A program made the translations under genes and the position numbers. Positions 1 to 60,305 of a stretch of 60,305 nucleotides of DNA are shown one piece after another. The stretch is from Candidatus Binataceae bacterium (GTDB taxonomy: Bacteria > Desulfobacterota > Binatia > Binatales > Binataceae). The notes below the pieces were generated by a model. It searched no databases, had not been told where the DNA came from, and saw only the letters and a list, made by a program, of their open reading frames with translations. The stretch lies in the NCBI GenBank assembly GCA_030038355.1, contig JASHPB010000109.1, positions 1 through 60,305 of the forward strand, in the 5' to 3' direction. Position 1 is the stretch's first letter. Each line of letters opens with the position of its first letter.

Positions 1-1
1 C

Positions 2-1018
2 GTCGAGCGGATTCGCGCGCTCGAGCGCGCCCGCGCCGAACGCGTTGAGTTTGCTGCCGAGCGCGACAAATTGAGCGCGCAGGATGTTGCCGGATGCGAA
101 CGCGAGGCGGAGCTCGCCGTTGAGCTTCAGCGCCTCGGCGCGGAATGCGAAGCTCGCGAGAATCAACTCGAAGCGCGCCGAGCCGAGCTGAAGCAAATTC
201 GTGAGCGACTGACTGCTCTGGAGGCCGAAGCCAACGAATGCGCGCTCCGGCGTGAGCGCGCACGCACTCTGAGCGAGGAACTCGCGCGCTCGTTCACCGA
301 GAAATTCGGCGCCGAGTTCGACGCCGTCGCTGCCGACTTAATCCCCGCACTCGACGGGCGCGATGCTGCCGCCGACGACACACGAATCGCCGAGCTGCGT
401 GCCAGGTTGCAGCGCATCGGCGAGGTGAACCTTGCCGCCGAAAGCGAGGTCAAGGAACTCGAAGAGCGCTCCGCAACCCTCGGTGCAGAACGAGCCGATC
501 TAAAGACTGCGCTCGACGATCTCAACAGAACGATCACGACGCTGAATCGCGAGGCGCGAAAGCGCTTCGCCGAGACCTTCGAGGGCGCGGCGAAAAATTT
601 CGCGGAACTCTTCCCGAAACTGCTGCGCGGCGGCAAGGGTCGCCTTGAACTCACCGAAGCGACCGACGTGCTCGAAGCCGGCGTCAACATCCTCGTGCAG
701 CCCGCGGGCAAGAAGGTGAAGGAGATAGGGCTCCTGTCGGGCGGCGAGAAGGCGCTCTCAGCGATGGCGTTGATCTTTTCGCTCTTCCTTCTGAATCCAA
801 GCCCGTTCTGCGTGATGGACGAGGTCGACGCTCCGCTCGACGAGTTCAGCCTGGCGGCGTTCGTCTCGCTGATGTCGGAGTTGAAGGGTCACTCGCAGTT
901 TATCGTGATCACGCACAACCAGCGTACGATGCAGCGCGCCGACCAGATTCACGGCGTGACGATGGACCGCCCCGGAGTGTCGCGGACCATTTCGCTGAAG
1001 ATCCCGCAAGCCGCGTAG
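2..1018 (+). CDS. smc: Chromosome segregation protein SMC, C-terminal part (cut by the window edge)
   Basis: The frame is open from base 2, so the gene begins upstream and only the last 338 residues are visible. The first ~130 residues are Glu/Arg/Ala-rich and heptad-like, the returning arm of the SMC coiled coil. They are followed by the C-terminal half of the ABC-type head: the signature LSGGEK (about 734-751), then Walker B plus D-loop as VMDEVDAPLDE, and an H-loop ITHNQ. This arrangement is diagnostic of SMC ATPases, which dimerise at the hinge and head and compact and segregate chromosomes in the cytoplasm. The hinge and Walker A are outside the window. The TAG stop at 1016-1018 is followed by a converging gene. 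Confidence 0.95.
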   Translation, partial: VERIRALERARAERVEFAAERDKLSAQDVAGCEREAELAVELQRLGAECEARENQLEARRAELKQIRERLTALEAEANECALRRERARTLSEELARSFTEKFGAEFDAVAADLIPALDGRDAAADDTRIAELRARLQRIGEVNLAAESEVKELEERSATLGAERADLKTALDDLNRTITTLNREARKRFAETFEGAAKNFAELFPKLLRGGKGRLELTEATDVLEAGVNILVQPAGKKVKEIGLLSGGEKALSAMALIFSLFLLNPSPFCVMDEVDAPLDEFSLAAFVSLMSELKGHSQFIVITHNQRTMQRADQIHGVTMDRPGVSRTISLKIPQAA

Positions 1019-1173
1019 AGTTCGCCGCGCCGCTGGACGCGCGATTGTCCGCGCGCGCCCTCTCTCGCTTCTCATCATCGGGCGAGCAAAGACGGGGGCG
1101 CACCACTGCAAGCGGCACGTCCCCCGCCGATCAGAATGCCACCGTCGCGGATCAGCTTCGAAGAGGCTCGCAG

Positions 1174-1605
1174 TTAGTCGGTGTCGCCACCACTTCGCGT
1201 CACGTAATTCTTGAACTTCTCCTGCAGCGAAGGATCGTTTTCGACCATCTGGATAACCTGGTTGTATTGCATGGGGTCGAGGCCTTCCGAGCGTACCGCC
1301 TGGAGCTTCTCGGATTCCACCTGCTTGGAGTTCTGCGCGGTGGTATTGCCGGACTCCTGCTTGGCCTGATGCACGATCTGCTTCACCTTGACGTAAGCCT
1401 GCGCCGCCTTGTGCAGCGTGGCGTCGTCAACCGACGAGCCGCCAGCGTTGGGCGATGACATCGAATCGCTATCGGAGCTCGGCGGCGACATCGAGCTGCC
1501 GCCCGCGCTGCCTGAAGTCTGTGCCATCGCGCCAGCGATCGGCATTACGGCACACATCGCGAGTACACCCACCGAGGCGAGCATCAATTTTCGAAAACGC
1601 GTCAT
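1174..1605 (-). CDS. Secreted DUF4168-domain protein
   Basis: The product is 143 residues. The ATG at 1605 is preceded by a clear GGAGGA ribosome site, so a longer reading from 1719 is not needed. Residues 1-28 form a Sec signal peptide: basic MTRFRK, a hydrophobic core, and cleavage around AMAQ. A Ser/Gly-rich linker of ~25 residues follows, then a helical domain with K/Q-rich sequence resembling DUF4168 (pattern of an AYVKVKQI helix and a YNQVIQ helix near the end). The function of DUF4168 proteins is unknown; they are small periplasmic or secreted helical proteins. It converges on smc and has no operon partner. Confidence 0.72.
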   Translation of the reverse strand: MTRFRKLMLASVGVLAMCAVMPIAGAMAQTSGSAGGSSMSPPSSDSDSMSSPNAGGSSVDDATLHKAAQAYVKVKQIVHQAKQESGNTTAQNSKQVESEKLQAVRSEGLDPMQYNQVIQMVENDPSLQEKFKNYVTRSGGDTD

Positions 1606-1821
1606 CTTCTCATCCTCCGACGAAAAAAATTGCGCTCGATGGTTCGTCGGCCTCAAAACTGCGTGTCGACGTGTACGCATCGAGCGGTTGGGGAGATGAG
1701 GCTGCAAATCTCTGGCCATCGCGCACCGACGCCGAGCCGCGCCGCATTGCGCACCCGTTTGAGCTTTTCGCGACTTAATTTTCGCTGGAGCGGGAAAGAA
1801 GTTCCGGATTAGCGGTCCGCA

Positions 1822-3018
1822 CTATGGCCACACGGCTTCGCAGGCGATCATTTCGTCGCGCTCCGCCTTGGAAAGCCCAAGGATTTCGCCGAGGATGTAA
1901 TCGTTATCCTGGCCAACTTCGGGTCCGAGTGTGCGAATCGCGCCGGGCGTCGCGGAAAGTTTGAACGGAATTCCAGTCACGTGCGTCGTTCCTTGTCGCG
2001 TCGCAAGCGGCGCCCAGAAGCCGCGCTCCTTGAGCTGCGGATCGCGCGCGCACATGTCCACGCCGTTCGACACGATCCCTGCTGAGACGCCGGCTGCCTG
2101 GAGAGCCGTCATTGCTTCTTCTGCGCGACGCTCGCGAGTCCAGCGCGAGACGTGCGCGTCGAGTTGCTCGCGATTTCGCATCCTCAGGTAGAGCGTGCGG
2201 AACTTCGCGTCATTCGCCCACGGCGGCGACCCGATAACTTTCACCAACCGCTGCCATTCCGCCTCAGTGTGGACCGCGATCGCGATCCATCGATCATCGT
2301 CAGCGCCATCGGGCGCGCATCGATAAACGTTGTGCGGCGCCGCCGGGCCCTCCTGTGAGTTCCAGAGAGGCGGAGACTGGGTGCGGCCGTTGACTGCGAT
2401 ATCGAGCAACGCCGGACCGACTACCGCCGTCACCCCTTCGAATTGCGAGAGGTCGATGAACTGGCCCTCGCCCGTGCGGCGCTTGTGGTAGAGCGCGATC
2501 AAGGCGGCGAGCGCGCCCGTGTATCCACCGCACATGTCAGCATAGGAGTAGCCGTATCCCGCCGGTGTTCCGTCGCGCTCGGCCATAAGTAGCGTGTAGC
2601 CGGTGAGCGCCTGCAGGGTCGGCCCGTAACTCACGTAGCTGGAGCGCGGACCGGTGTGGCCGAGGCCCGACATACTTATGCAGATGATATCGGGCTTCAG
2701 CTCGCGAAGGCTCTCGTAATCCATCCCCCACGTACGCATCACGCGCGCCGAAAAGTTGTCCATCACGAGATCGCTCTTCGCGGCGAGACGACGCGCCAGC
2801 TCGAGACCTTTCGGATGGCTCATATTGATCGCGGCGGAAATTTTGCCGCGATGCAGGTCGCACTGGAGGCCGAGCTTCCGATTGCCCAGCGGTGGAGGAT
2901 TCTTGCGCTCGATCTTCACCACTTCGGCGCCATGATCGGCGAGGATTCGCGTCGCCACCGGACCGGCGACGACCCAGGTGAAATCAAGCACGCGAACCCC
3001 TTCCAGCGGCAGCGCCAT
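1822..3018 (-). CDS. CaiB/BaiF family (class III) CoA-transferase, Asp-containing partner
   Basis: The product is 398 residues from ATG 3018 (MALPLEGVRVLDF, the classic N-terminus of the family). Class III CoA-transferases move CoA between carboxylic acids through an Asp-bound anhydride/thioester. The nucleophile is expected 21 residues before the TGEGQ..D segment; here that position is Asp (YADMCGGYTG). The GADVVKIE and TGEGQFIDLS motifs are intact. The start codon overlaps the stop of the upstream CoA-transferase (TGATG at 3016-3020), so the two are translationally coupled and probably form a hetero-oligomer. The substrate cannot be read from sequence; the oxygenase-rich surroundings suggest activation of a catabolic acid. 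Confidence 0.93.
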   Translation of the reverse strand: MALPLEGVRVLDFTWVVAGPVATRILADHGAEVVKIERKNPPPLGNRKLGLQCDLHRGKISAAINMSHPKGLELARRLAAKSDLVMDNFSARVMRTWGMDYESLRELKPDIICISMSGLGHTGPRSSYVSYGPTLQALTGYTLLMAERDGTPAGYGYSYADMCGGYTGALAALIALYHKRRTGEGQFIDLSQFEGVTAVVGPALLDIAVNGRTQSPPLWNSQEGPAAPHNVYRCAPDGADDDRWIAIAVHTEAEWQRLVKVIGSPPWANDAKFRTLYLRMRNREQLDAHVSRWTRERRAEEAMTALQAAGVSAGIVSNGVDMCARDPQLKERGFWAPLATRQGTTHVTGIPFKLSATPGAIRTLGPEVGQDNDYILGEILGLSKAERDEMIACEAVWP

Positions 3019-4223
3019 CAGATGATCCCTTCGGCGGCGAGCGCATCGAGCTCGCCCGTTTCGATCCCGAGCGAATCGCGCAGCACTTCGCCCGTGTGCT
3101 CGCCGAGAAGCGGCGGACGCCGATAGACGCGCCACGGCGTGCCGTTGAAAAGATATGGCCCGCCGGGATAGCGGAAGCGGCGGCCGAGCTCGGGATGCTC
3201 GACCTCAACGAAGAAGCCGCGCGCCGCGAGCTGCTCGTCGTCGAAGAGCGCCTCCGGCGGACGCACGGTGGCATATGGTTGGCGCAGCAGTTGCGCCCGC
3301 TCGATCAACTCGTCGCGCCGATAGGCCCTGACCCATTCGTCGAGTACGTCGAACAGATGCTCCGCCATCAGGTAGCGATACAGCACCTGGTCGTACTCGG
3401 GCGCGACGAGGTCATCCGCCTTCCCCTCGGACTTGACCCATTCGATGAGCGATGTCCAGTCGCCGAGCGAGCAGTGCATGATGTATCCGTCACGGCATTT
3501 GGCGACGCGGAAGTAGCGGCTCCAGTGGAGCGTGCCGCGGCGCGGCTCGGCCTCGGCGCGCTCGAAGTACGAACTCGCGACGTGCTCGACCGCCGCCGCG
3601 GTGGCGGCCTGCATGCTGAGATCGATCCACTGGCTTTCGCCGCTCGCATCGCGGCCGAGGATCGCGATCATCGTCGCAATCGCGCCGAAGTACGCCGCGG
3701 AGTGATACGCCTGGAGACCGAGCGGACGAACCGGAGGGTGGCCGGGATAGCCGTTTACGTAGAGCATCCCGCCTAGCGCGGTCAGCACGGTGTCGTCGGC
3801 GGTGAAGTCACGATAGGGACCGGTCTGTCCGAAGGGTGTGAGCGAGCAGAGCACGAGAGCGGGGTTCTCACCATGCAGCCGCTCCCATCCGAGCTTCAGC
3901 GCCGCGAGGCGGCCGGGGGCGAAGCTCTCGACGACTACATCGGCGGAGCGCGCGAGAGCGAGCAGGATTTCGGCCCCGCGCGGGCGGCTCAGATCGAGAA
4001 TGATCGATCGTTTGTTCAGGTTGTAGAACCAGTTGAAGAGGCTCCGATCGTGATGCGGCACGTCGTCGAGGAACGGTCCGATGCGGCGCGAACTGCTGCC
4101 GCCCGGTGGTTCGATCTTGATTACGTCGGCGCCCATGTCAGCGAGCAGGCGCGAGCATAGTTCGGCGCGATGGTCCGTCAGGTCGAGGACTTTGAGGCCC
4201 GCTAAGGCGCCGTTTTGACTCAC
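3018..4223 (-). CDS. CaiB/BaiF family CoA-transferase, partner lacking the catalytic Asp
   Basis: The product is 401 residues and starts MSQNGALAGLKVLDL. It has the family fold markers (GADVIKIEPPGG, near-C-terminal LLGEHTGEVL). Counting back 21-22 residues from the SGESQWIDLS segment, the position of the nucleophilic Asp is Tyr (QAYHSAAYFG), so this chain is unlikely to catalyse CoA transfer alone. It is coupled to the Asp-containing CoA-transferase downstream (1-nt overlap) and to a small protein upstream (ATGA overlap at 4220-4223). A non-catalytic or CoA-binding subunit of a heteromeric transferase is the simplest reading. The by-eye alignment of the Asp position has no gaps. Confidence 0.92.
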   Translation of the reverse strand: MSQNGALAGLKVLDLTDHRAELCSRLLADMGADVIKIEPPGGSSSRRIGPFLDDVPHHDRSLFNWFYNLNKRSIILDLSRPRGAEILLALARSADVVVESFAPGRLAALKLGWERLHGENPALVLCSLTPFGQTGPYRDFTADDTVLTALGGMLYVNGYPGHPPVRPLGLQAYHSAAYFGAIATMIAILGRDASGESQWIDLSMQAATAAAVEHVASSYFERAEAEPRRGTLHWSRYFRVAKCRDGYIMHCSLGDWTSLIEWVKSEGKADDLVAPEYDQVLYRYLMAEHLFDVLDEWVRAYRRDELIERAQLLRQPYATVRPPEALFDDEQLAARGFFVEVEHPELGRRFRYPGGPYLFNGTPWRVYRRPPLLGEHTGEVLRDSLGIETGELDALAAEGII

Positions 4224-4474
4224 GTGCCGAACTTTTTCGGAGCTTCGCCGAGATGCTCGATGGCGAACGCGCTCAAGTCGGTTGTCGGCGGCACCTCGAG
4301 CAGCACCTCATTCTTGGGACCGGTGCGGACGCCACCGCGAGCGCGAATCGTTTCGAAGGTATCGGGATTGACCCAGCGCACTCCTAGTACGGCGGGCTTG
4401 GCCTGTCCTTCCTCGTCGACGGGGACGAGGGTGGGTCCTTCCTGGTCGAACAGCGTAACTTTTCTTAGTGCCAT
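4220..4474 (-). CDS. Small protein of unknown function at the head of the CoA-transferase operon
   Basis: The product is 84 residues starting MALRKVTLFDQ, acidic to neutral, with no membrane segment and no cysteine motif. The central segment contains AVLGVRWVNP and TGPKNEVLLEVPP. I do not recognise the family. It overlaps the downstream CoA-transferase start by 4 nt (ATGA), so it is the first gene of a three-gene translationally coupled unit. Codon use is like its neighbours. A small accessory or regulatory subunit is possible, but nothing in the sequence proves a function. Confidence 0.7.
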   Translation of the reverse strand: MALRKVTLFDQEGPTLVPVDEEGQAKPAVLGVRWVNPDTFETIRARGGVRTGPKNEVLLEVPPTTDLSAFAIEHLGEAPKKFGT

Positions 4475-4638
4475 GGCAGACTCGGCGGCTCGTGAGATGT
4501 AGAAGCGGCCGCGTAACGTCTCATGATAGTTGGCCCGCGCCTCGGGTCAATCGGTTCGATAAATTGCGAGAATCGGCGCTTCATGACGGCGCCATTGATC
4601 ATCTGCAGCGACCTGAGGCGCAAACTCAGCGCTGACGC

Positions 4639-6393
4639 TCAGAACGCGTTGACGAAGGTCGCGATGTCGGGCGTGCCCCAACCGGTCGTCAAATCGAAGC
4701 CCGGCCCTGCAGAGTAGCCCTTCACGCTGCCGAGGCCATTACTGCCGCTGGTGACGTCGCGAATCCCGGCCGGTTGCCCGCCGTTCGACGCCATGCCGTA
4801 GAGACGAAAGTCGATGTTGCCGAGGCGGCCACTAGTCCGCTCGGCGATAAGCTGACTGATTCCGGCCCATGCCGGCGTACCGATACTGGTGCCCGCGACG
4901 CAGCATCCGACGGCAGCCTGCGACGGAAAGCTAACGAAGAAACCGGGATGCAATCCGCTCGCGCCGAAGGCAATGTCAGGAAACTCGCGCGTCTTGTTCT
5001 TGGGCATCAGATTCGCCTGAAAGCCGGGCCGGCCGAAGATTTCGCTGCGGCCGCCGCCGGTCGCACCACTCAACGGGCCAGTGCTATCGTTCCAGGCAGC
5101 CTCTGGAACGTTGCCCGAATCGACGCCATTGACGTAGTTCGGCGTGAATTCCGTGCCGCCGACCGCAGTTACATTGGGCGAGGTCGCGACTTCGCTCGGA
5201 TGCTTACCGCTCGAGGCGAGGACACATCCTTGGTTCTTCTTTTTGAAGATGAGCCCGTTGGCGCCGTCGTCGCCGGCGGCGACAAAGACTGCCTGTCCCT
5301 GGCCGGCAGCCTGCGCGAAGGTAGAGTTGACTGATTCATAAAAGTTGTTGGTGACGCCACAGAAACCGAAGCTGAGCACTATCGATGAGCACTGATTCTC
5401 CTGCACGGCTTTGTTGAGCGCGTCGATCAGTCCCGAACCGGTCGATGCGGTCGCGTCGTTGCCGATATACACCTTGATAGGCGCTCCGGGTGCAGTGGTG
5501 TGCGAGTAGTTCAGATCGACCAGCGCCTCGAGTTGCGCGTCATTGATATTCGCGCTGGCGTTCGGATCGACCGCCTCAACTACGAGGTTGCTCGAGGTGA
5601 ATGTGGGCAGGCTGAACTGAGAGTTGAATGCGTTGGCCGAATCCAGCTCAAAGCTCGAATCCTCGATCAGCGCGATGCATGCCGTGCCGCTGCCGTCGAG
5701 GGTTCCGATGAGCGGCGTCTCGTCATAGAAGTTGTAGATGTCCTGCGGCCCGAAAGCGGGCGCGGAGTTGCCTACGACATCTTCAGGCCTTTCGACGATG
5801 GCGCTGGCGTTTGCGATTGCCGCAGCCGGGTCGGCATGGACCAGATTGTCGAGGCCCTGGATCGCGCTGACAGCGGGTGCGACATCCGCCGGCAAGCTCG
5901 GGTCGTCGAGGTTGGCGAAGTTCTGGCCGTCCTGAGTGATTCCAATCCGCACACCGAAGGCGCGCTCCGCCTGGACCACGCTGCCGGTGAAATCAATCCC
6001 GCGTGTGACAGTGTCCGCAGCGCTCACCTGGAACCCGCTCGATTTGAGGTAAGCAGTGACTCGCGCGAGGTCGGCAGCGCTCGGTCCGAAGCGCGCGGCG
6101 AACCCAGCCGGCGTCGTCCACTGATGATAGGTCGGCGAAGTGGGATTCTGCAGATCAGCGAGAAATTGCTCCAGCGCCTTGCTATCGCGGATGGCAAGGT
6201 CGACGTGCATCTTGAGGACTTTCGCCTGTGGCGCGGCCACGAGAGTCCCGAGATCGGAGACGTCGGGATGATTGCCAATCAAGGTTGAAGCGACGGCGGC
6301 CGCCGCAGGAGGCGCCAACGACATAGTCAGTGCCAGTATCGAAGCGCCGATAGGCGGACGCAAAAGAAGGGACTTCAGGACCTCGAATTTCAA
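4639..6393 (-). CDS. Secreted S53 family peptidase (sedolisin/kumamolisin type) with pro-domain
   Basis: The product is 584 residues. Residues 1-33 are a signal peptide. Residues ~40-195 are the Pro-kumamolisin activation domain (YHQWTTPAGFAARFGPS is typical), removed in trans or in cis at acidic pH. The catalytic domain follows: the Glu-x-x-x-Asp pair is visible as EALVD in NDAQLEALVDLNY, the oxyanion-hole Asp as AAGDDGANG, and the serine nucleophile as GTSIGTPAW. The C-terminus has the Ca-binding type pattern ending GWGTPDIATFV. Sedolisins are serine-carboxyl endopeptidases active in acid, so an extracellular degradative role is expected. Length is normal and no frameshift is seen. It has its own promoter region upstream. 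Confidence 0.95.
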   Translation of the reverse strand: MKFEVLKSLLLRPPIGASILALTMSLAPPAAAAVASTLIGNHPDVSDLGTLVAAPQAKVLKMHVDLAIRDSKALEQFLADLQNPTSPTYHQWTTPAGFAARFGPSAADLARVTAYLKSSGFQVSAADTVTRGIDFTGSVVQAERAFGVRIGITQDGQNFANLDDPSLPADVAPAVSAIQGLDNLVHADPAAAIANASAIVERPEDVVGNSAPAFGPQDIYNFYDETPLIGTLDGSGTACIALIEDSSFELDSANAFNSQFSLPTFTSSNLVVEAVDPNASANINDAQLEALVDLNYSHTTAPGAPIKVYIGNDATASTGSGLIDALNKAVQENQCSSIVLSFGFCGVTNNFYESVNSTFAQAAGQGQAVFVAAGDDGANGLIFKKKNQGCVLASSGKHPSEVATSPNVTAVGGTEFTPNYVNGVDSGNVPEAAWNDSTGPLSGATGGGRSEIFGRPGFQANLMPKNKTREFPDIAFGASGLHPGFFVSFPSQAAVGCCVAGTSIGTPAWAGISQLIAERTSGRLGNIDFRLYGMASNGGQPAGIRDVTSGSNGLGSVKGYSAGPGFDLTTGWGTPDIATFVNAF

Positions 6394-6685
6394 ATGAACC
6401 CCCTGTCAACTATCGGACTTAGACGTCGAATTGGCTTCGAAAATTCGGCCTCCCAAGCTCGCTGGATTATAGTCGCCAACATCGCGCGATCGAATATATG
6501 AAACGTTAGCCTTCGGCTCGCGTTGACGTTTCATGTTTGCTAGCAGGCGCAGAGTCTTTGAAGAAATTGCATCGATCCATGAAGTGCAATGGTGCTGCTC
6601 CCTTTCCCGGTGGGGGACGGAAAAGAGGGTGGTATGGACCGGCAACATAGGTAACTCATTTGATCGGCGGCGCGAGGAGAGATCC

Positions 6686-7046
6686 GATGCGTCGTGGCGG
6701 TCTTACCGGTGGAAGAGCGAATGCGATAGGTGGTGGCTGAGCGAGCGCCGGAAGAAAGCATGACGGCTTTGTGCGAGGAGTACGGCATCAGCCGCAACAC
6801 CGGCCACAAGTGCCTGCGGCGCGACGAGGAACAGGGTCTGCGCAATGGAGGAAGGGTCACGGGCGCCGCCGCGGATGCCATGGGCCATAAACGAGGCGCA
6901 GCGCGAAGGACAACTTGTCTTCGTTGGGCGCATCCGAGTTGGGGGCCGAAGAAACTGCACGCTTGCGGCCGAGTGCGCCAATTTGCCGGCGCGCAACCTT
7001 ACCGCGCCGCAGCCCCGCCCCCGCTCCGAGTTCAACCGGCTCGGCC
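6686..7046 (+). pseudogene. Decayed IS481/IS3-type transposase N-terminal remnant
   Basis: The helix-turn-helix N-terminus of an IS481-like transposase can be read across frames: PVEERMR, then an in-frame TAG, then SMTALCEEYGISRNTGHKCLRR (family pattern: sm-LC-eyGISRKTGYKWL-RY). Near 6845 homology moves to another frame (EEGSRAPPRMPWAINEA), then back (RWAHPSWGPKKLHA). There is therefore at least one stop and two frameshifts. The DDE catalytic domain is absent; the fragment ends against the next gene. No terminal inverted repeats were seen. This is an old insertion scar at the edge of the catabolic island. Confidence 0.75.
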
Positions 7047-7059
7047 GGCACGATGAGCG

Positions 7060-8217
7060 TCACTTCGTCACATCGAGCTTCATCTGGCCAAACAACTCGG
7101 CCGAAGTATCAAAGTCGATACTCGCGTGCTGCGCGCCGACACTGATGTTGCGGAACGCAGCCTGGATCGCGCTCGTCTCATAAACCGAATGCGCGCCCGA
7201 TGCCGAGTAGAGGCGAGCTGCCGCGCGCCTGCACAGTTCGGCCGAGTACGCGGCCTGCCACTTCACACGCGTTCGATCGTTCGGGCTCATCGGCGTGCCC
7301 GCCGCCATGAATTGATCGTACAAATCGAAGACGTCGTACTGTAGCAGCTCCGCCGACTGGATTTCCGCCGCCGCCTCGGCAAGCCGCACCTGCGTCGGGC
7401 CATGCTCAGCTTTGCGCGCGCCCGAGATGATCACGGTGCGCTCGCGGGTGCGCTCGATGAAGCGCTGCAGCGCATACTTCGCCGAGCCGAGGACCGCGGT
7501 CGCGACTGACATCGAGAGCATCGCCTCGGGCGACAGCCGATAGAGATTCGTCCGATGATTGGCCGCGTGCGGGCTCGCGCCGGCGAACATCATGCGCGTG
7601 TCGATGGCGCGATGCGCCGGCACGAACACGTCGTGGGCGAGCAGATCTTTGCTGCCAGTGCCGCGAAGCCCGAGCACGCGCCACGTATCATCCACTTCGA
7701 TTTCGACGCGCGGCACGACGACGTGCACCTTGGGCCGATGTGTCGCTTCATCACCGCATCCGAGCATCACCCAGTCGGCGCGATCGATTCCGCTGCCGAA
7801 CTGCCAGCGTCCGTTGATCCGGTAGCCGCCCGGCGCGTCGGCCGCCGTCCCCTGCCACGAGAGCGTGCCCGCGACGTAGCCGCCGCCGCGGGCAAAGACT
7901 TCATCCTGCGCCGCCTCGGGAAACGTGCCCATGCACCAGTGATGCGCCCCCATCACCATCAGCACCCATCCGCTCGACGGACACGCCTCCGAGATTCGAG
8001 TCACCGCTGAGGCGAGGGTGCGGAGTGTCAGCTCGTAGCCGCCGACGCGCGCCGGCACAGGGATCTTGAACATTCCCGCATCGGCCATGGTGCGCATGCT
8101 CGCCGGATCGAGCCGCCGAGCTTCGTCGGAGGCGCGCGCTCGGGCGGCCAGTGCAGGCGAGATCGTGGCCACGCGTCGCATGATTTCGTCGTGGTTGATA
8201 TTTGCTTCGAGCGCCAT
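7060..8217 (-). CDS. Acyl-CoA dehydrogenase-fold flavin monooxygenase (HsaA/HpaB-like oxygenase component)
   Basis: The product is 385 residues with an acyl-CoA dehydrogenase fold: an N-terminal helical region (residues 1-110, including ARVGGYEL), a mid beta domain (INGRWQFGSGIDRADW, where the dehydrogenase type has its flavin-contacting segment) and a C-terminal helical domain. The lack of a conserved catalytic Glu and the SGxxxADW pattern fit class D (group D) flavin-dependent monooxygenases such as HsaA, which hydroxylate phenols using reduced flavin from a separate reductase. No reductase gene is adjacent. It is divergent from the TetR gene across a 143 bp region that carries the operator at 8320-8355, so TetR control is likely. 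The exact substrate is unknown. Confidence 0.88.
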   Translation of the reverse strand: MALEANINHDEIMRRVATISPALAARARASDEARRLDPASMRTMADAGMFKIPVPARVGGYELTLRTLASAVTRISEACPSSGWVLMVMGAHHWCMGTFPEAAQDEVFARGGGYVAGTLSWQGTAADAPGGYRINGRWQFGSGIDRADWVMLGCGDEATHRPKVHVVVPRVEIEVDDTWRVLGLRGTGSKDLLAHDVFVPAHRAIDTRMMFAGASPHAANHRTNLYRLSPEAMLSMSVATAVLGSAKYALQRFIERTRERTVIISGARKAEHGPTQVRLAEAAAEIQSAELLQYDVFDLYDQFMAAGTPMSPNDRTRVKWQAAYSAELCRRAAARLYSASGAHSVYETSAIQAAFRNISVGAQHASIDFDTSAELFGQMKLDVTK

Positions 8218-8319
8218 TCAGCGGCCACCGGTTCCTTTGCCACCAGTCGTAGTCGGCGCCGTTCATCGCGACAAGCCTCACCCCGGAGCCTACTTGACGG
8301 CAGGCATGCCGGAGATGTA

Positions 8320-8355
8320 TTGGACGATCGTCCGATAATTCGGACGATCGTCCAA
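8320..8355. promoter_or_regulatory. Tandem-palindrome operator for the adjacent TetR regulator
   Basis: A perfect inverted repeat: 16-nt arms TTGGACGATCGTCCGA / TCGGACGATCGTCCAA separated by TAAT. Each arm contains its own perfect 12-bp palindrome GGACGATCGTCC (8322-8333 and 8342-8353), with centres 20 bp apart. It lies 5 bp before the TetR start codon and within the divergent region of the flavin monooxygenase. The layout predicts two TetR dimers binding side by side on similar DNA faces and repressing both directions. A weak TTGACG at 8294 lies upstream. Confidence 0.85.
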
Positions 8356-8360
8356 GTCAG

Positions 8361-9020
8361 ATGGCGAAAGCGACAGCAGCGACAGCAGCGGCAGCAAGGC
8401 GGCGCAAATCAGTCGCGCGTCAGCTCCGCCGCGAGCAGATCGAAGCGGCCGCGCTAAAGAGCGTTCTGAAGCACGGCTTCCCCGAGAGCTCGCTGCGGAT
8501 TGTCGCCCGCGAGGCTGCCGTTCCGCTTTCGATTCTGCACTATTACTTCCACGACAAGGACGAATTGATGCGCGCCGTGGTGCAACGCATGTTCGAGAAC
8601 ACGATGGCGCGGCTGAGCGAGGTGGGAGCGCGAGAGAGCGATCACTTGAAGCGCGTCGAGGCGCTGCTCGAAGCCTACGTGATGCGCACCACGGACTACT
8701 GGCAGAGCTCGCTCGCGTTCATCGAATATTGGGCGGCATGCGTCCGCAAGCGCACCGTCGATCGCTTCTACACGCAGTTGCATTTTCGCCTGCGCGGGTT
8801 GCTGGTAGACGCGCTGCGAGAGGCTGGCGCGGAGGACGCTGACGAGCTCGCGCTCGCGCTACTCGGCATGATGGTCGGCTACGCGACCTTTTATCAGAGC
8901 AAGCCTGCCGATCCCGCCGAGCGTGAGCGCTTCCTCGAGTTTGCGCGCCGCACTGTGCGCCGCGCTGTCGCGCGCGGACCAAGAAAAGTGCGCGTGGTCG
9001 CGAACGGAGGTGCGAAATGA
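8361..9020 (+). CDS. TetR/AcrR family transcriptional regulator
   Basis: The product is 219 residues. The N-terminal HTH spans residues ~20-65: LRREQIEAAALKSVLKHGF, SSLRIVAREAAVPLSILHYYFHDKDELMRAVV, the standard TetR_N pattern. The C-terminal ligand domain is helical and BetI-like (FIEYWAACVRK). An Ala-rich tail of about 10 residues precedes the HTH. It is the first gene of a coupled unit: its stop overlaps the next start (ATGA at 9017-9020). A palindromic operator immediately upstream indicates autoregulation and control of the divergent monooxygenase and the Rieske gene downstream. The inducer is unknown, probably the substrate or a product of these oxygenases. Confidence 0.94.
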   Translation: MAKATAATAAAARRRKSVARQLRREQIEAAALKSVLKHGFPESSLRIVAREAAVPLSILHYYFHDKDELMRAVVQRMFENTMARLSEVGARESDHLKRVEALLEAYVMRTTDYWQSSLAFIEYWAACVRKRTVDRFYTQLHFRLRGLLVDALREAGAEDADELALALLGMMVGYATFYQSKPADPAERERFLEFARRTVRRAVARGPRKVRVVANGGAK

Positions 9021-9259
9021 GAGCGATTCGCCACCCGCTGAGCGGCGCGATCTACGATTTGGCGCCCGACGGCACCGTGCGCGTCGAGAAGGATGGCAAG
9101 GCCGGAGTCTTTCGTCGCGACGGCAGCTACGTGTCAGGAGAAATCTTCAACGCCGATCCGCATCTCTGCCTTTGGATCGGCGGGCGCGAGCTGCCGTCGC
9201 GTCATCGCCAGGGCGCAGACCCTTCGCGCGAGCGACGATCGAACTCGCACGAGAGGTGA
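9017..9259 (+). CDS. Small conserved-looking protein between TetR and the Rieske oxygenase
   Basis: The product is 80 residues, starting MRAIRHPLSGAIYDL. The first ~55 residues alternate short hydrophobic strands with DG turns (VRVEKDGKAGVFRRDGSYVSGE) and end with a Cys/Trp segment HLCLWIGG; the last 25 are basic and low-complexity. I do not recognise a named family. It overlaps the TetR stop by 4 nt and the downstream Rieske start by 1 nt (TGATG at 9257-9261), so it is translated as part of that operon. A small beta-rich accessory protein of the oxygenase is a reasonable guess but not shown. Confidence 0.72.
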   Translation: MRAIRHPLSGAIYDLAPDGTVRVEKDGKAGVFRRDGSYVSGEIFNADPHLCLWIGGRELPSRHRQGADPSRERRSNSHER

Positions 9260-10626
9260 TGCCGATGACTGCCGCCGAGAATCAGCCGCATGCAATGTCG
9301 AAGGGCCTTTCGTATCAACGCCTGCTCGATTCCGATTCGCGCGCAGTTCCCGAAGTCCTGCGGCGCGAGAACCGTTTCGAGCTCGCGCCTTCCGAAATCG
9401 CGGTTGAACGCTACACCTCGCGGGCGTTCTTCGATCTCGAAGTTGAGCGGCTCTGGAAGAGGGTGTGGCAGATGGCGTGCCGCGAGGAAGATATCGCCAA
9501 CGTCGGCGACCACATCATTTATGACATCGCGGGCATGTCTTTCATGGTCGTCCGCACGCGGCCCGGCGAGGTCAAGGCATTCTACAATGCCTGCCTCCAT
9601 CGCGGGCGGATGCTGCGCGAGGCAGGCGGCCCGCGCGCGGCGGAGTTTCGTTGCCCATTTCATGGCTTCGCCTGGAACATCGACGGCTCGCTGAAACACA
9701 TCCCCTGCCAGTGGGATTTTCCGCATATCAAGCCGGCAGAGTGGAACCTACCCGAGGTCAAGACCGCATCGTGGGGCGGCTTCGTGTTTATCAACATCGA
9801 CCCAGATGCGGAGCCGTTCGATCAATTCGTCGGTCCGGAGCTCACGCGCCAGTTCGCGCGATGGCCGCTCGGGCGGCGCTTCAAGCAGGCTCACGTCGCG
9901 AAGATTCTCCGCTGCAACTGGAAGGTCGCGCAGGAAGCATTCATGGAGGCTTTCCACGTCGTCGCGACGCACCCGCAATTGCTCGCAGGCCTCGGAGACG
10001 CCAATTCGCAGTACGACGCGTGGGGTAATTTCTCGCGCGCGATTTCGGCCAACGGCACGCCGAGTCCGCATCTCGCGTGGCAGCCGACCGAGCAGGAGAT
10101 GTTCGACTCGATGGTCGATCGAAGGCTCGACGATGCTCCGTTAGTTGTGATTGGCGACGGCGTGAGCGCGCGCCAGGTCGCCGCTCGCGGCGCGCGCGAG
10201 ACGTTGCGGCCTGCTCTGGGAGCCGAGGTTGAGCAGCTGTCCGACGCCGAGTTGGTCGACAGTTTCTATTACACGCTGTTCCCGAATTTTCATCCATGGG
10301 GCGCGTACAACCGTATCGTCTATCGTTTCCGTCCCTCCGGTACCGACGTCGATCAGTCGATCATGGAGTGCATGTACCTGTCGCCCTATGCGGAAGACCG
10401 CCCTCCTCCCGCGCCGATTCACTGGCTCGGCCCCGATGACGATTGGTGCGAGGCGCCGGAGCTTGGATTTCTCGCGCGCGTCTTCAACCAGGACACGTTC
10501 AATCTGCCCAAGGTGCAGCTCGGGCTCAAGACGATGCAGAAGAAAACCGTCACGCTCGCGAATTACCAGGAGACCAAGATTCGCCACTTTCACCATCTGC
10601 TCGACATCTGGCTCGCGCGCGCGTAG
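9259..10626 (+). CDS. Rieske [2Fe-2S] ring-hydroxylating oxygenase alpha subunit
   Basis: The product is about 455 residues. The Rieske cluster ligands are visible as CLHRGR...CPFHGFAW (C-x-H, 16 residues, C-x2-H). The C-terminal catalytic domain has the mononuclear iron motif EAFHVVATH (His-x4-His), with Asp supplied later. The family oxidises aromatic or alicyclic substrates using electrons from a reductase; no beta subunit or ferredoxin gene lies beside it, so a homotrimeric single-component oxygenase fed by a remote reductase is likely. Start: ATG 9259 overlaps the upstream stop; ATG 9265 has a better-spaced GAGAGG and may be the true start. The frame also stays open upstream but would overlap two genes and is not used. 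Confidence 0.93.
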   Translation: MPMTAAENQPHAMSKGLSYQRLLDSDSRAVPEVLRRENRFELAPSEIAVERYTSRAFFDLEVERLWKRVWQMACREEDIANVGDHIIYDIAGMSFMVVRTRPGEVKAFYNACLHRGRMLREAGGPRAAEFRCPFHGFAWNIDGSLKHIPCQWDFPHIKPAEWNLPEVKTASWGGFVFINIDPDAEPFDQFVGPELTRQFARWPLGRRFKQAHVAKILRCNWKVAQEAFMEAFHVVATHPQLLAGLGDANSQYDAWGNFSRAISANGTPSPHLAWQPTEQEMFDSMVDRRLDDAPLVVIGDGVSARQVAARGARETLRPALGAEVEQLSDAELVDSFYYTLFPNFHPWGAYNRIVYRFRPSGTDVDQSIMECMYLSPYAEDRPPPAPIHWLGPDDDWCEAPELGFLARVFNQDTFNLPKVQLGLKTMQKKTVTLANYQETKIRHFHHLLDIWLARA

Positions 10627-10671
10627 CGGCGAACTGTGGCCGCCGGCGAATTTTCGGCGAGGACAACGACG

Positions 10672-11913
10672 ATGGCATCGCTTGACAAGTTCAATCCGCT
10701 CGCGCCCGAGACCGCGGAGAATCCGCACGAGTTCCGCTGCGCGCTGCGCGAGGAGGCGCCTCTCCACCAGGTCCCGGGGGCGGCATCGTGAGCCGTTACG
10801 AAGACGTCATGAGCGTGCTCTGCAGCGCCGAGGTTTTTTCATCGAAAATTCCGCCCGGCCGCCAGCATCAGTCGACGCCCGAAACGAGGGCGATCATGGC
10901 GCAGGGCTATGCGATGGCGCATGCGCTTCTGACCAACGATCCGCCGTCGCACACGCGCTTTCGCGCCCTCGTCAACAAGTGATTCTCCGCGCGGCGCGTG
11001 GCAACGATGAAGAGGCCGATCGGGGGAATTGCCAATGAGCTGATCGATCGCTTCGCGGGCGAGGGCCAGGTGGAGCTCGTGAGCCAGTTCGCCGTCGGAC
11101 TTCCGCTGACAGTGATAGCCGACGCGCTCGGCGTGCAGCGCGGCGACATGGACAAGTTCAAGCGATGGTCCGACGATGCGGTGGCGCCCCGCGGAGGATT
11201 GATCAGCTACGAGCGGCGCAGTGGAATGCGCGCGCAGCCTGGTCGCGTTCCAACAGTACTTTGCGGCGCGGCTCGACGAGCGCCGGCGCGAGCCGCGCGA
11301 CGATATCCTGACTGATTTGATTAACGCGCGCCTCGATGGCGTCGAGCCGCTCGACACGGCTGAGATGCTGAACATCCTGTTGCAGCTTCTGGTCGCAGGG
11401 AACGAGACCACGACGAATCTGATCGCGAGCGCGATGATGATGCTGCTGAAGAACCCGTAGCGGATGACAGCGTTGGTGAGTGATGCCTCGCTCATCCCGA
11501 ACTTCGTTGAGCAATCGCCAAGGATGGAATCGCCCGTACAGCAACTCTTCCGTGAGCCGTCGGTCGATACAGAGATCGGCGGAGTGAAGATTCCGGCGCG
11601 CTCGATCGTCGCCGCGTGCTACGCCTCGGCGAATCGGGATGACTCGCAACATCCCAACGCGGATCGGATCGATCCGCGCGCGACAACGCGCCCCCGCATC
11701 TGGCTTTTGGCCAGGGATTGCACTTCTGCCTCGGCGCGGCGTTAGCGAGGCTCGCGGCGAGGAGCGCGTTCGATCTGCTGCTGGCGCGAGCTCAAGAACA
11801 TCCGCCTCGCGCCGAATCGAAACGACTTCACCCACGTGCCGAGTCTGATTCTGCGCGAGCTTCATCTCGAGTTCGACCCGGAACCGACGCGAAATCGCAG
11901 CGTCGAGAGCTGA
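10672..11913 (+). pseudogene. Cytochrome P450 pseudogene
   Basis: A complete P450 can be followed from the N-terminus (FNPLAPETAENPHEF) to the C-terminus (FTHVPSLILRELHLEFD), but never in one frame. Lesions seen: a frameshift near 10780, an in-frame TGA at 10980-10982 (reading NK*FSARR), a frameshift near 11220, an in-frame TAG at 11458-11460, a frameshift near 11690 and another near 11790. The I-helix oxygen-binding motif (AGNETTTNL) and the heme-ligand loop FGQGLHFCLG survive. The pattern fits bacterial CYPs acting on terpenoid or steroid-like substrates. It follows the intact Rieske gene by 45 nt and was probably in that operon before it decayed. Confidence 0.92.
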
Positions 11914-11919
11914 TAGAGG

Positions 11920-12612
11920 CTACAAATGCAGCGCGCCAAGGAGCCAGGTGCCGACCGGATTCGACTCCTTGCGATAGCGGCGAGAGTGGCGCGATCTCCG
12001 ATGATACGAGGCGTGCCGCGAGTAGCGTGACGAGCGCGACTCGCGGCGCGGCGCGTCCGCGACTGACGACTCCGCGCCAGTGTATGCCAGCGGCGCATCG
12101 GCAGATGCGACCTGCACGCGCCCGACGCCTTTTCCTGTTAATCCAATCTGCTGGGCCGCGCGATGCGACAGATCGAGGCTCCGTCCTCTTACGAATGGCC
12201 CCCGATCATTAATTCGCACCACCACGGAGCGGCCGTTGTCGGGATTCGTCACTCTCACGCGCGAGCCGAGCGGCAGCGTCTTCGACGCCGCGGTCAGCGC
12301 GTCAGGATTGAAACGTTCGCCGGTACTGGTCGGATGACCTGCAAATCGCGGCCCGTACCACGAGGCAACCTCCGTTCCGCGCAATGATCCGGATGAATAT
12401 CCAGAGTAAGGATGGACCTCGTAGGACGAGTACCGCGCGCCGCTACCATAGGAATATTGAGGGTTGCTCGCGTAATAAGAATTTTGTGCTGAGCATCCGG
12501 AAATCGCGGCGGCAGCGAACGCGAATAGAAGCGCCAATGCCAGCGCTCCCCCGCACCGCGTAGGATCGTCGGCGAACCGAGCAAATCGTCTTCCGAGAGT
12601 TCTGCCCAGCAC
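11920..12612 (-). CDS. rlpA: RlpA-family lipoprotein (septal ring lytic transglycosylase type)
   Basis: The product is 230 residues from GTG 12612, preceded by AGAGG. The N-terminus has a hydrophobic segment and a lipobox AISGC (Cys ~41), so the mature protein is an outer-membrane lipoprotein. After a Tyr/Ser-rich linker the double-psi beta-barrel domain begins at VASWYGPRFAGHPTSTGE and contains RINDRGPFVRGR and LDLSHRAAQQIGL, which carry the catalytic-type Asp and conserved residues of RlpA glycan-strand cleaving enzymes. No SPOR domain is present; instead the tail is Ser/Arg/His-rich. It ends 7 nt from the P450 remnant, on the opposite strand. Confidence 0.88.
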   Translation of the reverse strand: MLGRTLGRRFARFADDPTRCGGALALALLFAFAAAAISGCSAQNSYYASNPQYSYGSGARYSSYEVHPYSGYSSGSLRGTEVASWYGPRFAGHPTSTGERFNPDALTAASKTLPLGSRVRVTNPDNGRSVVVRINDRGPFVRGRSLDLSHRAAQQIGLTGKGVGRVQVASADAPLAYTGAESSVADAPRRESRSSRYSRHASYHRRSRHSRRYRKESNPVGTWLLGALHL

Positions 12613-12773
12613 TTCGCCTCTGACTCCTCAGCGGTATCCCCAAACCAACGGGTTCACGCCAAGGGTAACCTGTGCGACGCGTGAGGGCAAAGTCGATGCC
12701 GATGAATCGCCACAGCCAATTTACGCGCAAATGGCGTCGCGTAATTGTTACGGCTGTGCTAATCAAGCGCCTT

Positions 12774-14132
12774 ATGTCGAAAATGGGGTTTCCCAACGGA
12801 TTTCTCTGGGGCACTGCCAGCGCCTCCTATCAAATCGAAGGCGCATGGAAGGAAGACGGCAAAGGCGAATCGATCTGGGATCGCTTTTCACATACTCCCG
12901 GCCGCATCAGGCTTGGATGGAACGGCGACGTCGCTTGCGACTTTTACCATCGCTACCGCGACGATATCGCGATTCAGGCTGAACTCGGGCTGAGCGCCTC
13001 GCGTATTTCGCTCTCATGGACGCGCATCCTTCCCGACGGAAAGGGCAAGGTTAATCAGAAGGGCCTCGACTTCTACAATCGCGTGATCGACCAATTGCTC
13101 GAGCGCAATATCCAGCCGTGGGTGACGCTCTATCACTGGGACCTGCCGCAGAAGCTCGAGGATCTCGGAGGATGGCCGAATCGCGACCTCGCCGAGTACT
13201 TTCGCGATTACGTCGCGGTCGTCGCAGACGCGCTCGGCGACCGAGTGAAAAACTGGATGGTGTTCAACGAGCCGTGGATCTTCACGATCTTCGGCTACCA
13301 TCAGGGGATTCACGCCCCCGGACGGAGCGATCCGAAGGCCGCTCTGGCAGCAGCCCATGTCGTCAATATCGCCCAGGGCCTCGGCGTGCGGGCGCTCCGC
13401 GACTCGCGCCACAAGCCCGACAAGGTGGGCGTCGCGTTTAGCATGTCGTCGGTCCATCCGCTTACGGACTCCAGGCGCGACCTTGCGGCAGCGCGGCGAT
13501 GGGACCGCTTCAACAACTACTGGTTCCTTGAGCCCGCGATGAAGGGGCGCTATCCCGATCTCGATTACCAGGGCTCGGTGATCGATTCGCTCGAGCCGCG
13601 GCCGGAAGATTTCACTGCGATGCACGCGCCGCTCGATTTCGTCGGGATCAATCTCTACTTCCGCACGATCGTCGAGGACGCGCCGCTTCGGCAGAACCTC
13701 GGCGTGCGGCAAGTTAGCCCGGAGACGGAGCATCTCACGGAGTTCGGCTGGGAGGTTTATCCGCGATCACTCGGCGAGATGGTGACACAAGTATCGCAGG
13801 AATATCCCGGCGTTCCGATCTACATCACGGAGAACGGATGCTCCTATGGCGACCCGCCTGCGGGCGACGGCCGGGTGCATGACGTTCGCCGGATAGCCTA
13901 CATGCGCAGCTACCTCGCGGAGTTGTGGCGCGCGATTCAAAACGGCGCCGATGTTCGCGGTTACTTCACCTGGACGCTCACCGACAACTTCGAGTGGGCC
14001 GAGGGTTTCGCGCAGCGCTTTGGAATCGTGTGGTGTGACTTCATCACCCAGCAGCGGATCATAAAGGATAGCGGGCGATGGTTCGCCGAAGTGGCGGGAG
14101 CCAACGCACTCGACTTCGATCCTGCGAGATAG
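12774..14132 (+). CDS. GH1 family beta-glucosidase
   Basis: The product is 452 residues if it starts at ATG 12774 (MSKMGFPNGFLWG), the usual length for GH1; in-frame ATGs at 12696 and 12702 would add a basic 20-odd-residue tail. The N-terminal GTASASYQIEGAW is the family signature. The acid/base Glu sits in FNEPW, the nucleophile Glu in YITENG, and the aglycone loop WTLTDNFEWAEGF is intact. It retains beta-glucosides (or galactosides) with a TIM-barrel and probably acts in the cytoplasm, since no signal peptide is seen. It is followed after 16 nt by a membrane protein, so the two may be cotranscribed. Confidence 0.94.
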   Translation: MSKMGFPNGFLWGTASASYQIEGAWKEDGKGESIWDRFSHTPGRIRLGWNGDVACDFYHRYRDDIAIQAELGLSASRISLSWTRILPDGKGKVNQKGLDFYNRVIDQLLERNIQPWVTLYHWDLPQKLEDLGGWPNRDLAEYFRDYVAVVADALGDRVKNWMVFNEPWIFTIFGYHQGIHAPGRSDPKAALAAAHVVNIAQGLGVRALRDSRHKPDKVGVAFSMSSVHPLTDSRRDLAAARRWDRFNNYWFLEPAMKGRYPDLDYQGSVIDSLEPRPEDFTAMHAPLDFVGINLYFRTIVEDAPLRQNLGVRQVSPETEHLTEFGWEVYPRSLGEMVTQVSQEYPGVPIYITENGCSYGDPPAGDGRVHDVRRIAYMRSYLAELWRAIQNGADVRGYFTWTLTDNFEWAEGFAQRFGIVWCDFITQQRIIKDSGRWFAEVAGANALDFDPAR

Positions 14133-14148
14133 CCGGCGCGGAAATTCA

Positions 14149-14763
14149 ATGAGCGCTGAGGCGTTGCTGAACTGGCTGCACCTGGCGGCGATGGCGGCCT
14201 ATTTCGGCGCACAGTTCGCGGTCATCTACATGTTGATCCCGGCGGCCGAGACTGCTCCCGATGAACCGTCACGCCGCAGGAGTCTGATCGCGGGCTTCCG
14301 CTTCTACAACCCCTTTACGATCGGCGTGCTTGGAATAGTGGTGATAACCGGCGCGATGCGCCTGACGGACCTGAAAGCTTCGATGAAGTTCGATTACTTT
14401 GCGCGAATCGGAGAACCGCTCGCGATCAAACTGGGGCTGGCCTTTCTGCTCATCTTCATCCAGACCTACATCACCTTCGGCCTGGCGTTCCGAATTGGAC
14501 GACAGGAAGAGGTGGCGGCGCACGGCGACGGCATGCCGTTCACAGTGGAGCAAATCAACTCGATGCTCTCGCGCATCCGCGCGATGTGTTGGACGACGAT
14601 CATCCTAGCTGCCGCAATCATGGCCGTGTCGCTCACGATGGTGAGGCGGGCGATTGATGACACCGCCACCGCCTCCAGCGCCGCGCGGCTCTCGCCGATT
14701 TCGGCATCCGCGCGGAGCGCACCATCGTATTATGCAAGCGCCAGCATCGAGGTCACGATGTAG
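14149..14763 (+). CDS. Four-helix integral membrane protein of unknown function
   Basis: The product is 204 residues with hydrophobic segments at roughly 10-32, 55-75, 88-112 and 145-166, the arrangement of small CopD/DUF2269-like membrane proteins. Conserved-looking His in NWLHLAAMAAYFG at the start of helix 1 and a polar RFYNPFTIG loop are reminiscent of heme- or copper-associated families, but no definite assignment is possible. The last ~35 residues are low-complexity Ser/Ala. The 3' end overlaps the convergent micro-gene at 14730-14906 by 34 nt, which may mean its C-terminus has drifted. It follows the GH1 gene closely. Confidence 0.7.
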   Translation: MSAEALLNWLHLAAMAAYFGAQFAVIYMLIPAAETAPDEPSRRRSLIAGFRFYNPFTIGVLGIVVITGAMRLTDLKASMKFDYFARIGEPLAIKLGLAFLLIFIQTYITFGLAFRIGRQEEVAAHGDGMPFTVEQINSMLSRIRAMCWTTIILAAAIMAVSLTMVRRAIDDTATASSAARLSPISASARSAPSYYASASIEVTM

Positions 14764-14906
14764 GCAATGGTGATGAAGCCGAAGATCGCGACCGGCAGCT
14801 CGTTGAGCAGGTTGTAGTTCGCGAGCCGAACACCTTCGCCGTCGGTGGCAGTGGTGGTGCTCGGGTTCAGCCCTGCAAGTCTTGCTTCATTGGTGGTAGC
14901 GTTCAT
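14730..14906 (-). CDS. Micro-membrane protein A (58 aa), paralogue of its neighbour
   Basis: A 58-residue protein beginning MNATTNEARLAG. It has a polar N-terminal half and one C-terminal membrane segment (NELPVAIFGFITIAYIVTS). A strong ribosome site GGGAGAA lies 5-6 nt before ATG 14906. Downstream of its neighbour in the same direction (40 nt apart), it shares the MNAT start and the pattern LL-ELP-A-F---T-AY---S--AL with it. I know no family for it. Two homologous small ORFs with good ribosome sites and compatible hydrophobicity are unlikely by chance. It probably inserts in the inner membrane with the N-terminus in the cytoplasm or exported. Confidence 0.72.
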   Translation of the reverse strand: MNATTNEARLAGLNPSTTTATDGEGVRLANYNLLNELPVAIFGFITIAYIVTSMLALA

Positions 14907-14945
14907 TTGAATTCTCCCGTTAATCGAATTGCGATGTTGCGTTCG

Positions 14946-15119
14946 TTAGACCAGCGCGATCAGCGAGCTCGCGACGTAAGCCAGCGTGAGAATCGCGAAC
15001 ACTGCGCCGGGCAGTTCGCTGAGCAGCGTGCTCTGGGCGATGCGATAGCCTTCTGCGTTGATGTTGATCTGGCGCTCGGTCTCGATTGGTCCGATTTGGG
15101 TCTTAGCTGTTGCGTTCAT
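14946..15119 (-). CDS. Micro-membrane protein B (57 aa), paralogue of its neighbour
   Basis: A 57-residue protein starting MNATAKTQIGPIETE, with a single C-terminal membrane segment (ELPGAVFAILTLAYVASSL). The ribosome site GGGAGG sits 7 nt before ATG 15119. It is the first gene of a two-gene unit with protein A; about half of the last 28 residues are identical between the two, while the N-terminal halves differ, which suggests tandem duplication with selection on the membrane part. The upstream 296 nt has no other gene and must hold the promoter. Confidence 0.74.
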   Translation of the reverse strand: MNATAKTQIGPIETERQININAEGYRIAQSTLLSELPGAVFAILTLAYVASSLIALV

Positions 15120-15415
15120 CGTCGTGCCTCCCGAGATTGTTTGAATCCTGCTACAGCAAGGTTAGTGCCACGGGGAAACTCTCAATTTTCGAAGAGCGAT
15201 CAGTGTCAGAAATCGCCAAATGCGAGTGACAGTTTTCGGAAAGTTGAGAAAATTATTGGTTTTTTAGTTGGTTGCGTTTTGCGAAACACGAAATTACTTC
15301 GAAGGTCATATTCCAATGAATTCTCATTTCGCGTATCGCTGCAAGAATCCGAATGCGCAAACAGATGCAGTAGAGACACTGCAGTATCATCCGTGTACCG
15401 CGCCGGAGACATCGA
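15120..15415. other. Divergent intergenic region, AT-rich
   Basis: No gene was found. The stretch 15170-15350 is markedly richer in A/T than its surroundings (runs of T near 15258 and alternating AT), which is usual for promoters. It lies between the micro-membrane operon (leftward) and the methyltransferase gene (rightward), so both promoters should be here. No clear -35/-10 pair or palindrome could be fixed by eye. Confidence 0.5.
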
Positions 15416-16180
15416 ATGAACGATGATGACGCACTACCGTCTCCCGAAGGTAAAACCAAAGGCACCGGATCGCTGCCGCCCACCATGGATGCTCCACCTG
15501 CCCTACATGAAACGCGCACGGCACCCTATCTCTCGCGGCAGTTTGCGCTCAGGGTGGGCGAGCTAACGATCCTGCTCGTCGCGATCGTTGGCGCAATCGC
15601 GCTCGGGCTTGGAATCACCGACTACTTCGCCGCTCATCGATACATCCTCGCCTACCTCGTCGCATATGCGGGCTTTCGATACGCCGACCTTATGATCCGT
15701 GACGAATTGGCGGAGCAGCCGCCGCGCGAGGAGCTATCGCGACGGATTTCGAGTCAGCTGCCACTGCTCCTGATGTTCGCGGCGGCGCCGTTCGAGCGCA
15801 CCTATGTTTACGCGGGGCTCGCTCCACGATGGGCTGCAGCACTCGGACTGCTGCTGGAACTGCTCGGGATGTGGCTCGCACTCGGCGCGCGGATCCAGCT
15901 CGGATTCTTGACGGCCGGCCGCACCGATCGGCCGTTCCTGGTACGGACAGGATTCTTTCGCTACATTCGCCATCCCACGTTCGCAGGCGTGTACCTGGTG
16001 TTAATCGGCTGGCCGCTGATCTATGGCGCGCCGATCACGCTGGTCGTGGCTGCGATCATTGCCTGGCTATCGCTGCGCCGTCAGATCCAGGAAGAGGAAA
16101 GCGGGCTGCTTTCGATTTTCGGCGAGGAGTACGAGAACTACATGCGCGCGACCGACGCGCTCGTGCCCAACATCTGGTGA
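15416..16180 (+). CDS. Integral-membrane methyltransferase of the ICMT/PEMT type
   Basis: The product is 254 residues with ATG at 15416 and a GGAG ribosome site 8 nt upstream. Helices lie around 45-75, 80-95, 115-160 and 195-215. The C-terminal signature of isoprenylcysteine/phospholipid methyltransferases is complete: YIRHPTFAGVYLVLIG followed by EEESGLLSIFGEEYENYM. Bacterial members methylate membrane-proximal small substrates using SAM; the substrate here is unknown. The N-terminal 40 residues are polar and lie in the cytoplasm. It converges on rnhA. Confidence 0.86.
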   Translation: MNDDDALPSPEGKTKGTGSLPPTMDAPPALHETRTAPYLSRQFALRVGELTILLVAIVGAIALGLGITDYFAAHRYILAYLVAYAGFRYADLMIRDELAEQPPREELSRRISSQLPLLLMFAAAPFERTYVYAGLAPRWAAALGLLLELLGMWLALGARIQLGFLTAGRTDRPFLVRTGFFRYIRHPTFAGVYLVLIGWPLIYGAPITLVVAAIIAWLSLRRQIQEEESGLLSIFGEEYENYMRATDALVPNIW

Positions 16181-16190
16181 GGCCCTGGCG

Positions 16191-16613
16191 TTACTCGGCC
16201 TCGACGAGCTGCCGCTTTGCGCCCATCACGGCGAGCTCATCAGCACGGTTGTTGAGCGCGTCGGAGTCGTGGCCACGTACCCATTCGAAGCGCACGCGGC
16301 GCGCCGCGGTCTCAGCGTCGAGCACTTTCCATAGATCGTGATTCTTGTTGCGCTTCCATCCCTTGGTCAGCGTGTAGATGACGTACTGACTGTCGCTGCG
16401 AAGAACGACGGAGCTGCCGGGCGCGGTGGCGCGGAGGCCTTCGAGCGCGGCAGTTATCTCCATGCGATTATTGGTGGTCGATGGATCGAACCCGTTTATC
16501 TCGCGGGATTTCGCGCCGGGGCCCATCACGATCACGCCCCATCCCCCAGGACCGGGATTTCCGCGGCAGGAGCCGTCCGCATAGACGAGATAATCTGAAT
16601 CCTGAGTGCTCAC
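16191..16613 (-). CDS. rnhA: Ribonuclease HI
   Basis: The product is 140 residues, the normal type-1 length. The four acidic catalytic residues are visible: Asp in VYADGSCRGNPGPGG, Glu in NNRMEITAA, Asp in LRSDSQYV and Asp in LNNRADELA, with the conserved His in VRGHDSD. It removes the RNA of RNA-DNA hybrids, for example Okazaki primers and R-loops, in the cytoplasm. The basic handle region KGWKRNKNHDLW is present, as in E. coli-type enzymes. It lies 9 nt downstream of glgA and probably shares its transcript. Confidence 0.96.
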   Translation of the reverse strand: MSTQDSDYLVYADGSCRGNPGPGGWGVIVMGPGAKSREINGFDPSTTNNRMEITAALEGLRATAPGSSVVLRSDSQYVIYTLTKGWKRNKNHDLWKVLDAETAARRVRFEWVRGHDSDALNNRADELAVMGAKRQLVEAE

Positions 16614-16622
16614 GCCGCAAGT

Positions 16623-18077
16623 CTAGCTGATCGCGAGGTCGCGGCGGAGCTTTTCAAACAATTGGAGGTAACTCGTCGCGGCGCGCTCCCATGAGAAATC
16701 AGCGGCAAACGCGTTTGTCATCAGCCGCTGCCAGGCGGAGACATCGTGGTAGATCTTGATCATTCGAGCGAGCGCCGCGACCATCTCCGAAGCAGTGTAT
16801 CGATCGAAGACAAATCCGTTGCCCGTTCCCGATGCGGGATTGAACTCGCTTACGGTGTCTCGGAGTCCTCCGGTCGCGCGAACGACGGGCGCGCTGCCAT
16901 AGCGGAGCGCGTACATCTGGGTGAGGCCGCAAGGCTCGAAGCGCGACGGCATCAGGAAGGCGTCGCTGCCCGCTTGAACGCGGTGCGCCAAGGAGTTGTC
17001 GAACTCAAGCATCACGCACAACTGGCCGCGGTAATGACTCTCGGCGCGCTGGAAGAATTTCTCCATCAGCGGATCGCCGGCTGCGAGGATGATGAGCTGC
17101 ATCTCGAGCCGCATCACGTCGTCGAGCGCGTCGTGCAGCAAGTCGAATCCCTTCTGACTCGTCATCCGCGAGACAATCCCGACGAGTGGCGTAGTCTCGC
17201 GATGCGGCAATTTCGCCGCCTCGAGCAGCGCGCGCTTGCAGGCGACTTTCCCGTCTCGATGCGCAGGCGAATACTTTGAAGCGATCCACTCGTCGTGCGC
17301 AGGATCCCATTCGTGATAGTCAGCGCCGTTCAGGATTCCGACGAAGCGGCCATTCTTCTCGCGGAGCACGCCCTCGAGGCCGAACCCCAGCTCCGGACTG
17401 GACGTGACTTCGTGGGCGTAGGTCGGGCTCACAGTGGTCACGCCATCAGCAATTCGAACCGCGCCCTTCAGAAGATTCATCAAGCCGTGGAATTCGACGC
17501 TGTCGATCGAGAAATACGAGGGCGCGATTCCGAGCAGGTCGAAATCGTCGCGCGTGCCGATTCCCTGGAACGCCAGGTTGTGAATCGTGAATACCCTGAG
17601 CGTGTGTTTGAACTGCGCGGCGAGTACGGGATCCGCGCGCATCACGATCGGCACTGCGGCGGCGTGCCAGTCATGGGCGTGAACCACTTCGGGCTTGAGT
17701 ATCGCGGCGGCATGCGCGGCGGCGCGGCTGAAGAAGATGAAGCGGCGAAGATTGTCGGGATAGTCGCGGCTGTCGGTGCCGTAGATTCCTTCGCGCCCGA
17801 AGTAACCATCGTGCACGATTAGCTGCATCGGCGTGCCGCGCGCGTCTGACGCCTGGAGGATCGAAAACTCCTCGGGTGCGCCCTCGAGCGTGACGCTGAG
17901 ACCAGTTGCGACGGGTGTCGCATGGACCACATCGAGGATCGCCTTGTAGCCAGGGACGATTACGACCGGTTCGGCGCCTGCTGCCCTGAAAGCGGCAGGC
18001 AGCGCGCCGATCACGTCGGCGAGCCCGCCGACTTTGGCCCACGGCGCGATTTCCGCCGCAATGATCGCGATTTTCAC
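16623..18077 (-). CDS. glgA: Glycogen synthase (GT5, ADP-glucose type)
   Basis: The product is 484 residues beginning MKIAIIAAEIAPWAKVGGLADV, with the KVGGL substrate loop that marks bacterial starch/glycogen synthases. It has the N-terminal GT-B domain, a linker near LVGIVSRMTSQKGFDLL, and the C-terminal domain with SRFEPCGLTQMYALRYGSAPVVRATGGL, the nucleotide-sugar site with the catalytic Glu region. It elongates alpha-1,4-glucan from ADP-glucose in the cytoplasm. It forms an operon-like run with lon upstream (22 nt) and rnhA downstream. The debranching enzyme at 38.7-40.7 kb belongs to the same pathway, but no glgC or glgB is present here. Confidence 0.96.
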   Translation of the reverse strand: MKIAIIAAEIAPWAKVGGLADVIGALPAAFRAAGAEPVVIVPGYKAILDVVHATPVATGLSVTLEGAPEEFSILQASDARGTPMQLIVHDGYFGREGIYGTDSRDYPDNLRRFIFFSRAAAHAAAILKPEVVHAHDWHAAAVPIVMRADPVLAAQFKHTLRVFTIHNLAFQGIGTRDDFDLLGIAPSYFSIDSVEFHGLMNLLKGAVRIADGVTTVSPTYAHEVTSSPELGFGLEGVLREKNGRFVGILNGADYHEWDPAHDEWIASKYSPAHRDGKVACKRALLEAAKLPHRETTPLVGIVSRMTSQKGFDLLHDALDDVMRLEMQLIILAAGDPLMEKFFQRAESHYRGQLCVMLEFDNSLAHRVQAGSDAFLMPSRFEPCGLTQMYALRYGSAPVVRATGGLRDTVSEFNPASGTGNGFVFDRYTASEMVAALARMIKIYHDVSAWQRLMTNAFAADFSWERAATSYLQLFEKLRRDLAIS

Positions 18078-18099
18078 GAATCAGGCCGACGGCGATCGC

Positions 18100-20535
18100 T
18101 CAGTTCAACGCTGTGCCGGCCGACGGAGAGCGCGCGGGAGGCTTCATCTCCTCCGGCTTCGCGACGTTGTCGAGCAGCGCAAACTGCAGCACCTCGTCGA
18201 CCGTGTCGACGAAATGCATCTCGAGCTCTTTGCGCACCTCGGGCGGGATATCCTCGAGGTCGCGCTCGTTGCGGCGCGGCAGGATGATCGTCTTGATTCC
18301 CGCGCGGCGCGCAGCGAGGACCTTCTCCTTGATTCCACCTACAGGTAGCACCTTGCCACGGAGCGTGATTTCGCCGGTCATCGCGAGATCGGATCGCACC
18401 GGCCGACCGCTCAGCAGCGACGCGAGCGAGGCCGCGATCGTTACGCCACCTGACGGACCGTCTTTCGGAATTGCGCCCGCGGGCACGTGCACGTGGATAT
18501 CCGACTTGTCGAAGAAATCGGCCGAGATTCCGAGCCGCTCGGCGCGCGAGCGCACGTACGACATCGCAGCCTGCGCGGATTCCTTCATCACGTCGCCAAG
18601 CGAACCGGTCAACGTGAGGCCCTTCTGGCCGGGCATCCGCGTGCTCTCGATGAACATGATGTCGCCGCCATTGGGCGTCCAGGCGAGGCCTGTCGCGACG
18701 CCCGCCTCGTGAGTGCGCTCGGCCACTTCCGAGAAGAACCTCGGCGGGCCGAGGAATCGTTGCACGTCTTCGGGGCCGATGCGCTCGGGCGCGGCTTCAC
18801 CCTCGGTAATTGCGCGGGCGACTTTGCGGCAGATGCGTGCGATTTCACGCTCGAGGTTTCGCAGCCCCGCTTCTCGCGTGTAGTTGCCGATCACCTCGCG
18901 AATCGCCTCGCTCGCGAACTCGATCTTGACGTCGCCGAGGCCATTCTCGGCGAGTTGCTTCGGGATCAAGTGCCGATGGGCGATCTGGACCTTTTCTTCT
19001 TCCGTGTAGCCGGGCAGCTCGAGCACTTCCATTCGATCGCGGAGGGCCGGTGGAATCGGGTCGAGCATGTTGGCGGTGGTCAGGAACAACACCTTCGAAA
19101 GATCGAACGGCACATCGAGATAGTGATCGGAGAACGTGTTGTTCTGCTCAGGATCGAGCACCTCGAGCAATGCCGACGCGGGATCGCCGCGGAAGTCAGC
19201 GCCGAGCTTGTCGACCTCGTCGAGGATGAAGAGAGGATTGTTCGAACCGGCGTTGCGCAGCCCCTGGATGATGCGGCCCGGCAGCGAACCGATGTATGTG
19301 CGCCGATGACCGCGAATCTCCGCCTCGTCGCGGATCCCGCCGAGTGAGAGTCGCACGAACTTGCGGCCCATCGCGCGCGCGATCGAGCGCCCGAGCGAGG
19401 TCTTGCCGGTGCCCGGCGGCCCGACGAAACACAGGATCGGGCCCTTGGTATCGTTCTTCAGCTTGCGCACCGCGAGGAATTCGAGGATGCGTTCTTTGAT
19501 TTTGTCGAGATCGAAATGATCCTCGTCGAGCACCTCCCGCGCATGCTTCACATCGAGGTTGTCCTGCGTCGAGAGGCCCCACGGCAGCGTCACGAGCCAG
19601 TCGAGATAGGTACGCACGACGGTGTGCTCGGCGGACTCGGGCGGAATCATCTTGAGGCGATCGAGTTCCTTGTCCGCAACCTTGCGCACCTCGGGCGGCA
19701 TCTTCGCCTCTTCGACTTTGTTCTCGAGTTCCTCGATTTCGGATGAGCGCGAGTCGCTTTCGCCGAGTTCCTTCTGGATCGCCTTCAGCTGCTGGCGCAG
19801 ATAGTACTCGCGCTGGTTCTTGTTGAGCTCGGTCTGGACCTGCGACTGGATTTTGTGGCCGAGCTCTAGCAGTTCGATTTCGCGGCTCAGGATCGCGATC
19901 AGCTTTTCAAGTCGCTGACGCACGTCGAGCGTCGCGAGCAGGTCCTGCGCCTCTTCGATCGCGATCTTCATATACGAGGCGACCATGTCGGTGAGCCGCC
20001 CCGGTTCCTTCACCTGGATCGCGAGCGCCTGCAGCTCATCGGGCAGGTATGGCACCAGTGAGACGAACTTCGAGAACTGGCTCACGAGATGATCGTGCAG
20101 CGCGGCGACTTCCTTGTCCGCCGGCTGCGTCACGTCATGGAGACGATCGACGTGCGCGATAAAGTATGGTTCGCGCTGCGTGAAATTCTTTAGCTCAATT
20201 CGGGCGAGGCCCTGCACCAGCACGCGGATGCTCTGGTCGGGATAGCGCAGCATCCTGAGGATTCGGACCGCAGTGCCCCGCGGATATAGACCCTCCGGGG
20301 CGGGGACCTCTTCCTCGGGATTCTTTTGCGCGGCCAGTGCGATAATTCGCGAGGCCTGGCCAACATCCTCGATCAGCTTGAGCGATGCGGGACGCGAAAC
20401 CAGGAACGGATAGATGTAGCCGGGGAAAATTACGATTCCGCGCAGTGGCAGCACCGGAAGCAGCTCGGGGACCTCAACTTGGGTAAGGTCCTCATCGATT
20501 TCGAAGCGCTTTTCCCCTTTTGATTTCTCAGTCAT
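18100..20535 (-). CDS. lon: ATP-dependent protease Lon
   Basis: The product is 811 residues, the normal LonA length. The order is N-terminal substrate-recognition domain ([14 protein letters not shown] at ~25-40), coiled region, AAA+ module with Walker [12 protein letters not shown] and Walker [10 protein letters not shown], sensor regions, and the Ser-Lys dyad protease domain: [12 protein letters not shown] contains the catalytic Ser, and the Lys follows in [14 protein letters not shown]. It degrades misfolded and regulatory proteins in the cytoplasm. The C-terminus is extended by ~25 residues that look disordered. It starts with MTEKSKGEK; a GAGG-type ribosome site lies upstream. It is followed by glgA. 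Confidence 0.97.
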
Positions 20536-20595
20536 TCAGTCGAAACCTCATGAGGAGGGGACCCGCCGCTCGTGCTTCCACGCAATCCGACGATT

Positions 20596-20631
20596 ACCGT
20601 AATATACGGTTACCGGGGCGACAAGGTTACC
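20596..20631. promoter_or_regulatory. Possible divergent control region of lon: small palindrome and repeats
   Basis: In the 146-nt gap between lon (leftward) and the DUF2203 gene (rightward) there is an inverted repeat ACCGTA-ATA-TACGGT (20596-20610) and a direct repeat GGTTACC at 20608-20614 and 20625-20631 (17 nt apart). The repeats resemble regulatory half-sites but match no regulator I can name; the CIRCE and HspR sites known from other lon/heat-shock genes are not seen. Confidence 0.3.
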
Positions 20632-20681
20632 TCCGGAGTACAACCTAATCACGGTTGTTTCACTGCGCCACTGAGGGTCAA

Positions 20682-21107
20682 TTGGCCAAGTACCGGTTCG
20701 CAAAACTGTTCAGCCAGGAAGAGGCCAACGAGCTTATTCCGCGGCTTGAAATCGTTATCCGCCGATTGCAATCGCAGGCCAATTCGTTGCGTGAACAGAT
20801 CCAGGAGTTGTCGCGACGTGACAATTCAGTCCTCCATCGCGAGCTTGACGACATTATCAAGAGTTATCCTGAGCTTCGGAGCTTCACTGGCAGCATGGCT
20901 GAGGCCGCCGCCGAGATCGATTCGATGGGATGCCTGCTCAAGGACATCGACCAGGGACTGATCGATTTCCCCCACGAGCAAGGCGACGAAGTTGTTTTCT
21001 TGTGCTGGCAGTCCGGCGAGCCGCAAATCATCGCATGGCATCCGGTCGAGAGCGGCTTCTCAGGCCGTCAACCATTGCCGGGCGTGCCGAAGCTCTACCT
21101 CAATTGA
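20682..21107 (+). CDS. DUF2203 family protein
   Basis: The product is 141 residues, probably from TTG 20682 (LAKYRFAKLFSQEEANELIPRLE), with GAGGG 4 nt upstream. A TTG at 20655 would add nine residues and lacks a ribosome site. The N-terminal half is helical and charged; the C-terminal half carries the WQSGEPQIIAWHP motif typical of DUF2203. The function of the family is unknown; it is cytoplasmic, with no membrane segment. It heads a run of six closely spaced plus-strand genes. Confidence 0.82.
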   Translation: MAKYRFAKLFSQEEANELIPRLEIVIRRLQSQANSLREQIQELSRRDNSVLHRELDDIIKSYPELRSFTGSMAEAAAEIDSMGCLLKDIDQGLIDFPHEQGDEVVFLCWQSGEPQIIAWHPVESGFSGRQPLPGVPKLYLN

Positions 21108-21135
21108 CGCCGCACAACGCCACGGGAATCAAAGC

Positions 21136-21612
21136 ATGACGATCGCCATCTTCATCTACCTGCTAGCGCTCGTATGCTGGCTTGGCGCAATCATATTCTT
21201 TTCGTTTTTCACCGCGCCGGTCGTCTTCACGCGGCTGCCCATCGCCGAGGCTGGCAAAGTTGTGAGCGCGATTTTTCCGCGTTACTACGCACTGGGTTAC
21301 GTCACCGGTATCGTGAGCCTCGGGCTCGCGGTTTTCTTCACCACGATGCGGCATTCACGCGCGTGGTGGTCTGGCGCCACGATTGCGTTGGCGATAGCGC
21401 TCGCGATCACACTTTACGCGGGGATGATCGTGCGGCCCCGCGTTGATTCGATCCGCTCGGTCTCCGAACAGGCCAATCCCGATCCCATCCTAAAGGCCGA
21501 GTTCGATCATCTTCATCGTTTGTCAGTGATACTCAACGGCGCCGTGTTGCTGCTCGACCTCGCGGCGCTTATCGCAACCGCAGGAGCATTGACGCCTCGT
21601 GCAGGAATATAA
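21136..21612 (+). CDS. DUF4149 family membrane protein (TMEM205-like)
   Basis: The product is 158 residues with four predicted helices (about 5-28, 48-68, 75-96, 130-152). Helix 1 begins MTIAIFIYLLALVCWLGAI and is followed by FFSFFTAPVVF, the conserved start of DUF4149; a YALGYVTGIV segment lies before helix 2. The family is widespread in deltaproteobacteria and acidobacteria; its function is unknown. The gene overlaps the next start by 14 nt, so it is cotranscribed and probably cotranslated with the HAD gene. Confidence 0.82.
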   Translation: MTIAIFIYLLALVCWLGAIIFFSFFTAPVVFTRLPIAEAGKVVSAIFPRYYALGYVTGIVSLGLAVFFTTMRHSRAWWSGATIALAIALAITLYAGMIVRPRVDSIRSVSEQANPDPILKAEFDHLHRLSVILNGAVLLLDLAALIATAGALTPRAGI

Positions 21613-22351
21613 GGCTGTCGTTCTCGACCTCTTCGATACAATTGTCACCTGGAATCCCGAGGGGCTGCCGCTCGTCAAGTGGCGTGACCGCGAATTGCGC
21701 AACACTGTTCCTCTGATGTACGAAGTGCTCGACGCCGCGTTTGGCCGGCCTATCGATCGCGACGCCTTCCTGGATGCGCACGCCGATGTCTACCGGGAAA
21801 TCTGGACCCAACGGTCAAAAGATGACCCGCGCGAGACCACCTGCCTCGAACGGATGACGCGCACCGTCATCCGCGCCGGCTTCGACCAGGAAGTTGTGGC
21901 AGAACTCGCTGAGACGCTGCGGCAGATTCACATGGCACGCGTGCGCGCGGTGACCTCCGCGCCGGCGCATCGCGTGGAAGCGATCCGGCGGATCGCCACC
22001 AAGTATCGGCTCGGGCTGCTCTCCAACTTCGACGACGGCGAGACCGGCCATCTGATCGTCGCCGATACCGGCGTGCGCGACCTTTTCGAGGTGATCGCGA
22101 TTTCCGCCGACGCTGGAATCCGCAAGCCTCATCCGCAGATCTTTCTCGAGGTGCTCGAAGCAATGAACCTCAAGCCGAACGAAGCACTCTACGTCGGCGA
22201 CACTCTCCTCGACGACGTCATGGGCTCGAAGCGGGCCGGGATGCATTCGGCGTGGATCAACAAGCGTGGCGAGCCGGTGCCCGAAGGGCATCCCATGCCC
22301 GATATGATCATAGGCGATCTCGCCGAACTGCCGGCGCGGCTCGGATGCTGA
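21599..22351 (+). CDS. HAD superfamily hydrolase
   Basis: The product is 250 residues from GTG 21599. All four HAD motifs are present: I is VVLDLFDT (nucleophile Asp and acid Asp), II is LLSNFDD, III is the Lys in GIRKPHPQIF, and IV is YVGDTLLDDVMG. The cap is the helical subclass I type (residues ~25-110). It is a phosphatase or dehalogenase-like hydrolase of undefined substrate; the family includes phosphoglycolate-type phosphatases. It overlaps DUF4149 upstream and the LOG-like gene downstream (7 nt). Confidence 0.92.
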   Translation: MQEYKAVVLDLFDTIVTWNPEGLPLVKWRDRELRNTVPLMYEVLDAAFGRPIDRDAFLDAHADVYREIWTQRSKDDPRETTCLERMTRTVIRAGFDQEVVAELAETLRQIHMARVRAVTSAPAHRVEAIRRIATKYRLGLLSNFDDGETGHLIVADTGVRDLFEVIAISADAGIRKPHPQIFLEVLEAMNLKPNEALYVGDTLLDDVMGSKRAGMHSAWINKRGEPVPEGHPMPDMIIGDLAELPARLGC

Positions 22352-22821
22352 CGATGAAGCGCGCGAGCACGCTGAGCGTGATCGGTGCGGGCGTCGCGTC
22401 TCTGGCCCAGCAACGTGTCGCTGAAGAAGTCGGTCGCGAAATTGCGCGGCGCGGTGCCGTCCTCGTATGCGGCGGACGCGGCGGCGTGATGGAGGCCGCG
22501 GCCTGCGGTGCGCGTTTGGAAGGGGGGCACACGGTCGGCATTCTTGCCGGCTATGATCGCGCGCAGGCCAATCAATACATCGAATTCGCAATCGCGAGCG
22601 GGATGGGCGAGGCGCGGAACGTCATCGTCGTTGCAAGCGGCGATGCGGTTATCGCGCTCGAAGGCGAGGCCGGGACGCTGTCGGAAATCGGCCTGGCGAT
22701 GAAGCTCGGGCGACCGGTCGTCGCGCTCAACTCGTGGCAGAATATCGAGGGCATTCATCGCGCGGAGACCCCTCGCGCGGCGATCGCGCTCGCGCTGAGC
22801 CTTGCCGCGCAGGCGGAGTGA
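22345..22821 (+). CDS. TIGR00725-type SLOG (LOG-like) nucleotide-binding protein
   Basis: The product is 158 residues from ATG 22345, which overlaps the HAD stop; ATG 22354 is an alternative start. It has the glycine-rich signature of the lysine-decarboxylase/LOG superfamily: CGGRGGVMEAAACGA and ALEGEAGTLSEIGLAMKLGRPVV. The PGGxGTxxE motif of true cytokinin-activating LOG proteins is not conserved (EGEAGTLSE instead), which is usual in the TIGR00725 group. A nucleotide or ADP-ribose-like ligand is likely; no assayed function is known to me. A thioesterase gene follows 1 nt later. Confidence 0.85.
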   Translation: MLTMKRASTLSVIGAGVASLAQQRVAEEVGREIARRGAVLVCGGRGGVMEAAACGARLEGGHTVGILAGYDRAQANQYIEFAIASGMGEARNVIVVASGDAVIALEGEAGTLSEIGLAMKLGRPVVALNSWQNIEGIHRAETPRAAIALALSLAAQAE

Positions 22822-22822
22822 G

Positions 22823-23233
22823 ATGGCCAACGTTGACCCAAGGCTCGCCTTCGCATCGCTCGAGCGCGCGCCCTTCTCCGCCGCGCTCGGCCTCAGAATC
22901 GAGTCGGCAGAAAAGGGCGCCGCCATTATCCGCATGCCCTTCAGCGCGCAGCTATTGAATGACGGCGGACTCGGCGCGCCGATTCATGGCGGAGCGATTG
23001 CGTCGCTCGCAGACTTTGCCGCGTGCGCTGCGGTCTGGTCGATGCCCGAGACTGAGCGCAGCGCGACGATCTCGTTGACGGTGAACTATACCGGTCCGGC
23101 GGTGAAGAGCGACCTCGTCGCGCGCGCAATCGTGCGGCGCAAAAGCAAGCGCGTCGCGAGCATCCACGTCGAGATTCACGACGATAAGCACAACCTCGTG
23201 GCCGACGCGCTCGTGACCTACAAAATCGCGTGA
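22823..23233 (+). CDS. PaaI-type hotdog-fold thioesterase
   Basis: The product is 136 residues, ATG 22823, GGAG ribosome site upstream. The hotdog signature HGGAIASLADFAACAAVWS is clear, with LNDGGLGAPIHGG before it, as in acyl-CoA thioesterase PaaI and its relatives, which hydrolyse phenylacetyl- and hydroxyphenylacetyl-CoA to relieve CoA pools. The second strand region TISLTVNYTGPAV is the usual dimer part. The stop overlaps the start of the Fe-S gene (GTGA at 23230-23233), so the two are coupled. Confidence 0.9.
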   Translation: MANVDPRLAFASLERAPFSAALGLRIESAEKGAAIIRMPFSAQLLNDGGLGAPIHGGAIASLADFAACAAVWSMPETERSATISLTVNYTGPAVKSDLVARAIVRRKSKRVASIHVEIHDDKHNLVADALVTYKIA

Positions 23234-24006
23234 CCCGCTACCCTCAAGCCGTGAACGCGACGCTCGAGAGAATTCGCGCGGCGGCTGCGCCGCACGGACT
23301 CAACCTTGTCGCGGCGACCCTCGTCGAACGTTACGACGCGGCCATCGCGAAAGAACTACGCGCGAGTGAACTCGCGCCCGGTGCGCAATCGATCGTAATT
23401 ATCGGTAACGGCGGTGGCGAACTCTGGGCCGCGCTCAAGCGCCACGTTATGGCGCATCCTGGATGGATGAATCGCGAGCATCCGCTCGATGACTTCACGC
23501 GCGCGATCGTCGAGTCATCGATCGCGGCGCCACTTCGCGAGACGGGCCAGCGATGCACGGTAGTGTATCCATTCATGCACGACGGCCGCACGCTGAACTT
23601 TATCGAGCTCGCGAAAATCGCAGGCCTCGCCGGACCAAGTATCATCGGCATCGCCGTACATCCGGAGTTCGGTCCATGGATCGCATTGCGCGCCGCGCTG
23701 CTGGTCGATGAACTAATCGACGCGCCCGGAACGGCGGTGGGCTTCGATCCATGCCCCTCGTGCGTCCCGCGAAGTTGTGTCGCAGCCTGCCCGGTCGGCG
23801 CTGTCAGCGTCGCCGGCGGCTGGGATATCCCAAAATGCCTGGCGCATCGCGTGGAAGTGGAACCCGACTGCGCGCCGCGATGCCATGCGCGCATCGCATG
23901 CGTGCTTGGCCCGCAGCACACCTATCCGGATGATGAACTGGCATACCATCAGAGGCGCGCGCTGCGCGCGATGAAGCCGTGGTACGACGCCAACATCAGA
24001 AGGTGA
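23230..24006 (+). CDS. Cysteine-rich Fe-S protein of unknown function (ferredoxin-like cluster)
   Basis: The product is 258 residues from GTG 23230, overlapping the thioesterase stop. The C-terminal third carries CPSCVPRSCVAACPVGAVSV, a ferredoxin-type cluster, then C-L-A-H and DCAPRCHARIAC, with further Cys and His that could bind a second cluster. The N-terminal ~150 residues look like an alpha/beta domain without a named motif. The layout reminds one of QueG-like or MMACHC-like Fe-S/cobalamin proteins, but that is a guess only. It closes the run of plus-strand genes. Confidence 0.8.
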   Translation: MTRYPQAVNATLERIRAAAAPHGLNLVAATLVERYDAAIAKELRASELAPGAQSIVIIGNGGGELWAALKRHVMAHPGWMNREHPLDDFTRAIVESSIAAPLRETGQRCTVVYPFMHDGRTLNFIELAKIAGLAGPSIIGIAVHPEFGPWIALRAALLVDELIDAPGTAVGFDPCPSCVPRSCVAACPVGAVSVAGGWDIPKCLAHRVEVEPDCAPRCHARIACVLGPQHTYPDDELAYHQRRALRAMKPWYDANIRR

Positions 24007-24035
24007 TCGCGATCGATGAGACGAACAAAAGTCGA

Positions 24036-24528
24036 ACCACCAAGACAGCAAGGGAAGAAACGACCGAAGAGAATCCTGCTCAGAGTGCCTTTCTCCGGAT
24101 CCCCATCTTTCGGATGGAGACCGTTGAAGTTGACTGGGAGTCCCGTCAGTCTCAGATAAGTGACAAGTTGGGCCTCGAACAGCGGCAACATTTCTCGACG
24201 GCTTTTCGTTCGACGATTACTGATTCCGCGACTAGTAGATCAATTCGAAATCCGGCCGCGATCGAGGCTTCCTTGTAGGTAACCGGCATCGCCACCTGCG
24301 TCCGGAAGGCTATTTCTCCAAGCGCAAGTTCATGCGCAAGACATGCCGCCTAGGCCGATTGAAGCAATCTAGGTCCGAGCACAGAATGTACCGTAAGCGC
24401 CGCGTTCAACAAGCTGCGAGGCGATTTGACCCACGTCCGGCGCGATGGCGACGAACGCCACCCCTCTTCCCCTTTTTGTGTCCTTGTTGGTGTCCGTGGA
24501 GTTTGACTTTCTTGCTGTCCTTGGCGGT
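24036..24528. mobile_element. GxxExxY element bounded by imperfect inverted repeats
   Basis: Left end 24036-24053 reads ACCACCAAGACAGCAAGG. The right end 24511-24528, on the other strand, reads ACCGCCAAGGACAGCAAG. They match except for one substitution and one inserted base. The 493-bp interval contains only a decayed PD-(D/E)XK GxxExxY gene. Similar Cys-less tracts built from repeats of CCAAG are often found beside GxxExxY genes in other genomes, by memory. A small non-autonomous mobile or repeat unit is a plausible reading; transposase, target-site duplication and a second copy were not seen. Confidence 0.5.
24062..24440 (-). pseudogene. GxxExxY protein (PD-(D/E)XK nuclease-like) pseudogene
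   Basis: Reading the minus strand from about 24440 gives LLNAALTVHSVLGPRLLQSA, then a TAG at 24350-24352, then AACLAHELALGEIAFRTQV, GFRIDLLVAESVIVERKAVE, and after a one-base frameshift near 24190 MLPLFEAQLVTYLRLTG. This is the complete GxxExxY fold (normal: GPGLLESAYEaCL, LPVVYKG, GYRIDLLV, ELKAVE, EAQLLTYLKLTG). The stop replaces the Tyr of the ESAYE motif, and the E of VIVELKAVE has become R. It is not functional. Confidence 0.85.
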
Positions 24529-24533
24529 AATCT

Positions 24534-25508
24534 CTAGCCGCTGAGAGCGCGGGCGACGTCTTTCGCGAAGTAGGTCAGAATCAAGTCCGCACCGGCGCGC
24601 TTGATCGACGTCAGCACTTCCAGCGTCGCACGCTTCTCATCGATCCAGCCGTTGATTCCCGCCGCGCGGATCATCGAATACTCGCCCGACACGTTGTAGG
24701 CGGCGACCGGCACGCCGAATTCCTGCTTCACGCGCCAGATCAGATCGAGATACGCGAGCGCGGGCTTGACCATCACGATGTCGGCGCCCTCCTCGAGATC
24801 GTACATCACCTCGCGAATCGCCTCGTCGCCATTGGGCGGATCCATCTGATACGAGCGGCGATCGCCGAACTGCGGCGCCGAGTCCGCCGCCTCGCGGAAC
24901 GGGCCGTAGAAGGCCGAGGCGAATTTCGCGGAGTAGGCCATGATCGCCACCTGGTGAAAGCCGTTCTCGTCGAGCGCGTCACGGATAGCGCCGACTCTGC
25001 CGTCCATCATGTCCGACGGCGCGACGATGTCGGCGCCTGCCCGCGCGTGAGATAGTGCCTCGCGCACCAGCAGTTCGAGCGTCGCGTCGTTGTCAACGTC
25101 GCCCTCGCGCACGACGCCGCAATGCCCGTGGTCCGTGTACTCGCACATGCACACGTCGGTGATCACTGCGAGCCCCGGCGCGCGTTCCTTGATCTCGCGG
25201 ATCGCGCGCTGCACTTCACCGTCATCGTTCCACGCCTCGGAGCCGATATCATCCTTGCGCTCGGGCAGTCCGAAAAGAATGACGGCGGGCACACCGGCCG
25301 CGTAGCTCTCGCGCGCCTCGACGACGATATTATCGACCGACATCTGCGCAACTCCCGGCATCGAGGTGACTTCGCGCTTCACGCCGCGGCCGGCGCACAC
25401 GAAGAGCGGCAGGATCAGATCGTCAGGAGTAAGGCGCGTCTCGCGGATCATTCTGCGGAGCGTTTCATTGCGCCTGAGCCTACGTGGACGATTAACGGGA
25501 AATGCCAT
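24534..25508 (-). CDS. hemB: Delta-aminolevulinic acid dehydratase (porphobilinogen synthase)
   Basis: The product is 324 residues. The Schiff-base lysines are in [14 protein letters not shown] and [12 protein letters not shown]. The metal site is the cysteine-rich type ([12 protein letters not shown]), so a zinc enzyme is expected. It condenses two aminolevulinate molecules to porphobilinogen in the cytoplasm. It is the last gene of the minus-strand tetrapyrrole operon, 41 nt after the cobA-hemD stop. The 3' end is only 6 nt from the right repeat of the GxxExxY element. Length and motifs are complete. Confidence 0.97.
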
Positions 25509-25549
25509 CGCGGAAGTCCTCGCGTGCGATTATACCGCGCGGCCGCGTG

Positions 25550-27103
25550 TCACGCAGAAGCTTGCTTGCGGCGGCGACCCGCCTTGAAGTGCCCGCGGAT
25601 CGCGTCGATCAGGGCCGGGATCGTGTAATCGTGCGGCCGCACCGCAACCTTGAAGCCCCTGGCTCGCGCGGTCGCCGCGGTAATCGGGCCTATCACGGCC
25701 GCCTCAATGCCGCTCGCCTGCTTTCCGACCATCGCACAGAAGTTATCGACGGTGCTCGAACTTGTGAACGCGACCAGGTCGATGGCGCCGCGCGCGGCAA
25801 GCTCGCGGACGCGCGCCGCATTTTCATTCTTCGGCCGAATCGTCCGATATGCGGGCGCAACGACCACCGCGCGCGCGCCTCCCGCGAGTAGCATCTGGGG
25901 CAGCGCGTCGCGCGCAACTTCGGCGCGCGGAATTAGGAATCGCGCATCGACAATTTTCTCCACGCCGATCGCGTCGACTATCTGCTCGGCGCGGAACTCC
26001 GCCGGCATCGCCGCGACGACGAGCGCGTGCTCGCGGAGCCGGTCCGCGGTGGCCGGCCCGATTGCCGCGATCGAAGCATGCCCTATCGACCTGATATCGC
26101 GCCGGAGCAGTTTCAGCCGCCCGATGAACGAATCAACGCCGCTTGCGCTGGTGAAGATGAGCCAGTCGAAACGGTCAATTTCTTCGATCGCATGGTCGAG
26201 CTGGTCGTAGCTCGAAGGCGGCACGGTTTCGATCGTCGGAAACTCGATCACATCCGCGCCGAGCCGGCGAAGCTCGGCGGCGAACGCCGATGCTGCCGCG
26301 CGCGCGCGCGTCACCACGATTCGGCGGCCGAACAACGGCATCCGTTCGGCCCAGGCAAGATCTTTCCTAAGCGCTGCCGATCGCCCGACCACGATCGTCG
26401 CGGGCGCGCCGAGCCGCTCGTGCGCACACGCATCGGCCAGGGTCGCGAGCGTTGCCGCGACCGCCTTTTGCGCGGCGACCGTGCCCCACTCGATTGCCAC
26501 CGCGGGCGTCTTTGCATCTAGACCGCCATCGATGAGGCGTTTCAACGTCGCGCGCATCCGCGCCGTCGCCATCAGCAGAACCAGCGTTCCGCCTCGGCGC
26601 GCCGCCTCGGCAAGGCTCGCCCACGGAATCGACGAGGCGCCGCGCTTCGTTGCGTCCTCGTGGCCCGTGACGAACGCGACGAAGGAGCCGTGCTCGCGAT
26701 AGGTCAGCGGAATTCCGGCGAAGGCCGGCGCGGCGATCGCGGACGTCACGCCCGGAATAACCTCGAACGGCACGCTTGCACGCGCGAGCGCGAGCGCCTC
26801 TTCGCCGCCGCGGCCGAAAATGAACGGGTCGCCGCCCTTCAGGCGCGCGACGATCTTTCCCTTGCGCGCATCAGCGATCAACATCTTGTTGATCGCATCT
26901 TGCCCAAGAGTTTTCTCGCCGCCGCCCTTCTTGCCCGCGAAAATCAGCTCGGCGCCGGGTGGCGCGAGGCGGAGCAGTTCTTGATTGACCAGGTAATCGT
27001 AGATCACGACGTCGGCGCGCGCGAGAACGTCGGCCGCGCGCATCGTGATCAGGTCGTAGGCGCCAGGTCCCGCGCCAACGAGGAAGACTTTCCCATCACT
27101 CAT
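25550..27103 (-). CDS. cobA-hemD: Uroporphyrinogen-III C-methyltransferase / uroporphyrinogen-III synthase fusion
   Basis: The product is 517 residues from ATG 27103 (MSDGKVFLVGAGPGAYDL). Residues ~1-250 are the SUMT methyltransferase with KGGDPFIFGRGGEEA, which makes precorrin-2 for siroheme; residues ~258-500 are HemD, which closes hydroxymethylbilane to uroporphyrinogen III (FTSASGVDSF segment). A fused form is common in Firmicutes and deltaproteobacteria and places the branch-point product next to its methylating domain. The first 8 nt overlap the hemC stop, so it is coupled to hemC. A frame that stays open upstream to 27562 is hemC shadow and is not used. Confidence 0.95.
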   Translation of the reverse strand: MSDGKVFLVGAGPGAYDLITMRAADVLARADVVIYDYLVNQELLRLAPPGAELIFAGKKGGGEKTLGQDAINKMLIADARKGKIVARLKGGDPFIFGRGGEEALALARASVPFEVIPGVTSAIAAPAFAGIPLTYREHGSFVAFVTGHEDATKRGASSIPWASLAEAARRGGTLVLLMATARMRATLKRLIDGGLDAKTPAVAIEWGTVAAQKAVAATLATLADACAHERLGAPATIVVGRSAALRKDLAWAERMPLFGRRIVVTRARAAASAFAAELRRLGADVIEFPTIETVPPSSYDQLDHAIEEIDRFDWLIFTSASGVDSFIGRLKLLRRDIRSIGHASIAAIGPATADRLREHALVVAAMPAEFRAEQIVDAIGVEKIVDARFLIPRAEVARDALPQMLLAGGARAVVVAPAYRTIRPKNENAARVRELAARGAIDLVAFTSSSTVDNFCAMVGKQASGIEAAVIGPITAATARARGFKVAVRPHDYTIPALIDAIRGHFKAGRRRKQASA

Positions 27104-28049
27104 CGGCAAGCATCGCGTCGGCGCCGCGCGCGAGCATCCGCTCGGCGAGGCGCGTGCCGTCGGCCTCTGCGGTCGAAGGCGCGAGATCGGGATCGGCCGG
27201 CTCCGACGAGGATTCGAGCATCTCACGCGCGCCATCTCGGCTGAACAGGATCGTACGCATCGAGAGCATCGAGCGTTCGAGGGTCGCCTTGACCCCAACC
27301 GGCGTCGCGCATGAGGCGCCGAGCGTGGCGAGAAAGGCGCGCTCGGCGGCGGTCTCGTAGGCCGCGCGCGCGTCGTTGAGATTCGCGATCGCGTGCCCGA
27401 TATCAGATACTCCCGCGCCGCGCCGCGTCGCGAGCGTTTCGATGGCGAGCGCGGCCTGGCCGCCGGCGGGGATGAAATCGCGGTCGTCAAGCTCGACGTG
27501 CTTAACATCGGCGAGGCGGCCGAGGCGCTTGAGGCCGGCCGCCGCGACGATAATCGCGTCAAGCTCGCCGCTCGCCAACTTCTTCAGACGCGTATCGACG
27601 TTGCCGCGAAGCGGCTCGATCACGATTTCACGATTCAACCGCCGCGCCTGGAAGCACCGTCGCGATGACGAGGTGCCAAGCCGCGAGCCGCGCGCAAGCG
27701 CGACCAGCGACGCACCGTCGCGCGTGACGAGCAGATCGTGGGGATCATCGCGCTCGGGGACCGCCGCAATGCTGAATTCCGGCGCGAGGCGCGCCGGCAA
27801 GTCCTTCATCGAGTGCACGGCGATATCGATTCTTCGATCAGCTAGCGCCTGTTCGAGCTCCTTGATGAAGAGGCCCTTGCCGCCCACCTTCGCAAGCGAA
27901 GCGTCGGCGAGCTTATCTCCGCTCGTGCTGATTGGAACGATTTGGATTGCGATGTTCGGGAGCGCCGCCCCGAGCCGGTCGCGAATCAAGGATGTCTGCG
28001 CGATTGCGAGCTGGCTCGGGCGCGTGCCGATTCGAAGCGGAGATGCCAT
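27096..28049 (-). CDS. hemC: Hydroxymethylbilane synthase (porphobilinogen deaminase)
   Basis: The product is 317 residues from ATG 28049 (MASPLRIGTRPSQLAIAQT), the usual N-terminus. The dipyrromethane cofactor cysteine is in LGASCATPVGV. It polymerises four porphobilinogen units in the cytoplasm. Another in-frame start, TTG 28076, overlaps the hemA stop and would add nine residues; the family pattern favours 28049. The gene lies 23 nt after hemA and overlaps cobA-hemD by 8 nt. Confidence 0.95.
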   Translation of the reverse strand: MASPLRIGTRPSQLAIAQTSLIRDRLGAALPNIAIQIVPISTSGDKLADASLAKVGGKGLFIKELEQALADRRIDIAVHSMKDLPARLAPEFSIAAVPERDDPHDLLVTRDGASLVALARGSRLGTSSSRRCFQARRLNREIVIEPLRGNVDTRLKKLASGELDAIIVAAAGLKRLGRLADVKHVELDDRDFIPAGGQAALAIETLATRRGAGVSDIGHAIANLNDARAAYETAAERAFLATLGASCATPVGVKATLERSMLSMRTILFSRDGAREMLESSSEPADPDLAPSTAEADGTRLAERMLARGADAMLADE

Positions 28050-28072
28050 GCGAGTATCAGCGCCCGGGCGGT

Positions 28073-29410
28073 TCAATCAAGTTCTTCTTCAGGATCGTTA
28101 TCGTCCGTGCCCTCGATTTCGTCGTGGCCCGCCGCGAGGTCATCGATCAGGAGTTGCCGCGCCAGATCGGCCGCCGCCGCTGAATCGGGCGCGCTCTCTC
28201 CGCTGCGCCGAAGGCCCGACAGAATCCGATGCATCAGCTTGTTGGTCAGGCTCCGGGTCATCAACTCGACGCGCTCACGCGCGGCGGGCTCCAGGGCAGA
28301 GAGCCATCCGCGGTTGCGTTCCAGCTCGACGTCACGCAGGCGGTCGATGCTGTAGCGGATATCCTTGATCGTCGGCACCAGGTCGAGGCCGGCGAGCCAG
28401 CGCGCGAACGATTCCAGCTCGAGCGCGACGATCTGCTCAGCCTTCTCCGCTTCCCGCTCACGCTCGCCGCGCGTCTGCATCACGACCGCGCCGAGATCGT
28501 CGATATCGTAGAGGTAGACGTTCTCCATCGCGTTCAGGCGCTCGTCGAAGTTGCGCGGCACGCCCAGGTCGATCAGGAACATCGGGCGGTAGCGGCGCTC
28601 CTTGATCACCGCCTCGAAGTCGTCGGGGCCGAGAATCGGTTTCGCCAGGGAGAGCGAGCCTATCAGCACGTCGACCATCTTGAGATACGGGCGATAGCTG
28701 TCCAACGGTACGGCAGTGCCGCCAAGCTCGCGCGCGAGCACGACCGCACGATCGAAAGTGCGCGACGCGATCAGCAGCGACTGGATTCCGATCGCCTTCA
28801 AATGACGCGCCGTGAGCTCGGCCATCTTGCCCGCGCCCATCAGCATCACGGTCTTGTCACTGAGCGTGTCGAATATCTGCCGTGCGAGCTTTACCGCCGC
28901 GGAGCTGACCGACACCGAGCCGTGGCCGATCAGCGTGCCTTTCCGCACGCGCTTGGCGACCGAGAAGGCTTTGTGAAAGGCGCGATGCAAAACAGGCCCT
29001 ACAGTCGCGGCCTCTGCCGCGAGCGAATAGGTGGACTTCAACTGGCCGAGGATTTGCGGCTCGCCGACCACCATCGAATCGAGGCTCGCGCCAACGCGAA
29101 ACAGATGACGCGCTGCGTCGAGACCGGCATGGCGATAGATCGCATCCGCGAAAGTCGCGACTTCAACGTCGCGGTCGCTCGCGAGGAATGCGATCGTCGA
29201 ATCGGCCGCCTTCTCGGGATCAGTTGCTACGGCGATTAACTCGACGCGATTGCAGGTCGAGAGCAGCGCGGCCTCGGTGATCGCCGGCGCGGCTTCGCGC
29301 AGGCGCCGTAGAGCAGCCGGTATGTCGGCATCGGAGTAGGCGAGCCGCTCACGCACTCGGACGGGGGCCGAGCGATGGTTGATGCCGACGATGAAGATCG
29401 ACTGCTCCAC
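28073..29410 (-). CDS. hemA: Glutamyl-tRNA reductase
   Basis: The product is 445 residues. The catalytic Cys lies in LLSTCNRVELIAV; the NADPH-binding site is MGAGKMAELTARHL; the C-terminal dimerisation domain is present (NKLMHRILSGLRR). It reduces Glu-tRNA to glutamate-semialdehyde, the first step of the C5 pathway to heme; hemL is not in the window. It sits 2 nt after the ccsA-like gene, in the operon order siroheme synthase, ccsA, hemA, hemC, cobA-hemD, hemB. The C-terminal tail is acidic and may be regulatory. Confidence 0.97.
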   Translation of the reverse strand: MEQSIFIVGINHRSAPVRVRERLAYSDADIPAALRRLREAAPAITEAALLSTCNRVELIAVATDPEKAADSTIAFLASDRDVEVATFADAIYRHAGLDAARHLFRVGASLDSMVVGEPQILGQLKSTYSLAAEAATVGPVLHRAFHKAFSVAKRVRKGTLIGHGSVSVSSAAVKLARQIFDTLSDKTVMLMGAGKMAELTARHLKAIGIQSLLIASRTFDRAVVLARELGGTAVPLDSYRPYLKMVDVLIGSLSLAKPILGPDDFEAVIKERRYRPMFLIDLGVPRNFDERLNAMENVYLYDIDDLGAVVMQTRGEREREAEKAEQIVALELESFARWLAGLDLVPTIKDIRYSIDRLRDVELERNRGWLSALEPAARERVELMTRSLTNKLMHRILSGLRRSGESAPDSAAAADLARQLLIDDLAAGHDEIEGTDDNDPEEELD

Positions 29411-29412
29411 GA

Positions 29413-30252
29413 TCAGCCGAAATTGCCTCCGTGCTTACCCGGGTACATAAGGTTCACGCCGATAAACGAGCCAACCAGCACAGTGAATACCACGATCGTC
29501 AGCGCCGCAGCGCGCCGCCCGCGCCATCCTACTGTTAAACGCGATTCAATCAGGGCCGCGTAAAGGATCCAAATCACCAACGACCACGACTCGACCGGCT
29601 CCCACGACCAGAAATGGCCCCAAGTCGCGTCGGCCCAGATTGCGCCGGTGATTATCGCGAGACTCAGCATCGCGAAGCCCCATCCCAGCAACTGATAATT
29701 GATTCGATCGAGCTTTTCGAGACTCGGCGTGCCGTCTTCGATCGGGCCGAGCGCGCGCTTGCCCTTGAGGCGCCGCTCGTACGCGAGGTACACGACGCTC
29801 ACGCTCGCGGCGAGCACGAACATCGCGTAGCCCAGGATCGCGAGCGTCACGTGAATCGGCAGCCACACGCTGCGCAGCGTCTCCGGCAATACAATTCGCG
29901 ACTGCTCGAGTTGCTGGAACCTCAATATCGACGCAGCAGCAAAGGCCACCGTTACTGCAGGCGCAAGGAACACGCCGACCACCGCCATCCGAGAGCGAAC
30001 GATCATCACGAGGCCGGCCAGGGCAGTGAGCCAGGCAAGAAACGAAAGCGTCTCGCCGAAGTCCGCGACCGGGAAAGCGCCCGAATCGATGCCGATTGCC
30101 GCAATTCCGAAGGCGTGAAGGATGGCGCCGGCCGCGAGGGCAATCACGCCAATGCTGACCAGCCGCGCCTCGTGGCGCAGGCGATCGGCGACGAAGAAAA
30201 TGGCCGAGAGACCGTAGCAAACAAGAATCAGGGTCTGGAAAACCGGGCTCAT
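29413..30252 (-). CDS. CcsA/HemX-like cytochrome c assembly membrane protein
   Basis: The product is 279 residues with about eight membrane helices. The tryptophan-rich (WWD-like) loop reads WGHFWSWEPVESWSLVIW; the usual consensus is WGxxWxWDPKExW, so the Asp is Glu and the Lys is Val here. A position between siroheme synthase and hemA is typical of HemX/CcsA genes in deltaproteobacterial heme operons. It probably handles heme at the membrane for c-type cytochrome maturation, or moderates HemA. It overlaps the precorrin-2 dehydrogenase by 4 nt (ATGA). No signal peptide. Confidence 0.88.
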   Translation of the reverse strand: MSPVFQTLILVCYGLSAIFFVADRLRHEARLVSIGVIALAAGAILHAFGIAAIGIDSGAFPVADFGETLSFLAWLTALAGLVMIVRSRMAVVGVFLAPAVTVAFAAASILRFQQLEQSRIVLPETLRSVWLPIHVTLAILGYAMFVLAASVSVVYLAYERRLKGKRALGPIEDGTPSLEKLDRINYQLLGWGFAMLSLAIITGAIWADATWGHFWSWEPVESWSLVIWILYAALIESRLTVGWRGRRAAALTIVVFTVLVGSFIGVNLMYPGKHGGNFG

Positions 30253-30950
30253 CGGTCATCGCGCGCGGTCGGACGCTCCGGGATAACGTCTGCCTGGAGT
30301 CCGAGGGTAGCGAGGCTCGCCTCGGCGCCCAGGATTCTCTTCAGTGTGCGCTCGATGCCCGTGACATCACGGCGGCTCAATAGCCGGGGCAAATCAGAGC
30401 GGCTCAGTTCTTTCATGATCCGTGCACGATCGCTCTGGGAGCGAACGCGCGAAAGAAGCCATTGCCTCGCCGCACCGATGATCACGAGCGCGACGCCATA
30501 CTCCACGCCGATCTCATGCTCGATCTCGTCGCGAACGCGGGCCGCGAAACCGGGCGACAAGCCGGATGTGGAGACTGCGATCTTGAGCGCGCCGCGCGAG
30601 GAGACCGCAGGCGCGATGAAGTCGCACAGCTCAGGTTCATCGGCGACGTTGATGGGGATGCCGAGTTCGCGCGCCTCGGCCGCAATCGCACGATGAGCAG
30701 CCTCGTCGTCAGAGGCTGCAAATACGAGCGAGGCGCCTCTCAGGTCGCCACGCTGATACCGGCGCGCGAGATGCCTTAGTTGTCCCGCGGCCGCCATCCG
30801 CTCTAGCGTAGCCGTGACCTCGGGGCTGACTAATGTGACACCGGCGCCAGCCTCGAGGAGCGCTTGGACCTTGCGCTCGGCGACCTTGCCGCCGCCGACT
30901 AGCAGGCACTTACGCCCGCTAAGGTCGAGAAATATGGGCAAATATCCCAT
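30249..30950 (-). CDS. Precorrin-2 dehydrogenase / sirohydrochlorin ferrochelatase (CysG N-domain type)
   Basis: The product is 233 residues starting MGYLPIFLDLSGRKCLLVGGGKVAERKV, the NAD-binding start of the CysG N-terminal/Met8 family, and continuing with AISTSGLSPGFAA-type residues (AVSTSGLSPGFAARVRDEIE). It oxidises precorrin-2 and inserts iron to make siroheme for sulfite or nitrite reductase. The methylase that supplies precorrin-2 is the N-terminal half of the fused gene in the same operon. It is the first gene of the operon. The gap upstream (30951-31220) has no clear gene; it must contain the operon promoter. Confidence 0.93.
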   Translation of the reverse strand: MGYLPIFLDLSGRKCLLVGGGKVAERKVQALLEAGAGVTLVSPEVTATLERMAAAGQLRHLARRYQRGDLRGASLVFAASDDEAAHRAIAAEARELGIPINVADEPELCDFIAPAVSSRGALKIAVSTSGLSPGFAARVRDEIEHEIGVEYGVALVIIGAARQWLLSRVRSQSDRARIMKELSRSDLPRLLSRRDVTGIERTLKRILGAEASLATLGLQADVIPERPTARDDR

Positions 30951-31220
30951 GAAACCTCGAAGATTTTATTACATGATCCTCTCGCGAGACAGTGCTCGCC
31001 TCGCGCCACGCCAATGCAGTGCAAGCAGAAACCCGGAGATCAAGAAGATGGGGCGCGCGGCGCACCCTGATGGACGAACCCGATAGGTTTCGGACGTTTG
31101 ATTGCCGCACGCGTCGACCGTTGCGGTGATGAAAGCATTCTGCTTCAGATGCTGCGGCATGAAAGTGAAACCGTCGCTTTTATCCGTGTGGGCGAAATCA
31201 GTTTATGAGTTCGCCGCCGG

Positions 31221-31523
31221 GTGCGGAATCGACCTGCGCGACTGCCGGGACTACGCCGACACTCACGCTGGTGCCCAAGGTCGGTCACGACGCCGACAAC
31301 GCCGCCGCAGTTCAAACCCGTGGCCTGTAAGGCAAATTGCACGGTAGATGGCGCCCCGAGTACGACTGAGTGCAGTTGCACTACGTGGGGCTTCCACTGG
31401 TCCGCGACCAGCTACTACGCAGGCCGGGACGCGGCGTGGCACCTGGATATCTCCACCGCTACGGAGGGCACCAGCCCGAAGGGTTGCTACCACTACGTGC
31501 ACGCCGTAGGCACCGCCCAGTGA
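31221..31523 (+). CDS. Hypothetical Cys/Trp/Tyr-rich small protein, possibly a gene fragment
   Basis: The visible coding-like part is ~70 residues: QFKPVACKANCTVDG, then TTWGFHWSATSYYAG and KGCYHYVHA, with high G/C at third positions. The first ~30 residues of this frame (MRNRPARLPGLRR...) look non-coding, while the overlapping frame from 31204 reads MSSPPGAESTCATAG before a stop, so a frameshift may separate the true N-terminus. No signal peptide or family is recognised. I would treat this as a real but damaged or partial gene. Confidence 0.3.
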   Translation: MRNRPARLPGLRRHSRWCPRSVTTPTTPPQFKPVACKANCTVDGAPSTTECSCTTWGFHWSATSYYAGRDAAWHLDISTATEGTSPKGCYHYVHAVGTAQ

Positions 31524-31568
31524 CCGGCTGTCGTGAGGCGCGACCCTTTCGCACCGCGAGTCCAATCT

Positions 31569-31931
31569 TCAGGCGGCTTTTGCCGGTACCGGCTGATGAT
31601 AGTCGCGGATCTCCTTGATTTTGCCGTCCACGATCTCTATCACTTCCGCGCCGATCGCCTCGATACGCCGTTCGTGGCGCGTGCCCGTGAAGTAGGACTC
31701 GGCCACTCCGGCGCCGCCGTTGCCGGTGCATACCCGGAGCTCGCAATGCGCGTCGGGAAAGAGCGCGAACTCGGTCTCGTATGAACGCCGCACCTCCGCG
31801 ATACCAACGAGGCGCTTGCCGTTGGGGCCGACCAGCACGGCCTCATCATGAAAGCACGCCACGACGCCTTCGAGGTCATGCCGGTTGAAGGCGTCGAAGT
31901 AGCGCCGGATCAATTCCTCTTCGCATGTCAT
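31569..31931 (-). CDS. NTF2-like / SnoaL-like small protein
   Basis: The product is 120 residues. ATG 31931 is preceded by an excellent ribosome site GGAGG at 7-8 nt; the first ATG at 31946 forms part of that site and is unlikely to be the start. The sequence YFDAFNRHDLEGVVACFHDEAV is the typical N-terminus of SnoaL-like/ketosteroid-isomerase-like domains, followed by a short beta barrel (VIEIVDGKIKEIRDYH). These proteins bind small hydrophobic substrates; the function here is unknown. No partner gene is adjacent. Confidence 0.85.
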   Translation of the reverse strand: MTCEEELIRRYFDAFNRHDLEGVVACFHDEAVLVGPNGKRLVGIAEVRRSYETEFALFPDAHCELRVCTGNGGAGVAESYFTGTRHERRIEAIGAEVIEIVDGKIKEIRDYHQPVPAKAA

Positions 31932-32148
31932 CTGTCCAACCTCCATTCTTTCGCCCGAGGCTGCCGATTTTCTGCTGATAGTACACGATCGGCTTACAGA
32001 ACAGTTCCCGCCGCGCGTCCTGGACCAAACGTCTCTCAGGGCCGGCGACTACCAAGATCGAATCGCGGCCTGAATTGCACACGATTCACAGATTGTCCTT
32101 ATTTGGGGCCTTTCTTCCCGGCTTGGTGGACTCAAAGTTCGACCATTT

Positions 32149-32521
32149 TTGATGATGGTTCGGACGCGCAATATCGTCGTATGCGAGCGGCTGGAACGCG
32201 CCGACACCTCGCAGCGCAGAGCGGCGGATTTATCGGACACGAGCCCTCGATGCGCGCAGCGGGATGCTCCTCTTCAACGGACGCTTCACGCCGTTCATGT
32301 GGATGCACATGTTCGTCATGAGGTTTGCGATCGCTATTGTGCTTCTTGGGCGCGGCGACCGCGTGATCAAAATCAATCGCGAACTGTGGCCCTGGCAGGT
32401 ATCGTCAATCGTGTTCGGCGCGCGGAAAGCGGTCGAGCTTCCGGCAGGAGCAGCGAAGCTGAGCGGAATTGAAGTCGGCGACCTGCTTGAGTTCGAGGCG
32501 CGGGCAAGCGCGGTCGACTAA
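32149..32521 (+). pseudogene. DUF192 protein gene with a frameshift
   Basis: The first ~25 codons (RTRNIVVCERLERADTSQ) and the last ~85 (MLLFNGRFTPFMWMHMF...PAGAAKLSGIEVGDLLEF) are both typical of DUF192, but they lie in different frames with one apparent indel near 32230. DUF192 proteins are small, usually periplasmic or secreted, and of unknown function. The remaining segment has a hydrophobic stretch MRFAIAIVLLG in place of the usual MRFPIDVVFLD. Either a real pseudogene or a sequencing error. Confidence 0.6.
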
Positions 32522-32763
32522 AGCTTCTTCAACTCTAGGCGATGCGCCTGCGGAGTGAACCGCGATCGTGACGCGGTCGATTCCTCGTAAACGGCAGCAC
32601 TTTGGCCGAACTCAAGTACTCGGGCCGGCGGCTATCGTAAAGGATTCGGATTCGGTTCCGGATCTCGCGGCGCCATCGCGCGCGAAAGTAGATCGGAATC
32701 AGAATGAAGAGCGAGACTTCGGCGCCGAGCGCGATCCAGGTGGCAAGCAACTGGTGCAACATC

Positions 32764-32883
32764 CTAGCGATCCATGCGGCGCAGGCACGAATCGATCGAA
32801 TCATCCCGATCGATGTCACTATCGAGGTAGAACGCAACTGCCACCATCACCGCCAGCATCACAACACCTACAAGCATAGTCAT
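32764..32883 (-). CDS. Possible 39-residue single-TM protein
   Basis: ATG 32883 (MTMLVGVVMLAVMVAVAFYLDSD) with AAGG 8 nt upstream encodes one membrane helix and a charged tail rich in Asp. An overlapping minus-strand frame 32535-32804 (MIRSIRACAAWIARMLHQLL) also encodes a helix plus a basic tail; only one can be right and neither has a recognisable homologue. Low confidence. Confidence 0.28.
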   Translation of the reverse strand: MTMLVGVVMLAVMVAVAFYLDSDIDRDDSIDSCLRRMDR

Positions 32884-32929
32884 CACTAACCTTGGATCGG
32901 CGGGCGCTGGTCTCGCCGTCCGAATCTGG

Positions 32930-33277
32930 TCACGCGCGCAAGGCGGCCTGCGCGTAATACGGCCGCGCATTATCGACCGCGGTCAAGGCAGTACGGTCGA
33001 GTCGGAGCACGGCGACGCTTAGCGGCCGGACGTTTTCCATCAGTTGGTCGACGACGCGGGTTGCCGCCTCGTCTTCGACGGTCAGGTCGACCTTGAGGCG
33101 CTCGACCAGGTCAACGTCAAACTCGCGCCCGCGATAGAGCCGCTGGCGCCGAAGCTTGTTTGCACCGGGCATGCATCGCACCTCGGTGACGTCGAATTCC
33201 GACAGTTTGAGGGCATCAGCAGCTTCGGTCAGGCGTCCGAGCGCGGCAGGTTCAATCACGAGTTCGATACGCTTCAT
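32930..33277 (-). CDS. Divergent PII-like (GlnB-fold) protein
   Basis: The product is 115 residues from ATG 33277 (MKRIELVIEPAALGRLTEA), which aligns with the start of PII proteins (mKkIeaiIkPfkl). FDVTEVRCMPG matches the next strand. In the T-loop, LYRGREF has Phe at the position of the uridylylated Tyr of GlnB (YRGAEY), and the TGkiGDGKIFV ATP-binding stretch near the C-terminus is not recognisable. It therefore probably cannot be uridylylated and may bind a different ligand, as some PII-like proteins do. It stands alone; no amt, glnA or sbtA neighbour. Confidence 0.72.
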   Translation of the reverse strand: MKRIELVIEPAALGRLTEAADALKLSEFDVTEVRCMPGANKLRRQRLYRGREFDVDLVERLKVDLTVEDEAATRVVDQLMENVRPLSVAVLRLDRTALTAVDNARPYYAQAALRA

Positions 33278-33582
33278 CAAGTGGTGGACGCCATACGTCG
33301 GCGTCCTGGGGGTCACCAGTGCATGGCCTGTGCCGTCGGCAAAAGCACCAATTCCGTTGAGATTTCTGGACGCCCCGATGGCGGGACAATTCATTTTGAA
33401 TGGTGGTGAGTTTTAAATTTGAAATGCGGCAGCCTGCGCGGCGAAAGGCTCGCCGCGGTCATCGAAGAATCTCGCCGAAAATACGGGCTTCGTGGGCGTC
33501 GGCGGGGACCGCATCGACTAGAAACCGGATGGCGCGGCGGTTGCTGTCAACAGATTCAGGACTCTCGAGATCGGACGCAGCT

Positions 33583-33879
33583 ATGATTCAACTTCATCGT
33601 TTTCCTTTGATCATGTTGTCCGCACCCGTAAAGACCGGCATCCAGATGCCATTGCCGATCGCGCTCTACGACTATCGCGCGCTCGATTGGCCCTGCACGC
33701 TGGCGTTTCGAAATCGTCGCGGGACGATTGCGCGAAAATCCTCACCGCTCGGGTCGCGGATATTGGGGTTCCTCGGCCTGCAGAAGGCAGCAAAGAGCAA
33801 GCCCTCGCCGAAAGTGGTTGCGGCAATGAAAAGGGCCAAGGCGATGCCCGCGCTCACGCCGCAGGAATATCTCTTCTGA
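33583..33879 (+). CDS. Hypothetical basic protein
   Basis: 98 residues, MIQLHRFPLIMLSAPVKTG, with a mostly G/C third-position pattern and a Lys-rich C-terminus (KAAKSKPSPKVVAAMKRAKAMPALTPQEYLF is the end). The open frame continues upstream to 33400 but that part looks random. No family is recognised, and the ribosome site is weak. It ends 45 nt before the nuclease gene and may be in the same transcript. Confidence 0.38.
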   Translation: MIQLHRFPLIMLSAPVKTGIQMPLPIALYDYRALDWPCTLAFRNRRGTIARKSSPLGSRILGFLGLQKAAKSKPSPKVVAAMKRAKAMPALTPQEYLF

Positions 33880-33924
33880 CGCGACACTAAAGTTTGGCCG
33901 CGCGCGCGGTGCTAGTCTCGCGGC

Positions 33925-34800
33925 ATGAGGCTGCATCTCATCGACGGCACCTACGAGCTGTATCGCGCGCACTTCGCGCCGCGCCCCGGGCATCTCGCGC
34001 CTAATGGCGCCGAGGCCAAAGCAACGGTGGGAATCGTCGAGTCGCTACTCGCGCTGCTCAACGATCCTGAAGAAGCCGTCACGCATATCGCGGTCGCCTT
34101 CGATAATCCGATTCGATCGTTCCGCAACGATCTCTATCCGCCCTACAAGAGCGACGAAGGCGTTCCGCCCGAGCTGCGCTCGCAATTCGACGCGGCCGAA
34201 GACGCAGTACGCGCGATCGGCGTGACCGCGTGGCCGATGCGCGAGTACGAGGCCGATGACGGACTTGCGACCGCGGCGTATCGCTTTCGCGATGAGGTCG
34301 AGCAGGTGCGTATCCTCACGCCGGACAAGGACTTGGGCCAGTGCCTGGACGATGATCGCATCGTGCAGGTCGATCGGCGCCAGCGAAAGATCATCAACGA
34401 AGCAGCGTTCCGCGAGTTTCGCGGTTTCGCGCCGCGCTCGATGCCCGACTTTCTCGCGCTCGCGGGCGACAGCGCCGACGGCTTCCCTGGTCTGCCGGGC
34501 TTCGGGCAGAAGACCGCGTCGCTACTGATCGGAACCTACGGGCGCATCGAAGATATTCCTGTTGACGTGTTGGAGTGGAAGGTCAAGCCTCGCGGCGCGC
34601 TTCAGCTCGCGGCGACGCTCGTCGACCGGCGCGATGAGGCGATGCTCTTTCGGCGGCTCGCGACGCTGGTGGATAACGTTCCGATCGCAGAGTCGCTGGA
34701 GGATTTAAGGTTCTTAGGAGTGCCGCGCGATGGCTTCCTGAGGTGGTGCGAAGAGCTAGGTGTCGCGCGGCTCAACAAGCTGCCGCGGCGTTGGCGCTGA
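33925..34800 (+). CDS. 5'-3' exonuclease / flap endonuclease (PolA N-domain type)
   Basis: The product is 291 residues. The N-terminus MRLHLIDGTYELYRAHF carries the metal-binding Asp, followed by the arch region with EYEADDGLA and LTPDKDLGQ, and the helix-hairpin-helix GDSADGFPGLPGFGQKTA. These are the XPG/FEN family metal sites. It is a free-standing 5' nuclease, like the T5 type or the exonuclease domain of DNA polymerase I, removing RNA primers or flaps. No polymerase gene is attached. Length is normal for the stand-alone form. Confidence 0.92.
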   Translation: MRLHLIDGTYELYRAHFAPRPGHLAPNGAEAKATVGIVESLLALLNDPEEAVTHIAVAFDNPIRSFRNDLYPPYKSDEGVPPELRSQFDAAEDAVRAIGVTAWPMREYEADDGLATAAYRFRDEVEQVRILTPDKDLGQCLDDDRIVQVDRRQRKIINEAAFREFRGFAPRSMPDFLALAGDSADGFPGLPGFGQKTASLLIGTYGRIEDIPVDVLEWKVKPRGALQLAATLVDRRDEAMLFRRLATLVDNVPIAESLEDLRFLGVPRDGFLRWCEELGVARLNKLPRRWR

Positions 34801-34853
34801 CGCAAAATTGTAGGCCCGCGTCTTTCGCCGGATCTTCCGCTTTTCAGGCAGTT

Positions 34854-36380
34854 CTATGACGTCACCCAGACGCGGCGCTCAGGCCCGTACGGATCGTTCT
34901 CCACTTTGCACTCGTCGTTGAATATCATCGTCGCTCGCGTGGCCGAGTCGTACGCGCTCCACTTCGGCAGTCCCTCGTGATTCGGATCGCCGCGATGCGC
35001 GAACGTGAGCCACGCGCGGCTCATCTTGTCCGCGAGCGCGAACTTGGTCGGCGCGTCGCCGCTCAATCGATCCGTCGCGACGTTGTCGAAGACGAAGGGG
35101 ATCTCGAGTGCGTGCGGCGATTTCAGCATCCCGCCCAGCACGGGCGTCTCCCACTTGAACAGGTACATGAAGACCGGTGCGCCTCTCTGCGCCGCCTGCC
35201 GCTCGGCCAGCGTGATCGATGCGTTGCGAATGAATTGGTCGGTGGTGATCGCTGTTGCGATCTCAGCCGCGGACGCGTCGCTGCGCGCGCGCCGATACGC
35301 CGCCACGATCCGCTCGGCCGAATCGCCAAGGAACGCCTTCATCCTAATCTGCAAACCGGCCTCGTCGAGCTTCGAGAGCTGCGGCATGAAGAGCAGGATC
35401 TCATCCTTGTTGGTGCCGATGATCAGCGGAACGTTGGCCGAGATTTTAGGCGCGGCGGGCTCGAACGGGTGACTCGGCAGCACGCGCCCGTCGAAGACAG
35501 GGTTGAAGCCGATCTTGCGTCGATTAATCAGTGCTCCAATCCCGGGGGCTTTCGCGAGCACCGCAGTCTGCGCGCCGATCAACTTCTGCGACGGCACCGA
35601 GGCGAGCTGGTTAATCTCCTTCGCGCCGATGCCGAGTTCGTCGAGCACCGCTTTCGCCGTGTTGGTAGCATCTTCACGCTCCATCACGGTCACCGCCACA
35701 CCGCTCTGGATAATCGCCTTATGGAAGAGGCCGTGTGCCGCCGGCATCGCCATCAGCACGCTGACCTTCGCACCGCCACCCGACTCGCCGAAGATTGTGA
35801 CGTTGCCCGGGTCGCCGCCGAGCACGGCGATATTGGCGCGCACCCAGCTGAGCGCCTCGACGATATCGAGCATGCCGATGTTGCCCGACTCGGCGTATTC
35901 ATCGCCGGCAAGATCGCCGAGATAAAGAAAGCCGGCCGCGCCAAGCCGATGGTTGATCGTGACCACAACGACGTCGCCCTTCTTCGCGAGGTTGGTGCCG
36001 TCGTACCAGGCCGATGATCCGGAGCCCGAGATGAATGCGCCGCCATGGCACCAGAACATCACCGGCCGCCTCTTGCCGTCGAGCGCGGGGGTCCAGACGT
36101 TGAGGACGAGGCAGTTCTCGTTCATCGGAATCGGCTCGGCTTTGAACAGCGCGAGCAGCTCCGGCATCAGCGCGAAGCTGTTGTCGTTCTGAAGCGCGCG
36201 CGGGCCGAACTCGAGCGCATCGCGGACCCCGCTCCACGATGCGGCCTTGACTGGAGGCTTGAAGCGCGCGACGCCATCGGCGGGACCGCCGTAGGGGATG
36301 CCCTTGAAGATGTTGACGCCGTCGTTGATAGTGCCGCGAAGCTTGCCGGCGGTGGTCTCGACGATTGGATGCTCTGCCAT
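34854..36380 (-). CDS. Type-B carboxylesterase / lipase
   Basis: The product is 508 residues with no signal peptide (MAEHPIVETTAGKLRG). The catalytic Ser lies in the nucleophile elbow FGESGGGAKV; HGGAFISGSG provides the oxyanion hole; NVWTP is the type-B signature. The triad acid and His are expected in the C-terminal half, for example Glu near GTNKDEIL and a His region around KSPHALEIPF. The family hydrolyses aryl and alkyl esters; the sequence is typical of cytoplasmic enzymes that open ester or lactone products, and would suit downstream processing of Baeyer-Villiger products, though not adjacent to those genes. Confidence 0.9.
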   Translation of the reverse strand: MAEHPIVETTAGKLRGTINDGVNIFKGIPYGGPADGVARFKPPVKAASWSGVRDALEFGPRALQNDNSFALMPELLALFKAEPIPMNENCLVLNVWTPALDGKRRPVMFWCHGGAFISGSGSSAWYDGTNLAKKGDVVVVTINHRLGAAGFLYLGDLAGDEYAESGNIGMLDIVEALSWVRANIAVLGGDPGNVTIFGESGGGAKVSVLMAMPAAHGLFHKAIIQSGVAVTVMEREDATNTAKAVLDELGIGAKEINQLASVPSQKLIGAQTAVLAKAPGIGALINRRKIGFNPVFDGRVLPSHPFEPAAPKISANVPLIIGTNKDEILLFMPQLSKLDEAGLQIRMKAFLGDSAERIVAAYRRARSDASAAEIATAITTDQFIRNASITLAERQAAQRGAPVFMYLFKWETPVLGGMLKSPHALEIPFVFDNVATDRLSGDAPTKFALADKMSRAWLTFAHRGDPNHEGLPKWSAYDSATRATMIFNDECKVENDPYGPERRVWVTS

Positions 36381-37634
36381 GACGAATCCTCTCGCGCGCG
36401 CAAATTTGATTGCAACTCTACGAAATTCGGATGACGACTGAAACCGCCTACTCTTGGGTGACGCGAAATGCGCAGCTCGCTACTCCAGCTCTATAGCCGC
36501 GCTACTTCGGCAGCGGGCGGAAGAGCGGTGACGCCGTCTCGGCGACAATCGTGAAAATCGCCCCATTGTAAAGCGATCGACGTTGCGGACAACTTGAAGA
36601 GATCGTTACGATTGAACTGTACGCTCTTGGTTTGAAGTCGCACGCCCGCGACGCACGTTCAGTTTCAAAGTTTTTGATGACGGACGGATCCCACGAGGCT
36701 ATCCGCCTTTTCAAATTTTCCCCTCAATCGCTCAATCGATCGTTACTCGAAAAGGAGTCGGCTGATTGAACCCGATGCGATCAACGATGGGTTGGGGCGC
36801 CTGTCCGACCTCGGATTTACCGTGCGACAATTCTTCTTTGGCGCACGGACCTATGGTGGTCGAGGCAATGAGTAATCTCGGTGAGAACGCCGAGGTTCCG
36901 GATTGGTTAGATCTGTACAGGAGGCACTGGAAACGCAATCCACCGCCTTCATCGCAGAGGAAGATCGCCAGAAACCGCGACCATCGATGGCACGGTGCAC
37001 TCGGCACCGTAAGCGGACCTCAGATTGGCTCGCCTTCTTTCGCAACGAACTCGATGAGAACCCGTGGCAAGATACGATTAAGACCTGAAGTCAGATCCTT
37101 ATGCCGGGTTATTTCGGCGGACTCACGCACGGACTGATTCGAACGGTCTTGCGCGGCACGTTCTTTCTCCGACGACGAAGACCCCAGCTCGCTCCAGTTG
37201 GACGAACGCGCACAGCGGCTCGCTTGTGGAGCGGAACTCATAGCGAAGCGCCTGGAATTCGGATCGCCATGGAACGCGCCCAATTAGTGATGCGCTCGAG
37301 GAACTTCCGCGGATGAAGGTCATGTAGTCGCCAGCGAAGTGGATGAAGAGCCTGGAGAAACTCCCGGAGTTCGCCGAGACGATTGAGAGCGTCCATAAGA
37401 TGAACGACGTAAGCAGCGCGATGAGCATGGATACTGCGCTTTTCGCCCGCGTAGTCATGGCGCACTCTGAACTTATGCCGGTGCCATTGGTACACCGCAA
37501 TCACGGGCCAAACCGCGTTATCGAATCACCACCGAGACCGTGGTTGAGCGAGTGCGAGTGGCAGCATGGTCGTGATCGTCGTCACTTGTAGAACCGCGCC
37601 TGAATTTCGAGAGCCCTGCGCCGGCCTCGCACAC
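36381..37634. other. 1.25-kb stretch without a convincing gene
   Basis: Only short, mutually overlapping frames are present on both strands. They include a minus-strand frame from 37458 (MTTRAKSAVSMLIALLTSFILW, hydrophobic start, no ribosome site) and a frame around 36790-37060 with no recognisable domain. A/T content is higher than around it. No tRNA, tandem repeat or clear mobile-element end was seen. The likeliest content is decayed sequence. Confidence 0.5.
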
Positions 37635-38516
37635 TCAGGCCGCGGAAGCGGGCCTGCGCGAGGTGCGCGCGGCCCGGGGAACCTTCCATGCTGAGAGATC
37701 GACGTCGAGCAGACTCTCGAGCGCCTCGATCTCGGGCATCCAGCGCTCGATCAGCTTCAGTTCCAGCTCGGGCGCGATCGGCGGGAACGGTTCGCCGCGG
37801 CCGAAGCAGAACGACCACATGCCGAGCCGCTCCGCGGCATGGATCGTGCGGTACGCGCGATGATCACGCATCCAGTAGAGGACGTGGCGGGCGTTCTGCG
37901 CCAGATGGCGATTTTTCGGCGCCCGCTCGTAGGCGTTCACGTCGTCGCTAAGGGAAACTTCGTTGCCCAGTATGATCCGCGGCAGGCTAACAAAGTTGGT
38001 CACACGATCGAGATACGTCTGCGGCGAGCTCCGCAGCTCGTCGTAGCTGGTGACGAGGATATTCTCGCGGCCGAAGAGCTCGAACCATCCGCTGAGGTGC
38101 ATTGCGGTGCGGTTGCTGTCGTCGAGATGTGGCCGGTTGGCGAGGGTATCTTCGAACGAAGTGCGAGTCCATACGTAGTGCCGCATCAGCTTGTAAACGG
38201 AGTAGGCGTGGTCGACGGGATTCCGGATGGTGCAGATGAAGCGGCAGTTGGGGAGATGCTGCTTTATCCGCTCGCGGGCGACGCGATGGTTGAAGTAGGG
38301 GCAGACCTCGGCGATTTTCTTGCTACCGTCGGCGCGGCGGAAGTGCCAAGCGTACCAACCGAGGCCAAACTTGTAGCGCTCGTTGAAGAACTGGGTTTCC
38401 TTGGTGCCAGCGGGAAGGACGACGGAATTTTCGAGCACGCGATGAAGCCAGGTGGTGCCGGTCCTGCCGGGACCGATGCCGATGAAGTCGGGGAGATATC
38501 TCGCGCCGTCGCGCAT
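37635..38516 (-). CDS. Sulfotransferase-domain protein
   Basis: The product is 293 residues from ATG 38516 (MRDGARYLPDFIGIGPGRTGTTWLH). The 5'-PSB (PAPS-binding P-loop) motif is GPGRTGTTWL and the 3'-PB motif is CTIRNPVDHAYSVY. These are the two cofactor sites of the sulfotransferase family (heparan-type and Stf0-like groups). It transfers sulfate from PAPS to an unknown acceptor such as a glycan or lipid. The N-terminus is not a signal peptide. It stands alone, divergent from glgX. Confidence 0.9.
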   Translation of the reverse strand: MRDGARYLPDFIGIGPGRTGTTWLHRVLENSVVLPAGTKETQFFNERYKFGLGWYAWHFRRADGSKKIAEVCPYFNHRVARERIKQHLPNCRFICTIRNPVDHAYSVYKLMRHYVWTRTSFEDTLANRPHLDDSNRTAMHLSGWFELFGRENILVTSYDELRSSPQTYLDRVTNFVSLPRIILGNEVSLSDDVNAYERAPKNRHLAQNARHVLYWMRDHRAYRTIHAAERLGMWSFCFGRGEPFPPIAPELELKLIERWMPEIEALESLLDVDLSAWKVPRAARTSRRPASAA

Positions 38517-38678
38517 CGGAGCAGCGTATCGGCACGGCGCGCATCGGGTCAATCAGAGCGCGGCGAGCTTTGCCACTCGCAATGAAATCGGAGTTGGCGT
38601 TCGATCGAAAACGCCGGATAAAGTGTGACTCGCCCGCTTGCGAGGCTACGATCGCACTCAGATCGGCGAGGTAACGCG

Positions 38679-40715
38679 ATGGCAGGCGACCCAATTCAGC
38701 TCGACGCCTGGAGCCGCGTCCAGGGCTCGCCGACGCCGCTCGGCGCGGCGTGGATCGACTCGGCAAAGGCGTGGAACTTCACCCTCTATTCGACGGATGC
38801 CACCTCAGTACACCTGCTGATTTATGGGCCAAACGATTTCGTAAATCCGATTCGCAGCTACGAGTTCGATGCCGCAACTAACAAGACCGTCCGCGTGTGG
38901 CATACCCTCGTCGCCGCCGCGGACGTTCCGGGCGCCGCCTACTACGCATTCAAGGTTGACGGGCCGCACGACCCGGGCGCCGGCCAGCTCTTCGATGCAG
39001 ACAAGGTTCTGCTCGATCCTTACGCGCGCGGAATTTTTCTGCCGCCCGGTTTTTCACGCGCGGCCGCGGCCGCTCCGGGAGCCAACGACGGCAAGGCTCC
39101 GCTGGGTATTCTTCCGCCGCAGAGTCAGAACGCAATTGCCGCGAGCAATCGGCCCGTGCCGCACACTTCGGATTTGATCATCTATGAGATGCACGTGCGA
39201 AACTTCACCAACGATCCGAGCTCTGGACTCGACGATGCGACGCGCGGCACCTATGCGGGCGTGATTGCGAAGATTCCGCATCTCAAGGAACTCGGTATCA
39301 CCGCCGTCGAGCTGATGCCGATACATCAGTGGGATCCGCAGGAGGGTAGCCGTTGGGGCTACATGACTCTAGGCTTTTTCGCTGCGCACAATGGCTACGC
39401 CCGCGGCGGCGATGCGCAGAATGCCTTTGCCGAGCTGCGCGAACTGGTCGATGCGCTACACGCGGCGGGAATCGAGGTGATTCTCGACGTCGTCTACAAC
39501 CATACGACGGAAGGAAATCAGCTCGGACCGAATTACAGTTTCCGCGGCATAGACAATGCGACCTACTACCTGCTGAATCCTGATGACTATTCAGAGTTCA
39601 TCAACGATAGCGGATGCGGCAATGATTTGCGCACTGCGCATCCCGCAGTGCGGCAACTGATCACCGACAGCCTCCGCTACTGGGCGTACGCGCTCGACGT
39701 CGACGGCTTTCGGTTCGACCTTGCAAGCATCCTGACGCGCGACGAGACGGGCGCGATCTCGCTCGACCCGCCGGTGATTTCCGAAATCGGCAGCGACCCG
39801 CGCCTCGCCAACTTGCGGCTTATCGCCGAGGCCTGGGATCCTGCCGCGTACGAGCTGGGCCGCGGCTTTCCAGGACTCACGTGGCGGCAGTGGAACGGCA
39901 AGTTCCGCGACGACGTGCGAAGTTTCGTGAAGGGCGACGAGTCGACGGTGACGGCGTTGATGACGCGGCTATACGGCAGCACCGATCTCTTCCACGACGA
40001 TACACTTACTGATTATCGACCATGTCAGAGCGTCAACTTTATCGATTGTCACGACGGCCTTTGCATGTACGACCTGGTCGCCTATGACAACGACGGGCAG
40101 CACAGCTGGAACAGTGTCAGCCCCGGTGAGGATGAAGGTTCGCCGGCGGTCGCCGCGCTTCGCAAGCAGCAGGTCAAGAATTTCTGCACGCTGCTGATGC
40201 TATCGAATGGAACGCCGATGTTCTGTGCGGGCGACGAGTTCATGAACACGCAGCAGGGCAACGATAATCCCTACAATTTCGACGACCCGACGGTGTGGCT
40301 CAACTGGAACCTAATCAGCGAGAACCAGGATGTCTTCCGCTTTTTCAAGTACATGATCGCGCTTCGCAAGGCGCATCGGTCGATCGGCCGCAGCACCTTC
40401 TGGAATCAACAGAATCCCGACCTGCAATGGTACGGCGTCGGCACGAATCCGGATGAGTCGGCCGACTCGCATTCACTCGCCTACTCGTTGAAGGGTGCGA
40501 CAGTTGGCGACGCCGAGATCTACGTGATGATCAATGCGTGGTGGGAGCCACTCGCCTTCACGATCCAGGAAGGGGCGGTGAGCGATTGGCATGTAGCGGT
40601 GGACACGGCAAGACCGAGCCCCGACGACATTTTCGCGCCAGGCAGCGAAGCCGCGATCGCGTCACTCACCTACAACGTACAGCCCCGATCCATCGTCGTC
40701 CTGCTGCACAGCTGA
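38679..40715 (+). CDS. glgX: Glycogen debranching enzyme (GlgX/TreX-type GH13 isoamylase)
   Basis: The product is 678 residues from ATG 38679, with GAGGTAA upstream. It has an N-terminal CBM48-type domain (LGAAWIDSAKAWNFTLYS), then the GH13 barrel: DVVYNHTTEGN, the nucleophile Asp in DVDGFRFDLAS, the acid Glu in LIAEAWDPAAYELG, and the third Asp in NFIDCHDGLCMYDLV. It hydrolyses alpha-1,6 branches of phosphorylase-trimmed glycogen in the cytoplasm. With glgA this implies glycogen turnover. The C-terminal domain (PRSIVVLLHS) is intact. Confidence 0.94.
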   Translation: MAGDPIQLDAWSRVQGSPTPLGAAWIDSAKAWNFTLYSTDATSVHLLIYGPNDFVNPIRSYEFDAATNKTVRVWHTLVAAADVPGAAYYAFKVDGPHDPGAGQLFDADKVLLDPYARGIFLPPGFSRAAAAAPGANDGKAPLGILPPQSQNAIAASNRPVPHTSDLIIYEMHVRNFTNDPSSGLDDATRGTYAGVIAKIPHLKELGITAVELMPIHQWDPQEGSRWGYMTLGFFAAHNGYARGGDAQNAFAELRELVDALHAAGIEVILDVVYNHTTEGNQLGPNYSFRGIDNATYYLLNPDDYSEFINDSGCGNDLRTAHPAVRQLITDSLRYWAYALDVDGFRFDLASILTRDETGAISLDPPVISEIGSDPRLANLRLIAEAWDPAAYELGRGFPGLTWRQWNGKFRDDVRSFVKGDESTVTALMTRLYGSTDLFHDDTLTDYRPCQSVNFIDCHDGLCMYDLVAYDNDGQHSWNSVSPGEDEGSPAVAALRKQQVKNFCTLLMLSNGTPMFCAGDEFMNTQQGNDNPYNFDDPTVWLNWNLISENQDVFRFFKYMIALRKAHRSIGRSTFWNQQNPDLQWYGVGTNPDESADSHSLAYSLKGATVGDAEIYVMINAWWEPLAFTIQEGAVSDWHVAVDTARPSPDDIFAPGSEAAIASLTYNVQPRSIVVLLHS

Positions 40716-40820
40716 CAGCAGGGCGCAGCGCGTCTGGTTGATTCCTGGTCGCTTCCGCGATCAGGGCGGAAACGCCTGCATCGCCACTCCTTTCGGAGGC
40801 CATTTGGATCGACGCGGAGC

Positions 40821-42581
40821 CTACTTCTTGAAGACGAAGTTCTTCTCCATCTTCTTGCGCACATCCTCGAGATGGGTGCAGTAGCGATTGTAGCCGCCGT
40901 TGTAGTTACCGTCCTGACGGCGCTGGAACTCGCCCTCGAAGTTGTAGTAGCCAGGCGTGCAGTCCTGGTTGCGTGTGGTCTTGCCGCGATGCTCGATGAC
41001 CTCCTGCACCCACCATTCCTCGGCCTCGGGCGTCGAATCAATGGTCTGGTAGCCGTGGCTCCGCGCGTAGTCGATGCACGCGGCGATATGATCGCCCTGC
41101 ACCTGCAGCATGTCGGTGAGGTTGAACTGGAACGAGGCCTGGTAGCCGCCCATGATGAACAGGTTCGGGTAGCCCTGCGAATGGACCCCCAGCAGGGTGC
41201 GGATGCCGCTGTTGTACTTGTCGTTCAGCTCGATGCCGCGCTCACCCCTGATCTGGTTATAGATGCCGGTCTTCTGCACCTCGAAGCCGGTCGCATAGAT
41301 AAGGAGGTCGAGCGGATATTCCTTGCCCTCGAACACCGGACCGCGCTCACGGATCTCGCCGATGCCCTTGCCGTGGGTGTCGATCAGATGAACGGTCGGG
41401 CGGTTGTAGGTCGGCAGGTAGTCATTGTCGAAACACGGCCGCTTGCACATGAACATGTACCAGGGCTTGAGCGCCTCTGCCGTGGCCTTATCCTCGACTA
41501 TCTGCTCGATGCGCTTATGGATGCGCATCATGTAGTCGATATTGGCGTTCTCCTGGCGGCGAATCTTCTCGTCGCGCGAGACGCCGGGGACGTGGCGATC
41601 TTCTTCCATCTTGCGCGCTTGATCGCGCGCATGTTCGCGGCGCTGGGCCTGCCATCCAGGCTTAAGTTTGGCGGCCCATTCCGGCTTGGTGGGCCAGTCA
41701 TCTTTGATGTCGATCGATGAAGGCGTGCGCTGGAAGACGTAAAGCTCTTTCGAAGCGGCGCCGAGGCGCGGAATCGCCTGTACGGCGGTCGCGCCGGTGC
41801 CGATGATGCCGACGACCTTGTCATGGAGCTTCTCGAGGTCGGCGCCGCAATAATCATAATCCCATCGCGAGGTGTGGAAGGAGTGGCCGTTGAACGACTC
41901 CATCCCCCTGATCTTCGAGAGCTTGGGCTTGGAGAGCGTGCCGTTGGCGCAAATCACGAAGCGCGCCCTCATGTGGTCGCCGCGATCGGTCTCGAGGTGC
42001 CACATGCGCTCCTCTTCGTTCCAAACCGTGGAGGTAACGGTGGTCTGGAAGACGGCGAGTTCGTAGAGGTTGTACTTCTTCGCGATCAACTGGCAGTACG
42101 CGTAGATCTCGGGCGCCTTGGCGTAGTGACGCGTCGGAACGTAGCCGGTCTCGTCGAGCAGCGGCAGGTAGTCATACGCAACGACATCGCAGGCCGCGCC
42201 GGGATAACGATTCCAGTACCAGGTGCCGCCGACGTCACCGCCACGCTCGACGATGCGGATGCTTTCGACGCCGTACTCGCGAAGGCGCGCTGAGGTTAGG
42301 AGCGCCGAGAATCCCCCGCCGATAAAGAGGCATTCGACGGTATCGTTGATGGCCTCGCGCGGCTTGACCTCGCCGGCATATGGATCAATCGCGTACTTGG
42401 CGAACGCGCCGCTTAGGTCCGACGTGAACTGGGCGGTGCCTTCGGGTCGATAGCGCAACCGCAGGTCGCGTTCCTCGGCGAACTTTTTCTTGATCGCCTC
42501 GTAATATTCCTGCGCTTGCTGGGACTTGGCACGCCCGGTCATCTGGGGGAAAAACGGCTTTTCGTCGGTTGAATCGGCCAC
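40821..42581 (-). CDS. Baeyer-Villiger-type flavin monooxygenase (1)
   Basis: The product is 586 residues if it starts at GTG 42581, with GAGGTG 5 nt upstream. It has an N-terminal extension of ~95 residues before the FAD Rossmann motif CLFIGGGFSALL, then the BVMO fingerprint FNGHSFHTSRWDY (FxGxxxHxxxW), the NADPH Rossmann motif VGIIGTGATAVQ, and a late ATGFE. It inserts oxygen next to a ketone to give an ester or lactone, using NADPH. A long N-terminal extension is typical of the cyclopentadecanone/PAMO-like group. The paralogous enzyme lies 2.1 kb away on the other strand. Confidence 0.92.
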   Translation of the reverse strand: MADSTDEKPFFPQMTGRAKSQQAQEYYEAIKKKFAEERDLRLRYRPEGTAQFTSDLSGAFAKYAIDPYAGEVKPREAINDTVECLFIGGGFSALLTSARLREYGVESIRIVERGGDVGGTWYWNRYPGAACDVVAYDYLPLLDETGYVPTRHYAKAPEIYAYCQLIAKKYNLYELAVFQTTVTSTVWNEEERMWHLETDRGDHMRARFVICANGTLSKPKLSKIRGMESFNGHSFHTSRWDYDYCGADLEKLHDKVVGIIGTGATAVQAIPRLGAASKELYVFQRTPSSIDIKDDWPTKPEWAAKLKPGWQAQRREHARDQARKMEEDRHVPGVSRDEKIRRQENANIDYMMRIHKRIEQIVEDKATAEALKPWYMFMCKRPCFDNDYLPTYNRPTVHLIDTHGKGIGEIRERGPVFEGKEYPLDLLIYATGFEVQKTGIYNQIRGERGIELNDKYNSGIRTLLGVHSQGYPNLFIMGGYQASFQFNLTDMLQVQGDHIAACIDYARSHGYQTIDSTPEAEEWWVQEVIEHRGKTTRNQDCTPGYYNFEGEFQRRQDGNYNGGYNRYCTHLEDVRKKMEKNFVFKK

Positions 42582-42742
42582 TTGGCACCTCGCATTTTCG
42601 GCTGTGGTTAAGTCCGAAACGGGTTCTCGAATAGTGCCAATAAACTCGCATTGAGACGCGGCGTTTGCAACCGGCAACGGATGCGTAGGTCGGATTTTTG
42701 TGGGAGGATGCGCCCCAGGAACAGACGAATGGAGCAAAGCGC

Positions 42743-43678
42743 GTGGCGCAGCAGACAAGGCGAAAAAGTCGGACAGTGGACCGCCGGGTACTCGTAATCG
42801 GCGGCCGTGAGAAGGTGATCAAAGAAACTTCTTCACCAATCGCTCGGAGGACAGGCTTGCTGATCCTCCTGCTCGGATTTCTGGGCGTGATCGCTCGGTT
42901 ATCATGGGCGGCGGCGGCGACGGCCAGCGTTCCAGCACTGACTCATGTGATCGTCGTGATGGAAGAAAATCACGGATACGAGGAGATCATCGGTTCACCG
43001 CAAGCTCCATACATCAACCGCATTCTGAGGGCGGCAGCTCTGTTCACCAAGTCTTACGCCGTATCGCATCCGAGCCTGCCGAACTACCTCGCGTTGTACT
43101 GCGGGTCGACACTGGGTGTCACAGACGATTCGTGTCCGCTTTCCTTCAAGGAGCGAAATCTGCAGAGCGAGTTGCTCGACGCCAAGTTGACGTTCGCCGG
43201 ATATTCAGAAGATTTGCCGGCCACCGGAGCGGAAGTTTGCTTCGCCGGATATTACGCTCGCAAGCACGTGCCGTGGGCCTATTTCCCCGCCGATCGGCCG
43301 GCCAACAACCGACCTTTTACCGATTTTCCAAACAATCTGTCCGAACTTCCCACGGTGTCATGGGTGATTCCGAATCAGATCAACGACATGCACAGCGGCC
43401 CAATCCAGCAGGCCGACAGATGGTTACAAAGAAATCTTTCGCGCTACGTGGCATGGGCGCAACGCAACAACAGCCTGCTCATCGTCGATTGGGATGAAGA
43501 CAGCGGCGGATTCAATAATCACATCCCGACGATTTTTGTCGGACCAATGGTCAAACCGGGTCGATACAGCGAGAGGATCAACCATTACAATGTTCTGCGG
43601 ACGATCGAGGACATGTACGGACTCAGTCATCTGGGGCAGTCTGCCGCTGCCGCTCCGATAGTCGATGTCTGGCGATAG
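42743..43678 (+). CDS. Membrane-anchored or secreted phosphoesterase (PF04185/SapM-like)
   Basis: The product is 311 residues if it starts at GTG 42743 (ribosome site GGAGC 7 nt before); GTG 42815 is an alternative and gives a normal-length signal peptide. A hydrophobic segment IARRTGLLILLLGFLGVIARL precedes the catalytic domain. HVIVVMEENHGYEEIIG and SHPSLPNYLAL are the phosphoesterase signature of SapM/AcpA acid phosphatases; a metal site is completed by DWDEDSGG and GPMVKPG. It cleaves phosphate monoesters or phosphatidylinositol phosphates outside the cytoplasm. It diverges from BVMO 1, 161 nt away. Confidence 0.85.
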   Translation: MAQQTRRKSRTVDRRVLVIGGREKVIKETSSPIARRTGLLILLLGFLGVIARLSWAAAATASVPALTHVIVVMEENHGYEEIIGSPQAPYINRILRAAALFTKSYAVSHPSLPNYLALYCGSTLGVTDDSCPLSFKERNLQSELLDAKLTFAGYSEDLPATGAEVCFAGYYARKHVPWAYFPADRPANNRPFTDFPNNLSELPTVSWVIPNQINDMHSGPIQQADRWLQRNLSRYVAWAQRNNSLLIVDWDEDSGGFNNHIPTIFVGPMVKPGRYSERINHYNVLRTIEDMYGLSHLGQSAAAAPIVDVWR

Positions 43679-43756
43679 CGGATGATCCGCTGGCAGCATA
43701 CGCGGCGGGCCGATCGGCGGCCCGCCATGATTCTTCAGATGTCGAGCGCTGGCCGC

Positions 43757-44437
43757 TCAGCTGCCCGAAGTGATCTTCTCCTGGTAGACGAGAATTTCCA
43801 CGCGCCGATTGCTTCGCCGTCCACTAGAAGTGTTGTTGTCGGCAACCGGTTTGGTCGCACCGTAGGAGACCACGCGAACCTGAGTCGGGTCCACGCCTTC
43901 GCGGCCAACCAGGTAGCCGGCGACTTTCTCGGCGCGGCGCTGTCCCAGGTCATAGTTGTAATCTTCCGAGCCGACACTATCGGTATGCCCCGCGATGACG
44001 AAGATTCGACTCGTGGCCGCGCTTGCGTTCTGCGATCCCTGGAGGTCATCCATGAATCCGTCGATCTCATGCTTAGCGTTCGGGGTCAAATTCGAAGACC
44101 CAAAAGCGAAGGTGGGACCGTTTTGTGAGTTCAAGACCAGTCGCTTCTCGAGATGGAGGTTCTGCAGTCCGCTGAGAGCCTGGTCTGCTTTAGCATCGGT
44201 GTTGTTGAGCTTGGCATTGATCGGAGTCAGCTGATCGTTGACCCAGTTCCGCGTCGCGAGACATCCGCTAACCGAGCAGACGACTATTGCTGCGGCAGGG
44301 ATCAATGCGACACTTCCTAAAGCTTCCCATAAGCGACCCTTGTTCGCGCTTAGGCTTTTATCGCGCTTCAGATGAAAAACGCGCAGCAGATTGGAAGGTC
44401 TTTCCGCTGAATATTGAACGTTTTCGCTCATTCGCAT
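43757..44437 (-). CDS. OmpA-family lipoprotein-like protein
   Basis: The product is 226 residues. ATG 44437 is preceded by AAGGG. The N-terminal ~57 residues end in a lipobox-like VSGC (Cys ~58). A coiled region follows (NAKLNNTDAKADQALSGLQNL), then the OmpA C-terminal peptidoglycan-binding domain: IAGHTDSVGSEDYNYDLGQRRAEKVAGYL and RVVSYGATKPV with NRRVEILV. It would tether the outer membrane to peptidoglycan. It sits between the two BVMO genes. Confidence 0.88.
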   Translation of the reverse strand: MRMSENVQYSAERPSNLLRVFHLKRDKSLSANKGRLWEALGSVALIPAAAIVVCSVSGCLATRNWVNDQLTPINAKLNNTDAKADQALSGLQNLHLEKRLVLNSQNGPTFAFGSSNLTPNAKHEIDGFMDDLQGSQNASAATSRIFVIAGHTDSVGSEDYNYDLGQRRAEKVAGYLVGREGVDPTQVRVVSYGATKPVADNNTSSGRRSNRRVEILVYQEKITSGS

Positions 44438-44708
44438 CTTTTTTACCCTTGTATCGCGCTCTATTTACGTGGCAGCCAACCGCGAATGAGCAAACACTAT
44501 GCCTTAGATCAGCCAATGAAATTAGCGGTTAAAGTGGTAAGTTTTTCCGGTCTTGTGGATCGAAAACAGAAAATTTTACAGAAATCGGCGGACTCGATCT
44601 TCTAGCGCCGAAATTTCTTGACGGCTCGAAGCGATACGAGCTACCTCTTCATCGTAGTGTAGATTAATTCAGCAGATTGACGACGTCCGGAAACCACAAG
44701 GAATTGAG

Positions 44709-46589
44709 ATGAACGCTGCGGTCCGTATCGATCCAGAAACCGGTCTGAAAATCTTCAATACCCGCGCGGCTAAGGCTTCTGAAAAGATTGCCGGCAAGGG
44801 CTATTCGGTCCTCGCCGATCAGAAACTGAAAGAGCTCCCGGAACTGCCTGCGGGCGCAACCTTCAACGCTGAAGAGCAGGCCAAGTACCGCGAGTTCAAG
44901 GAAGCCCGCGCCGGAGCGGCGGACTACATCGCGATGGAAGGCGAGTTCAAGAAGTACCTGGACGATGTCTATTCCGAGCCCCCGATTGCGCGCCAAGCGC
45001 TCACTGACGAGTGCGAGATCGTGGTGGTCGGCGCCGGGTTCGGCGGGCTGCTGCTATGGCACAAGCTGAGCCTGGCGGGTTTCACCGATGTGCGTTTCTG
45101 CGAGAAGGGGGGAGACGTCGGTGGAACCTGGTACTGGAATCGCTATCCGGGCATCGCGTGCGACGTCGAATCATACAGCTATTTCCCGCTGCTCGAGGAG
45201 ATGGGATACGTCCCTTCGATGAAGTTCGCCTCGGGTTTCGAAATCCTCGAATACTGCCAGAACATGGCGCAGAAGTTCGGGTTCTACGACCATTGCCTGT
45301 TCCACACGACAGTTGAAGCGACGACCTGGGATGAGGCAGCGGGCCGCTGGATCGTGCAGACGGATCGCGGCGACAAGATGCGCGCGCGCTTCGTGATCCT
45401 GGCCAACGGCATCCTGACTACGCCGAAGCTCGCGCGCATCGCGGGGATGGAGAAGTACAAGGGCGCGTCCTTCCACACCTCGCGCTGGGACTACAACATT
45501 GATCTTCGCGGCAAGACCGTCGGCATCATCGGCACCGGCGCGACGGCGATACAGGCGATACCGGAACTAGCCAAGATCGTCGGGCAGCTCTTCGTCTTTC
45601 AGCGCACCCCGTCGTCGGTGGACGTGCGCGATCAACGAGCAACGACGGATGAAGAGCGTGCAACATGGGCTAACGAGCCCGGCTGGGCTCGTGCGAGACG
45701 CGCGCGCTTCTCGAAGATCTCGGCGGGCCGTAGCGCGATACAGGCCAACGACGATTACCTGGCGGGCAAAATCAAAGACATCAAGGAGCCCAAGAAACAC
45801 GAACATCCGATCAGCCCCGAGGAGTTGCTAAATAAGCAGCTCGATTCCAATTTCCGCATCATGGAGCAAATCCGGGCGCGCGTGGACGCCATCGTCAAGG
45901 ACCCGAAAACGGCCGCGGCGCTGAAACCATACTATCCCTACGGGTGCAAGCGGCCGACCTTCCACGATGAGTACCTGCCAACGTTCAACCTGCCGCACGT
46001 TCATCTGGTTGACACCGCGCCGCTCGGCGTTCGCGAGATCAACGAGCGCGGCGTCGTCCACGATGAGGTTGAATATGCGCTCGACGTTCTCATCTATGCG
46101 ACCGGCTTCCAGTGGATGGGCACTTCGACCTTCAACATGGTGACGGGCCGCGGCGGCCGCACCTTGAAGGAAAAGTGGGAGACCGAGGGCACCAAGACAT
46201 TCCTCGGCCTGCATAGCCACGGCTTCCCCAACCTGTTCATCGTCACGGGTCCGCAAGGCGGAGGTGGCAGCTTCAACTTCACCGACGCCATCGACGCGCA
46301 CGGTGACTATGTCGTGTGGATGATGAAGACCATGCGCGAGCGCGGCGCGCGCATCGTCGACGTTCGCAGGGAGCCGGAAGAATCGTACGCGCTGCACTGC
46401 CGTGACGTCGATATCGCGACGGCGCCGCTGCGCGATTGCATCTCCTATTACAATGGTGAAGGCAAGGCAGTTCCCGGCAGCCTCGCTTACTATGGCGGCG
46501 GCAAGTGGCACAAGCATCGCGTCGCCGCACAGTCGACGCTCGAGCCTTACATCTTCGAAGAAAGACCTGATTCGCTGACCGCCAAGTGA
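44709..46589 (+). CDS. Baeyer-Villiger-type flavin monooxygenase (2)
   Basis: The product is 626 residues with ATG 44709 and an AAGGA ribosome site. The N-terminal extension of ~100 residues precedes VVVGAGFGGLLL (FAD); GDVGGTWYWNRYPGIACD follows; the BVMO fingerprint is YKGASFHTSRWDY, Phe being replaced by Tyr at the first position; the second Rossmann is VGIIGTGATAIQ. It is clearly paralogous to the enzyme at 40.8-42.6 kb, but divergent enough that substrates probably differ. Its promoter should lie in the 271-nt gap upstream, which is A/T-rich and has a possible TTGACG at 44618. Confidence 0.92.
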   Translation: MNAAVRIDPETGLKIFNTRAAKASEKIAGKGYSVLADQKLKELPELPAGATFNAEEQAKYREFKEARAGAADYIAMEGEFKKYLDDVYSEPPIARQALTDECEIVVVGAGFGGLLLWHKLSLAGFTDVRFCEKGGDVGGTWYWNRYPGIACDVESYSYFPLLEEMGYVPSMKFASGFEILEYCQNMAQKFGFYDHCLFHTTVEATTWDEAAGRWIVQTDRGDKMRARFVILANGILTTPKLARIAGMEKYKGASFHTSRWDYNIDLRGKTVGIIGTGATAIQAIPELAKIVGQLFVFQRTPSSVDVRDQRATTDEERATWANEPGWARARRARFSKISAGRSAIQANDDYLAGKIKDIKEPKKHEHPISPEELLNKQLDSNFRIMEQIRARVDAIVKDPKTAAALKPYYPYGCKRPTFHDEYLPTFNLPHVHLVDTAPLGVREINERGVVHDEVEYALDVLIYATGFQWMGTSTFNMVTGRGGRTLKEKWETEGTKTFLGLHSHGFPNLFIVTGPQGGGGSFNFTDAIDAHGDYVVWMMKTMRERGARIVDVRREPEESYALHCRDVDIATAPLRDCISYYNGEGKAVPGSLAYYGGGKWHKHRVAAQSTLEPYIFEERPDSLTAK

Positions 46590-46659
46590 GGCGGCTTGGG
46601 TTGCGCTACGCGAAGCTGCTCCGTCCGAGCCGTTAACACGCGGCTCGCAGCGCGCCGCT

Positions 46660-47694
46660 TCAGGCTAGTCCGGCTGGAAGTCTATACGCTCTGGCTGCGG
46701 TGCCACTGAATAGTGCCGACTTCTCGTCAGCGGAAGCACCGGCCGCCAGACGTTTGCAGGCATTCCACAAGACCGCGTAGCTGCACCAGCGCTTTTGCAC
46801 CGGGAAGTTGCTCTCGAACATGCATCGGCGAGCGCCAAAGAGCTCGACGCAAGCGTCGAAGAACGGCCGCCACGCGCCAGCGATGTCTTCGGAGGAAAGC
46901 GGCGACCCGTCTTTTCCTCGCGATTCTTCAGCACGCCTCACGGGAAGGGCGCCCAGCTTCACGTGAACATTGTGGTGAGGCGCCAGCGCAGCCATCGCGA
47001 TCCGCCATTCGGCAAAGACTTCCGCCCTGCGACCCGCATTGGGACCACCCAGAATTGGGCTACCAAAATGGTTCACGACGATTGGCGTCTCCGGGAAATC
47101 CGCCGCGAGCGCTGCTACCTCGCCTACCTGCGGATGATAGACCCAGGCATCGAACGCGAGATTGGACCGCGAGAGATATCGAAACCCTTCGCGGAACTGC
47201 TTCTCCGCGAGGATGCCGGGACGCGGCACGGTTTTGTGCACGCGTTCGTCCGCGTCCCATGCCGTGGAAAAGCGGATAGCGTGGAAACGGCCGCTACTGG
47301 CGGCGATATGCGCCTCCAGAATGGGCTCGACACGCGATCCCAGCGTCAGATCGACGTTCCCGACAATTGCCGCACACGCCCGCGACGGTCCGTAGGCGCC
47401 GCTCGCGCTCATCGCAGCAACGCCCGTAACGAATTCGGTCTCACCCAGCGAGCGAAATTCTTCGGGCCCGTCCGCTCGATACATCGAACCGCACTCCTCG
47501 AAGATCGTAGCCCGGATGTTGTGGCCGCTGGACAGGTCGGCCAATAGCTCGGGAAAAAGATAATTGCTGCCAGCGCGGCTCCACAAATGATGATGGCAAT
47601 CCACGATTGGCAGCTCAGGCTCGGTAATCTCCTCGCGATACTGGCCCAGCCACGCTTCATCGACGCGACCGGAAAAATCTGCTCCGGAGGGCAT
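46660..47694 (-). CDS. Amidohydrolase-2 family TIM-barrel hydrolase
   Basis: The product is 344 residues from ATG 47694, which has GAGGT upstream. VDCHHHLWSR is the metal-binding HxH start of PF04909; a second His lies in PIVVNHFGSP and the late Asp region at MFESNFPVQK. The frame extends upstream through the next gene but that extension overlaps it and is not used. The family includes decarboxylases and lactonases (for example gamma-resorcylate decarboxylase-like and 2-pyrone-4,6-dicarboxylate lactonase-like). It ends the minus-strand acyl-CoA operon, 17 nt after the hydratase. Confidence 0.88.
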   Translation of the reverse strand: MPSGADFSGRVDEAWLGQYREEITEPELPIVDCHHHLWSRAGSNYLFPELLADLSSGHNIRATIFEECGSMYRADGPEEFRSLGETEFVTGVAAMSASGAYGPSRACAAIVGNVDLTLGSRVEPILEAHIAASSGRFHAIRFSTAWDADERVHKTVPRPGILAEKQFREGFRYLSRSNLAFDAWVYHPQVGEVAALAADFPETPIVVNHFGSPILGGPNAGRRAEVFAEWRIAMAALAPHHNVHVKLGALPVRRAEESRGKDGSPLSSEDIAGAWRPFFDACVELFGARRCMFESNFPVQKRWCSYAVLWNACKRLAAGASADEKSALFSGTAARAYRLPAGLA

Positions 47695-47711
47695 CTCTCG
47701 CACCTCAGATT

Positions 47712-48530
47712 TTAAGAGCGGTTGAAGATCCTCGCGTAGGTCTTCTGCGATGCAGCCGCGGCGTCCTGCGCTGCTTTGCGCTCTGCGGGCGTCGCCATCT
47801 CGGCGATCATCTTTCGCTCCAGCACGAGAGCATCTTTTAGCGGAAGCTCGATGCCGCGATTGATCAGCGCCTTGGCGGTCTTCAGAGCATACGCCGCGCG
47901 CTCGATATAGACGCGCGCAGTCTTTTCGCACTCTGGAATGAGGTCTGCGGCTGGAACCACCCTGTTGACGAGTCCGATACGCAGCGCATCCTCGGCGCGG
48001 CACGGCAGGCCGCTGAAGATCATCTCCTTGGCGATTCCAGCCCCGACCAGGCGAGGCAGGCGCTGCGTGCCTCCGCCCGCGGGAAGCGCACCGAATCGAA
48101 TCTCGGGAAGACCGACCGTCGCAGTGTCGGCGATAACCCGGATATCGCAGGCCAGCGCGATCTCGCATCCCCCACCCATTGCCGCGCCGTTGATCGCCGC
48201 AATCACCGGTACGCGCGATTCTTCCAGCGCGCTGAACAGGTCGCGCCGCGGTGATACGAAGTCGGCAGTGCCCTGCCGTTCACCGCCGGCCTTCGCGCGC
48301 TCACGCGCACGCTCCGCGAAATCGCGCAAATCGGCGCCGCCGCAGAAATGCTTCCCGCCCGCGCCGGTTACGATTACGACGCGATACTCGGCGTCCTTCT
48401 CGACCTCCTCCATCGCGTTCACCACATCGATCATCAACTGAAAACTGATCGTGTTGGCGCGCTCGGGCCGATTGAGTGTGAGGTATCCGATGCCGTCTTT
48501 ACGCTCGAGAATTATGCTTTCGTAGTTCAC
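47712..48530 (-). CDS. Enoyl-CoA hydratase/isomerase (crotonase family)
   Basis: The product is 272 residues starting MNYESIILERKDGIGYLTLNRPERANTIS. The oxyanion-hole segment AAMGGGCEIALACD carries the first catalytic Glu and VGLPEIRFGALPAGGGTQRLPRLVG the second, so genuine hydratase activity is possible. It hydrates a 2-enoyl-CoA in the cytoplasm. It lies 9 nt after the SDR gene in an operon of TetR, two CoA-transferases, SDR, hydratase and amidohydrolase, a set that could beta-oxidise a CoA-activated acid. Confidence 0.94.
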   Translation of the reverse strand: MNYESIILERKDGIGYLTLNRPERANTISFQLMIDVVNAMEEVEKDAEYRVVIVTGAGGKHFCGGADLRDFAERARERAKAGGERQGTADFVSPRRDLFSALEESRVPVIAAINGAAMGGGCEIALACDIRVIADTATVGLPEIRFGALPAGGGTQRLPRLVGAGIAKEMIFSGLPCRAEDALRIGLVNRVVPAADLIPECEKTARVYIERAAYALKTAKALINRGIELPLKDALVLERKMIAEMATPAERKAAQDAAAASQKTYARIFNRS

Positions 48531-48539
48531 GTCGTTCCT

Positions 48540-49331
48540 CTACATCGAGAAAGAATAGCCGCCATTGACCGGATACGTCTGTCCGGTTATCCAGCTCGAG
48601 GCGTCGCAGCTCAGAAACAGGATCAGGTTGGCCGCATCTTCCGGCTCTCCGACGCGCTTAATTTGGTAGACTTTGAGCATCCGCTTGACCTGCGCGGGAT
48701 CGGTGAGGCCTCGCTCAATTGCCGGCGTTCGCGTCGCGCCGAGCGCCACGCAATTTGCCGTGATATTCGCGCGGCCGAGATCCTTGGCAACGGCGCGCAT
48801 GAACCCGGCCGCGCCCGCTTTCGCGCCCGAATATATTTCGAGGTTCGGCTCGCCGACACGGCCCGCGTCGGAGATGACGGTGACGATCTTGCCGTACTGG
48901 TTGGCGAGCATCGGCGGCACTGCGATACGCACGCAGTTGAATACGCCGATTAGATTCGTCGCGAGAAACGGCTCCCAGTCTTTCGGCTCCTGCTCCCAGA
49001 ATGGCTTGCGCGCGACCTTGCTCGGATCGGGACCCGCGTTACCGGCGTTGTTCACGAGGATATCGACCTTGTCGAATTTCGCGCGGGCTTTCTCGAACAT
49101 CGTGCTGACTGACTCGTAACTGGTCACGTCACACTGCACCGGCAACGCCTTCGCGCCGAGTTTCTCGACTTCCGCCGCGACGGCTTCAGCGCGCTCGAGC
49201 CGAAAGTCGTTGACGACGACGCCAGCGGCGTTGTTCTCGGCGAATCGAAGCGCGACCGCGCGGCCGACGCCCTGCCCCGCTCCCGTCACGAGTCCAACGT
49301 GTCCGCTCAGATCCAGGATATTTTTTCCCAC
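48540..49331 (-). CDS. SDR family oxidoreductase (classical)
   Basis: The product is 263 residues from GTG 49331, with a perfect GGAGGT 8 nt before. TGAGQGVGRAVAL binds the dinucleotide; NNAGNAGP is the stabilising motif; YSGAKAGA carries the catalytic Tyr and Lys. It is a 3-hydroxyacyl-CoA or alcohol dehydrogenase by context (operon with an enoyl-CoA hydratase and CoA-transferases). An open extension to 49406 lacks a ribosome site. Confidence 0.94.
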   Translation of the reverse strand: MGKNILDLSGHVGLVTGAGQGVGRAVALRFAENNAAGVVVNDFRLERAEAVAAEVEKLGAKALPVQCDVTSYESVSTMFEKARAKFDKVDILVNNAGNAGPDPSKVARKPFWEQEPKDWEPFLATNLIGVFNCVRIAVPPMLANQYGKIVTVISDAGRVGEPNLEIYSGAKAGAAGFMRAVAKDLGRANITANCVALGATRTPAIERGLTDPAQVKRMLKVYQIKRVGEPEDAANLILFLSCDASSWITGQTYPVNGGYSFSM

Positions 49332-49348
49332 GGATATACCTCCGTTCT

Positions 49349-50560
49349 TCAGCCCAAGAGGCCGGCTTCCTTGAGTTCCGCGATTTCGTGCTCGCTCATT
49401 CCGCACAGCTCGCGCAGAATCTCTGCGCTGTGCTCTCCGATCCTCGGACCGCGCCGCGTCTCTGGAAGCGGTGTACGGTCAAACGACGAGCGAGGACCTT
49501 CAATTTCGGCCTCGCCAAACTCAGGATCCTCGATTCTCCGCAGGTGATTGAGATGGCGCAGATGAGGGTCGCGCGCGAGGTCTCCCGCCCGCGAAACGAT
49601 ATGTGCCGGAACTCCGGACGCCTGCAATGTTGTTTCAGCCTCATCAGCGTCGCGCGTCCGCGTCCATTCCGATATCACGCGCTCGATCGCTTGGCGATTT
49701 CGGAGTCTCGCGATCAGCGTCTCGTACTTGGCATCGGCCAATTCACCGCCAATCACTTCGCGCAATCTTTTCCAACGTGCATCTTCCGAAGCATCGATCA
49801 CGATCCAGCGATCCTCGCCTGCGCACGGATAAGTGCCCTGCGGACATCGCAGCGGCGATCCGGCGTAGCCGCGACGCATCGGAATCGTCCCGTTCGCTGC
49901 GTACTCGTAATACGCCGGCATGATGAACTGGATTCCCGCTTCAGCTTGCGCCACGTCGATATAGGTGCCTTCGCCCGTGCGCGACTTCCGATGCAGCGCT
50001 GCGAGGATGCTCGGCACGATGAATCGTGGCGCTACGCCGTCGGTCCACGGACCATAGGTGCCGCATGGCGGACGATCCGGCCATCCGAGCAGGCCCGATG
50101 CGCCCGACATGGCGGCGCCCATCGTGCCAACGCCGCTGGTGCCGGCGGCATGCGGGCCAGTCTGTCCGAGGATGCTCGTCGACACCATTATGATATCGGG
50201 CTTGCGCGCCTTCAGATTCGCGTAATCGAGGCGCAGCGATTCGAGCACACCGGGAGTGAAGCTCTCGAGCACCACGTCGGCCCAATCGACTAGGCGGAGT
50301 ATCACGTCCCGCCCACGCGGCTCCTTTATATTGATTGCCAGGCCGCGCTTGCCCGCATTCAGATTGTGATATGAAACCGATCGCTCGACACCTGGCTTTC
50401 CATCCTTGAACGGGCCGAGCGTGCGCAGTGGATCGATTCGACTGCGGCTTTCGACCTTCACCACGTCGGCGCCAAGGTCTGCGAGGTAGCGGCCGCTCAC
50501 CGGCCCGACCATCACCCAGCTCATATCGAGCACGCGAATTCCTTCGAGTGGACCGGCCAT
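49349..50560 (-). CDS. CaiB/BaiF family CoA-transferase, Asp-containing partner (second pair)
   Basis: The product is 403 residues starting MAGPLEGIRVLDMSW. The Asp 21 residues before TGEG is present (GPWTDGVAPRF), as in active class III enzymes; TGEGTYIDVAQ is complete. It lies 2 nt after the Asp-less partner, so the two are read together. It is 17 nt before the SDR gene. A frame extending upstream to 50878 overlaps the partner and is rejected. Probably the catalytic half of a heteromeric CoA-transferase activating the pathway's acid. Confidence 0.93.
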   Translation of the reverse strand: MAGPLEGIRVLDMSWVMVGPVSGRYLADLGADVVKVESRSRIDPLRTLGPFKDGKPGVERSVSYHNLNAGKRGLAINIKEPRGRDVILRLVDWADVVLESFTPGVLESLRLDYANLKARKPDIIMVSTSILGQTGPHAAGTSGVGTMGAAMSGASGLLGWPDRPPCGTYGPWTDGVAPRFIVPSILAALHRKSRTGEGTYIDVAQAEAGIQFIMPAYYEYAANGTIPMRRGYAGSPLRCPQGTYPCAGEDRWIVIDASEDARWKRLREVIGGELADAKYETLIARLRNRQAIERVISEWTRTRDADEAETTLQASGVPAHIVSRAGDLARDPHLRHLNHLRRIEDPEFGEAEIEGPRSSFDRTPLPETRRGPRIGEHSAEILRELCGMSEHEIAELKEAGLLG

Positions 50561-50562
50561 CT

Positions 50563-51777
50563 CTATATGACTCCGTGAACGAAGAGCGCTTGAAGCTCGG
50601 TCGGCGAGACAGCGGCGTACTCGCGAAGAATCTCGCCCGTGTGTTGCGAGAGCATCGGCGCCGGACGCCTGGTTTCGATCGAGAAATTGGAGAACTGCGC
50701 GAAACGGGCAGGCACATCGATCTCGTGACCCCCAGGCTCGATTCGCACCTTGTTCCAGAGTCCGCGTTCGCGATACTGCGGCGACTCGGCAATGTCGCGC
50801 GTGTCCATCACGGGCGCCGCGAGCAAGCCGAGCTTTCGCGCCGCCGCGCCAAGCTCCGATTTGGTCTTGCTTCGGCAAAGCGAAGTAACTCCCTCGACCA
50901 GCGCTCGCAGTTGATCGGGCGTCGCGGTTTTCTTCGCGAGGTCTTGCGGAAATGTGATCCAGTTGACCTTGGCAACCTCACGCGGCATGTGGCCCTCATC
51001 CGCCGCGAACTTCGCGAGCCGCTGCGTCATCGGACCGAACGCAGGCCCGAAGGCCGGCACTGTGACGAGAAAGTATCCGTCCGCGCATTCGAAAATTGCC
51101 GGGATGCGGACTCCGCCGATCGTGGTCTCGGAACGCTTCGGTTCGCGATTTCCTGAGCCGACAACGGTGGGCATGCTCATCGCGCTGACCATCGCGGCGA
51201 TGCGCGCCGATACTTCCGCGCGTTGACCTGCGGCTCCACGATCGCGCGCGACCAGGCACGCGAGAACCGCGATCGCAGCTTCAGAGCCGGCTTCCATTAT
51301 CGATTGCGACACCGAGTGAAAGATAGGCGGTCGGTCCGAATCTCCCGTCATCGAAGGCGCCCCACTCGATGCCATCACGACGAGATCAGTCGCCAGGTAG
51401 TCGCCCTTCGGACCGGAGCGCGCGAAGGCACTGATCGTACAACGCTCGATGGTCTCGATCCCGTCGAGCGGGGCGCTGCCGCCCGGCGATGCACTTTCGA
51501 TAATCGCGTCGAAATGGCGAGCGAGCAAGGTCACCAGTGCGCGACCATCGGGCGTGTCCAGGTCGAGCGTGATCGCTCGCTTGTTGCGATTCAATGCGTG
51601 CCAGGTGAGGCTGCGCTCGAGCCCCGGAACGTTGTCGAGGAACGGCTCCATGCGGCGCCCCGGCGCTCCTCCGGGCGGCTCGACCACGACGACGTCCGCG
51701 CCGAGGTCGGCAAGGATTCGCCCCGCCATCATCGTCTCGGCCGCGGATATCTCGAGCACGCGAATATCGTGCAGCAT
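50563..51777 (-). CDS. CaiB/BaiF family CoA-transferase, partner lacking the catalytic Asp (second pair)
   Basis: The product is 404 residues. ATG 51777 overlaps the TetR stop (TGATG). The N-terminus MLHDIRVLEISAAETMMAGR and GADVVVVEPPGG mark the family. At the nucleophile position, counted back from GQRAEVS, the residue is Ile (SIMEAGSEAA) and no Asp is close by. It is therefore predicted not to be catalytic alone. Gene order is Asp-less then Asp-containing, as in the first pair at 1.8-4.2 kb. TetR, this gene and its partner are translationally linked. Confidence 0.92.
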   Translation of the reverse strand: MLHDIRVLEISAAETMMAGRILADLGADVVVVEPPGGAPGRRMEPFLDNVPGLERSLTWHALNRNKRAITLDLDTPDGRALVTLLARHFDAIIESASPGGSAPLDGIETIERCTISAFARSGPKGDYLATDLVVMASSGAPSMTGDSDRPPIFHSVSQSIMEAGSEAAIAVLACLVARDRGAAGQRAEVSARIAAMVSAMSMPTVVGSGNREPKRSETTIGGVRIPAIFECADGYFLVTVPAFGPAFGPMTQRLAKFAADEGHMPREVAKVNWITFPQDLAKKTATPDQLRALVEGVTSLCRSKTKSELGAAARKLGLLAAPVMDTRDIAESPQYRERGLWNKVRIEPGGHEIDVPARFAQFSNFSIETRRPAPMLSQHTGEILREYAAVSPTELQALFVHGVI

Positions 51778-52421
51778 CACGATACTCCGGCCGTTGTTTT
51801 CAGCGCGCGTTCGAGATTTCTGATCATGTCCTTGCTGACGATGTCCAACTTGAATGCTGTGGGATTTATTTGCTTTTGGATGACGAGTCCGCGCAGCGTC
51901 CCGACGATCAATGCTGATTGCGCCTGCGGATCAATTCCGCCGCGAATTTCGCCGGCACGAATTCCTTCTTCGATCTGGCTCTCGATCCCGCGACGAAAGT
52001 TCTCGTCCGCTTTGGCGAGGTCCGGCTTGATTTCCGGGACTGGTCCGAGCGCCTCGCCGATCAAAGCATACATGGCGAGCCGCTCATCCTTGGCCGCGGC
52101 GAGTAGATAACTCTCGCAAACCAGCTTCACCGCCTTCAATCCTTTTGTTCCTTCGAGCGCCGGCGCGATCGATTTCGAGAAGTCGGCCTGCAGCTTATGG
52201 ATGAGCGCTCGCACCAGCGCGCTCTTGGAGCCGAAACGATGGCTGACGAGTCCGTGGGTATATCCGGAGCACTCGCCGATCTCGCTGAGCGTGGTGCGGC
52301 TGCTTCCCTGGCGCGCGATCAATGTGACCGCGGCGTCCAACATGCGCTCATGCGACAGTCGGCGCCGTTCCTGCTGTGTGCGCCGCCGCGAGGGGCGGGC
52401 GGCACGATGAGAATTGATCAT
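51777..52421 (-). CDS. TetR family transcriptional regulator of the acyl-CoA locus
   Basis: The product is 214 residues from ATG 52421. The HTH reads RERMLDAAVTLIARQG-type (HERMLDAAVTLIARQGSSRTTLSEIGECSGYTHGLVSHRFGSKSALVRALI), the standard TetR pattern. The C-terminal part has AcrR-like helices. It is divergent from the DUF35/thiolase operon across a ~80-bp region, and is the first gene of the minus-strand operon, so it probably controls both. The TTGACTGGCTGACAA stretch at 52447-52461, over the -35, is an imperfect palindrome and a candidate operator. Confidence 0.93.
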   Translation of the reverse strand: MINSHRAARPSRRRTQQERRRLSHERMLDAAVTLIARQGSSRTTLSEIGECSGYTHGLVSHRFGSKSALVRALIHKLQADFSKSIAPALEGTKGLKAVKLVCESYLLAAAKDERLAMYALIGEALGPVPEIKPDLAKADENFRRGIESQIEEGIRAGEIRGGIDPQAQSALIVGTLRGLVIQKQINPTAFKLDIVSKDMIRNLERALKTTAGVS

Positions 52422-52446
52422 ACGCGGAGAATTCCTAGCACATTTA

Positions 52447-52476
52447 TTGACTGGCTGACAAGAAAGTTTGTATGCT
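52447..52476 (+). promoter_or_regulatory. Sigma-70-like promoter of the DUF35-thiolase operon
   Basis: TTGACT at 52447-52452 and TATGCT at 52471-52476 with 18 nt between. A GGAGAA ribosome site at 52496 follows, so the spacing to the DUF35 start at 52505 is right. The imperfect palindrome TTGACTGGCTGACAA over the -35 could be the TetR site. Confidence 0.55.
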
Positions 52477-52504
52477 GGCCGCGAAAATCGACCAGGAGAA
52501 GCCG

Positions 52505-52915
52505 ATGCCCGAGCCCGCAACGCCATCGACAGAACTCTTTTCTTCCGCAGCGCAGCCCACGTTGAACGGCCGCCGCTGCCGCGCCTGCGGTTACGTCTTC
52601 TTCCCGCCGCAGTCCTATGGCTGCGAATATTGCGGGGCGCCCACCGACCAGCTCGAACCGAAATCGCTAAGCGGCTTAGGCTCGCTGGCATCCTTTGCGA
52701 CAGTGCATCTGCATCAGGGAAAAGAGATTGAAGCGCCCTTCACGGTTGGGCTTATCGTGCTCGACGATGGACCCGCAGTCCGCGCGATCCTGATGCAGCG
52801 CACCGATGACGGTCTCAAGATCGGCGACCGGATGCGCGCCGTAATAGTTGAAACAAACTCAGAAGGCGGCCGCGCGCGCGAGTTGCGCTTCACCAAAGAG
52901 GAGACTGCGCGATGA
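52505..52915 (+). CDS. DUF35 (Zn-ribbon/OB-fold) acyl-CoA-associated protein
   Basis: The product is 136 residues from ATG 52505, with GGAGAA upstream; an in-frame ATG 52472 is less likely. The four-Cys zinc ribbon is CRACGYVFFPPQSYGCEYCG (residues ~28-50), followed by an OB-fold. DUF35 proteins (ChsH2/MaoC-linked and others) bind acyl-CoA and partner with thiolase-like enzymes such as Ltp2 or HMG-CoA-type enzymes. Its stop overlaps the thiolase-like start (ATGA at 52912-52915), supporting a complex. See the finding on retro-aldolase. Confidence 0.92.
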   Translation: MPEPATPSTELFSSAAQPTLNGRRCRACGYVFFPPQSYGCEYCGAPTDQLEPKSLSGLGSLASFATVHLHQGKEIEAPFTVGLIVLDDGPAVRAILMQRTDDGLKIGDRMRAVIVETNSEGGRARELRFTKEETAR

Positions 52916-54063
52916 GGAAAACTCTACGCCAGATGCGCCCGGTTTACGTCGTTGGCATCGGACTGCATCGTTACCAGCGGCTGAGCGACACGCCTTACGT
53001 CACTCTCGGCCTCACTGCCGTGCGCGAGGCGCTAAATGATGCGGGAATCGAATGGAAGTCCGTCGAATCGGCCTACACCGGCACCGCGTTTATCGGGATG
53101 GCGGCGAGCCGTCCGATGCTGCGTCATCTCGGCGCGACCGGAATCGCGATGGCGCAGGTGGAGAATGCGTCAGCATCGGGATCGACCGCGGTGCGCCAGG
53201 CGTGTCTCGATGTCGCGAGTAGTCTTACTGATGTCTCTCTCGCAGTCGGCGTTGACAAACCAGGCCCGATCGCCGGAGCGCCAGGCAAGACCAATATTCA
53301 CGACCTGGTCGGACGCCGCGTCGTTCCGTTCACGCATTTCGCATTGCTCGCGAACGAATACATGAATCGCTACGGCGCGACCGCCGAGCAGGTCGCGATG
53401 GTCGCCGTGAAGAACAATCGCAACGGCGCGAACAATCCCTACGCGCAACGCCAGAAGGCCGTCACGCTCGAAGAAGTGCTCGCTGGCCCGCAGATCTCAG
53501 GATCGCTCACGCGGCTGCAGTGCTGCCCGGTGGGCGAAGGCGCCGCGGCGGTGCTAGTTGCATCTGACGATGCGATCGAAAAACTCCGCATCGATCGCTC
53601 GCGCGCGATTCGCGTGACTGCATCGGTATCGCGGAGCGAACGCGTCTATCGCGACGCAAAGAACTTCGATGCCGAACTGACGCGCGAGACCGTCGCGCAG
53701 GCGTACCAAGAAGCGCAAATCGAACCGCAGGACCTCGATGTCGTCGAGCTGCACGATGCCTTCACAATCGAGGAGTTGCTCTACGTCGAGGCGATGGGGC
53801 TCTGTGGCGAGGGCGAGGGCGCACGCATGATCAGCAGCGGCGCAGTCGATATCGGCGGCAAATGCGCGATCAGTGCGTCGGGTGGATTGCTCGCAATGGG
53901 TCATCCAATCGGTCCGACCGGCACGGGACAGATCGCGGAGATCACGCGGCAGTTGCGCCGTGAGGCTGGAGCGCGGCAACAGCCCAACGCGCGCACGGGA
54001 CTTGCGCACATGGTAGGCGTCGGGGCAGTCTGCGTCGTTCACGTATTGCAAAAGGATTCCTGA
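52912..54063 (+). CDS. Thiolase-superfamily protein lacking the nucleophilic Cys (SCP-x/Ltp2-like, putative aldolase)
   Basis: The product is 383 residues. Where thiolases have the nucleophilic Cys (NxCASG), this reads VENASASGSTAV, so Cys is Ser. The other active-site parts remain: HDAFTIEELL and GGLLAMGHPIGPTGTGQ. This combination, with a DUF35 gene fused by overlap, is that of Ltp2-type retro-aldolases which cleave a beta-hydroxyacyl-CoA without covalent Cys chemistry. It could act on the product of the SDR/hydratase operon opposite. A true thiolase is less likely. The substrate is unknown. Confidence 0.88.
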   Translation: MRKTLRQMRPVYVVGIGLHRYQRLSDTPYVTLGLTAVREALNDAGIEWKSVESAYTGTAFIGMAASRPMLRHLGATGIAMAQVENASASGSTAVRQACLDVASSLTDVSLAVGVDKPGPIAGAPGKTNIHDLVGRRVVPFTHFALLANEYMNRYGATAEQVAMVAVKNNRNGANNPYAQRQKAVTLEEVLAGPQISGSLTRLQCCPVGEGAAAVLVASDDAIEKLRIDRSRAIRVTASVSRSERVYRDAKNFDAELTRETVAQAYQEAQIEPQDLDVVELHDAFTIEELLYVEAMGLCGEGEGARMISSGAVDIGGKCAISASGGLLAMGHPIGPTGTGQIAEITRQLRREAGARQQPNARTGLAHMVGVGAVCVVHVLQKDS

Positions 54064-54065
54064 AC

Positions 54066-55052
54066 ATGCCGTCAGGCCGTATTCCAGAAAAAATCGCGCG
54101 ACGTCTGAAGCTTCCGCTGATTGCTGCTCCGATGCTTTCGGTTTCGGGGCCGGACCTGGTCATCGCCGCGTGCAATGCGGGGATAATCGGATCGTTTCCA
54201 CTGGCCAACGCGCGCTCAATTGACGGCGTTAACAACTGGCTGAATCAGATCGAGAGGACGCTGGCCGAGTCTGCCGAGAAATCCGGGCGGCCAGCGGCGC
54301 CCTTCTGCCCCAATTTGATTATCAAACGAGCCGAGATGCGCGCCGAGCTCGATGCGCTCGTGAAGCATCGCGTCGAGATGGTGATCACCAGCGTCGGCTC
54401 GCCCGTCGAGGCGATCACTCCATTGCACGACGTGGGATGCACGGTGTTCGCGGATGTGGCGACTGTTCATCATGCGGAACGAGCAATCGCAGCGGGTGTA
54501 GATGGATTGATTCTCCTGACCGCGGGCGCGGGTGGACAAACCGGATGGCTCAATCCGCTCGCGTTCGTGCGCGCGGCGCGCAGCATGTTCGACGGTCCGA
54601 TCGTGCTGGCGGGAGGCATCTCCGATGGCACCGCGCTCTGGGCCGCGGAAGTGCTCGGCTGCGATCTCTGTTACATGGGCACCAAGTTCATCGCGACTTT
54701 CGAAAGCCTGGCGGCCGACGCATACAAGCAGATGCTGGTTGATTCCACGATGGATGATGTGATGCTGACGCAGGCCTTCACCGGGCTTGATACCAACATG
54801 CTGACGCCGTCGATGATCAGAGCGGGTCTCGATCCGCGCACGCTGCCGCCACGCGTTTCGATCGAGGAAGCCGCGCGCAACTTCAGCAGCAAGGGTGAGA
54901 TGAACGGGCCGCGCCGTTACAAGGACATCTGGAGCGCGGGGCACTCAGTATCGGGAGTTACGCGCATTCAGAGCGCGGCCGAACTCGTCGAACAGAGTGC
55001 GCGCGAATACGACGAGGCACGCCAAACAACCGCCTTGATGTTGCGCGATTGA
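54066..55052 (+). CDS. Nitronate monooxygenase family (NPD/FMN TIM-barrel)
   Basis: The product is 328 residues beginning MPSGRIPEKIARRLKLPLIAAPMLSVSG, with ATG 2 nt after the thiolase stop, so cotranscribed. FMN-binding segments include LTAGAGGQTGWLNPL and GGISDGTALWAAEVLGCDLCYMGTKF. The family covers nitronate monooxygenases and FabK-like enoyl reductases; with the aldolase and CoA-transferases a flavin reductase/dehydrogenase on CoA esters is as likely as nitronate oxidation. It ends the plus-strand operon. Confidence 0.92.
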   Translation: MPSGRIPEKIARRLKLPLIAAPMLSVSGPDLVIAACNAGIIGSFPLANARSIDGVNNWLNQIERTLAESAEKSGRPAAPFCPNLIIKRAEMRAELDALVKHRVEMVITSVGSPVEAITPLHDVGCTVFADVATVHHAERAIAAGVDGLILLTAGAGGQTGWLNPLAFVRAARSMFDGPIVLAGGISDGTALWAAEVLGCDLCYMGTKFIATFESLAADAYKQMLVDSTMDDVMLTQAFTGLDTNMLTPSMIRAGLDPRTLPPRVSIEEAARNFSSKGEMNGPRRYKDIWSAGHSVSGVTRIQSAAELVEQSAREYDEARQTTALMLRD

Positions 55053-55082
55053 TTCGTGTCCTCATGGGCCGCGGTAGAGTGC

Positions 55083-55778
55083 TTAGCCGCTCATCACTTC
55101 CGCGATTGCCTCGCGGATGATGTCGACGACGACGCCAGGACTGGTCACGATCGGTGCATGGTCCACAGGATGCGACCGCACGCGGGCATGCATCCGCTCT
55201 GCCATGAAGCGCTGCGTGTCCGGGCTAATCATGCGGTCCTGCTCCGCCATGAGAAACCAGCTTGGTCGATCCTTCCAGAGCGGGCGATTCACTTTCACGG
55301 AGATGCATGCGGGCGAAATCGGCCGCTGAACTGCGGTGAGCAACAGCAACTCCTCTTTGGAGGCATTCTGCGCGAATGCCGCGGGGAATGCCTCGTCCGG
55401 GAGATAGATCAGACCATTCTTATCGGGCGCCAATTTGGGAGCCATCGGATGAGGCTTGGTGCGATAGAAGACATCGGCCACGGTTTCTCCTTCGTCAGGA
55501 GCAAGGGCGGTAAGGTAAACGAGCGCCTTCACGTTCTCATTTCGTACGGCCGCGATCACAGCACCAGCGTAAGCGTGTGCGGCGAGAACAACGGGCCCTG
55601 AGGCTCGCTCGATCGTTCGCTCAACTGCCACAGTATCATCGGCAAACGTGGTTAGCGGTAATGGCGCGGCGAGAACCTTTACACCTTGAGCAGCCAGCGG
55701 CCCGATAACCTTGGCCCAACTCGTTCCGTCAGCCCAGGCACCGTGCGCCAGCACAACACTGACATTCTCACGCGACAT
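55083..55778 (-). CDS. Alpha/beta hydrolase with an altered nucleophile elbow
   Basis: The product is 231 residues from ATG 55778, with AGGAGAAAG upstream. HGAWADGTSW is the EstC/MES-like oxyanion region and the late DHAPIVTSP gives the catalytic His. At the elbow the usual GHSYGG is AHAYAGAV, so Ser is Ala. Either catalysis uses another residue or the protein is non-hydrolytic. It overlaps the HAD gene upstream by 11 nt and is coupled to it. Confidence 0.85.
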   Translation of the reverse strand: MSRENVSVVLAHGAWADGTSWAKVIGPLAAQGVKVLAAPLPLTTFADDTVAVERTIERASGPVVLAAHAYAGAVIAAVRNENVKALVYLTALAPDEGETVADVFYRTKPHPMAPKLAPDKNGLIYLPDEAFPAAFAQNASKEELLLLTAVQRPISPACISVKVNRPLWKDRPSWFLMAEQDRMISPDTQRFMAERMHARVRSHPVDHAPIVTSPGVVVDIIREAIAEVMSG

Positions 55779-56463
55779 TGGCTTTCTCCTGATGCCGCGC
55801 AATCAACTGACGGGCTACGTCGTCCAGATCCGCGCCAACTATCTGCGGCTGCGGGCCGACCTCCAGCAGGTCGTTGCCAACCCGTTTGATCAAAGCAGCC
55901 TGCCAACCAGCAGCGACGGCGCCGAGCGTGTCCCAGGTGTGACAAGCGACAAGACACAGCTGCCGCGGTGTGGCGCCTAGTTCCTTTTCGACATGGGCGT
56001 AGGCCTCTCGTGAAGGCTTGTGATGCTTGACTTCGTCGGCGCTAAAGCGTCGTTCGAAGAGATCGGCGATCCCTCCATGTTCGAGTTGTCGAGTCTGCAC
56101 TTCGCGCAGGTTGTCCGTCAAAGTGAAAAGCCGGAATCCAGCCTTGCGAAGCTTCTTGAGAGCAGCAGGCACCTCCCGATGAGGAGGCATTGTCGAGAAC
56201 TTTTCGACTAGCTCCTTCTTATCGGCATCACCGATCCTTATGGCGCGCGTGTCAGCCAACATCTTCAGCACAGCCGAACCGATATCCGTGAATGGCACGT
56301 AGCGCCCGGCCACCGTCAGAGCCGATGAATAGAGAATCAGATTAGCGAACCAGAGACGCATCGCGCCTTTGTCACGGAAGATACGTTCGAAAATCGGCTC
56401 CATCGTTGTGAGATCGAGCAAAGTCTCATTCACGTCGAAAACTATGAGCGGAAGTGCTGCCAT
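55768..56463 (-). CDS. Haloacid dehalogenase type II-like HAD hydrolase
   Basis: The product is 231 residues. LIVFDVNETLLD carries the nucleophile Asp, TLTDN motif II, HHKPSREAY the Lys, and ACHTWDTLGA motif IV, which is the type-II 2-haloacid dehalogenase pattern (VACHTWD). It may displace halide from 2-haloacids in the cytoplasm; whether halogenated substrates are met here is unknown. It is upstream of the altered alpha/beta hydrolase. Confidence 0.92.
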   Translation of the reverse strand: MAALPLIVFDVNETLLDLTTMEPIFERIFRDKGAMRLWFANLILYSSALTVAGRYVPFTDIGSAVLKMLADTRAIRIGDADKKELVEKFSTMPPHREVPAALKKLRKAGFRLFTLTDNLREVQTRQLEHGGIADLFERRFSADEVKHHKPSREAYAHVEKELGATPRQLCLVACHTWDTLGAVAAGWQAALIKRVGNDLLEVGPQPQIVGADLDDVARQLIARHQEKANVA

Positions 56464-56524
56464 TTGGTCACACTCCTATTTCGAGCGAACTAACCGGACT
56501 GGCCAGTTTCGTCCGGATTCGACG

Positions 56525-57388
56525 CTAACCAAACGTCCTGGCGAGGAAACTACGAATCTCCGCTGCTATCTCCTGGCAGTGAGTCTCGAGGGCGAAATGA
56601 CCCGTCGGGTAGAACACGACCTTTGCCTCGGCAATGTCGCGGCGGAATGCCTCCGCACCCGGAGGTAGAAAGAAAGGATCGTTCTTGCCCCAAACCGCGA
56701 GCAGCGGCGGCTTATGCTGTCGGAAGTACGCCTGGAACTTGGGATAGAGAGCGACATTGCTCGCGTAGTCGAGAAGCAGATCGAGTTGGATCTCATGCGC
56801 TTCGGGGCGGCTCAGATAGTAATCGTCGAGTGAGCGGCCATCAGGCGATACTAGTGAAGGATCCGCGACACCGTGCGTGTACTGGAAGAGCGTCGTTTCG
56901 GGTGAGAAAAAGCTGCGCAGCGCGTCGCGATTCTTCTGACTCGGCTCGCGCCAATAAGTTCGGATCGGATTCCAACCGTCGCTCAGGCCCTCTTCATATG
57001 CGTTGCCGTTCTGTGAAACGATCGCCGCGATTCGCTCCGGATGCTTGAGAGCGATGCGCAATCCCGTCGGCGCGCCGTAATCGAAGATATAAAGCGCGAA
57101 GCGCTTCAGTCCGACTGTTTCGGTGAAACGATCGATCTCGTCCGCGACGTTGGCGAACGTATATTTGAACTTGTCTCGCGACGCCATCGCCGACTGACCA
57201 AAGCCGGGCAGGTCCGGCGCCACCAGGTGGTACTTGTCGGCGAGGAGCGGAATCAAGTCGCGGAACATGTGCCCGGCTGTCGGGAATCCGTGCAGCAACA
57301 GCAGGGCTGGGGCGTCAGGGTCGCCGGCTTCACGATAAGCAATCTTGAGGCCGCCAACATCAGCGGCACGGTACTTAGCCGTTGGCAT
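56525..57388 (-). CDS. Alpha/beta hydrolase, epoxide hydrolase/haloalkane dehalogenase group
   Basis: The product is 287 residues. HGFPTAGHMFRDL is the oxyanion-loop; the nucleophile is Asp in YIFDYGAPTGL rather than Ser, as in haloalkane dehalogenases and epoxide hydrolases; a catalytic His lies in PTGHFALETH. Asp nucleophile plus a dehalogenase-like HAD gene next door is suggestive of halocarbon or epoxide catabolism. It is separated by 61 nt from the HAD gene, same strand. Confidence 0.92.
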   Translation of the reverse strand: MPTAKYRAADVGGLKIAYREAGDPDAPALLLLHGFPTAGHMFRDLIPLLADKYHLVAPDLPGFGQSAMASRDKFKYTFANVADEIDRFTETVGLKRFALYIFDYGAPTGLRIALKHPERIAAIVSQNGNAYEEGLSDGWNPIRTYWREPSQKNRDALRSFFSPETTLFQYTHGVADPSLVSPDGRSLDDYYLSRPEAHEIQLDLLLDYASNVALYPKFQAYFRQHKPPLLAVWGKNDPFFLPPGAEAFRRDIAEAKVVFYPTGHFALETHCQEIAAEIRSFLARTFG

Positions 57389-57523
57389 GGTGATGCTCCC
57401 GAAGGTCGTGGCTAGTTCTTGCTTACTAACTGACCGTCGCGGGTTGGATGCTTTGATTCGGTAAATGGTTACAGAATGAGGGGTTGGAGCGATCGGGCTG
57501 ACGTCTTTCGGTGCCTCACCCGG

Positions 57524-57991
57524 TCAGGCGTCGGCACCCGTGCCAAGCACGGTTGCTGTATCGCGAACTTCCGAAAGCCGCGCGCGTAAACTCCAGGAGT
57601 GTAGCCACATCCCGGAGATCATCGCAGCGGTGAAAATCGCTGCAGGCGGCGCAGCCGCGGCGAGCGATACGATTGCCGGACCGGGACAAAAGCCTCCCAG
57701 CCCCCATCCTACGCCGAATAGAGCAGATCCGAGAAGAAGCTGCGAATCCAGGTCGTTTCGCGTCGGAATTGCGAACCTGGCCGCGACCAATGGCGACACC
57801 ATTTTGCGACTTTGCCTGAATGCCACGAAAAAGATCGAAATCGCTCCAATCATCACGAAGGCGAGACTCGGGTCCCAACTCCCGAGGAAGTCGAGAAAGC
57901 CAATCACCTTGATGGGCCGTGTCATACCCGAGATGCCGAGTCCGAATGAAAAGACGATCCCTGATATAAACGATGTTGCCAGTGCTCTCAT
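57524..57991 (-). CDS. YeeE/YedE family membrane protein (DUF6691-like, second half-transporter)
   Basis: The product is 155 residues from ATG 57991, with four hydrophobic helices. The family marker GLGGFCPGPAIVSL contains the conserved Cys. YeeE/YedE proteins carry thiosulfate or related sulfur species through conserved cysteines. It lies 2 nt after the partner at 57994-58419; the two may form one transporter, as in split YedE pairs. A frame open upstream to 58264 is the antisense-like extension and is not used. Confidence 0.9.
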   Translation of the reverse strand: MRALATSFISGIVFSFGLGISGMTRPIKVIGFLDFLGSWDPSLAFVMIGAISIFFVAFRQSRKMVSPLVAARFAIPTRNDLDSQLLLGSALFGVGWGLGGFCPGPAIVSLAAAAPPAAIFTAAMISGMWLHSWSLRARLSEVRDTATVLGTGADA

Positions 57992-57993
57992 GA

Positions 57994-58419
57994 CTAGCCT
58001 TTTGTCAGATGGTTCGTGATGAACACCGTCAGCGCACCGGTTGCGACGAACGTCGCGGTTGCAACGATCGAGCGCGCCGAGAGCCGGCTCACGCCGCATA
58101 CGCCGTGACCGCTGGTGCATCCGTTTCCCAACCTGGTGCCGAATCCTACGAGGAGCCCTGCGAGGACAAGGAGAGGCCAAGGCCGAACGATACCGAAGGC
58201 GAAAGCTCCAGGCAGAAAAAGTCTTAGCAATAGTCCGCCAGTTAGCAGACCCACAATGAAGCAAGTCTTCCAGGCGGTTTCTCCTCTTACGGGGCGCAGC
58301 AACCCTGCGACGATGCCGCTGATACCGGTGATTTTTCCATCAAACAACAGCATCGCCGACGCACTCAAACCGATAAGGATGCCACCGATTAAGGACGAAA
58401 GCGGTGTGAAGTTGCTCAC
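57994..58419 (-). CDS. YeeE/YedE family membrane protein (first half-transporter)
   Basis: The product is 141 residues with four hydrophobic helices. [21 protein letters not shown] is the cysteine-rich YeeE/YedE motif that conducts thiosulfate-like anions in the inner membrane. It starts 9 nt after the MBL-rhodanese gene. Order of transcription is MBL-rhodanese, YeeE, YeeE. This is the usual make-up of sulfur-detoxification operons with a persulfide-sensing ArsR opposite. Confidence 0.93.
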
Positions 58420-58428
58420 TGAAGATCC

Positions 58429-59466
58429 TCAGCGCTCAACGGGCAACCGAGCCTCGTTCCACGCGACCATTCCACCCTTGAGATTGCTCACCTGCTCGAA
58501 GCCGAGCGCGGTAAGGATAGCGACGGCCGTGGTACTCCGAACACCAGCTCTGCATACAGCTACGATTTCCCTGCCGTTCAGATCGTCCATCTCGTGTGCT
58601 TTGGCAGGCAACGACTTGAGTGGAACCAATCGGCTACCGTGAATGTGGCCTAGCTCGTCAGAATATTCCTCGGGCTCACGCACGTCGATAATGAAAGGAG
58701 CTTCGGCGTTGGTCAGGCGTTGCTGCAACTCAACAACATCGATCTGGCGCACGCCGCTCAGCTGCGCGACGTCGGGAAACTTGACCGAGTCGTCCTCGAT
58801 CGCCGACTGGTTGGACTGCAGCGATTCCTGGATTTTGTCCGGCAACGGCAGCCCGAGGTTGTTCATCAGCGAAACGTATTCTTCGCGAGACCGGCCGGCG
58901 ACACGGGCATTGGAAGTTCTTTCCTGCTCTATCGTCGAATGATGATTGCCGCGGTAGTCGTGAGCGGGGAACACCAGCGTGTCGTCGGGAAGCGCAAACA
59001 ACAGGTTGGTGATCGCGTCGTATTGTTTTCCGGCATCCCCGCCAGAGAAGTCGGCGCGGCCTGTGCCGCCAATGAGCAAGGTGTCGCCGGTAAACAGGCA
59101 GCCATTCACGTACAGGCTCATCCCGTCGGGTGAATGGCCGGGAGTGAACAACACCTTGATGCGCAGATCGCCGACCTCGAGCAGGTCATCATGGCTCACG
59201 TGAACATTCACGTGCGGCGCCGGCGCGTGACGTTCCATCACGATTTTCGCATCGGTCAGATCGGCGACGTCCCAGGTGCCGCTGCGATGGTCGGCATGAG
59301 TGTGGGTGTCGATCGCGTATTCGAGCCGAAAGCCGTTATAGGCAGCGACGGCGATATAGCGGGCAGTGTTTGCCCGCAGCGGATCGATCAAGGCGGCCCG
59401 GCGGGTGCGTTCGCAAGCGATCAGATAGGTCTTGCACTTTGCGCGGTTCAATTCACGGCAGAACAT
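58429..59466 (-). CDS. MBL-fold hydrolase fused to a rhodanese domain (persulfide dioxygenase-like)
   Basis: The product is 345 residues. The N-terminal metallo-beta-lactamase domain has THTHADHRSG and GHSPDGMSLY (metal ligands) and the late HDYRG. The C-terminal rhodanese domain has the catalytic Cys in VCRAGVRS. Fused MBL-rhodanese proteins of this type are persulfide dioxygenases or act in sulfide oxidation, turning glutathione persulfide into sulfite and passing sulfur to the rhodanese. It is the first gene of the sulfur operon, divergent from the ArsR regulator. Confidence 0.93.
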   Translation of the reverse strand: MFCRELNRAKCKTYLIACERTRRAALIDPLRANTARYIAVAAYNGFRLEYAIDTHTHADHRSGTWDVADLTDAKIVMERHAPAPHVNVHVSHDDLLEVGDLRIKVLFTPGHSPDGMSLYVNGCLFTGDTLLIGGTGRADFSGGDAGKQYDAITNLLFALPDDTLVFPAHDYRGNHHSTIEQERTSNARVAGRSREEYVSLMNNLGLPLPDKIQESLQSNQSAIEDDSVKFPDVAQLSGVRQIDVVELQQRLTNAEAPFIIDVREPEEYSDELGHIHGSRLVPLKSLPAKAHEMDDLNGREIVAVCRAGVRSTTAVAILTALGFEQVSNLKGGMVAWNEARLPVER

Positions 59467-59507
59467 CGCGAGTCCTCCCTTGCGCGCCGCCGGTGAATGG
59501 CAGCCTG

Positions 59508-59539
59508 TTGACTACGTTTCTTTAGATACATATAACTAA
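59508..59539 (+). promoter_or_regulatory. Strong promoter and palindromic operator of the ArsR gene
   Basis: TTGACT at 59508-59513, 17 nt, TATAAC at 59531-59536, close to consensus. Overlapping the -10 is an 18-bp imperfect palindrome, pattern TTAGnTAnATnTAnCTAA (59522-59539; 14 of 18 positions symmetric). An A/T-rich palindrome here matches what persulfide-sensing BigR/SqrR-type ArsR regulators bind. It probably represses its own gene and the divergent sulfur operon. Confidence 0.7.
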
Positions 59540-59545
59540 TTACGC

Positions 59546-59908
59546 ATGAAGCCAAGAAGCGCCGCCGCGCTGCGCCGCACGATGTCGGTCGAGGCGCTCG
59601 AGCTCGTCGCGAACCGCTTCCGGGCCATAGGCGAGCCGTTGCGCCTGCGCATCCTGCAGGAACTCGAACAAAACGATTCCAGCGTTTCAGCGCTGGCGGA
59701 GAGAGTCGGCTCGACACAGCCCAACGTCAGCAAGCATCTGAAGGTTCTGCGGGACGCCGGACTTCTGAGGCGGCGCCAGCAGGGCAACAGTGCCTTTTAC
59801 TCGCTCGCAGACCCGATGGTCCTCGAGGTGTGCGACATCATCTGCTCGCGATTGCGCGATGGGCTCAAAGCGCAGGTTGGTGCATTAAACGGTCGAGCGC
59901 GAGCCTGA
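59546..59908 (+). CDS. ArsR/SmtB family regulator (persulfide-sensor type, probable)
   Basis: The product is 120 residues. The winged HTH is RLRILQELEQNDSSVSALAERVGSTQPNVSKHLKVLRDAGLLRRRQQGNSAFYSLAD in the ArsR pattern. Only one Cys is near the C-terminus (VLEVCDIIC has two), a pair as in BigR/SqrR/YgaV regulators, which form a disulfide or polysulfide link and lose DNA binding. With the divergent MBL-rhodanese and YeeE genes this assigns a sulfur role. The N-terminal ~15 residues are an extension. Confidence 0.9.
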   Translation: MKPRSAAALRRTMSVEALELVANRFRAIGEPLRLRILQELEQNDSSVSALAERVGSTQPNVSKHLKVLRDAGLLRRRQQGNSAFYSLADPMVLEVCDIICSRLRDGLKAQVGALNGRARA

Positions 59909-60082
59909 CAGATGCGCGCAAGCAGCAGAGTTTCATTTCCCGCCTTAAGTTCGATCACTGATCTGTAGCGGCGGGTCATCGTACGCGCCGTCCTGAGCCG
60001 AACCACATGCCATTCGTTACGGCTGTCCAGCCTCCCCCAAACGATCCGCGATTTTGCGGAACTTAGCTTGCCTCACGATTGG

Positions 60083-60206
60083 CGGTTGGTGAGGTAACTC
60101 ACCAACCGGAGGTAGAACCGAAGAGTGTGGAAATAGGGAGAAGGCGGTGTAGCCTTCCGGGTTGAAGGACCCGTGCCGGAAAACCGGCAGGAAGGAGAAC
60201 ACCGCC
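60083..60206 (+). ncRNA. Structured RNA leader, possible group II intron fragment or thermosensor
   Basis: First a perfect 11-bp stem with a GTAA (GNRA) loop, CGGTTGGTGAG-GTAA-CTCACCAACCG (60083-60108). Then a multi-branch structure: outer stem GGCGGTGT/ACACCGCC (60143-60150/60199-60206), CCTTCC/GGAAGG (60153-60158/60190-60195), with hairpins GGGT/ACCC (loop 60163-60168) and TGCCGG-AAAA-CCGGCA (60174-60189). The GGAAGGAGAA ribosome site is part of the closing side, so it would be hidden. The class is uncertain. Confidence 0.6.
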
Positions 60207-60207
60207 G

Positions 60208-60305
60208 ATGCAGAGCATAAACCGAGCACAACGCCGTAGGTCAAGCGGAGAGGCAAGGAAGCGCGCACCATGGGCAGCGCTAGAGGAATTCGCCCGACAT
60301 CAGAT
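60208..60305 (+). CDS. Start of an unidentified ORF, cut by the right edge
   Basis: ATG 60208 begins MQSINRAQRRRSSGEARK and stays open to the end of the window (32 codons visible). The N-terminus is basic and Ser-rich; no domain can be named from it. A GGAAGGAG ribosome site lies 13-18 nt upstream, inside the structured leader. An intron-encoded reverse transcriptase is one possibility, but nothing of its catalytic domain is visible. Confidence 0.45.
   Translation, partial: MQSINRAQRRRSSGEARKRAPWAALEEFARHQ

Follow-up and report, generated by a model that had tools for sequence, protein, structure and literature searches.

A new family of paired small membrane proteins in Candidatus Binataceae, with predicted sigma-54 control and a possible link to PspA

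Small stress-induced membrane proteins are abundant, and most lack an assigned function because they were found one by one and without context. In Bacillus, the small membrane protein LiaI is encoded in the liaIH operon under the two-component system LiaRS, is induced with the PspA-family protein LiaH and recruits LiaH to the membrane (PMC9239133). In enterobacteria, sigma-54 controls the small inner-membrane proteins PspB, PspC, PspD and the product of pspG, an orphan sigma-54 gene that is unlinked to pspA but co-regulated with it (PMC9239133). The two adjacent small genes described here, A and B, lie on a stretch of 60,305 nucleotides from an uncultured soil bacterium of Candidatus Binataceae, and this whole stretch is referred to as the window. 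Their products resemble LiaI as small membrane proteins for which we propose co-induction with a PspA-family protein under a two-component system, but they are unlinked to the PspA operon, have a putative sigma-54 promoter of their own and match no LiaI-family profile. With the Psp proteins they share the small size, a predicted place in the inner membrane and a promoter that is of the sigma-54 type by sequence, and like pspG they are unlinked to pspA. They differ in that the candidate activator has a receiver domain and a partner kinase, whereas PspF is an AAA+ protein without a receiver that is held by PspA, and in that the Binataceae loci hold two paralogues each. The 18 members searched gave no Pfam or NCBIfam hit to the PspB, PspC, PspD or PspG families. 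The best reading is that A and B would work like LiaI or PspB/PspG, without homology to them.

Both genes were found on the minus strand, as the two tandem frames of 58 and 57 codons that the first-pass annotation had described. Gene B (14946..15119, 57 aa, ATG start) is the first of the pair and of S-type (AQSTLLSELPG), and gene A (14730..14906, 58 aa, ATG start) is the second and of N-type (ANYNLLNELPV). Since B precedes A on this strand, the promoter is expected upstream of B. The ribosome sites GGGAGG of B (15127..15132, minus strand) and GGGAGA of A (14913..14918, minus strand) are in place, whereas the short gap between the frames measures 39 nt and not 40 nt. Over its final 34 nt, A runs into the 3' end of the plus-strand gene at 14149-14763, which converges on it. 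The MNAT start and the pattern LL-x-ELP...F...T.AY...S..AL are common to both proteins. Their proposed homology is borne out by a tblastn search of B against its own genome, which returned A at E 7e-7 (33% identity) and three more paralogues on other contigs, and by the members that the family profile finds across the class. The N-termini had been called different; they are not unrelated, as MNATTNEAR and an R-x-AQ element are common with other family members. That first reading gave no function, and the sigma-54 promoter and the enhancer-like sites discussed below were not part of it.

Members of the family were gathered by an iterated profile and alignment A1. Against 148 genomes of the class, the family profile found members with E-values of 1e-12 to 5e-28 in 15 genomes from five genera, in one to six copies per genome and usually as two tandem genes at a single conserved locus. 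The 41 distinct sequences all fall within one family, Candidatus Binataceae, the named relatives of the carriers being Candidatus Binataceae and Candidatus Binatus MAGs. In a phylum-wide sample of 395 genomes no real member was found outside Binataceae, and the lone match there (E 0.005) was rejected as an 18-residue stretch. Searches of Pfam, NCBIfam, PHROGs and PDB sequences with members and profile gave chance-level matches at most, in keeping with the initial impression that the proteins match nothing known. The hits to Colicin_V, an unrelated family (E 0.006, two members), RebB (E 0.11, one member) and phrog_35337 (E 0.007) were discarded at this level. No description of these proteins was found in the literature searched, including papers on Binatota and Psp, and the family is new and previously unnamed.

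Orthologues showed dN/dS values of 0.12-0.41 in seven of the nine pairs measured, with 0.32 for B against its same-genus orthologue and 0.30 for A. The value of 0.99 for the pair at the HMG locus rests on 8 changes and was left uninterpreted, and the near-zero value (0.05) at the NAD locus rests on 2 nonsynonymous changes. A lack of homologues and neutral evolution had been named as grounds for dismissing the two frames; the search gave homologues in 15 of the 148 genomes, and purifying selection. A and B are real, selected genes. That they are chance ORFs was suggested by their length, frames of 57-58 aa being short and below the usual gene-length cut-offs, as had been remarked at the outset. 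This view is refuted by homologues in five genera, the ribosome sites, dN/dS mostly within 0.12-0.41 and the conserved promoter, and its probability is negligible.

The proteins start with a variable and polar N-terminus (about 25 aa in B), which often reads MNATTNEAR and is followed by R-x-AQ and by a single membrane helix that runs to the C-terminus; A shares the architecture of B. The consensus reads R-x-AQ-xx-LL-x-E-L-P-G-xx-F-G-x-I-T-L-x-Y-I-V-x-S-L-L-A-L-A. One transmembrane helix is predicted per protein, which agrees with the membrane segment recognized earlier, and AlphaFold2 modeled B as a single helix at 12-56, its membrane part at pLDDT above 90. Residues E36, Y49 and L57 show no variation, and P38, G39, F42, T46 and S53 almost none. 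The conserved positions recur with a helical period (p = 0.01) and thereby mark one conserved face of the helix, which may be a packing face. The tree of the 41 members, built on 58 columns, was poorly resolved, with the S-type clade separating (92/92). Every tandem pair in which both genes could be typed consists of one S-type and one N-type gene, with the S-type gene first in genera g1 and g16 and the N-type gene first in g10 and g11. Because each typable pair holds both types despite this swap between genera, both are retained.

The upstream DNA of all members showed the motif TGGCAC-N5-TTGCT. In the window, the corresponding -24/-12 box TGGCACTAACCTTGCT (15155..15170, minus strand) lies 35 bp upstream of B's ATG, and among 120,580 positions on both strands no other site reaches 11/11. 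The 19 genes of this type that come first or stand alone, from five genera, all have a box with 9-11 of 11 matches to the sigma-54 consensus at 35-44 bp before the ATG, and counterpart boxes also precede genes at the paralogue loci. No sigma-54 box was found upstream of the second genes of pairs, A included, so that the pair is probably one transcript. The gene rpoN and about 20 enhancer-binding proteins are present. Judged from the promoter sequences, the small genes are very probably under sigma-54 control. Genome-wide counts of exact boxes, forward and reverse, were 15 against 6 for a reversed-pattern control in the window's genome (G000), 4 against 6 in G016 and 8 against 5 in G023; a lone box without enhancer or conservation therefore proves little. 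The diverged members L035, L036, L042 and L047-L050 have no sigma-54 box, and L050 sits inside an apparent TetR/sulfatase/GST operon, which indicates that the family also came under other regulators. Outside the family, similar short-chain-dehydrogenase-like genes in G000 (L228, contig C77) and G023 (L229, contig C90) stand behind the identical exact box TGGCATCGCGGTTGCT, located 16 bp before the ATG.

Type I toxin peptides such as TisB and Ldr are tiny, hydrophobic and multicopy, sometimes in tandem. A and B might accordingly be toxin-like or pore-forming peptides whose induction depolarises the membrane, a proposal to which the small size, the single membrane helix, the tandem paralogous copies and the stress-type promoter lend themselves. 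It is difficult to reconcile with dedicated sigma-54 control, with two subtypes kept as a pair across genera and with the invariant polar and aromatic helix face, a feature that sets A and B apart from TisB and Ldr; nor is there a charged C-terminus. Rfam gave no hit, and thus no known antisense RNA family, at 14000-16300, and no family copies were found on plasmids, phages or viral contigs. We regard a toxin or pore function as quite improbable.

Comparison of the enhancer-binding proteins of genomes with and without the family singled out an NtrC-type regulator with receiver, Sigma54_activat and HTH_8 domains. All carriers examined have it, against one of six non-carriers, of which several were only partly sampled. 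In the window's genome it is encoded at L089:1072-2517 (G000:C344). Its gene belongs to an operon in the order histidine kinase, regulator, in some genera a PEMT methyltransferase, and then a PspA/IM30 protein (PF04012 PspA_IM30, E 1e-18 and 1.6e-20); its promoter holds a conserved sigma-54 box and the repeat TGCAG-N8-CTGCA. In domain architecture the regulator resembles the sigma-54 two-component regulators AtoC, ZraR and PEP-CTERM PrsR, and in NCBIfam the ntrC, AtoC, ZraR and PEP_resp_reg models all scored high, below their cut-offs. It differs from this group by the adjacent PspA gene, by the putative operator TGCAG-N8-CTGCA and by its partner, a kinase with a 2TM domain and no large sensor domain. 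The PspA orthologue was found in 15 of 15 family carriers and 7 of 26 non-carriers (naive p = 2.7e-6), and kinship explains part of this co-occurrence, which is weaker at the genus level (5/5 with the family, 5/12 without). The operon predates the family, G004 having the operon and no family member, and the small genes lie at separate loci outside it. The window's genome also holds a second PspA/IM30 copy, 94% identical (G000:C245:393-1175), which reflects either a duplication or a strain mixture in the MAG.

The kinase-regulator-PspA promoters are also where one of two enhancer-like repeats was first found. There TGCAG-N8-CTGCA (UAS2) outranks every other 5-mer repeat at gaps of 0-14 and scores 58 of 60 possible. 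In the small-gene promoters it ranks first of 1024, with a score of 98 against a mean of 79.3 (sd 4.1), and exceeds 20,000 GC-matched background draws, the resulting p being optimistic because orthologues are not independent. The window carries it as the perfect inverted repeat TGCAGTAGAGACACTGCA (15366..15383, no strand), which lies 213 bp upstream of the -24 box and 33 bp from the start of the divergent methyltransferase gene; no other site in the window reaches 10/10. This copy is also the only perfect one before small genes; the other small-gene promoters have 7-9 of 10 matches and one paralogue 6. On the sequence evidence, the NtrC-type regulator of the kinase-PspA operon is more probably than not the activator of the small genes.

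The other repeat, TTTGCG-N3-CGCAAA (UAS1), comes out first among all 6-mer inverted repeats of the small-gene promoters. The exact sequence TTTGCGNNTCGCAAA occurs at 10 places in 25 genomes, 8 of them before small genes, and UAS1 is nearly private to this family. For the main locus of g1, g10 and g11 its distance from the box is -122/-123, and for two paralogue loci -69, a step of 53 bp or about five helical turns. The copy in the window, TTCGTGTTTCGCAAA (15278..15292, minus strand, 122 bp upstream of the -24 box), matches at 10/12, which is not significant by itself, the case resting on the set. In the promoter of the kinase-PspA operon UAS1, the strongest site of the small genes, is absent, and another of the approximately 20 enhancer-binding proteins may thus be the main activator. 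The small genes could then belong to a different pathway, in which such a protein would read TTTGCGN3CGCAAA on a metabolic or nutrient signal and the small proteins would regulate or stabilise another membrane complex. The dominance and near family-specificity of UAS1 fit such a pathway, as do the metabolic genes that adjoin paralogue loci (thiolase/HMG-CoA-synthase-like, phosphoketolase, GH1) and a 171-aa protein gene with an exact sigma-54 box and a UAS1-like 10/12 site at -125. Under this reading, however, both the sharing of UAS2 and the joint occurrence with the PspA operon would be coincidental; moreover, neighbours vary by locus and the small genes are stand-alone. We consider it possible but unlikely. 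Similar genes for proteins of about 171 aa follow an exact sigma-54 box in two genera, L240 (G000:C243:1544-1559) and L233 (G023:C135:18879), the UAS1-like repeat being that of the G000 gene; they are a possible further target of the small-gene activator.

At the main locus the small-gene pair is flanked by a convergent pair, a weak DUF2214-like membrane protein (14149..14763, plus strand, 204 aa) and a GH1 glycosidase (12672-14132), and by a divergent PEMT/ICMT-type membrane methyltransferase (15416..16180, plus strand, 254 aa), beyond which lie RNase H and then glycogen synthase. The methyltransferase and the DUF2214-like gene are conserved flanks by Pfam and synteny, and the layout recurs in other genera with losses and changes of flanks. 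A and B could be accessory subunits of the methyltransferase or of the GH1/DUF2214-like genes, which would account for the conserved synteny, for the PEMT-type methyltransferase in the kinase-PspA operon of several genera and for GH1 adjoining two different family loci. The flanking genes are divergent or convergent and hence not co-transcribed, however, and the methyltransferase gene probably lies outside the small-gene transcript. In genera without the family the methyltransferase is present with no small gene beside it, and at the paralogue loci the neighbours are unrelated: thiolase/HMG-CoA-synthase-like genes, GH1 with phosphoketolase, or other genes, the small genes being mostly stand-alone units. 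An accessory role is very unlikely, marginally more so than the toxin function. Methyltransferases of this type occur both in the PspA operon (L211:5557-6036) and divergent to the small genes (15416-16180); the two share Pfam families and have no significant pairwise similarity, so their kinship was not used. GH1 genes are convergent to small genes at two non-orthologous family loci (the window; L041, L043, L045). A conserved 445-aa neighbour was considered as an enhancer-binding protein and rejected, having no Pfam hit.

The best explanation, to which we give about an even chance, is that A and B are co-transcribed membrane proteins, induced through sigma-54 and an NtrC-type regulator, which serve the PspA-like protein in envelope stress. 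Their expression would be off by default and on with sigma-54 RNA polymerase and an enhancer-binding protein. Membrane stress would lead the 2TM kinase to phosphorylate the NtrC-type regulator, which would bind TGCAG-N8-CTGCA upstream both of its own operon and of the small genes and activate sigma-54 polymerase at the two places; a second activator or the second class of sites, TTTGCG-N3-CGCAAA, would give a further input at the small genes only. A and B would each insert as one helix, the polar N-terminal tail probably being cytosolic, and may pack through the conserved face (E36, G39, F42/G43, T46, Y49, S53 and L57), either with each other in S-type/N-type hetero-oligomers or with a partner in the membrane. 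As membrane partners of the PspA-like protein, as LiaI is of LiaH, they might assist it in sensing a stressed membrane, docking on it or stabilising it. While the regulation is well supported, the role as partners of the PspA-like protein is one that we infer, and we hold it plausible at somewhat less than an even chance. More tentatively, the paired S-type and N-type single-helix proteins could form an inducible membrane receptor or sensor of the Binataceae sigma-54/two-component/PspA system, with one enhancer shared with PspA and one private.

In summary, the sigma-54 promoter and the enhancers are the informative part of this locus. The family carries a readable regulatory code, made up of a sigma-54 box and two classes of enhancer, one of them at helically phased distances, and as this code ties it to a named membrane-stress module, its role becomes directly testable. 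A PspA module beside a kinase and an NtrC-type regulator is now seen in an uncultured lineage, and gene finders gain a set of real genes of 57-59 codons that they may miss. For Binataceae, the data suggest that the small proteins help to repair or to sense a damaged cell membrane.
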